Shown here piece after piece: positions 1 through 36,531 of a stretch of DNA of 36,531 nt. Each line of letters opens with the position of its first letter. The stretch's first letter is position 1. Origin of the DNA: Alphaproteobacteria bacterium (lineage in GTDB: Bacteria; Pseudomonadota; Alphaproteobacteria; Reyranellales; JAQSWP01); assembly GCA_029266575.1 (NCBI GenBank), contig JAQSWP010000036.1, positions 1 to 36,531 of the forward strand. Direction: 5' to 3'. The notes under the pieces were generated by a model. The model was not told where the DNA came from and did not search any database. It saw nothing but the letters and a program-made list of their open reading frames with translations. The translations under genes were made by a program, and so were the position numbers.

Positions 1-1
1 C

Positions 2-100
2 GAAGTGCTGCTGCAGACCGCGATCTATTGCGGTGTGCCGGCGGCGCTCGAAAGCACCCGCATCGCCCGCGAGGTGTTTCGCGAGCAGGACGCGAAGTAG
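2..100 (+). CDS. C-terminal fragment of carboxymuconolactone decarboxylase (CMD/AhpD-like) family protein (partial, runs off left edge)
   Basis: Frame 2 reads EVLLQTAIYCGVPAALESTRIAREVFREQDAK*, resembling the conserved CMD C-terminus (EVLLQ-A-YCG-PAA). Confidence 0.7.
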   Translation, partial: EVLLQTAIYCGVPAALESTRIAREVFREQDAK

Positions 101-141
101 CCGCGCTGTCGCGCCATTCTTTATCTCGAAAGACGATCGAT

Positions 142-212
142 CCCCGCTCAAGGCGGGGATGACGATGTAATAATCGCCGCTAAATAATCCGTCACCTCCG
201 CCTTGAGCGGGG
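142..212. repeat. Inverted repeat between convergent genes; possible bidirectional terminator or dispersed intergenic repeat
   Basis: ccccgctcaaggcgg (142-156) is the exact reverse complement of ccgccttgagcgggg (198-212). The 142-158 arm is itself near-palindromic (cccc..gggg). Confidence 0.6.
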
Positions 213-238
213 GTCCATCGGAAATCCGCTCGCCGCCC

Positions 239-1201
239 CTAAAGCGGCGTGCGCTCGCAGAAATGCATCAGCACGCCCTCGGTGTCGCGCCGGTCCATGA
301 AGGCGATCAGGCCGCCGCGGCCGCCGGGTCGGGCGATGGGGTCGATCATCTTGATGCCGGCCGACGAGACCTGCGCGATGGCGTTGTCGATGTCGAGCGT
401 CTTGAAGCAGATATGCAGCAGGCCTTCGCCCTTCTTCTCCAGGAAACGCGCGATGGCGCCCTGGTCCTGGCCGACCGTCCCCGGAACGGTGCCCAGCGGC
501 ACGCGGACATTGGCCTGCCCCAGGGGCTGCATGATCTCGAGGTCGAAATCGCCCACGGTGACGAACAGCGCCATCAGGCCGGAGCCAATGGCCGAGATCG
601 CCGGGCGCACATGGGTCTTGGAGCCGTATTTGTCGTTGGACGTGGTCTCGACCGGGATCAGTACCTCGGAATCGATCTGCATGCATTCGACCGGGTAGCC
701 CATCTGGTCGACGTAAAGCTGGCGCGCCTGGGCGTGACTGTGGGCGGCGACGCCCAGATGATCGACGCGCTCGACGAAGGCGTCGGCGGCGCGGGCGGAA
801 AATTTCAGGCCGGACGGCTGCTCGACGAATTGCAGCGGGATGCCGACCGTGGTTTGCGGCTCCGACCATAGCGCCTTGCGCCCGTCGGTGCCCGGCGGCT
901 GATTCGCGGCCAGCTTGACGCCGATCTGCGCCAGGCGCTGGCGCGTGGCGTCGAGCGACTTGACGCGGATCGCCACATGGTTGACGCCGGGACGGCCCAG
1001 CGCGTGCTGCGGCGCGTCCGCCGGCGCCACGCGCAGCATGGTGCCGCCCGCCTGCACGCCGAAGCCCTGGCCGCGCCCGCCCGGCGCATCGGCCACCGGC
1101 AGACGCAGCTTGGCGGCGAAAAGATTATGCGCGCCGTCCATGTCGCGCATGGCGAGCCCGACATGCTCGATCTGGCCGATGGCGTTTTCGATCTCGTGCA
1201 T
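239..1201 (-). CDS. VOC superfamily protein with two glyoxalase/HPPD-like modules
   Basis: 320 aa ORF; IEHVGLAMRDMDGAHNLF...NHVAIRVKSLDATRQRL and VDHLGVAAHSHAQARQLYVDQMGYPV...LLHICFKTLDIDNAIAQVSSAGI. Confidence 0.8.
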   Translation of the reverse strand: MHEIENAIGQIEHVGLAMRDMDGAHNLFAAKLRLPVADAPGGRGQGFGVQAGGTMLRVAPADAPQHALGRPGVNHVAIRVKSLDATRQRLAQIGVKLAANQPPGTDGRKALWSEPQTTVGIPLQFVEQPSGLKFSARAADAFVERVDHLGVAAHSHAQARQLYVDQMGYPVECMQIDSEVLIPVETTSNDKYGSKTHVRPAISAIGSGLMALFVTVGDFDLEIMQPLGQANVRVPLGTVPGTVGQDQGAIARFLEKKGEGLLHICFKTLDIDNAIAQVSSAGIKMIDPIARPGGRGGLIAFMDRRDTEGVLMHFCERTPL

Positions 1202-1222
1202 TTTTTCAAATTCCTCCCTTAA

Positions 1223-1996
1223 TCAACGAAAAGACGCGGGCCGCTTTTCAAGGAAGGCGCTGGCGCCCTCCTTCAGATCCTCGCCGAGAAGATTGTCCAG
1301 CCGCAGCCGACGCAAGGTCGCGTCCTCCGACTCAAGCGGGCCAAGAGCGGCGGCCACCATGGTCTTGGCGCCGCTTTGCGAGGAGCGCGCGCGCTGGCAC
1401 AGCATGGCGACGTATTGCTCCACCGCCGCGTCGAACGCCTCCGCCACATGCAACTGGTCGAGCAGGCCGATGGCGTAGGCCTCTTCGGCATCGAACTGGC
1501 GGCCGGAAAACAGCAGATCCTTGGCGCGGCCGGGGCCGACCAGATTGACCAGCCGCCGCGTCGAGCTGAAACCATAGAGCGCGCCGAGCCTGGCCGGTGG
1601 AACGGCGAAGCGGCTGGCGCGGCTGGCCAGGCGCACGTCGCAGGCCATCGCCAGCTCGACGCCGCCGCCCATGCAATCGCCGCTGATGGCGGCCACGATG
1701 GGCTTGGGACAACTGGTCATCGCTACAGTGGCAGCCTCGATCGTGTCCATGAAGGCACCGGCCAGTTGCTCGGACGCGGCATGCGCCACCAGCTCGCCGA
1801 TATCGGCGCCGGCGGAGAACGCCTCGACGTTGGCGCCTTGCAGCACGATCACCCGCACCTCTTTCGCCTGGCCGGCTTGCGCGAACAGCGACGGCAATTC
1901 GCGCCACATCGCCAGCGACATGGCGTTGCGCTTGCCCGGCCGGTCGATGACCACGCGGGCCACAGCCCCTTCCAGACGCAAACTCAGATCGGCCAT
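1223..1996 (-). CDS. Enoyl-CoA hydratase/isomerase (crotonase) family protein
   Basis: MADLSLRLEGAVARVVIDRPGKRNAMSLAMW...AFSAGADIGEL...AISGDCMGGGVELAMACDVRLAS; ATG at 1996 preferred over the longer ORF start. Confidence 0.88.
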   Translation of the reverse strand: MADLSLRLEGAVARVVIDRPGKRNAMSLAMWRELPSLFAQAGQAKEVRVIVLQGANVEAFSAGADIGELVAHAASEQLAGAFMDTIEAATVAMTSCPKPIVAAISGDCMGGGVELAMACDVRLASRASRFAVPPARLGALYGFSSTRRLVNLVGPGRAKDLLFSGRQFDAEEAYAIGLLDQLHVAEAFDAAVEQYVAMLCQRARSSQSGAKTMVAAALGPLESEDATLRRLRLDNLLGEDLKEGASAFLEKRPASFR

Positions 1997-2043
1997 GGCA
2001 TTCCTCGCGCGGGCCGCGGGGGCGCCGCAACCTCGTTGTGGAG

Positions 2044-2077
2044 TTGAATATACCAACACGATGATATTGTATGCAAT
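2044..2077. promoter_or_regulatory. Candidate GntR/FCD operator region in the divergent enoyl-CoA hydratase/SDR promoter
   Basis: TTGAATATACCAA (2044-2056) and near-palindrome ATTGTATGCAAT (2066-2077); related TGGTATGCAA at 7768-7777 upstream of dctP. Confidence 0.4.
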
Positions 2078-2124
2078 TCGATATTAACCATACTATTATG
2101 TTGGAAAATCAGGGAGGTAATCTC

Positions 2125-2913
2125 ATGGACATGCGGGGAGCCGTCACCATTGTCACCGGCGCCGCCACCGGTCTGGGCGCGGCCTGCGCCACGCGGCTGG
2201 CGGGCATGGGCTGCAATGTGATCGTTAACTATTCCAGGAGTGCCGCGGAGGCGGCCGAGACGGTGGCGCAATGCAAGGCGCTCGGGGCGCAGGCGGTGGC
2301 GGAGCAAGCCGACGTCGCCGACGATGCCGGCTGCCGGCAGCTTGCACAGGCGGCGCTCGATCGCTGGGGCCGCATCGATGCGCTGATCAACAATGCCGGC
2401 ACCACCAAGTTCGTGCCGGCCACCGATCTCGAAGGGCTGAACGCGGAAGATTTCCAGCGCGTCTTCGCCGTCAACGTCATCGGCGCCTATCAGATGGTGC
2501 GGGCGGTGGCGCCGACCATGCGCAAGCAGGGACAGGGCTCGATCGTCAACGTTTCCTCCATCGCCAGCATGATGGGCGTCGGCTCGTCCTACGCCTACAT
2601 GGCTTCCAAGGGCGCGCTCAACGCCATGACGCTCGGCATGGCGCGCGCGCTGGGGCCCGAGATCAGGGTCAATGCCGTGGTGCCCGGCTTGTTCGAAAGC
2701 CGCTGGCCGCGCCAGGGGCTGGGCGAGGAGCGCTACCAGGCGCAGCTCAAACGCTATCGCGAGACCAATCCGCTCAAGCAGGTGCCGTCGGCCGACGACA
2801 TGGCCGAAGTGGTGCTGTGGTTCATCACCGGCGGTGCACCGGTGACGGGCGAAATTCTGGTGGCGGATTCGGGCTCGCGCTATGGCGCGCCGACGGTGCG
2901 GCACGACCGATGA
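2125..2913 (+). CDS. SDR family NAD(P)-dependent oxidoreductase
   Basis: VTIVTGAATGLGAACA (TGxxxGxG), NNAG, S...YAYMASKGAL (YxxxK); RBS agggaggt just upstream of ATG 2125. Confidence 0.92.
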   Translation: MDMRGAVTIVTGAATGLGAACATRLAGMGCNVIVNYSRSAAEAAETVAQCKALGAQAVAEQADVADDAGCRQLAQAALDRWGRIDALINNAGTTKFVPATDLEGLNAEDFQRVFAVNVIGAYQMVRAVAPTMRKQGQGSIVNVSSIASMMGVGSSYAYMASKGALNAMTLGMARALGPEIRVNAVVPGLFESRWPRQGLGEERYQAQLKRYRETNPLKQVPSADDMAEVVLWFITGGAPVTGEILVADSGSRYGAPTVRHDR

Positions 2914-2934
2914 AGCGGTTGTATTGAGGCGGCT

Positions 2935-3723
2935 TTGCGTATATTGGACGACAACCCTAGCAGCGAGTCGAAACCGGCCGTGGCCAAGAAACCGACCAGA
3001 CTTGCCGCCCGCGGCCGAACCACTGGCAAGCCGGCCGGAAAAGCGGCAGGCAAAGCAGCGCCGAAGCGCACCTCGCAAATCGACATCCTCGCGGCGCTGG
3101 AGCACGACATCGTCTCCGGCTCGATCAAGCCCAATCAGCGGCTGGACGAGCGCGAGCTGGCGCAGCGCTTCAAGGTCTCGCGCACGCCAGTGCGCGAGGC
3201 GCTGAACCGGCTGGTGTCGTCGGGCATCGTCGAGTACCGGCCGCGCCAGGGCATGTTCGCCGCCGCCATGACCATGTCGCAGTTCTTCCACATGTACGAG
3301 GTGATGGCGCATCTGGAAGCCTTGTGCGCCCATCTCTGCGCCCGGCGCATGAGCCGCGCCGACCAGCAGGCGCTGACCGAGCTGCATGCCGGCGTCGGCG
3401 CCATCCTGGAGGCGCAGGACGTTGCGGCCTATAACCGCTACAACCAGAAATTCCACGACCTGCTCTATCGCGGCGCCAAGAACCCGGTGCTGGAGGAGCA
3501 GGTGCGCATTCTGCGCCGCCGCCTGCAGCCCTATCGCAGCTTCAGCTTCGAATTCCCCAACCGGATGCGCGAATCGCATGCCGAACATTCGCAGATCATC
3601 GATCACATCATGCGCGGCGACAGCGATGCGGGCGAGCGCGCCATGCGCGACCACATGGATATCCGGCGCGAGAATTTCTCCGACTTGCTGGTGGTGCTGA
3701 GCGGCACGCTGCTCGACGGCTAG
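2935..3723 (+). CDS. GntR family transcriptional regulator, FCD-type, with Lys/Ala-rich N-terminal extension (TTG start uncertain)
   Basis: wHTH LDERELAQRFKVSRTPVREALNRLVSSGIVEYRPRQGMFAA followed by FCD-like YEVMAHLEALCAHLCARRM...RESHAEHSQIIDHIMRGD. Confidence 0.88.
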   Translation: MRILDDNPSSESKPAVAKKPTRLAARGRTTGKPAGKAAGKAAPKRTSQIDILAALEHDIVSGSIKPNQRLDERELAQRFKVSRTPVREALNRLVSSGIVEYRPRQGMFAAAMTMSQFFHMYEVMAHLEALCAHLCARRMSRADQQALTELHAGVGAILEAQDVAAYNRYNQKFHDLLYRGAKNPVLEEQVRILRRRLQPYRSFSFEFPNRMRESHAEHSQIIDHIMRGDSDAGERAMRDHMDIRRENFSDLLVVLSGTLLDG

Positions 3724-3753
3724 GATCATTCCGCCGCGCTCATCGGTACGGCC

Positions 3754-6123
3754 TCATTCGGCCGCGGGCGCCCGCAAGCCATACTGCGCCAGGATCTCCT
3801 GCGAATGCTGGCCCAGCAGCGGCGCGGGCCGGCGGATTTCGTTGGGCGTGTCGCTGAGCTTGTTGACCGTGCCGAGCAACTTCACCATGCCGGCGGTCGG
3901 ATGCTCGATCTCCTGGATCAACTCGCGCGCCTGCACTTGCGGATCGGCATAGGTCTCGTCGTGATGCAGCACGGGCCCGGCGGGAATGCCGGCCTTTTCC
4001 AGCGCCGTGAGCCAGTGCTCGCGACTGTGCTTGATCATGTGGGTCTGGATCAGGCTCGCCAGCACGTGGCTGTTGCGCACACGCACGGGATTGTCGAGGA
4101 AGCGGGGATCGCGCGCCAGCTCGGGCGCACCCAGCACGTCGCAGAATTTCTCCCACAGATTCTGCGGTCCCGCCCCCACCACCAGCCAGCCATCGGAGGC
4201 CTGGAACGCCTGATAAGGCGCGCTGCCGCGATGCTTCTCGCCCAGCGCCTTGGGCCGCTCGCCGGTGGCGAAATACGAAGCCGATTCGTAGACGCCCAGC
4301 GCCACCGCCGTTTCCAGCAGCGACAGATCGACCTGCTGGCCGCGTCCGGTGCGGTGGCGCGCTTGCAGCGCGGTCAGCACGCCGATGGCGCCGAACATGC
4401 CCGAGCAGATGTCGGAGATGGGAATCGGCAGCCGGCGCGGATTGCCGGCGTCGTCGGCATTGACCGCCATCAGTCCTGACATGCTCTGCGCGATCAGGTC
4501 GAAGCCGCCGCGATCGCGATAGGGGCCGGTGGCGCCGAAACCGGAGATCGAGCAATAGACCAGTTTCGGATTGAGCTTCGACAGCGCTTCGTAGCCCAGC
4601 CCCAGCCGGTCGCAAACGCCGGGGCGGAAATTCTCCACCAGCACGTCGGCGCTTTCGACCAGGCGGCGCACGGCGGTAACGCCCTCGGCGGTCTTCAGGT
4701 CGAGGGCGAGGCTGCGCTTGTTGCGGTTGAGCAGCATGAAGGCTGCGCTCTCTTTGCCGGTGAAGGGCGCGATGCGGCGCATCTCGTCGCCGCCATCGGG
4801 CCGCTCGATCTTGATCACGTCGGCGCCGGCATCGGCCAGCAGCATGGTGCAGAACGGGCCGGACAGGAACGTCGTCAGGTCGACCACCCCGATGCCTTGC
4901 AGACCACCACTCACTTCCAATATCTGGCGCAGCGGAATGTCGGGCGCGATGCCCTGGATGACGAAGAGATTGACGCCGACCGGCGGCGTGATCAACCCGA
5001 TCTCCATCAGGATGGTCATGATGACGCCGAACCACACCATGTCGAAATTATAGGCCTCCAGCGCGGGCTGGATCAGCGGCATCACCACCAGGATCAGCGC
5101 CACCGGCGGCAGGAAGCAGCCGCCGACCAGCAGGAACGCCGACACCAGGCTAAAGAACGCCCAGCGATCGAGCCCGGCGGCGTTCATCAGCTCGCCGAAG
5201 GACTGCGTCACGTAGAGCAGCGACAGCATATAGGCGAACAATCCGGAGGCGGCGATGATCAGCAGCAGCATGGCCGAATCGCGCATCACCTCGCGCCCGA
5301 CCTCGCGCCACAGCGCCATGCCCGGCCGGTAGATCGCCAGGACCAGCAGCACCGCCAGCAAGGCGGCGACGGCAGCGCCTTCGGAGGGCGTGGCGATGCC
5401 GCCATAAAGCGCCACCAGCACCATGACGATCAGCATCAAGAACGGCAGCACGCGCAAGGTGGCGGCGGTTCGGCCTGCTTGCGGTGTGGCAGCTGCACGC
5501 TCTGGCGCTGCGGCGGCGAACTGGCCGCGCGAGGCGTAGACGGCATAGGCAGAGAACGCCACCACCAGGACGGCGCCGGGGATGATGCCGGCCACGAACA
5601 GCTTGCCGATCGAGGTGCCGGTGGAAATGCCGTAGATGATCATGGTCACCGAGGGCGGAATGAGGATGCCCAACGTGCCGCCGGCGCAGATCGAGCCCGC
5701 CGCCAGCCAAGCCGGCACGCCGCGGGCGCGCATTTCGGGAATGCCGGAACGGCCGATGGCGGCGGCGGTGGCGGGGCTGGAGCCGCAAATGGCGGAGAAC
5801 AGGCCGCAGGCCACGATGTTGGCCACCACCAGCCCGCCCGGCAGCCAGCCCAGCCAGCGATGCGCGGCATCGTTGAGATCGGCCGAGGCGCGCGAGGCGC
5901 CGACCACGCTGCCCAGCAGCACGAACATGGGCAACGCCAGCAGGGCGAAGCCGTTGACCTCCTCGAACATCACCCGCGGCACGGCGACCAGGCTCGACGG
6001 TCCGGCGAACAGGAAGAGGAAGACGATCGAGATCGCCGCCAGCCCATAGGAGATCGGAACGCCGATCAGCAGCACGATAGTGGTGACGGTCAGGATCAGC
6101 GCGCCCAGCTCCAGCTCGCTCAT
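3754..6123 (-). CDS. TRAP transporter large permease (DctM-like) fused in frame to class III CoA-transferase (CaiB/BaiF)
   Basis: ATG at 6123; residues 1-403 are DctM-like (MSELELGALILTVTTIVLLIGVPISYGLAAISIVF...TPPVGVNLFVIQGIAPDIPLRQIL). Residues from 404 are CoA-transferase (VSGGLQGIGVVDLTTFLSGPFCTMLLADAGADVIKIERP...). No stop between the two. Confidence 0.8.
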   Translation of the reverse strand: MSELELGALILTVTTIVLLIGVPISYGLAAISIVFLFLFAGPSSLVAVPRVMFEEVNGFALLALPMFVLLGSVVGASRASADLNDAAHRWLGWLPGGLVVANIVACGLFSAICGSSPATAAAIGRSGIPEMRARGVPAWLAAGSICAGGTLGILIPPSVTMIIYGISTGTSIGKLFVAGIIPGAVLVVAFSAYAVYASRGQFAAAAPERAAATPQAGRTAATLRVLPFLMLIVMVLVALYGGIATPSEGAAVAALLAVLLVLAIYRPGMALWREVGREVMRDSAMLLLIIAASGLFAYMLSLLYVTQSFGELMNAAGLDRWAFFSLVSAFLLVGGCFLPPVALILVVMPLIQPALEAYNFDMVWFGVIMTILMEIGLITPPVGVNLFVIQGIAPDIPLRQILEVSGGLQGIGVVDLTTFLSGPFCTMLLADAGADVIKIERPDGGDEMRRIAPFTGKESAAFMLLNRNKRSLALDLKTAEGVTAVRRLVESADVLVENFRPGVCDRLGLGYEALSKLNPKLVYCSISGFGATGPYRDRGGFDLIAQSMSGLMAVNADDAGNPRRLPIPISDICSGMFGAIGVLTALQARHRTGRGQQVDLSLLETAVALGVYESASYFATGERPKALGEKHRGSAPYQAFQASDGWLVVGAGPQNLWEKFCDVLGAPELARDPRFLDNPVRVRNSHVLASLIQTHMIKHSREHWLTALEKAGIPAGPVLHHDETYADPQVQARELIQEIEHPTAGMVKLLGTVNKLSDTPNEIRRPAPLLGQHSQEILAQYGLRAPAAE

Positions 6124-6635
6124 GATTTTTTCCCCGGGCGCAGCCTGGCTATCGAGCTCGACAGTTCCGCCACGATCTGCAGACAGGCCAGCGCCAGGCC
6201 CAGCGGCATGGCAGCATAGACCGGCCACAGCAGCGGCCCCCACAGGCTGGTGCTGCGCAGATTGGAATGCAGGGCTTCCAGCGTGCGGCCCAGCCCGCTC
6301 CATACCAGGTAGGCGGCGGTCAGCAGCATCACGATCAGCACCGCCACGCGCATGATTTCGGCGTAGCGCGACGAGAGCATGGCGCTCAGCAGGTCGATGG
6401 CGACGTCGCCCTTCGACAGCACGGCATAGGGTGTGGCGAGAAAGAAGGCGCCGATGGTCAGGTAGATCGACATTTCCAGGTGCCAGACGATCGCCTCGCC
6501 CAGCAGGCGGATGACGATCATGTGGTTGAGCACCAGGATGACGGCCGCCAGCATGGCGCAGGCGACCCAGAGCGCGGCAAAACTGACGGCGCGAGCGAGG
6601 CCGGCGAGGCCGCCGTTGCCGGGACTGCTGTTCAT
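6120..6635 (-). CDS. TRAP transporter small permease (DctQ-like)
   Basis: Small membrane protein with four hydrophobic segments; LEMSIYLTIGAFFLATPYAVLSKGDVAIDLLSAMLS; stop overlaps the DctM start. Confidence 0.85.
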   Translation of the reverse strand: MNSSPGNGGLAGLARAVSFAALWVACAMLAAVILVLNHMIVIRLLGEAIVWHLEMSIYLTIGAFFLATPYAVLSKGDVAIDLLSAMLSSRYAEIMRVAVLIVMLLTAAYLVWSGLGRTLEALHSNLRSTSLWGPLLWPVYAAMPLGLALACLQIVAELSSSIARLRPGKKS

Positions 6636-6664
6636 TGCGGCGAGAACTCCCACCAGGACGCAAA

Positions 6665-6694
6665 CGGGCGGACGGCGGCGCTGACCGCCGCCCG
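6665..6694 (-). other. Intercistronic stem-loop between dctP-like and dctQ-like genes
   Basis: cgggc-(ggac)-ggcgg / ccgccgcccg arms, loop cgctga, just after the dctP stop (6702-6704). Confidence 0.4.
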
Positions 6695-6701
6695 CGTCAG
6701 T

Positions 6702-7691
6702 CTACTTGACCGCCGCCGCCTGGCGCAGCAGGTCGGCGCCCTTGGCCGCATCCTTCTCGAACTTGGCCCAGGCCTGCTTGCGCGCCACGTCCACCCAGGC
6801 ATCGAACTCCGCCTTGGTGAGCTCGTGCACTTCGAGATTGGCCTTCTTGAAGGCTTCGACCGCCTGCGCGATCGCCTTGCTCTGCACCTCGGTGAAATGC
6901 TTCTCGCTGATGCGCGCCGCTTCGTCGAAGATCTTCTTCTGCGCCTCGGTCAGCTCGTCCCAATGCTTCTTCGACATCATCAGAGGCTGCAGCGAGGTGG
7001 CGAAATTGTACTGCCCACCCAGGGTGGCCGATTTGCCGACCTCATAGAAGCGGTTGGTGTACATGCTCTCGGTCGACGTCAGGAAGCCGTCGAGGATGCC
7101 GCTCTGCATGGCGCTGTAGAGCTCGGTGCCGGCCATCGCCACCACCGACGCGCCCTGCTCCTTCAACAGGAGATCGACATAGGCGTCGGCGCCGCGCATC
7201 TTCAGGCCTGCCACCGAGTTGGGTCCGGCGAAGGTCTTCTGCTTCATGACGAAGCCCAAGGGCGTCCACCACCAGGTGACGATGCGCACGCCATTGGCCA
7301 TGGCGACGTCGTTCAGCGTCTTGGCGAAATCGGAGTCGCGCAGCGCCAGCCCATGCTCGAGGCCGCGGATCACGCCCGGCAGGGTGGTGACGGAGAATTC
7401 CGGCACCTGGCCGCCGCCGTAATTGATCGGATAGACCGCCATTTCGACGCTGCCGTCGCGCATCGCTGCCAGTTGCTCGAACGGGGCCGCGATCAGCGAG
7501 CGGTTGGGGAAGATGCGGAATTTCAGGCTGGGATCGCGCTTGACGACTTCGGCCACGAACAGCCTTGTGGCCTCGTCGCGCGCGTCGCCCTGCTTGAACT
7601 GGTGCGAGATCTTGATGTCCTTGGCCGCCACGGCCGTGGAGAACGCCAGGCCGGCGCAAAGTACTGCGGCTAGTGCCCGAATTCGCGACAT
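6702..7691 (-). CDS. TRAP transporter solute-binding protein (DctP-like)
   Basis: Signal peptide then KDIKISHQFKQGDARDEATRLFVAEVVKRDPSLKFRIFPNRSL...GLKMRGADAYVDLLLKEQGASVVAMAGTELYSAMQSGILDG. Confidence 0.9.
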   Translation of the reverse strand: MSRIRALAAVLCAGLAFSTAVAAKDIKISHQFKQGDARDEATRLFVAEVVKRDPSLKFRIFPNRSLIAAPFEQLAAMRDGSVEMAVYPINYGGGQVPEFSVTTLPGVIRGLEHGLALRDSDFAKTLNDVAMANGVRIVTWWWTPLGFVMKQKTFAGPNSVAGLKMRGADAYVDLLLKEQGASVVAMAGTELYSAMQSGILDGFLTSTESMYTNRFYEVGKSATLGGQYNFATSLQPLMMSKKHWDELTEAQKKIFDEAARISEKHFTEVQSKAIAQAVEAFKKANLEVHELTKAEFDAWVDVARKQAWAKFEKDAAKGADLLRQAAAVK

Positions 7692-7767
7692 TGTTTCCTC
7701 CGTTTTCGCGTTTCTTGCCGCCGCTTGTCGCGGCTGGATTTTGTTAAATTATGCCATTGGCTCTAAA

Positions 7768-7777
7768 TGGTATGCAA
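7768..7777. promoter_or_regulatory. Candidate GntR operator upstream of dctP-like gene
   Basis: TGGTATGCAA, one mismatch from TTGTATGCAA at 2067-2076; also the right arm of imperfect inverted repeat tatgccatt-N7-aatggtatg (7750-7774). Confidence 0.35.
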
Positions 7778-7818
7778 GCTGCAACATACGGGAATAACGG
7801 CCTGATGCCGGCACGGTC

Positions 7819-8922
7819 CTAGAGAACCAGCCGCAGCTGCTCGTCTTCCGCCGTTTCGTCGTCGTCCTCCTCCTCGTCGCGATCCTCGTTCAGGGAGGAG
7901 AGCGTGATGCCCAGCAGGCGGATTTGCTTGGGGATGGGGAACACCGTGCCGAGCAGCGCGAGCGAAAGCTGCTCCAGCATCGCCTGAGTTTCGATCGGCG
8001 TCGTCTCGGTGCGGCGGCGGGTGATGATTTCGAAATCGGCGTATTTCACCTTCAAGGTGACGGTACGGCCACGCACGCCGGACTGCTCGCAATAGCGCCA
8101 CAGCTTGGCGACGATCGGCAGCAGCCTGTCGCGCGCCTCCTCGAAGCTCCTGACGTTTTCGAAGAAGGTGTTCTCCGCCCCGGCCGATTTGCGGATGCGG
8201 TGCGGGCGCACCTGGCGCTGGTCGATGCCATGCGAGAGGTTGAAGTAGTACGGGCCGGACTTGCCGAAATTGGCTTTGAGGAACTCCAGGCCTTTCTCTT
8301 TCATGTCGGCGCCGGTGCGAATCCCCAACCGGTGCATTTTGGCCTCCGTCGCCGGCCCGATGCCGTGGAACTTGCCCACGGGAAGCGCTTCGACATAGGC
8401 CGCGCCTTTGGCCGGCGTGATGACGAACAGCCCGTCGGGCTTGCGCTCGCCCGATGCCATCTTGGCCAGGAATTTGCAGTAGGAGACCCCGGCCGACGCG
8501 GTCAGCTGCGTTTGTTCCTTGATGCGCGCCTTGATCTGCTTCGCCACTTCGGTGGCGGACGGAATGCCCATCAAATTCTCGGTGACGTCGAGATAGGCCT
8601 CGTCCAGCGACAGCGGCTCGACCAGCGGCGTGTAGGACCGGAAGATCTCGCGGATCCGCTGCGAGACCTCGCGATAGACCTCGAAGCGCGGCTTGACGAA
8701 CACCAGGTCGGGGCATTTGCGCCGCGCCGTCACCGAGGGCATGGCCGAGTAGACGCCGAACTTCCTCGCTTCGTACGAGGCGGCCGCCACCACGCCACGT
8801 TCGCGAGCGCCGCCCACCGCGACCGGCTTGCCGCGCAATTCGGGATTGTCGCGCTGCTCCACCGACGCGTAGAAAGCGTCCATGTCGACATGGATGATCT
8901 TGCGCATCGGCGCGTCGGTCAC
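7819..8922 (-). CDS. dinB: DNA polymerase IV (Y-family)
   Basis: IIHVDMDAFYASVEQRDNPELRGKPVAVGG, PLSLDEAYLDVTEN, FHGIGPATEAKMHRLGI; C-terminus EDRDEEEDDDETAEDEQLRLVL ends in a clamp-binding-like QLxL motif. Start GTG 8922 or ATG 8907. Confidence 0.95.
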   Translation of the reverse strand: MTDAPMRKIIHVDMDAFYASVEQRDNPELRGKPVAVGGARERGVVAAASYEARKFGVYSAMPSVTARRKCPDLVFVKPRFEVYREVSQRIREIFRSYTPLVEPLSLDEAYLDVTENLMGIPSATEVAKQIKARIKEQTQLTASAGVSYCKFLAKMASGERKPDGLFVITPAKGAAYVEALPVGKFHGIGPATEAKMHRLGIRTGADMKEKGLEFLKANFGKSGPYYFNLSHGIDQRQVRPHRIRKSAGAENTFFENVRSFEEARDRLLPIVAKLWRYCEQSGVRGRTVTLKVKYADFEIITRRRTETTPIETQAMLEQLSLALLGTVFPIPKQIRLLGITLSSLNEDRDEEEDDDETAEDEQLRLVL

Positions 8923-8987
8923 GGTCGGTTCCAGCCGTTAGAACAGCCGGAAATTTTAGCAGAGCACGGCCCGGGCCGGCAAAGTGC

Positions 8988-10295
8988 CTAAAGCAGCGAT
9001 GGCAGCCACAAAACCAGCGCCGGGAAGGCCACCAGCAGGCCCAGCGCAAGGAACTCCAGCCCGACGAAGGGAATGGCGGCACGATAGATCGTGCCCAGGC
9101 TGACGTTTTCCGTCACGCCCTTCATCACGAACAGCAGAAGGCCGAAGGGCGGCGTCAGCAGGCCCATTTCGATCGCAATCAGCATCAGCACGCCCAGCCA
9201 GATGAGATCGATGTCGAGCGCCGCCGCCAGCGGCATGAAGAACGGCAGAGTGATCAGCATCATGCTGACCTGATCGATGAAGCAACCGAGCACCAGCAAC
9301 ACCGCCAGCATCAGGATCGTGGCGGTGAGAGGCGTCCATTCGATCTTCAGCAATTGCTCGAGTGCGCCGTCCGTGGCGCCGGAGAACGCCAGGATCTGCG
9401 AGAACGAGGTCGACGCCGCAACGATGAACAGGATCATTACCGAAATCTTGCCGGTGCCGATCAGCGCCGTCTTCAGCGCCTGCCAGGAGAGCTTGCGATA
9501 GCAGGCGGCGATGATGACCGACATCAGCGCGCCCAGCGCCGCCGAATCGGTCGGCGAGGCGATGCCGGCGAAGATCGAGCCCAGCACGGCGACGAAGATC
9601 AGCGACAGCGGCACGACGTAGATCAGAAACGGCTTCCAGCGCTGCCACAAAGGCAGCCGCTCCACCTCGTAGGACGGCGCCAGGCTGGGATCGAGCCAGC
9701 AGCGGATCACGACATAGCCGATGAACAGCGTGCTCATGATCAGCCCGGGAATGATGCCGCCGACCAGCAGCTCGGCCACCGGCATATGCGCCAGGCTGGC
9801 CAGCAGGACGGCCAAAGCCGAGGGCGGGATCAGCATGGCGATGCCGCCCACCGCCATGATCGGGCCCATCGACATCGACGGATGGTAGCCGCGCTTGTTC
9901 ATCTCCGGCAGCAGCACCGAACCCAACATGGCGGTGTTGGCGATGGTCGAGCCCGAGAGCGCGGCGAAGATCGTGCCGCCGATCACCGACACGATCGACA
10001 GCCGCCCCGGAACGCGGGAAATCAGCCGGTCGATGGCATCGACGGCGGTGAAGGCGATGCCGGTATGCAGCAAGATCTCGCCCATGAAAATGAAAAGCGG
10101 AATGGGCGCCAGGCCGAAATTGGCGATGCCGCTCAGCATGCCGCGCATGACCGCCGCGACGCCAGCCTCGCCGCCCATGAATATCCAGGCGCCTATGACG
10201 TTGGCGACGATGAAGGAGAACGCCACCGGCAGGCCGATCAGCATCAGCAGGCAGACCGCCCCCAGCATCAGGGCGAGCGCGAAATACCATTCCAT
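8988..10295 (-). CDS. TRAP transporter large permease (DctM-like), second copy
   Basis: 435 aa; LMLIGLPVAFSFIVANVIGAW...LIPPSALAVLLASLAHMPVAELLVGGIIPG...LGLLVAFPALVLWLPSLL. Confidence 0.92.
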   Translation of the reverse strand: MEWYFALALMLGAVCLLMLIGLPVAFSFIVANVIGAWIFMGGEAGVAAVMRGMLSGIANFGLAPIPLFIFMGEILLHTGIAFTAVDAIDRLISRVPGRLSIVSVIGGTIFAALSGSTIANTAMLGSVLLPEMNKRGYHPSMSMGPIMAVGGIAMLIPPSALAVLLASLAHMPVAELLVGGIIPGLIMSTLFIGYVVIRCWLDPSLAPSYEVERLPLWQRWKPFLIYVVPLSLIFVAVLGSIFAGIASPTDSAALGALMSVIIAACYRKLSWQALKTALIGTGKISVMILFIVAASTSFSQILAFSGATDGALEQLLKIEWTPLTATILMLAVLLVLGCFIDQVSMMLITLPFFMPLAAALDIDLIWLGVLMLIAIEMGLLTPPFGLLLFVMKGVTENVSLGTIYRAAIPFVGLEFLALGLLVAFPALVLWLPSLL

Positions 10296-10296
10296 G

Positions 10297-10830
10297 TCAG
10301 GGGATCGCAGTCTGGATGGCGTGCGAGGGATCGCGCGGAGTGGGAAACAGGAAGCGGCGGACGAATTCCACAGCCATCAGTGCGCCGGAGATCGGGATCG
10401 GCAGCAGCAGGATCCATTCGTGGTAACGCCAGGTCTTCACCGTCACCATATTGTCGTGCCAGGCGCCATAGACGGCGCTGGCGCCGTAAACGGTCATGGC
10501 GATCGTGGCGAGAAGGCCAAAAGCGCTGGCCAGAATCTCGACCATTCGGGCTGGCCGGTCCGGCAATTTCGACGTCAGCAGATCTAGCGCGACATGCCCG
10601 TTGTGGCGCAACACCCAGGGCGCGCCCAGGAATGCCGCGCCATACATCATGTATTCGCTGAGTTCGATCACCCAGGAGAGCGCTCCCAGGCCAAAATATC
10701 GAATGCCGATATCGAGGCAGATCAGAACCGCCACGATGCCGAAAGCCCAGCCGGCGCAATGGCCGAGAAAATCGACGATCTTCTCGAGCCAGCGCAGGAA
10801 GGGCGGCGACGCGTGTTGTCCGTTGGACAT
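10297..10830 (-). CDS. TRAP transporter small permease (DctQ-like), second copy
   Basis: Directly precedes dctM; SWVIELSEYMMYGAAFLGAPWVLRHNGHVALDLLTSKLP. Confidence 0.88.
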   Translation of the reverse strand: MSNGQHASPPFLRWLEKIVDFLGHCAGWAFGIVAVLICLDIGIRYFGLGALSWVIELSEYMMYGAAFLGAPWVLRHNGHVALDLLTSKLPDRPARMVEILASAFGLLATIAMTVYGASAVYGAWHDNMVTVKTWRYHEWILLLPIPISGALMAVEFVRRFLFPTPRDPSHAIQTAIP

Positions 10831-10885
10831 TCCCCCAGCCACGTGACGCCGCCCTCCGCTCTTCGATAGCCGTTGCTACTGCGGA

Positions 10886-11866
10886 CTACTTCTTGGTCAG
10901 CAACTGGCGCAGCTTGGGACCATGCTCGGGGCTGGCCTTGATGATCGATCCCCATGCCGCCTCGCGGCCGATCTCGAGATATTTTTTCTCGTCGGCGGGC
11001 GAGAAGCGGATCGGCTTCATGCCGGCCTCTTCCTGCTTCTTGCGCTGCTCGGCGTTGACCGCCAGTTCCTTGCTGTCCTCTTTCTCCAGCTCCAGCATGA
11101 CGTCTTGCAGCAGCTTGCGCTGGGCGGGTTCCATCTTCTTCCACACGTCGAGATTGACCAGGTATTCCATCTCGGTGCGATAGAAGCCCGGATCGACGCG
11201 ATATTTGGTCACCTTCTGCCACGAGAAATCGAAGATGCCCTGGGCCGGCCAACCGTAGCCGTCCACCGTGCCGCGCTCCAGCATGGTGTAGATATCAGCC
11301 GGCGGCGAGGTGACGGCGGTGCCGCCCATCTTCTCCACCATGGCGCGATAGAGCGGGCTGACGCGGATCTTGAGGCCGGTCAGGTCGGGCTTGGTGATCG
11401 GCTTGTTAAGGTAGAGATGGAACTCGCCATAGGCATTGAGCAGGCCCAGATACTGGGCGTTCATCTTCTCGTTGTGGATCTTGTTGATGTATTCGATCGC
11501 GCCGTTCTTGCGCAGCTCGGCGACGGGCAGTTCGGCCATCTTGATGGCGTCGATCTCCGGCACAATGTTCTGGTAGAAGCCCGCGGTGCAGCCGGTGATG
11601 TCGACCACGCCATCTTTCAGGTTCTTGCCCACATCGAACGGCGGCATGACCTTGGGTGCACCACCCAGATAGCGGATCTGCAGCACGCCCTTGCCGCGCT
11701 CGTTGACGCGCTTGATCAGGTCTTCGAAACGCTCCGAATAGTAGGTTTTCTCGGGAAAGCAGCTGACGCCTTTCAGCGTCAGTTCAGCCGCGGTTGCGGG
11801 CGTGCGCGCCGCCAACAGCAAGGTTGCGGCGATTGCGGTCAGCGACAAAGTGCGTAGAAAAGACAT
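10886..11866 (-). CDS. TRAP transporter solute-binding protein (DctP-like), second copy
   Basis: Signal peptide; AELTLKGVSCFPEKTYYSERFEDLIKRVNERGKGVLQIRYLGGAPKVMPPFDVGKNLKDGVVD. Confidence 0.9.
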   Translation of the reverse strand: MSFLRTLSLTAIAATLLLAARTPATAAELTLKGVSCFPEKTYYSERFEDLIKRVNERGKGVLQIRYLGGAPKVMPPFDVGKNLKDGVVDITGCTAGFYQNIVPEIDAIKMAELPVAELRKNGAIEYINKIHNEKMNAQYLGLLNAYGEFHLYLNKPITKPDLTGLKIRVSPLYRAMVEKMGGTAVTSPPADIYTMLERGTVDGYGWPAQGIFDFSWQKVTKYRVDPGFYRTEMEYLVNLDVWKKMEPAQRKLLQDVMLELEKEDSKELAVNAEQRKKQEEAGMKPIRFSPADEKKYLEIGREAAWGSIIKASPEHGPKLRQLLTKK

Positions 11867-11908
11867 CCCACCCTCCAGTTGTTCACGCCGTTCCAGGCGT
11901 TATTAGTT

Positions 11909-11942
11909 GTTCTTTTAAAGAACTTTTATTCGTTGTAAGAAC
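11909..11942. promoter_or_regulatory. Tandem candidate IclR operators, site 1 (TRAP operon 2)
   Basis: GTTCTTTTAAAGAAC (11909-11923) plus degenerate ATTCGTTGTAAGAAC (11928-11942), offset 19 bp. Minus-strand TTGACA at 11967-11972. Confidence 0.6.
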
Positions 11943-11993
11943 AAGCGTTGCAAGCCCCTCGTGCCCTGTCAAGCGGCGCGGCATTGTTTGCGC

Positions 11994-13115
11994 TTAGAAC
12001 GCGGCCTCGAGCACGGCCTTGTAGTCGTGCGGCGTCATCGGTCGGGGGTTGCTGGGATGCGAAGAGTCGGCCATCGCCTCGGCGGCGAATTCGTCGAAGC
12101 GCTCGCGCGGCACCTTCATGGCCTGCAGGTTCGCGGGCAGCTTCAGCCTTTCGTTCAGCCGGGCAAACCAATCGGCCACGTCCTGGCCGGCCTTCAGGTT
12201 CAGCACCGAGCGCAACGTTACGATCTTCTCCTTCAGGTGATCGGCGTTGTAGCGCAACACCGGTGGGATCAGCACCGCATTCAAGGTTCCGTGGTGCAGA
12301 TGCAGAATGCCCAGCGGATGCGACAGAGCGTGCACCGCCCCCATGCCTTTCTGGAATGCGAGCGCCCCCTCCATCGCCGCCATCATCATCTGCCAGCGCG
12401 CGTCGCGATTGGCCCCGTCTCGCACCGCGATTTCGATGTTGCTGGCGGCGCGCTTCAAGCCATCGAGCGCGATTGCATCGGCGGGAGGATTGATGCGCGG
12501 CGAGCAGAAGGTTTCCAGGCAATGGGCGATGGCATCCATGCCGGTGGCCGCCGTAATCGAGGGCGGCAAGCCAAGCGTCATCTCGGGATCGAGGATGGCG
12601 CAGCGCACCGTGCCCGGGGTGACGAACAGCAAGGATTTCCGCCCGCTGCTGAAAACCAGCACCGAGGAGCGCGCGACCTCGCTGCCGGTCCCGGCGGTGG
12701 TCGGAATGACGAAAGTCGGCGCCGGCGGCTTGGGCGGAAAGTTCATGCCGACATTGTAGAAAGCATAGCGCTCTAGCGGCCCCTCGTTCGAGGCGAGGAT
12801 CGCCGCAGCCTTGGCGCCGTCCATCGCCGAGCCACCCCCCAGCCCGACGATGCTGTCGCAACCATTGGCCCGGTACGCTTCGTAAGCCGTAGTCGCGGCG
12901 GCTTCGGTGGGATTGGCGGGCATCGAATCGAACACCGCCACCTGCATCTCCTTTGGCAGCGCCGCCTTGACCTTGTCGACCAGCCCGGCGGCGGCGACGC
13001 CCTTGTCGGTGACGATCAGGGGACGCCTGGCATTGGCAAGCGCCATCTCCGCGCCCAGCAGCGCAATGGCGCCGAAATCGAATTGCACCTTGGTGTTGTA
13101 GTTGATCAGCGCCAT
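11994..13115 (-). CDS. Iron-containing alcohol dehydrogenase family protein
   Basis: GLGGGSAMDGAK; GMDAIAHCLETFCSPRINPPADAIALDG; GAVHALSHPLGILHLHHGTLNAVLIP (metal-binding His pattern). Confidence 0.9.
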   Translation of the reverse strand: MALINYNTKVQFDFGAIALLGAEMALANARRPLIVTDKGVAAAGLVDKVKAALPKEMQVAVFDSMPANPTEAAATTAYEAYRANGCDSIVGLGGGSAMDGAKAAAILASNEGPLERYAFYNVGMNFPPKPPAPTFVIPTTAGTGSEVARSSVLVFSSGRKSLLFVTPGTVRCAILDPEMTLGLPPSITAATGMDAIAHCLETFCSPRINPPADAIALDGLKRAASNIEIAVRDGANRDARWQMMMAAMEGALAFQKGMGAVHALSHPLGILHLHHGTLNAVLIPPVLRYNADHLKEKIVTLRSVLNLKAGQDVADWFARLNERLKLPANLQAMKVPRERFDEFAAEAMADSSHPSNPRPMTPHDYKAVLEAAF

Positions 13116-13133
13116 GTCGCTCTCCGCAAAGGG

Positions 13134-14048
13134 TCAGTCGGGCAATCGCGCGAGAAAATCCAAAACCGCCTGGCCGATTTCCCTGGGCGAATCTTCCGCC
13201 AGGAAATGACGGCCAGGCACGGAAATCTCCTCCTGGTTTCGCCACTGCCGGCAGGACGCCAGGATGTCGCCTGTCACCATCGAGCCGGGCTCGGCCACGA
13301 CCAGCAGCTTGGGGATGCCGCTTTCGCGCATGAAGCGCGCGTTGTCGGCAATCAGCGCGATCATGTCGGCAGGCTCGCCTTCCACCGGCAATTCGCGCGG
13401 CCACACGAGCGTCGGTTTGCGCCGCGCGGGATCGCGGAACGGATGGCGATACACGTCGTGCTCCGCCGGCGTCAGGCCGCGCAGCACGCCCGATGGCAGG
13501 ATCTTTTCGATGAAAAGATTATCTTCGAAGATCAGTTTCTCGCCGTGGTTCGAGCGCAAGGCGGTGAACCACCGCGCCGCTTCCGGCCGCCAGTCCGCAT
13601 AGCGGCGTTCGGCGATGATGGCTTCCATATGCACGATGCCGGCAACGCGATCGGGATGGCGGCGCGCCCAGTCCATGCCCAGCACCGAGCCCCAGTCGTG
13701 GATCACCAACACGACCGGCCGGTCGAAAGCCATTTCCTCGATCCAGGCGTCGAGATAGCGGCGGTGATCGATGTAGCGATACGCCTCGCCCGGCATCGGG
13801 TCGGAGCGGCCCATGCCCGGCAAGTCCGGTGCAGCGCAGCGGGCAGCCTGCGCCACCAGCGGCATCACATTGCGCCATAGAAAGGAGCTGGTGGGGTTGC
13901 CGTGCAGGAACAGCACCGGTCGGCCCTCGCCCTGCTCCCACCACGCCATGCGTCCATCGAGAATTTGCCCGATGCTCATGCGGCGCGGATCGCCTGGCAC
14001 TGCGGGCGCCAGCTGCCGCGTGGCGGAAACCCAACTCATCAGCCGCAA
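13134..14048 (-). CDS. Alpha/beta hydrolase, haloalkane dehalogenase-like (start TTG 14048 or ATG 14039)
   Basis: FLHGNPTSSFLWRNVMPLVA, APDLPGMGRSD, LVIHDWGSVLGMDWARRHPDRVAGIVHMEAI, PGRHFLAEDSP: positions corresponding to the DhaA-type D/W/N/E/H residues. Confidence 0.82.
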   Translation of the reverse strand: MRLMSWVSATRQLAPAVPGDPRRMSIGQILDGRMAWWEQGEGRPVLFLHGNPTSSFLWRNVMPLVAQAARCAAPDLPGMGRSDPMPGEAYRYIDHRRYLDAWIEEMAFDRPVVLVIHDWGSVLGMDWARRHPDRVAGIVHMEAIIAERRYADWRPEAARWFTALRSNHGEKLIFEDNLFIEKILPSGVLRGLTPAEHDVYRHPFRDPARRKPTLVWPRELPVEGEPADMIALIADNARFMRESGIPKLLVVAEPGSMVTGDILASCRQWRNQEEISVPGRHFLAEDSPREIGQAVLDFLARLPD

Positions 14049-14068
14049 CTACCCTCGACCGCGAAAAG

Positions 14069-14099
14069 GCTCTGCATCGGCTTGATGCCGATACAGAGC
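14069..14099 (-). other. Terminator-like stem-loop in hydrolase 5' leader
   Basis: gctctgcatcggc / gccgatacagagc, 13-bp stem with one mismatch, 5-nt loop, followed on the minus strand by CTTTTC. Confidence 0.5.
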
Positions 14100-14139
14100 A
14101 AGTCGATCGCGGGAGGAAACGCCCCGAACAAGAAAGACT

Positions 14140-14167
14140 TTTTCCCGGCCGGGGCCATCCGGGAAAA
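14140..14167 (-). other. Second stem-loop in hydrolase 5' leader
   Basis: ttttcccgg (14140-14148) / ccgggaaaa (14159-14167), perfect 9-bp stem, 10-nt loop. Confidence 0.45.
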
Positions 14168-14203
14168 TGAGGAAAAGGATGTAACAGCCAATGCGACACA
14201 TTT

Positions 14204-14237
14204 GTTCCTATAAAGAACATTAATTCTTTATAGGAAC
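14204..14237. promoter_or_regulatory. Tandem candidate IclR operators, site 2 (hydrolase/Fe-ADH operon)
   Basis: GTTCCTATAAAGAAC (14204-14218) and ATTCTTTATAGGAAC (14223-14237), offset 19 bp. Minus-strand TTGACT (14261-14266)-N17-AAGAAT. Confidence 0.65.
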
Positions 14238-14272
14238 ATTCTTTGCCAAGGTGACCCACGAGTCAAGCCAAC

Positions 14273-14300
14273 AAAAAAGCCGGGATCGCTCCCGGCCGTT
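14273..14300 (-). terminator. Rho-independent terminator of the iclR-like gene
   Basis: Minus strand GCCGGGAGCGATCCCGGC followed by TTTTTT (plus-strand aaaaaa 14273-14278), just after the stop at 14321. Confidence 0.85.
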
Positions 14301-14320
14301 TTGACGCAAGCGCATCGGCT

Positions 14321-15163
14321 CTACGCCGGCAATCTCTGCTCGCGCATGGTCATGGAGCGGCTCATCTGGTCGGCGGCGAGCTTCAGCGCCGGCAGGTATT
14401 TCTTCACCACCGCCTCGCGCGAGATGCGCGGGCGGTTGAAGGAGATGTTGAGCGCGGCGATGATTTTCTTCTCGCCGTCATGGACCGGCACGGAGAGGCC
14501 GCAAATGTGCTCTTCAAGCTCGCCATCGACCCAGGACCAGCCGCGCTCGTGATCCTGCGCGATCACCTTCTTGAGCTTGGCAGCATCGGTGATGGTGCTG
14601 CGCGTATAGGGCACCATGTCGACCTTGGAGAGATTGTTGGCCATTTCCTGCGGCGCCATGCCGCCCAGCAGGATACGGCCCATCGACGTGGCATAGGCCG
14701 GCAGGCGCGAACCGACATTGCCGCCGACCGACAGAATCCGTCGGACGGGAATGCGCAGGATGTAAACGACATCGGTATCGTCCAGCACCGAGACCGAGCA
14801 GGTCTCGTTGGTTTCCTGCACCAACCGGCCCAGGATCGGCTGCGCAATGTTCCACAGCGGCATCGACGAGATATAGGCGTAGCCCAGCGACAGCACTTTC
14901 GGCGTCAGGAAATACTGGCGCCCGATATGGCTGGCATAGCCCAGCTCTTCCAAGGTCAGCAGCAGGCGGCGGGCGCCGGCACGAGTGAGCCCGGCGCGGC
15001 CGGCGACCTGGGTCAGGGTCAGCCGCTCGGCGCCTTCGCCGAAGGCGCGGATGACTTTCAAGCCGCGCGCGAAGCCGTTGACGAACTGGCGCGGCGAGCC
15101 CGAGGCACCCTCGCCTTCGTCGTCGCCGCTCTCAACGGGGACTTGCAGGGATTGTCTGGCCAT
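14321..15163 (-). CDS. IclR family transcriptional regulator
   Basis: GLKVIRAFGEGAERLTLTQVAGRAGLTRAGARRLLLTLEELGYASHIGRQYFLTPKVLSLGYAY; effector domain RDHERGWSWVDGELEEHICGLSVPVHD-like C-terminus. Confidence 0.93.
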   Translation of the reverse strand: MARQSLQVPVESGDDEGEGASGSPRQFVNGFARGLKVIRAFGEGAERLTLTQVAGRAGLTRAGARRLLLTLEELGYASHIGRQYFLTPKVLSLGYAYISSMPLWNIAQPILGRLVQETNETCSVSVLDDTDVVYILRIPVRRILSVGGNVGSRLPAYATSMGRILLGGMAPQEMANNLSKVDMVPYTRSTITDAAKLKKVIAQDHERGWSWVDGELEEHICGLSVPVHDGEKKIIAALNISFNRPRISREAVVKKYLPALKLAADQMSRSMTMREQRLPA

Positions 15164-15183
15164 TATGCTTGTCGCCTTGGGTT

Positions 15184-15219
15184 TTGGGCCTGCGCGCACT
15201 GGTTATGCCGCAGGCCCAA
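15184..15219. repeat. Perfect inverted repeat between tctC-like and iclR-like genes
   Basis: ttgggcctgcg (15184-15194) / cgcaggcccaa (15209-15219), 11-bp arms, 14-nt loop. Confidence 0.6.
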
Positions 15220-15239
15220 TGTGATGGTCAACGCCCGTG

Positions 15240-16226
15240 CTACTGCTCGATCTTGACGTTCGCCTTCTTCACCACCTCACCCCACTTTACTTTTTCGGCG
15301 CGGATAAAGGCAGCGAACTCTTCGGGCTTGCTGGCAACCACCGTCAGGCCGCCTTTCTCGAGCCTTTCCCTGACGTCAGGCGCGTTCAGCGCCTTGATGA
15401 TGGCGGCGGAAAGCTGGTCGACCACCGGCCGGGGCGTCGCCTTGGGCGCGATGAAGCCGAACCAGGCGGTGGCGTCAAAGCCCTTGACGGTGTTGGCAAC
15501 GGGCGGAATTTCCGGCGCCATCGGGTTGGGCTTGAGCGAGGTGACGCCCAGACCTTTAAGCTTGCCGGCTTTCACATGCACGATGCCGGTCGGCAGGTTG
15601 TCGAACATCGCCTGCACCTGGCCGCCCAACAGATCGTTCAGCGCCGGACCGCTGCCCTTATAGGGCACGTGCTTGATGTCGGCGCCGGTCAGCGCCTTGA
15701 ACAACTCGCCGTTGAGATGCCCCGTCGAGCCCGCGCCCATCGAGGCATAGGCGATCGAGCCGGGCTTGGCTTTGGCCAGCGCGATGAACTCCGCCAGGGT
15801 GTTGGCGGGAACCGAAGGGTGGACGAGCAGGATATTGGGCGTGGTGCCGGCCAGCGATAGCGGCTGGAAATCCTTCTCCACGTCGTAGGGCAGATCCTTG
15901 TAGAGCCATTGATTGATCGCCAGCACCGAGGACGGGGCGATGGCGATGGTGTACCCGTCCGGCTTGGCGCGGGCGACGAACCCGGTGCCTAGCGCGCCGT
16001 TGGCGCCGGGCTTGTTCTCGACCACCACCGGCTGGCCGAATTGCTCCTGCATCTTCTGCGCCACTTCGCGCGCTACGATGTCGTTGGTGCCGCCCGGCCC
16101 ATACGGCACCACGATGGTGATGGGACGGTCGGGGAATTTCTGCGCCAATGCCGGGGTGACGATTGCCGGTGTGGCGAGGACGGCCAGCGATACGGCGCCG
16201 GCGGCGATGAACATTCTGCGCAACAT
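15240..16226 (-). CDS. Tripartite tricarboxylate transporter substrate-binding protein (TctC/Bug family)
   Basis: QKFPDRPITIVVPYGPGGTNDIVAREVAQKMQEQFGQPVVVENKPGANGALGTGFVARAKPDGYT; ATG 16226. Confidence 0.93.
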   Translation of the reverse strand: MLRRMFIAAGAVSLAVLATPAIVTPALAQKFPDRPITIVVPYGPGGTNDIVAREVAQKMQEQFGQPVVVENKPGANGALGTGFVARAKPDGYTIAIAPSSVLAINQWLYKDLPYDVEKDFQPLSLAGTTPNILLVHPSVPANTLAEFIALAKAKPGSIAYASMGAGSTGHLNGELFKALTGADIKHVPYKGSGPALNDLLGGQVQAMFDNLPTGIVHVKAGKLKGLGVTSLKPNPMAPEIPPVANTVKGFDATAWFGFIAPKATPRPVVDQLSAAIIKALNAPDVRERLEKGGLTVVASKPEEFAAFIRAEKVKWGEVVKKANVKIEQ

Positions 16227-16255
16227 GACAGCCTCCTTGGTTTTGCTTTTCACGA

Positions 16256-17755
16256 TTACTCCTGGAACGCGGTCTGGCGCTGGCGGCGCACGGCCGGCAG
16301 CACGGTGATGACGAGCAGCAGCAGGGCGATGGCCAGCACGCCGGCGCTGATCGGACGGGTGAGGAAGACGCTGCCATCCCCATCGGCGAGCGACAGGGCG
16401 CGACGGAAATTCTCCTCCAGCAGCGGGCCCAGCACGTAGCCCAGCACCAGCGGCCCGGCCTCGAAGCCGAGCGCGGCCAGTATGAAGCCCAGCAAGCCGA
16501 ACGCCGCCAGCAGGTAGAGATCGAAGGTGTTGTTGTTGACGCTGTAGACGCCGATGCAGCACAGCAGCAGGATGACCGGGAACAGCACGCGATAAGGCAC
16601 CAGCAGCAACTTCGCCCAGATGCCGACCAGCGGCAGGTTGATCACCAGCAGCATGAGATTGCCCAGCCACATGCTGGCTATGACGCCCCAGAACAGATCG
16701 GGCCGGTCGTCGATCAAATTGGGCCCCGGTGTGACGCCGCGCAGGATCAGCGCGCCGGCCAGGAGCGCCATCACCGCGTTGGCGGGTATGCCAAGCGTCA
16801 GCATGGGAATGAACGAGGTTTGCGCGCCGGCATTGTTGGCCGATTCGGGCGCCGCCACGCCTTCGATGGCGCCGTTGCCGAAGCGAGTCGGATCGCGCGC
16901 GATGCGTTTTTCCAGCGCATAAGCGGCGAAGGAACTCAAGATGGCGCCGCCGCCCGGCAGCACGCCCAGCAGCGAGCCTAGTGCGGTGCCGCGCCAGATC
17001 GGCCCCACCGAGCGGCGCATGTCCTCGCCGCTGGGCCAGGGTTTGTCGAGCTTGTCGGCCACCAGCGCCCGGCTTTGCGCGCCGTTGATGTTGCGCAGGA
17101 TCTCGGCGATGCCGAACAGGCCCATGGCGACGACGACAAAGCCGATCCCGTCGTAAAGATCGGGCAGGCTCAACGTCATGCGCCGCGTGCCGACTTCGGG
17201 ATCGGTGCCAACCAGCGACAGCAGCAGGCCCAGCACGGTCACGGCGAAGGCTTTCAGCAGCGAGCCTTGCGCCAGCACCATGGCGCCGACCAGACCCAGC
17301 ACCATCAGCGCGGTGTATTCGACGGCGGAGAAGGATTGCGCCATCGAGATCAGTGGCGGGCTGAACAGCGCGATCAGCACGGTGGCGACGCAGCCGGCGA
17401 AGAACGAGCCGATGGCGGCGATGGCCAGCGCTTTACCCGCCCGGCCCTGGCGCGCCATCTGGTAGCCGTCGATGCAGGTGACGACGGAGGAGGCTTCGCC
17501 CGGCAGGTTGAGCAATATGGCCGCGGTCGAGCCGCCGTATTGCGCGCCGTAGTATATGCCGGCCAGCATGATCAGCGCCGAAGTCGGATCGAGGTGGTAG
17601 GTGGCCGGCAGCAAGATGGCGATGGTGGCGACCGGCCCCAGGCCCGGCAGCACGCCGATCATGGTGCCGACCAAGGTGCCGACGAAGCAGGCCAGCAGAT
17701 TGCCGGGCGCGAAAGCGGTCTGGAAACCCTGCAGCAGTCCCTCAAGCCCGCTCAT
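16256..17755 (-). CDS. Tripartite tricarboxylate transporter large permease (TctA-like)
   Basis: GTLVGTMIGVLPGLGPVATIAILLPATYHLDPTSALIMLAGIYYGAQYGGSTAAILLNLPGEASSVVTCIDGYQMARQGRAGKAL. Confidence 0.95.
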   Translation of the reverse strand: MSGLEGLLQGFQTAFAPGNLLACFVGTLVGTMIGVLPGLGPVATIAILLPATYHLDPTSALIMLAGIYYGAQYGGSTAAILLNLPGEASSVVTCIDGYQMARQGRAGKALAIAAIGSFFAGCVATVLIALFSPPLISMAQSFSAVEYTALMVLGLVGAMVLAQGSLLKAFAVTVLGLLLSLVGTDPEVGTRRMTLSLPDLYDGIGFVVVAMGLFGIAEILRNINGAQSRALVADKLDKPWPSGEDMRRSVGPIWRGTALGSLLGVLPGGGAILSSFAAYALEKRIARDPTRFGNGAIEGVAAPESANNAGAQTSFIPMLTLGIPANAVMALLAGALILRGVTPGPNLIDDRPDLFWGVIASMWLGNLMLLVINLPLVGIWAKLLLVPYRVLFPVILLLCCIGVYSVNNNTFDLYLLAAFGLLGFILAALGFEAGPLVLGYVLGPLLEENFRRALSLADGDGSVFLTRPISAGVLAIALLLLVITVLPAVRRQRQTAFQE

Positions 17756-18213
17756 GGCAGGAACCATGACGGCCAGAGCGGCACGTTGATCTTCAACGCC
17801 ACAATGAAGAGCAGGCTGGCAGCGGTGGCGATGGCGGCGGCGATGACCAGCGCCTCGCGCCAGCGGAAATCGCGGCCCGCCGCCGCCGCCAGCAACAGCA
17901 GGGCAAAGGCTGTGAGCGCAAAACCCGCCGGCCGCAGCAACAGGGCGAACAGCACGATGGCGCCCAAAATCAGCAGCAGCGGCCGCAGCACTCGCCAGTC
18001 GAGCGTCAGGGACGGTATGCTGCCGAGCATCGACTTCAGCGCGATCAGCACGCCCAGCCCAACGAGAAGACGCGCCAGCCAGGTCGGCAGGAAGCCCGGC
18101 CCCATGGCGGCCACCGCCCCCATGCGCGTATTGGCCAGCAGCACAAGCGCGATCGCGCCAATGGCGATGCAGAACAGGCCTGCCCAAAGATCCCTTGCCG
18201 CGAGGCGCTGCAT
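17752..18213 (-). CDS. Tripartite tricarboxylate transporter small permease (TctB-like)
   Basis: Small hydrophobic protein overlapping tctA start (ATGA); MQRLAARDLWAGLFCIAIGAIALVLLANTRMGAVAAMGPGFLP. Confidence 0.85.
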   Translation of the reverse strand: MQRLAARDLWAGLFCIAIGAIALVLLANTRMGAVAAMGPGFLPTWLARLLVGLGVLIALKSMLGSIPSLTLDWRVLRPLLLILGAIVLFALLLRPAGFALTAFALLLLAAAAGRDFRWREALVIAAAIATAASLLFIVALKINVPLWPSWFLP

Positions 18214-18224
18214 CGAGCCCGCCC

Positions 18225-19706
18225 TCACTGCCGCAACTGGATCCAAACACTCTTGCTCTTGAGATATTTCTCAAGCGCAATTGCGCCGAAATCCTTGCCG
18301 AAACCCGATTGCTTGTAGCCGCCGAAGGGCGAGCCGACGTCCAGCGAGCGGCCATAGGTGTTGACCCAGATCATGCCGGCTTCGATGCGACGGGCGGCCA
18401 TCAGCGCCTTGTTGATGTCGCTGGTGTGGACCGCGCCGGCCAGCCCGTAGATCGAATGGTCGGCCATGGCGAGGCCTTCTTCGACGTCGTCGAAGGTCTG
18501 CACCGCCAGCACGGGGCCGAACACTTCTTCTTCCACCACCGGCGAGCCGGCCTTCGACCGCACCACGGTGGGCTGGAAGAAGGCGCCCTTCTCCGTTTGC
18601 TCGCGCCCGCCGCCCAGCAGCACATCGTCGCCCGCCTGGCGGGTGCGATGGAGGATGTCGGCGATGCGATCGGTCTGCCTGGCCGAGATGATCGGCGCCA
18701 GGGTCGTGGCGAGGTCCCAGGTCGGGCCGGGCTTGGCGTCCCATAGCAGCGCCAGCACCTTGTCCAGCAACTGGTCGGCGATCTTGCGTTCCACGACAAG
18801 ACGCGAGCCGCAATAGCAGAGCTGGCCGGCATTGCGCGACACGCCCGACGCGATCGTGGCCGCAACCTGATCGAGGTCGGGAATGTCGGCGAAGACGAGT
18901 TGCGGACTCTTGCCGCCCAGCTCGAGCGACACAGGCTTCAGGCCGCTATTGGCGGCATCGATCATCACCGCCTTGCCGGTGGCGGTCGAGCCCGTGAAAG
19001 AGACGACACCGATTTTGGGATGGCGTACCAGGGGGGAGCCCGCTTCCTGGCCGTAGCCGACTACGACGTTGAACAGGCCGGCCGGCAGCCCCGCGTCGAT
19101 GGCCAACTCGGCCAGGCGCAAGGCGGTGAAGGGCGTCAGCTCCGAAGGCTTCAGCACCACGGCATTGCCGGCAGCCAGCGCCGGCGCGACCTTGGCGGTC
19201 GCCAACACCATCGGCACGTTCCAGGGCGCAATGGCGCCGACCACGCCATAGGGCTCGCGCATGGTCAGGCTGAAGACATCGTCGCGGGTCGGTAGCACCT
19301 GGCCCTCGATCTTGTCGGCGCATTCGCCATAGAAGCGGATCAGCTCGGCGGTGATGGCGACGTCGCGGATACGGGTTTCGGCGATGACGCGCGAGGAGGA
19401 CAGCGATTCCAGCCGCGCCAGCTCCTCGGTGTGCCGCTCGACCAGATCGGCCCAGCGCCGCAGCACAGCGCCGCGGCGGCGCGGCTCGCCGTGCGCCCAA
19501 TCGCTGGTCCTGAAGGCCTGCCAGCCGCTTTCCACCGCCTCGTCGACAGTGCCGGCATCGGCGCCTGCGAAACGCGCCGCGATATGGCCGTCGGACGGGC
19601 GCTGCACGGCGATCTCGCTGCCTTTGCCGATGACGCGCCGGCCGCCGATATAGGAATCGGTCGGCAGTTTCTCGAGATCGGGATCGAAAGCCTGAATGCC
19701 GTCCAT
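18225..19706 (-). CDS. Aldehyde dehydrogenase family protein
   Basis: GVVGAIAPWNVPMVLATAKVAPALAAGNAVVLKPSE, SFTGSTATGK, LELGGKSPQLVF, NAGQLCYCGSRL, EEVFGPVLAV. Confidence 0.95.
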   Translation of the reverse strand: MDGIQAFDPDLEKLPTDSYIGGRRVIGKGSEIAVQRPSDGHIAARFAGADAGTVDEAVESGWQAFRTSDWAHGEPRRRGAVLRRWADLVERHTEELARLESLSSSRVIAETRIRDVAITAELIRFYGECADKIEGQVLPTRDDVFSLTMREPYGVVGAIAPWNVPMVLATAKVAPALAAGNAVVLKPSELTPFTALRLAELAIDAGLPAGLFNVVVGYGQEAGSPLVRHPKIGVVSFTGSTATGKAVMIDAANSGLKPVSLELGGKSPQLVFADIPDLDQVAATIASGVSRNAGQLCYCGSRLVVERKIADQLLDKVLALLWDAKPGPTWDLATTLAPIISARQTDRIADILHRTRQAGDDVLLGGGREQTEKGAFFQPTVVRSKAGSPVVEEEVFGPVLAVQTFDDVEEGLAMADHSIYGLAGAVHTSDINKALMAARRIEAGMIWVNTYGRSLDVGSPFGGYKQSGFGKDFGAIALEKYLKSKSVWIQLRQ

Positions 19707-19716
19707 CGACTGCCTC

Positions 19717-21438
19717 CTAGCTGGTGCGCACGTAAACCGCTTCGCAAATGACGTTCAGCACCGCCTGGCGCTTCTCGGCCTGCACCGCGTGCAGCGCCCG
19801 CTTCAGCGCCGCCGGCAGCTCGGCCGGATCGCTGACTTTCTCGCCATAGCCGCCGGAAGCCTCGACCAGCTTCTCGTAGTCGGGCGAGGGTTCGAGGCAG
19901 GAGAAGGTCGGCTGGTTGTCCTTGGCGGCGTGGCCGTGCGGGTACATCGACAGAGTGGCGCGATGCACCGCCGCCCAGCGCGCGTTGTTGAACACGACGG
20001 TGAGGAACGGCAGCTCCATGGCGCGCGAGACGAAATGCGTCGGCGTAGGATTGCCGAACATGTAGGTGCCGTCGCCGACGCAGACCACGATGGTGGCGTC
20101 GGGCTTGGCGAGCCTGTAGCCTAGCGCCGCGCCCATGCTCCAGCCCAGGCCGCCGGCCGGGCTGTGCGAGAAATAGGTGCCGGGCCGGTCGAAGCTGACC
20201 TGCTCCAGCACCAGCGGATATTCGTTGATGATGATGGTGTCGCCGCTCTTGGCCTGTTCGATGCAGGTCGAGACCCATTTCGGTGTCATGATCGCCGGCG
20301 TCTTGAGATCGTCGGCTACCGGCTTCCACGACGGCTTCTTCTGGAACTCGCGCACGCGCTCGGCGCGTTCAGACAGCGCCTTCTCCGCCGTCGCCGCGCC
20401 CGCCAGCGTAGCAAGCGAGGCGGCCGGATCGCCGGTGATGGCGAGATCGGCCTGGAAGCCGCGGATCGGATAGCGCGCGAAGAGCGGATCCATGCCGATA
20501 TGCACGACCTTGCACGAGGCCGGCAGGTCGACCTGCTCGGGCAGCCACGGCACGTCGCTGTCGGCCACGATCACCAGGTCGGCATCCTTGAGGAACGGGT
20601 TGGGGTCGTAGCCGCAATGCATCGGGTGATCGTCGGCCAGGCACAGATAGCGCGGGCGATACTGCACCACCGGCACTTTCTGGCGCGTGGCGAAATCGGC
20701 CAGCGCGGTGTAGCTGGCAAGATCGCGACCGATATTGGAGGTGATGATCACAGGCTTCCTGGCCTGCGCCAGATAGTGCGAGGCCTGCGCCAGCGACTTG
20801 GGGTCGCCGTGCGGGGTGGCGGCGGGCGCGATGCTGGAGCTGACATCCAGTTTGTAGCCGTTCATGCCCGACGCCAGCACTTCGCGCGGCAGGGTGAGGT
20901 AGACCGGGCCCTTGGGATCGGACTGCGCCAGCGCGATGGCGCGATCGACCACGGTCTCCAGCTGCACGGGCTGGCGCAGTTCGTAATCCCATTTCACGAA
21001 CTCGCGCACCATGGCGCCCTGGTCGAACATCTCCTGCGCCCAGTTGATGTAGTTGTTGCGCCCGCCCAGCATGCCGGACTCGACAATGGGAGTACGACCG
21101 GCGGTGAACAGCACCGGCACGTTCTGGCGCGCGGCATTGATGATGCCGTTCATGGCGTTAGCGGTGCCTAAGCCCACATGCACCATCACCGCCTGCATCC
21201 TGCCGGTCGCCATGTAGTAGCCATGCGCCATGGCGATGGCGACGTTCTCGTGCGGCGCCAACACCGGGATCGGATAGGAGGCATTGCCGGTCTTGGCCTT
21301 GGAATAGGCCTCGATGATCGGCGGGAAATCCGTGCCGGCATTGCCGAAGATGTAATCGATGCCGCGACTCGACAGCAGCGACAGATAGGCTTCGGCAACA
21401 GTCTCTTCTGGTTCGGACACTGACATTTCCTTTTTCAT
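19717..21438 (-). CDS. Thiamine pyrophosphate-dependent enzyme (acetolactate synthase/benzoylformate decarboxylase-like)
   Basis: IFGNAGTDFPPIIEAY, conserved Glu in APHENVAIAMAHGYY, TPP motif VCVGDGTYMFGNP. Confidence 0.9.
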   Translation of the reverse strand: MKKEMSVSEPEETVAEAYLSLLSSRGIDYIFGNAGTDFPPIIEAYSKAKTGNASYPIPVLAPHENVAIAMAHGYYMATGRMQAVMVHVGLGTANAMNGIINAARQNVPVLFTAGRTPIVESGMLGGRNNYINWAQEMFDQGAMVREFVKWDYELRQPVQLETVVDRAIALAQSDPKGPVYLTLPREVLASGMNGYKLDVSSSIAPAATPHGDPKSLAQASHYLAQARKPVIITSNIGRDLASYTALADFATRQKVPVVQYRPRYLCLADDHPMHCGYDPNPFLKDADLVIVADSDVPWLPEQVDLPASCKVVHIGMDPLFARYPIRGFQADLAITGDPAASLATLAGAATAEKALSERAERVREFQKKPSWKPVADDLKTPAIMTPKWVSTCIEQAKSGDTIIINEYPLVLEQVSFDRPGTYFSHSPAGGLGWSMGAALGYRLAKPDATIVVCVGDGTYMFGNPTPTHFVSRAMELPFLTVVFNNARWAAVHRATLSMYPHGHAAKDNQPTFSCLEPSPDYEKLVEASGGYGEKVSDPAELPAALKRALHAVQAEKRQAVLNVICEAVYVRTS

Positions 21439-23494
21439 TGACCACGCTCGACCAGCGCGTCGGCGATGACGTAAGCGCCGGCCGTTGCAGCCATTACCGG
21501 ATTGAGATCAACCGAGGCGATGGCGCCCTTGGCGCCGGCGACCAGGTCGGCAAGTTTCATCGCCAGCTGCGCCAGTGGCTTGAGCTCGTAACGCTTCTCG
21601 CCACGCACCCCCGCGAACAGCGGCGCGATCTGCAGCCGTTGCAGGGCGCGCAGCACGTCTTCTTCGGCGAAGGGATGGCGCAGCAGCACCGTGTCCTTCA
21701 GCGCCTCGACGTATTTGCCGCCGTCACCCAGCATCACCAGGGTGCCGAACTGCGGATCGAAGCGGGCACCGACCATCAGCTCGCGCCGCGCCGAGACCAT
21801 GGCAGCGGCGATGACGCCGTCGTTCTCCGCTTTCAGTTCGATCAGCCGGCCGGCGATGTCCTCGTAGGCCGACCGCGCGCCAGTGGGGCCGGTAATGCCT
21901 AGCCGCACCAGCCCGTATTCCGATTTGTGCGGGAAGCTGGCGGCGGAGCCTTTCAGCACGATGCGCCCGCCCAGAATGGTCAACACGGCGGCGGCATCGT
22001 CGGCATTGCGGCACAGGCGCTGCGGCACGATCGGCAGGCCGTGCTTCTCCAGCAGCTGCATGCTCTGCCATTCGCTGAGGAACTGGTCCTTGCCGGCGGG
22101 CAGCGAGACTTTCGGCAGATCGCGGACCTTGGCGACGGGCCGGCGCATCAGTTCGGCATGCGCGGCCAGTTGCCCAAGGGCTGCAATGGCGTCGCTGTCG
22201 TGCTGGAATGTGGGAATGCCTTCGGCGCGGAACTGGTCGGCGATCTTGGTTTGCGGCTGGGCGACGGCGATGGCCTTGCCGGTCTCGCGCATGAAGGCGG
22301 CCGTGTCGCGGGCGAAGGTGGGCGTGTCGTAGCCGGTGCCGGCGATCGGCAGCGAGATGAAGTGCACATCGGCGGCATCGCCTTCTGCCAGGATCGGCAG
22401 CATGTCGGAGAACAGCTGGCGAAATCGGGCAGTGCGGATTTCAATTTCTCCGCCGTCGCCGCCTCAAAGCGCGGCAAGGATAGACCGTTGGTCTCGGCCA
22501 GATCGGCCGCCATGACGCAGCTGGCGCCGGAATTGGAGATCGCCACCAGCCGGTGCGTGCGCGGCCGCCAACCCTTGAGATACAATTCGGCCGCATTGCA
22601 CAGCGCTCGTACGTCAGGCGCGCGCCAGATGCCCTGCTGCTCGAAGAAGGCGTCGATCACTCGGTCTTCGGTCGCCAGCGCGCCGGTATGCGAGGACGCG
22701 GCCGCCTGGCCCGCTGCCGAACGTCCCGCCTTCACCGCGATGATCGGCAGATCGCGTTCGCGCGCCACGCGGGCGGCTTCGATCAGCATGTCGGGATCGA
22801 GAATCGCTTCCATATAAAGAAGCAGCAGCTTGATGTCGGGGTCCTGCGCCACGGCGAGGGCGAAATCGGCGACGGTGAGATCGCTCTCGTTGCCGGTCGC
22901 ATGCGAGTGGCGCACGCCGATGCCGCGCTCGCGCAACAGCGCATAGGGCACCACGCTCATGGCCCCGCTCTGGCTGACGATGCCGATCGGCCCGTCCTGC
23001 GGCGGCACTTCGTTGAACATGGTGGCGAAGGAAGCCACCGCGCCCAGCGAGAAGTTCGCTATGCCCTGCGTGTTGGGACCGACCAGCCGCATATCGGCGG
23101 CGCGCGCCGTGTCGACCATGCGATCCTGCGCGGCACGCCCCTCGGCGCCGATCTCGCCGAAACCCGACGTCATGATCACGCCGATGCTTACACCCTTGGC
23201 GGCGCAGGCTTCGACGGCTTGCACCGCGGCCATGCCCGGCACGGCGATGATGGCGAGGTCGGGCGCTTCGGGCAGGCTTGCGATGGAGGAATAAGCGCGA
23301 TGGCCCTGGATCTCGTCGCGGTTGGGATTGATCGGATAGACCCGTCCGCGATAGCCGAAACGCTGCAGATAGGCGATGGGACGGCCGCCGATCTTGTGCG
23401 GGTTCTCCGACGCGCCGATCACGGCGATGGAGCGCGGCTGCAAAGCGGCCTGCTGCCAGTCCGACGCCATCGGCTTGCGGGCCGGCGCGTTCAT
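21435..23494 (-). pseudogene. Acyl-CoA synthetase (NDP-forming; CoA-binding plus ATP-grasp), disrupted by a frameshift/deletion near 22410-22425
   Basis: N-terminal frame (ATG 23494): PRSIAVIGASENPHKIGGRPIAYLQRFGYRGRVYPINPNRDEI...KLKSALPDFA. C-terminal frame (21435-22403): MLPILAEGDAADVHFISLPIAGTG...EKHGLPIVPQRL...GRIVLKGSAASFPHKSEYGLVRLGI. Confidence 0.8.
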
Positions 23495-25524
23495 GCGGCG
23501 CCTCGCGTCATATGACGTACAGGGGGCTTCTTGCCGCTCTCGCGCTCGGCCTGCGCCTTGCCGGCCAGGTACTGCTTCGGCCACCATTGCTTGGCGAAGC
23601 CCTGCTCCACCGCAGCCTTCAAAGTCCACGACGCGTCGGTGAGATGCGGCCGAGCCAGCGCGCAGAGATCGGCGCGGCCGGCGGCGACGATGGAATTGAC
23701 CTGATCGGATTCGGTGATGGCGCCGACGGCGATTGTGGAAATGCCGACTTCATTGCGGATGCGATCGCTGTAAGGCACCTGGAACATGCGGCCGTAAAGG
23801 GGGCGCGAGGCGCGCGTGGTCTGGCCCGTCGAGACGGTGAGGGCATCGGCGCCGGCCGCCTTCAGGATGCGCGCCAGTTCCACAGCCTCCTCGCCCGTCA
23901 AGCCGCCGTCGGCCCAGTCGGTGGCGGAGATGCGCACGCTCAAGGGCTTGTCCCAGATCTTGCGCACGGCTTGCAGGATGCGCCCGGGCAGGCGGGCGCG
24001 ACGCTTGATGTCGCCGCCGAATTCATCGCCCCGCTTGTTGGTGAGCGGACTTATGAAAGACGACAGCAGATAGCCATGGGCGAAATGCAGCTCGATCATG
24101 TCGAAGCCGCAAAGCAGCGCGCGCGAGGCGGCGGCGACGTATTGCCCTTCAAGCATGTCGATATCGGCCGCCGTCATTTCCTGCGGCGTCTGATTGCGCG
24201 GGCCGTAGGCGATGTCCGAGGCGGCCAGGATCGGCCAGTTGCCCTCGGGCAACGGCTCGTCCATGCGCTGCCAGCCCAATTGCGTCGAGGCTTTCGGCCC
24301 GGCATGGCCCAGCTGGATGCCGATCCTGGCCGGCGAGGCCGTGTGGACGAACGCCACGATGCGACGCCAGGCATCGACATGGGCATCGTCGTAGAGACCG
24401 GCACAGCCCGGCGTGATGCGGCCTTCGGCCGAAACGGCCGTCATCTCGCTCAGGATCAGCCCGGCGCCACCCATGGCGCGGGCGCCCAGATGCACCAGAT
24501 GGAAGTCGTTCACCAGCCCATCGGTGGCGGAATACATGCACATCGGCGACAGCACGACGCGGTTAGCGATGGTCATGTCGCGCAGCCGGAACGGAGTGAA
24601 CATCGGCGGCGCGGTCTCGTTGAGTCCGGCATCGCGGGCGATCGCAGCCTCGACCTCGGCCACCAGTGCGGGATAGGTCTGCGCCATGTCCTCGTGGCCG
24701 GTGCGCTGACTGGCAGTGAGCAGGCTGTAGGCGAAACGCGGCAGTGGCAGCCCGGCATGGCGCTGCGGCGTTGCGAACCAGTCAAGCCGGTTGCGCACGC
24801 CATGCTGGGCGGCGGTGACGATCTTCTGGCGCTGCTCGGCGAAGCTCGCCTTGGCATCTTCCGACGCCAGCGCCATGGCCAGCGCCTCGATCAGCGCCGG
24901 CTGCTGCTCGGCCGCGCCCAGGCACAGCGCATCGTCGGCCAGGCCAAGATCGAAATCGCACGGTGCGGCCTTGGCCAGCGTGAAGGCCACGGCCCCCAGC
25001 CCAGCCTGGCGCAGCAGCGCAGTCGCGTCCGGCTGCGCGCCGTGCGGCCATAGCAGCTCGATCCGTCCAGGATAGAGTCGCAGATGGGCCGGCGAATCGC
25101 CGGCAAACACCAGTTGCACGCTGGAGGAACCGGCCACAGTCGGGGCGACGGCTAAGCCTGCCTCGCCTGGTCCGGCAATCAGCGCCCCTGCAGGCGGCGA
25201 TGCCGCCGGGGCGATGTCGGCATTGCGCGCATTGTGCCTGAGGAAGTCGATCAGATGGCGGGCGACGGGAACGAGATCGCTCTCGCCGCACTCCACACGG
25301 ACGCCATCGCGAATGACGACCAGCGGCAGCCGCGACGCCTCGGCCAAGAGCGTCTTCAGCTCGGGAAACGCGCGCTGCAGCCAGGCGCGCGCGGCGCCGG
25401 AGATCGGGCGCGGCGGCGTGTCGTTCTCAACTGCAACGCTGAGCTGCAGCGTCGGCGCGGCCTGCTGCAGCCGCAGCGCCACAGCCAGTCCGAGCCAGCC
25501 CGCTATGTCGACATGCAGCCGCAT
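23491..25524 (-). CDS. NADH:flavin oxidoreductase (OYE-like) with degenerate N-terminal flavoprotein-monooxygenase-like region (anthraniloyl-CoA monooxygenase/salicylyl-CoA hydroxylase architecture)
   Basis: C-terminal OYE: PPMFTPFRLRDMTIANRVVLSPMCMYSATDGLVNDFHLVHLGARAMGGAGLILSEMTAVS, IQLGHAGPKAS, ELHFAHGYLLSSFISPLTNKRGDEFGG. Linker LDWFATPQRHAGLPLPRFAYSLLTASQRTGHEDM typical of the fused family. Confidence 0.85.
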   Translation of the reverse strand: MRLHVDIAGWLGLAVALRLQQAAPTLQLSVAVENDTPPRPISGAARAWLQRAFPELKTLLAEASRLPLVVIRDGVRVECGESDLVPVARHLIDFLRHNARNADIAPAASPPAGALIAGPGEAGLAVAPTVAGSSSVQLVFAGDSPAHLRLYPGRIELLWPHGAQPDATALLRQAGLGAVAFTLAKAAPCDFDLGLADDALCLGAAEQQPALIEALAMALASEDAKASFAEQRQKIVTAAQHGVRNRLDWFATPQRHAGLPLPRFAYSLLTASQRTGHEDMAQTYPALVAEVEAAIARDAGLNETAPPMFTPFRLRDMTIANRVVLSPMCMYSATDGLVNDFHLVHLGARAMGGAGLILSEMTAVSAEGRITPGCAGLYDDAHVDAWRRIVAFVHTASPARIGIQLGHAGPKASTQLGWQRMDEPLPEGNWPILAASDIAYGPRNQTPQEMTAADIDMLEGQYVAAASRALLCGFDMIELHFAHGYLLSSFISPLTNKRGDEFGGDIKRRARLPGRILQAVRKIWDKPLSVRISATDWADGGLTGEEAVELARILKAAGADALTVSTGQTTRASRPLYGRMFQVPYSDRIRNEVGISTIAVGAITESDQVNSIVAAGRADLCALARPHLTDASWTLKAAVEQGFAKQWWPKQYLAGKAQAERESGKKPPVRHMTRGAA

Positions 25525-25931
25525 CAGGTGGGCTCGCGCGCCAGCATCGCGGTGGCTTTGATCTCGATCAGGGCGCCCTTGCGGATCAGGCCGGAGACCA
25601 GCACACCGGTGGCGGCAGGCCAGGGTGGGCCCTTCAGCATCTCGCGGCGGATAGCGGCGGTCTTCTCGTAGCCTTCGAAGGTGGTGACGTATTCGGTGGT
25701 GTCGACGATATCGGCCAGCGAGCCGCCGACGCTTTCCAGCAGCCGCTGCATCTTGCCCAGGATGTAGCGCGTCTGTTCGGCCAGATCGCCTTCATGCACC
25801 AGTTTCATGGTGTCGTCGGTGGCGGTGAGGCCGGAGATCCACACCATGCGGCCGACGCGGACCGCCGGCGAAAAAGTCAGGCGGCCGGAGGCTTCGACGC
25901 CAGGATAATGGATCGGAACGAACGCGCTCAT
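25524..25931 (-). CDS. RidA/YjgF/YER057c/UK114 superfamily protein
   Basis: FSPAVRVGRMVWISGLTATDDTMKLVHEGDLAEQTRYILGKMQRLLESVGGSLADIVDTTEYVTTFEGYEKTAAIRREML. Confidence 0.9.
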   Translation of the reverse strand: MSAFVPIHYPGVEASGRLTFSPAVRVGRMVWISGLTATDDTMKLVHEGDLAEQTRYILGKMQRLLESVGGSLADIVDTTEYVTTFEGYEKTAAIRREMLKGPPWPAATGVLVSGLIRKGALIEIKATAMLAREPT

Positions 25932-25939
25932 GGTTTCCT

Positions 25940-26428
25940 CTAACCGCTCATGCGCAGCAGATAGCGGTGAAAGCCTTCGGCCAGGACTTCGCCCTTGTCG
26001 TTGACGACGGCGATGGAGAAAGTCACCACGCCGCTCTTCTTCTCCGACTTCAACGCCACGCTCTCCACCACGAAGCCGGTGCTGACTCGATCGCCGACCA
26101 GAGCGGGGGCGCGAAACTTCATGCCCTGCTCGAGGAACGCCACCATCGATTCTTGCAGCCGGTCCGATAGCGGCGTGGCGCCAAGTGCTGTGATCGACGT
26201 CACCAGCAGGCCGTGCGCCAAGCGCTTGCCGAAGCGCGACTTGGCGGCGTAGGCGTCGTCGTAGTGGATCGGGTGGCGGTCGCCGGTGAGCTCTGCGAAT
26301 TGCCTGAACTGCGGATCGCCCAGCACCACGGATTGCCCGGCGTACCGCTGGCCGACGGCGAAATCCTCGGCGTAGAGCTGCGACGTGCCCTGCTCCAGCT
26401 TCGCCATGGGTTCAGCGTTGGCCGCCAT
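25940..26428 (-). CDS. MaoC-like hotdog dehydratase
   Basis: FAVGQRYAGQSVVLGDPQFRQFAELTGDRHPIHYDDAYAAKSRFGKRLAHGLLVTS (hydratase-like D..H motif). Confidence 0.9.
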   Translation of the reverse strand: MAANAEPMAKLEQGTSQLYAEDFAVGQRYAGQSVVLGDPQFRQFAELTGDRHPIHYDDAYAAKSRFGKRLAHGLLVTSITALGATPLSDRLQESMVAFLEQGMKFRAPALVGDRVSTGFVVESVALKSEKKSGVVTFSIAVVNDKGEVLAEGFHRYLLRMSG

Positions 26429-26437
26429 GTCCGGCCT

Positions 26438-26776
26438 CTAGCGGTCTTCGAGCACGGCGCGGCCGATAACCGTCACCTCGTCCTTAACGCGCTCGACCAC
26501 CGAACCGTCGTCCTTCAGCTCGACGATGAGCTTGTCGCCGGGGCATACCGGGCCGACCCACTTGGTGTGGAGCTTGCCGCGATAGAACCAGTCCTTGCCG
26601 TATTTCTTCATGGCGAGATCGCACACGAAGGCCGACAGATGCGGGCCGTGCACCAGGGTGCCGCGGAAGCCGCGCTTGAGGCAGTACTCGTGGTCGTAAT
26701 GGATGATGTCGTTGTCGCCGTTGATCTTGCCGTAGAGATCGATCTTGGCCTGGTCGATGGGAATTTCGCGCTGCAT
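26438..26776 (-). CDS. MaoC-like hotdog dehydratase, short
   Basis: DLYGKINGDNDIIHYDHEYCLKRGFRGTLVHGPHLSAFVCDL. Confidence 0.85.
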   Translation of the reverse strand: MQREIPIDQAKIDLYGKINGDNDIIHYDHEYCLKRGFRGTLVHGPHLSAFVCDLAMKKYGKDWFYRGKLHTKWVGPVCPGDKLIVELKDDGSVVERVKDEVTVIGRAVLEDR

Positions 26777-26796
26777 CGGAAGCGTCTCTCTCTATC

Positions 26797-27252
26797 TCAG
26801 GAAGGAACGTGGAAGGTGTTGACCATGGAGGCGATGGGCGTGCCGTCGGCGCGCTTCCATTCCGCTTCCCAGCGCACGTAGCGCCGGCCACGCTTCTCGA
26901 ACTTGTCGGCCACCTTGCCGGTGACGACCATGTCGGTGGTCTCGTCGGCCCAGATCGGGTTGCGCCAGCGGAACTCGACCTCGGCCATGACAATGCCCTG
27001 GATCGGCGGATATTTCCGATAGAGCGGCACGGTCATGTAGGGGAACAGCACGTTGGGCGGCGCCGCCAGGCGACCGTCGAGCTTGTAGAGCGAGCGGTCG
27101 GCTTCGACCGAATCGAAGTACTCCTCGACGATGGCCGGCGTGATGGTGAAGCGCAGTTCTGGCAGGGCTGCGCCGACAACGAACGCGTCGTAGGGCGTGC
27201 CGGGCACCGAATCTTCCCGCGGCTTCAACTGGTCGGGTCTCGTCATCTTCAT
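26797..27252 (-). CDS. Hotdog (FAS1-like/MaoC N-terminal-type) protein
   Basis: LRFTITPAIVEEYFDSVEADRSLYKLDGRLAAPPNVLFPYMTVPLYRKYPPIQGIVMAEVEFRWRNPIWADETTDMVVTGKVADKFEKRGRRYVRWEAEWKRADGT. Confidence 0.75.
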   Translation of the reverse strand: MKMTRPDQLKPREDSVPGTPYDAFVVGAALPELRFTITPAIVEEYFDSVEADRSLYKLDGRLAAPPNVLFPYMTVPLYRKYPPIQGIVMAEVEFRWRNPIWADETTDMVVTGKVADKFEKRGRRYVRWEAEWKRADGTPIASMVNTFHVPS

Positions 27253-27289
27253 TCCTCCGGAAAACCGTCCCGCTTTGAGTTGACTCTAT

Positions 27290-27304
27290 GTTCCTATTAA
27301 GAAC
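27290..27304. promoter_or_regulatory. Candidate IclR operator, site 3 (promoter of the long hotdog-to-tct operon)
   Basis: GTTCCTATTAAGAAC. Minus-strand TTGACA (27348-27353)-N18-AATAGT with TGC extended -10. Confidence 0.6.
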
Positions 27305-27349
27305 AATTGTTTTAATAGCGCTCACTATTGCAAGCGGCGTCGCCGGCTG

Positions 27350-28425
<1,076 letters not shown>

Positions 28426-28429
<4 letters not shown>

Positions 28430-29478
28430 GCCTGCGCCCTCAGTTCGGGGATGGTTTCGATCGGCGCGCGCCAGCAGGCGACGTCGTGGCCGGGCGAGAT
28501 TTCCATCAGCGGCGGCTGCTCGGCGCGGCACTTGTCGATGGCGAAGGGACAACGCGGGTGGAAGCGGCAGCCGACCGGCAGCGAAGCCGGGTTGGGCACG
28601 GTGCCCTCGATGGTGGCCAGCCGGGCGCGGTCTTCCTCCAGACGCGGGACCGAGCCCAGCAGGCCGATAGTGTAGGGATGCTGCGGATCGGCAAAGAGAT
28701 TTTGCACCGAGGCGGTCTCGACGATCTTGCCGGCGTACATGACCGCCACATCGTCGGCGACTTCGGCAATAACGCCCAGATCGTGGGTGATCAGCAATAT
28801 CGCCGTCCCAGTGCGCTTTTGCATGTCGCCCAGCAATTCCAGGATCTGCGCCTGGATGGTGACGTCGAGCGCCGTGGTGGGCTCGTCGGCGATCAGAAGC
28901 TTGGGCTCGCAGGCCAGCGCCATGGCGATCATGGCGCGCTGGCGCATGCCGCCCGACATTTCATGCGGGAAGGAATCGACACGCGTCGCTGCCGAGGGAA
29001 TGCGCACCAGATCCAGCACCGCGATGGCCCGCTTGCGCGCCTCGGCATGGCTGATCGGGAAATGCGCCCGCAGCGCCTCAATGATCTGCTCGCCCACGGT
29101 ATAGACCGGGTTGAGCGAGGTCATCGGTTCCTGGAAAATCATCGCCAGCTCGCGCCCGCGATAGCGGCGGCGTTCCTCGGCGTCGAGCTCGAGCAGATCG
29201 ACTTCGCCATAACGCATCTGCGCGCCGGTGACTTCCGCCGGCGGCATCGGAAGCAGGCCCATGATGGCCAGCGAGGTGACGCTCTTGCCCGAGCCCGACT
29301 CGCCCACCAAGCCCAGCGTGCGGCCGGGGTAGAGCCTGAGACTCACCCCGTCCACCGCTTTTACCAAACTGCCGCCGACCTTGAAGCCCGCGACCAGGTC
29401 CCGCACGTCAAGCAAGGGGGCAGCGCCTGACGCGCTGCCCGTGTTCTCGCTCACAATCGTCTCGCTCCTGACATCCAT
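28426..29478 (-). CDS. Oligopeptide/dipeptide ABC transporter ATP-binding protein (DppD/OppD-like)
   Basis: [65 protein letters not shown]. Confidence 0.94.
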
Positions 29479-29480
29479 GT

Positions 29481-31061
29481 TCAGAACGAGACGTCGAGGC
29501 CCTTGTAGAGCAGGCTGGTGAAGGTGGCGTGCGGCTTGACGTTCTTCACTTTCTTGCTGGCGGCGACGAACACCATGTCGTGCACCAGCGGCACCCATAG
29601 CGCGTTGGCGACGATCTTCTCCTGCACCTTGGCGTAGTTCTCCGCCCGCACCTTGGGATCGGAGGCCTGCAATCCGGCATCCAGCCAGCCATCGGTTTCG
29701 GCATCGATCCAGTTCATGCGGTTGGGGATCGGCCGGTTCTGCGAGCGCCAGTAGACGTTGAGCACGTCGCCGGCGGAGGCGTAGGGATTGCAGAGCAGGA
29801 ACATGTCGAATTCCTGCGTCGCGATCTTGGTGAAATAGGCGGTGGCGTCGAAGGCCTCGATCTTCAAATCGATGCCGACCTGGCGCATATAGCCCTGCAC
29901 CGCCGTGGCCATCTGCGGGTTGCTGCCCGAATTCAGGATGAACAGCACCGGCGACAGCCGTACGCCGTTCTTCTCGCGCATGCCGTCACTGCCGGCTTTC
30001 CAGCCGGCGGCATCGAGCAATTTCTTGGCCTCGGCCGGATTGTATTTGCCCAGCGGCGTGTTCTGCGTGCTGGCTGCGAAGTCGGGTGTGCCGGGATGCA
30101 GATAGGCCGGGGCCGGAATGGCATTGCCGAAGAAAATCTGCTTGGCGATATCCTCGCGGTTGACTGCAAGGTTCATCGCCTTGCGCACCTCGATATCCTT
30201 CATCAGGTCGCGGGTGATCTTGTTGCCGATGAAGCAGGTGCGGAAATAGTTGGCCGGCGCGGTAATGGCGACGTTGGGCGCTTTCTTCAGTTCGGCCACC
30301 GACCACAGCGGCACGGCATAGGTGAGATCGCCCTGGCCCGACATCACCGCGGCCATGCGGGAAGCGTCTTCCGGCACCATCTTCCACACGATCTTCTCGA
30401 CCTTGGCGGGGCCCTTGTTGGCGTAGATCGGCGGACCCCATTTGTAGGCGGCATGCCGCTTCAGGGTCATCTCGGTGCGCGGCGTCCAGCTCTCCCAGCA
30501 GAACGGGCCGGTGCCATCGACGCCCTTGATGCCGAAATCCTTGCCCAGCGCATCGACGTTCTCCTTGTTCAGGATGGTGCCGTGCATGAGGGTGAGCGTG
30601 TAAAGCAACTCGTTGTAGGGCTCGTTCAGCTCGTAGACGATCCTGGTCGGGCCCGCAGCGGTGATCGACTTCACCTTGCCCATCTTCTGCGCCGACGGCT
30701 TCTTGTTCTCGGTGTCGAGCATGCGGTTGAAGGTGTAGACCACGTCCTCGGACGTCATCTTCTTACCGGAGCAGAAAGAAACGTCGTCACGCAGCTCGAA
30801 AGTGTAAGTCTTGCCATCCGGACTGACGGTCCACGACTTGGCCAGCAGCGGCTTGATGGTCTTCATGTCGAAGTCCAGCGCCACCAAGGTGTCGCCCAGC
30901 AGGAAGGCGATTTCCGAGGCCGCCGCGGCCGTGGCGCGCTGCGGATCGTAGGAGAAGGAATCGACGGTGCGCAGCACGGTCAATGTCTGCCCCGATGCCA
31001 CGCCCGGCAGGGCCATGCCCATGCCCAGCACCAATCCGGCGATCGTTTGCTTCCAGTTCAT
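29481..31061 (-). CDS. ABC transporter substrate-binding protein, family 5 (DppA/OppA-like)
   Basis: Signal peptide; TLTVLRTVDSFSYDPQRATAAAASEIAFLLGDTLVALDFDMKTIKPLLAKSWTVSPDGKTYTFELRDDVSFCSGKKMTSEDVVYTFNRM. Confidence 0.94.
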   Translation of the reverse strand: MNWKQTIAGLVLGMGMALPGVASGQTLTVLRTVDSFSYDPQRATAAAASEIAFLLGDTLVALDFDMKTIKPLLAKSWTVSPDGKTYTFELRDDVSFCSGKKMTSEDVVYTFNRMLDTENKKPSAQKMGKVKSITAAGPTRIVYELNEPYNELLYTLTLMHGTILNKENVDALGKDFGIKGVDGTGPFCWESWTPRTEMTLKRHAAYKWGPPIYANKGPAKVEKIVWKMVPEDASRMAAVMSGQGDLTYAVPLWSVAELKKAPNVAITAPANYFRTCFIGNKITRDLMKDIEVRKAMNLAVNREDIAKQIFFGNAIPAPAYLHPGTPDFAASTQNTPLGKYNPAEAKKLLDAAGWKAGSDGMREKNGVRLSPVLFILNSGSNPQMATAVQGYMRQVGIDLKIEAFDATAYFTKIATQEFDMFLLCNPYASAGDVLNVYWRSQNRPIPNRMNWIDAETDGWLDAGLQASDPKVRAENYAKVQEKIVANALWVPLVHDMVFVAASKKVKNVKPHATFTSLLYKGLDVSF

Positions 31062-31091
31062 ATCGGGCCTCCTTATTGTTTGCCTGCGCCC

Positions 31092-31967
31092 TCAGGCGAC
31101 CAGGCGCGGATCGAGAACGTCACGCAGCGCATCGCCGACGACATTGGCCGCCAGCACGATGAGAAAGATGAAGACGCAGGGGATGGTCACGATGTGCGGC
31201 GCCAGGAACAGCAAGCCGCGCCCGTCGGCGGCCATCATCCCCAGCTCCGCCGTCGGTGGCTGCGCGCCCAGACCCAGGAATCCCAGCGCCGAGCCGATCA
31301 GGATCACCTGGCCGAAACGCAAAGTGAGAAAGACGAAGATGGTCGAGGCGCAGTTCAGCGCCAGATAACGCCACAGCAGTACGCGATCGGACAGGCCGAT
31401 CGCCCTGCCCGCCTCGAGGAATTCCTGGCTGGCGACGCCCACCGCCGCGCCGCGCGCGATGCGCGCCACGTCGGGCACGGTGGCGAAGATCAGTGCGAAG
31501 ATCACCGCGCCCAGGCCGGGTCCGAAGATGGCGGCGGCGGCCAGACCGATCAGGATGGCGGGGAAGGCCAGCAGCATGTCGATGACGCGCATGACCACGC
31601 CGTCGATGCGCTTGTAGAAGGCGGCCAGCACGCCGATGGCGGCGCCCAAAAGGCCGCCGACCAGCACGCTCATCACCCCCATCAGCAAGGTCAGGCGCAT
31701 GCCGTAGAGCACGCGGCTGAAAATGTCGCGGCCGGTGGCATCGGTGCCCAGCCAGTTTTCGCCATCGGGCGTGCGGATGGCCTTGCCGAGATTGATCGCA
31801 TAGGGATCGTAAGGCGCAATCAGCGGCGCCAGAATCGCGGCCACTATCAGAACGCTCAGCAGCAGGGCAGCGACAGCCGCGGCACGATCGGCCAGCAGGC
31901 GGCGCCAGATCGTGGCGCGTGTCGGCGGAGTTGCGGCAGGCGTTGCGATGGCTTGAACGGCGTTCAT
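31092..31967 (-). CDS. ABC transporter permease (DppC-like)
   Basis: LIAPYDPYAINLGKAIRTPDGENWLGTDATGRDIFSRVLYGMRLTLLMG. Confidence 0.94.
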   Translation of the reverse strand: MNAVQAIATPAATPPTRATIWRRLLADRAAAVAALLLSVLIVAAILAPLIAPYDPYAINLGKAIRTPDGENWLGTDATGRDIFSRVLYGMRLTLLMGVMSVLVGGLLGAAIGVLAAFYKRIDGVVMRVIDMLLAFPAILIGLAAAAIFGPGLGAVIFALIFATVPDVARIARGAAVGVASQEFLEAGRAIGLSDRVLLWRYLALNCASTIFVFLTLRFGQVILIGSALGFLGLGAQPPTAELGMMAADGRGLLFLAPHIVTIPCVFIFLIVLAANVVGDALRDVLDPRLVA

Positions 31968-32905
31968 CGCCGGCGCACTCGCGGATCGAGCCGCGTATAG
32001 AGCACGTCGACCGAGAGGTTGATGAGGATGAAGGCCAGCGCCAGGATCATGATGGCGCCCTGGGCGAGCGGGAAATCGCGCGACAGGATGGCGCCCACCG
32101 CCAATTGCCCCAGCCCGGGCCAGGCGAACAGAGTTTCAGTGACGACAGCGCCGCCCAACAGGAAAGCCGCCTGCAAACCGATGAGGGTGACGATGGGAAT
32201 GAGCGCAGTGCGCAGCACATGCGCCAGCACCACCCGGCCCTCGCGCACGCCCTTGGCGCGGGCGGTGCGGACGTAATCGGCGCGCAGCACTTCCAAGGTG
32301 GTGGTGCGCGTCATGCGCGCGATCGGCCCGACCAGCACGCCGCCCAGGGTGATGGCCGGCAGGATGATGCCGACTAGGCCCTCCCATGTGTAAAGCGGGC
32401 CAGGCCGGCCGACGAACGGCAGCGCCTGCCACTCGAAGCCGACATAACGGATCAGCATCAGGCCGAGGAAGAACACCGGCACGGAAATGCCAGTGACCGA
32501 CAGCGCCATCACCAGCCGGTCGACCCACTGCCCGCGGCGGATCGCGGCCCAGGTGCCGAGCGCCAGCCCGCCGGGTATTGCCCACAGCATGGCCATGAAG
32601 GTCAGTTCCACCGTCGGCGGGATGGCCAGCCAAAGTTCTTCGGCAACCGAACGGTTGGAGATCAGCGAGCGGCCGAGATCGCCCTGCAGCACGCGGACGA
32701 GGTAGGAGCCGAACTGCACATAGAGCGGTCGGTCGAGCCCGAGATCCTTGCGGATGGAATCGCGCACCTCTTGCGTCGCTTCCGGCCCGGCCAGCAGCTC
32801 GACCGGGTCGGACGGCACCACCTGCAGCAGTAGGAAGCCGATCAGCAGCACGCCCAGCAGCACCGGGATGGAGATCAGCAGACGTTGCAGGACGTAAGTC
32901 GCCAT
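31964..32905 (-). CDS. ABC transporter permease (DppB-like)
   Basis: MATYVLQRLLISIPVLLGVLLIGFLLLQVVPSDPVELLAG...EVLRADYVRTARAKGVREGRVVLAHVLRTALIPIVTLIG. Confidence 0.94.
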   Translation of the reverse strand: MATYVLQRLLISIPVLLGVLLIGFLLLQVVPSDPVELLAGPEATQEVRDSIRKDLGLDRPLYVQFGSYLVRVLQGDLGRSLISNRSVAEELWLAIPPTVELTFMAMLWAIPGGLALGTWAAIRRGQWVDRLVMALSVTGISVPVFFLGLMLIRYVGFEWQALPFVGRPGPLYTWEGLVGIILPAITLGGVLVGPIARMTRTTTLEVLRADYVRTARAKGVREGRVVLAHVLRTALIPIVTLIGLQAAFLLGGAVVTETLFAWPGLGQLAVGAILSRDFPLAQGAIMILALAFILINLSVDVLYTRLDPRVRRR

Positions 32906-32920
32906 CGAGCCTCAAAGAAT

Positions 32921-32935
32921 GTTCTTTAAAAGAAC
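32921..32935. promoter_or_regulatory. Candidate IclR operator, site 4 (dpp-like operon, divergent from M20 gene)
   Basis: GTTCTTTAAAAGAAC. Minus-strand TTGACA (32981-32986)-N17-AATGAT. Confidence 0.6.
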
Positions 32936-33038
32936 ATTTGTTTGTATTGCGATTGCCATCATTTGCAGGAAGCGGCAGACTGTCAAGCGGCGGTGGCCGA
33001 AACGCCGTCGTCGCAATGATGTTTTGCGGAGAGGGTCG

Positions 33039-34217
33039 ATGCCTGCTTTGTCCGACGTGATCGCAAGCGAAGGCGAATTGATCAATTGGCGCCATCATCT
33101 GCACGCCCATCCCGAACTTGCCTATGATGAGACGATAACGGCCGACTTCATCGCCGCGCGGCTGCACGAAATGGGGCTGGACGTGCATCGTGGCCTGGGG
33201 GGCACTGGCGTGGTCGGCACGCTGCGCTCAGGCAATGCCGGCGACACGATCGGCATCCGCGCCGACATCGATGCGCTGCCGATCCACGAAGCCAACGAAA
33301 AGCTGGGCTATCGCTCCAGGCACGACGGCAAGATGCATGCCTGCGGCCATGACGGGCACACGGTGATGGCGCTGGGCGCCGCCAAATACCTGGCGCAGAC
33401 CAGAAAATTCCGCGGCACGGTGCATTTCGTCTTCCAGCCGGCGGAGGAAGGCGGCGCCGGCGCCGCGGCCATGATCAAGGACGGGCTGTTCAAACTGTTT
33501 CCGATGTCGGCGCTGTTTGCCCTGCATAACCGGCCCGGCCTGGCGCGCGGCAAATTCGGCATTCGCGCCGGCTACGGCTCGTCGGCGACGTCGCGCTTCG
33601 AGATCGAGGTGCAGGGCCGCGATGCGCATGCCGCCATGCCGCAGCAGGGCGTCGACGGGCTGATGGTGGGCGCCAAGATGGTCGACGCCATCCTGATGAT
33701 CGCCGCCCGCACCATCAATCCCAACGACATGATGGGCATCGCCATCACCGATTTCCGCTCCGGCATCGGCTGGGGCATCATCCCCGGCGCCGCCTCGCTG
33801 AAAGGCGCATTCCGCTCCTACAAGCCCGAAGTGCAGGCGGCGACCGAAGCGGCGTTGCGCCGCGCCGTCGAGGGCATCGCCTCAGCCTATGGCGCGCAGA
33901 TGAAGCTGACGGTGACGCCGGGTTATCCGTCGCTGCGCAACGACAAGACGCTGGCCGCTTTCGCCGCCGAGACCGCGGTCGAGATCTTCGGCGCCGACAA
34001 CGTCGATGGCGACTGCCCGCCATCGCTGGCATCGGAGGATTTCTCCTACTATTGCGAGCACGTGAAATGCGCTTATGGCTGGATCGGCAATGGCGACGGG
34101 CCGGAAGGCTGCACCGTGCATAACGCCCATTACGACTTCAACGACCGCATCCTGAGCAACGGCGCCTCCTATTTCGCGCGGCTGGTCGAGCGGAGTTTGC
34201 CGGCCGACGCCTCCTAG
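33039..34217 (+). CDS. M20 family metallopeptidase/amidohydrolase (hippurate hydrolase-like)
   Basis: WRHHLHAHPELAYDE, GIRADIDALPIHE, GKMHACGHDGHTVMALGAAKYL, FVFQPAEEGGAGAAAMIKDGLF; RBS-like ggagagggt. Confidence 0.93.
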   Translation: MPALSDVIASEGELINWRHHLHAHPELAYDETITADFIAARLHEMGLDVHRGLGGTGVVGTLRSGNAGDTIGIRADIDALPIHEANEKLGYRSRHDGKMHACGHDGHTVMALGAAKYLAQTRKFRGTVHFVFQPAEEGGAGAAAMIKDGLFKLFPMSALFALHNRPGLARGKFGIRAGYGSSATSRFEIEVQGRDAHAAMPQQGVDGLMVGAKMVDAILMIAARTINPNDMMGIAITDFRSGIGWGIIPGAASLKGAFRSYKPEVQAATEAALRRAVEGIASAYGAQMKLTVTPGYPSLRNDKTLAAFAAETAVEIFGADNVDGDCPPSLASEDFSYYCEHVKCAYGWIGNGDGPEGCTVHNAHYDFNDRILSNGASYFARLVERSLPADAS

Positions 34218-36460
34218 GCCCAGATCGCCAAAGGCAGGGCACCGAAAGCGATAACCGGCCGCAATCCCGGTCGCGGCGGATCGAACCGCGCGGAGGAAAA
34301 ATCGAACCAGTCGCCACGGGCGAAGCTCGCCGGCGCGCAGCAGGCGGCGACGACCACCGACCCGCTTTCGTGCTGGCGGGCGAAAGCGATCAGCCGTTTG
34401 TCGGAAACGTCGAGCGGCATATAGCGGCCGCTGCGGAAGATTTCCGCCTTCTCCTTGCGCAACGCCAGCAAGGCCTCGGTCAGCTTGATCTTGACCACGC
34501 CGTTGCGCCAGTCGCCGCACAGCTCCGTCCAGTCTTCCTGATGCGACAACATCGAGTGCCGCTGGGCGTAATCGACCGGACGGCGATTGTCGGGATCGAC
34601 GAAGGAGAGATCCCAGCCTTCGCAGCCCTGATAGAAATCGGGCACGCCGGGCAAAGTGGCTTTCAAGGCAAGCTGCGCCAGGCTGCAGGCTGCGCCCAGC
34701 CGTGCCGCGTGCAGAGCAAGCGTACCGAAGGCCCGGCGGAAGTTCTCGCCGATATCGAACAGCAGCAGGCGATCGATGAAATTTCCCAATTCCGCCTCGT
34801 AAGCCGCATTGGGCGACGTCCAGCTCGATTTCTCCTTGCCCTCGCGCACCGCCTTGATGGCGAATTCCTTGACGCGCGCGGCGAAGCTTGCGCTCACGCC
34901 CTCCAGCGGCCAGCCGCCCAGCAAAGCCTGATAGAGCATGGCGTGATGTTCCTGGCTCAGCGCCGGATGACGAGGGAAACGCTGCATCGCCTCGCGCCAT
35001 TCGCCCACGATCATGCTGAGCGCGGCCAGCCGCATGCGCGCATCCTCGCCGCGCTTGGTGTCGTGCGTGGCGGTGGCGATCAGCCCATGCGGCTGCGTCG
35101 CCTGGCGCTGGGCGATGGCGCGATGGAATTGCGCCGGGTCCATCGGCTTCTGCTCCGGCCCGCCGCCGACTTCGTTCAGCGCCAGCAGGCAGAAATCACG
35201 ATAGAACAGCGTGTCCTCGACCGACTTGGCCATCACCGGGCCGGAGAATTGCTGCAGGCGGAACGCGAATTCCGACGGCGCCAGCAGCGAACGGCGCAGC
35301 GCTTCCGACTTCGTCGCTTGCTCGACGGTGGCGCGATCTTCAGCCGAAGGACCGCGCGCATCGACATAGGTACGATAGACTGGCAGGTTGACGAGATACT
35401 CGACCAGCTCTTCACGCGTGCCTTCGGGCAATCGCGCCGCCAGATCCGCGACGCTACCGGGAAACAGAGTGTCGAGAATTTGCCGCTTGGCCTGCTCGCG
35501 CAACGAGGCGTCGCCGCACAGCGCGTGCCAGAGCTTGTGGAAACCTTCCAGGCCCTGCTTGTCGATGAACAGGCGAGTGAGGAAATTCAGCGCCTCGTAA
35601 CCCGTGGTGCCGTGCACCCCGGGGAACGGACGCAGTTTTTCCTCCTGCTCCAGGATCTTCTCGACCAGCAGATAAGGCTGCTTCAACCCATTGCCGACCA
35701 GCAGCCGGCGCAGGCGCTCGCAATAGGCGGCAGGATCGCGCACGCCGTCGATATGGTCGAGCCGCAAACCGTCGATCGGCCCCTCGCGCGCCAGGCGCGC
35801 GACCAGCCCGTGCATGTCGTCGAAGGCCTGCTCGACATTGACGCCGACTAGATCGTTGATGTCGAAGAAGCGGCGGTAGTTGATCTCGCGTGGCGCATCC
35901 TGCCAGCGGATCAGCCGGTAATGCTGCTGGCGCAGAATCTCGGTCGGGCTGCCGGCGCCGCCCTCGGCCAGCGGCAGACGGACGCCGTTACAGACGAGAT
36001 TGTCATGCTCGATTTTGATATCGCTTTGCTCCGATGGCTTGTCGAGCAACGGCAAAGTGACGGTGGCATGGCGATAACCTTCGCAGCGGCGCCAGTCGAT
36101 GTCGAAATGACGGGCATAGCGCGAGGATTGGCCGTGACGCAGCACATCATGCCACCAGGGATTGTCGACCGACGCCGCCATGTGGTTGGGCACGAAGTCC
36201 ACGATCATGCCCAACCCGTTGGCGCGCGCCGCCTCGCTTAGGCGCGCGAACCCCGCCTCGCCGCCCAGCTCGGGATTGAGCGCGTTGTAGTCGATCACGT
36301 CGTAGCCATGCGTGCTGCCCGGTCGCGCCGCGGTGATCGGCGACAGATAGAGATGGCTGATGCCGAGCTGGCGCAGATAGGGAACGATGGCGGCGGCGGC
36401 GGCAAAATCGAATTCGCGCCGCAGCTGCAAGCGATAGGTGGCAATGGGGATGCGGCTCAT
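34214..36460 (-). CDS. treY: Maltooligosyl trehalose synthase
   Basis: MSRIPIATYRLQLRREFDFAAAAAIVPYLRQLGISHLYLSPITAARPGSTHGYDVIDYNALNPELGG...VDFVPNHMA...LRLDHIDGVRDP...VPDFYQGCEGWDLSFVDPDNRRPVDY. Confidence 0.95.
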   Translation of the reverse strand: MSRIPIATYRLQLRREFDFAAAAAIVPYLRQLGISHLYLSPITAARPGSTHGYDVIDYNALNPELGGEAGFARLSEAARANGLGMIVDFVPNHMAASVDNPWWHDVLRHGQSSRYARHFDIDWRRCEGYRHATVTLPLLDKPSEQSDIKIEHDNLVCNGVRLPLAEGGAGSPTEILRQQHYRLIRWQDAPREINYRRFFDINDLVGVNVEQAFDDMHGLVARLAREGPIDGLRLDHIDGVRDPAAYCERLRRLLVGNGLKQPYLLVEKILEQEEKLRPFPGVHGTTGYEALNFLTRLFIDKQGLEGFHKLWHALCGDASLREQAKRQILDTLFPGSVADLAARLPEGTREELVEYLVNLPVYRTYVDARGPSAEDRATVEQATKSEALRRSLLAPSEFAFRLQQFSGPVMAKSVEDTLFYRDFCLLALNEVGGGPEQKPMDPAQFHRAIAQRQATQPHGLIATATHDTKRGEDARMRLAALSMIVGEWREAMQRFPRHPALSQEHHAMLYQALLGGWPLEGVSASFAARVKEFAIKAVREGKEKSSWTSPNAAYEAELGNFIDRLLLFDIGENFRRAFGTLALHAARLGAACSLAQLALKATLPGVPDFYQGCEGWDLSFVDPDNRRPVDYAQRHSMLSHQEDWTELCGDWRNGVVKIKLTEALLALRKEKAEIFRSGRYMPLDVSDKRLIAFARQHESGSVVVAACCAPASFARGDWFDFSSARFDPPRPGLRPVIAFGALPLAIWA

Positions 36461-36531
36461 GGCCGATCCAGCAGCCACGCCACCTGCCATGGCGCCAATG
36501 AGGAGCCGGAAGCTTCGCCCCACAGGGCGAG
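36457..36531 (-). CDS. C-terminal fragment, probably maltooligosyltrehalose trehalohydrolase (partial, runs off right edge)
   Basis: Minus strand LALWGEASGSSLAPWQVAWLLDRP*; position upstream of and overlapping treY, and a TreZ-like PPWxVAWxL ending. Confidence 0.4.
   Translation of the reverse strand, partial: LALWGEASGSSLAPWQVAWLLDRP

Follow-up and report, generated by a model that had tools for sequence, protein, structure and literature searches.

The 36,531-nucleotide stretch of alphaproteobacterial DNA analyzed here (the window) encodes a protein that is probably a fusion of the 2-aminobenzoyl-CoA monooxygenase/reductase type turned into an OYE-only (OYE, Old Yellow Enzyme) reductase, in which the former hydroxylase half persists as a pseudo-hydroxylase domain. 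The gene is a single open reading frame of 677 codons without stops or frameshifts, and it starts with an ATG that shares bases with the stop codon of the RidA gene upstream (TGATG at 25524; Table 1).

Table 1. Coordinates, within the window, of the fusion gene, its parts and the adjoining genes
Feature	Position	Strand	Remark
Whole fusion gene, 677 aa: degenerate hydroxylase region, bridge and OYE domain	23491..25524	-	
Degenerate PHBH/VioD-type FAD hydroxylase region, residues 1-204	24913..25524	-	FAD and substrate motifs lost
Decayed beta-alpha-beta FAD fingerprint, residues 1-34	25423..25524	-	Length and register as in the family
Helical bridge between hydroxylase and OYE, residues ~204-305	24610..24912	-	Homologous to intact fusions, 30-40% identity
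OYE (Oxidored_FMN) domain, residues 306-677	23494..24609	-	103/111 family-conserved positions kept; intact domain at residues 307-660
RidA/YjgF-family protein (enamine/imine deaminase family)	25524..25931	-	Translationally coupled to the fusion gene
MaoC-like dehydratase/hydratase	25940..26428	-	
MaoC-like domain protein	26438..26776	-	
NDP-forming acyl-CoA synthetase	21435..23497	-	Directly downstream, overlaps the end of the fusion gene

Reading frame and assembly

A sequence-only reading had flagged positions 24600-25524, which correspond to codons 1-308 of the fusion gene, that is, to everything that precedes the OYE domain, and both stretches that it quoted, the N-terminus MRLHVDIAGWLGLAVALRLQQAAPTLQLSVAVE and the linker LDWFATPQRHAGLPLPRFAYSLLTASQRTGHEDM (residues 247-280), are indeed encoded by the ORF at 23491-25524 on the minus strand. 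That reading had also raised a frameshift as a cause of the missing FAD site, and none was found: when 40 intact hydroxylase halves were compared by tblastn with all frames of 24900-25524, no trace of an intact hydroxylase was recovered, and codon usage favors the frame of the ORF over the other two along the whole N-terminal part, which together rule out a frameshifted intact hydroxylase. The match of G086 to residues 22-145 involves an ORF antisense to a methionyl-tRNA synthetase-like ORF and was taken as chance.

The sequence comes from a fragmented assembly that consists of 316 contigs and is 81.9% complete, and its lineage is represented by this one sequence, with no close relative in the data searched. 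The state of the assembly, the frameshift in a neighboring gene (see below) and the existence of such frame errors in other assemblies, of which the homologue L074 is an example, all speak for a chimera or for frame errors that cancel. However, no frame holds an intact hydroxylase and the ORF frame is preferred throughout, the translational coupling with RidA is ordinary, and the register with the start of the family is significant, which makes a sequencing or assembly artifact very improbable.

Family membership and the OYE domain

The architecture proposed earlier, that of an aminobenzoyl-CoA monooxygenase/reductase-type enzyme, is borne out by the match to PRK08255, by the bridge and by the conservation of the OYE domain. 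PRK08255 (NCBIfam, bifunctional salicylyl-CoA 5-hydroxylase/oxidoreductase; 768 model positions) matches residues 218-668 only (profile positions 306-761), with a score of 654 bits that lies below the curated cutoff of 1078; intact relatives match over their full length with 1157-1310 bits. The family trait present in the window protein is a C-terminal OYE domain joined via the family's helical bridge, and homologues in public genomes align to the window protein from residue ~204-230 onward only. In these homologues the ORF extends upstream into an FAD hydroxylase half with the motifs GGGPAGLY, DGxNS and GDAxxTAHFSIGSGT, and the closest solved structure of this intact half is VioD (PDB 3c4a), whose fold the ancestral form of residues 1-204 is expected to have had and which matches the intact relatives but not the window protein. 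(Our account of the intact fusions cites PMC3534580.) Pfam detects no FAD or NAD domain in the window protein, in which FAD_binding_3 (PF01494), above cutoff in intact relatives, is missing even with the E-value limit relaxed to 1, and the GxGPxxL fingerprint, DGxNS and GD...AHFSIGSGT motifs of the PRK08255 family are absent.

To compare the three parts, we counted the positions that are at least 95% conserved among 67 intact fusions; the hydroxylase half has 74 of them, the bridge 22 and the OYE domain 111. Intact distant members that were checked keep 69-74, 20-22 and 98-110 of these, respectively, and the window protein keeps 11 of the 22 bridge positions. That its OYE domain is intact, as the sequence-only reading had it, is supported by the retention of 103 of the 111 positions and by an Oxidored_FMN match (PF00724, residues 308-638) of 215 bits against a cutoff of 27, with a weak overlapping Dus match inside the barrel. 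The motifs SPMCMYSA, QLGHAGPK, ELHFAHGYLLSSF and VRISATDW are all present, and the active-site residues presumably play the roles of their counterparts in YqjM, from which we assigned them. Stand-alone class III OYE reductases (YqjM/XenA/NamA type) share the domain fold and the motifs, including SPMCMYSA, but are only ~40-47% identical to the window protein, whose OYE domain groups with the fused ones; intact PRK08255 relatives, which have the same order of hydroxylase region, bridge and OYE domain, are ~47-59% identical to it over bridge and OYE.

Loss of the hydroxylase from an intact ancestor

Fusions and stand-alone OYEs are split with a support of 100. In a careful tree of the bridge and OYE domain, the window protein is nested among intact fusions, within a 22-row clade (support 100/100), its neighbors being three intact proteins from one family within its own class (92/66). 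Because it nests inside intact fusions, the absence of the hydroxylase represents a loss, and the phylogeny shows, as the simplest account, a descendant of an intact fusion that lost its hydroxylase function. The rest of the 81.9% complete assembly of this genome contains no further homologue of the hydroxylase half, intact or otherwise.

Residues 1-204 are ~85 residues shorter than the hydroxylase half of intact homologues and keep 16 of the 74 conserved positions. In the comparison with shuffled sequences, 17 positions are kept against a mean of 17.7; because this count equals that expected by chance, the family-specific hydroxylase residues can be regarded as gone. In the register of the family, GGGPAG has become IAGWLG, such that the second and third glycines of GxGxxG are kept, the first is replaced by Ile and the Pro of GGGPAG by Trp, and Glu32 at the end of beta-2 has become Val. 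Aligned by eye, the family's LMGDAAHT...SIGSGTK corresponds to CLGAAEQQ, with GA in place of GD and the GSGT loop deleted. The sequence-only reading had described this half as lacking a dinucleotide-binding fingerprint, which is correct insofar as GGGPAG, GD and GSGT are destroyed but overstated insofar as the fingerprint is decayed and not wholly absent, IAGWLG still standing in register. Its wider proposal, that the hydroxylase half lost its FAD site, agrees with the loss of motifs, the counts of conserved positions, and the profile and family searches.

Residues 1-34 align without gaps, end to end, to the beta-alpha-beta unit of the family (p ~0.0007, tested against free shuffles and hydropathy-preserving shuffles), and residues 65-104 match the hairpin and helix that follow, also gap-free (p <=0.004, for a segment chosen by eye). 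In contrast, a profile-profile comparison of residues 1-204 alone with the family did not rise above shuffles, and the global profile score of the whole region reached a z of only ~1.9. Because neither the local nor the whole-region profile comparison is significant, the case for descent rests on position, phylogeny and the register tests. Structure prediction was of low confidence here: AlphaFold2 gave a pLDDT of 41 for residues 1-290 alone and, for the whole protein with 13 sequences, ~20-50 over most of residues 1-210. An unrelated or newly arisen segment in place of a decayed hydroxylase might account for the lack of a significant profile-profile match and for conserved residues at chance level; given, however, that two segments keep a gap-free register with the family and that Pfam shows no other family in residues 1-204, we consider such a replacement improbable.

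Composition of the leftover domain

An open frame in the N-terminal region is no proof of its use, because a stop there would remove the downstream OYE half as well. We compared its composition with that produced by neutral drift, simulated from an intact relative until the loss of conserved residues matched that of the window protein. Residues 1-204 contain 15% Leu, 19% Ala and 7% Arg, with GC1/2/3 of.79/.53/.79, whereas simulated drift resulted in 5-8% Leu, 11-16% Arg and a mean GC2 of at least.56 that rises with GC1; the observed Leu and Arg contents, and a GC2 of.53 at this GC1, thus fall outside the simulations. The composition lends indirect support to a retained fold, as opposed to plain neutral drift. 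A role of the leftover domain as a scaffold or substrate-binding domain, as originally suggested, is only a possibility. That the domain still binds a ligand (a CoA thioester, or FAD non-canonically) and serves a catalytic or allosteric function is doubtful: a composition pointing to a retained soluble fold and the survival of two of the three fingerprint glycines would fit, but the replacement of the first glycine and of Glu32, the loss of the GD motif and GSGT loop, and the deletion of ~85 residues argue against it.

Genomic neighborhood

RidA-family genes also lie near several of the intact fusions, but unlike those, the fusion in the window is surrounded by MaoC proteins and an NDP-forming acyl-CoA synthetase. 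The assembly (~82% complete) holds no close aminobenzoate-CoA ligase, the best candidate being 38% identical. Beside the two MaoC genes lies a gene for a 151-aa protein (26797-27252, minus strand) that has no Pfam or NCBIfam match and is possibly a diverged hot-dog domain. Further along the minus strand, at 19717-21438 and 18225-19706, a TPP-dependent enzyme (PRK08327, above cutoff) adjoins aldehyde dehydrogenase and TctA/TctC transporter genes, and these may form a pathway unit.

Compared with its paralogues in the same genome, the acyl-CoA synthetase gene is broken, with a frameshift that distributes it over two frames and ~45-50 bases missing near 22385-22425; it is either a pseudogene or a consensus error. 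Because this gene is broken, and because the lineage is known from one sequence in a single fragmented assembly, we keep as a live, if unlikely, rival the pseudogenization of the whole operon, in which the N-terminal half decays first and the OYE half merely lags. The damaged synthetase adjoining the fusion gene and the long OYE branch of the window protein (0.69, compared with ~0.1-0.2 in its nearest relatives) are consistent with such decay. However, the OYE domain is conserved at 103 of 111 positions while the hydroxylase region is at chance level, all 677 codons are uninterrupted, and the composition by codon position is unlike that of drift.

A second loss

Motif inspection of more than 90 fusions revealed one other such loss, in the metagenome-assembled genome Hyphomicrobiales 336R_metabinner_98 (JANYDZ010000497.1, positions 3152-5386, plus strand; hereafter L015). 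The remaining fusions have intact motifs save for one frame error (L074, in which the first part of the homologue is out of frame, likely an error of that assembly) and truncations at contig ends (L098 and L021), which we do not count as losses. Like the window protein, L015 is a fusion with an intact OYE domain and lost hydroxylase motifs, reading GVDPAGLY, DGVGS and GAAAYNSHHSIGLDARTS, and its FAD_binding_3 match is below cutoff; unlike the window protein, it retains a nearly full-length hydroxylase half that is still ~30% identical to the family. Conserved positions retained in L015 amount to 33/74 for the hydroxylase half, 16/22 for the bridge and 97/111 for the OYE domain. An NDP-forming acyl-CoA synthetase gene (40% identity) is also present on its contig, but on the opposite strand. 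Searches around its genome returned only relatives at ~25-34% identity.

L015 belongs to a clade separate from that of the window protein (support 100/97), and a single origin of both losses is rejected (AU test of their union, p 0.024; both branches are long), such that, by the phylogenetic evidence, the hydroxylase motifs were lost independently in the two lineages. Both degenerate proteins have an Asp to Thr replacement in the same OYE column (T563 in the window protein, T644 in L015); Asp occupies this column in 64 of the 67 intact fusions and in 13 of the 14 stand-alone OYEs that were scored. Hydroxylase loss might be a recurrent route to an OYE reductase whose retained pseudo-hydroxylase serves in substrate docking or regulation, and the parallel replacement may mark a change of substrate; we offer this as a speculation of rather low probability.

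Proposed function and implications

The loss of motifs suggests that the N-terminal region of the window protein would bind no FAD and activate no oxygen, making a hydroxylating, dearomatizing first step impossible. The FMN-bound OYE half would take hydride from NAD(P)H and reduce an activated C=C bond that is already non-aromatic, most plausibly that of a CoA-thioester enone or enamine, and the coupled RidA could then hydrolyze an imine or enamine product. Fusion to the OYE half and packing against it may explain why the leftover domain was kept, with a role in structure or docking. A literature search with thin coverage of subscription papers found no fusion of the 2-aminobenzoyl-CoA monooxygenase/reductase kind with a dead hydroxylase half.

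Annotation based on similarity may call such proteins hydroxylases despite there being no visible oxygenase site. With the window protein, nature provides a way to ask if the OYE half of the bifunctional aminobenzoyl-CoA enzyme functions by itself and what, beyond catalysis, the hydroxylase domain adds. The two independent losses, in the window and in L015, make a comparison possible.
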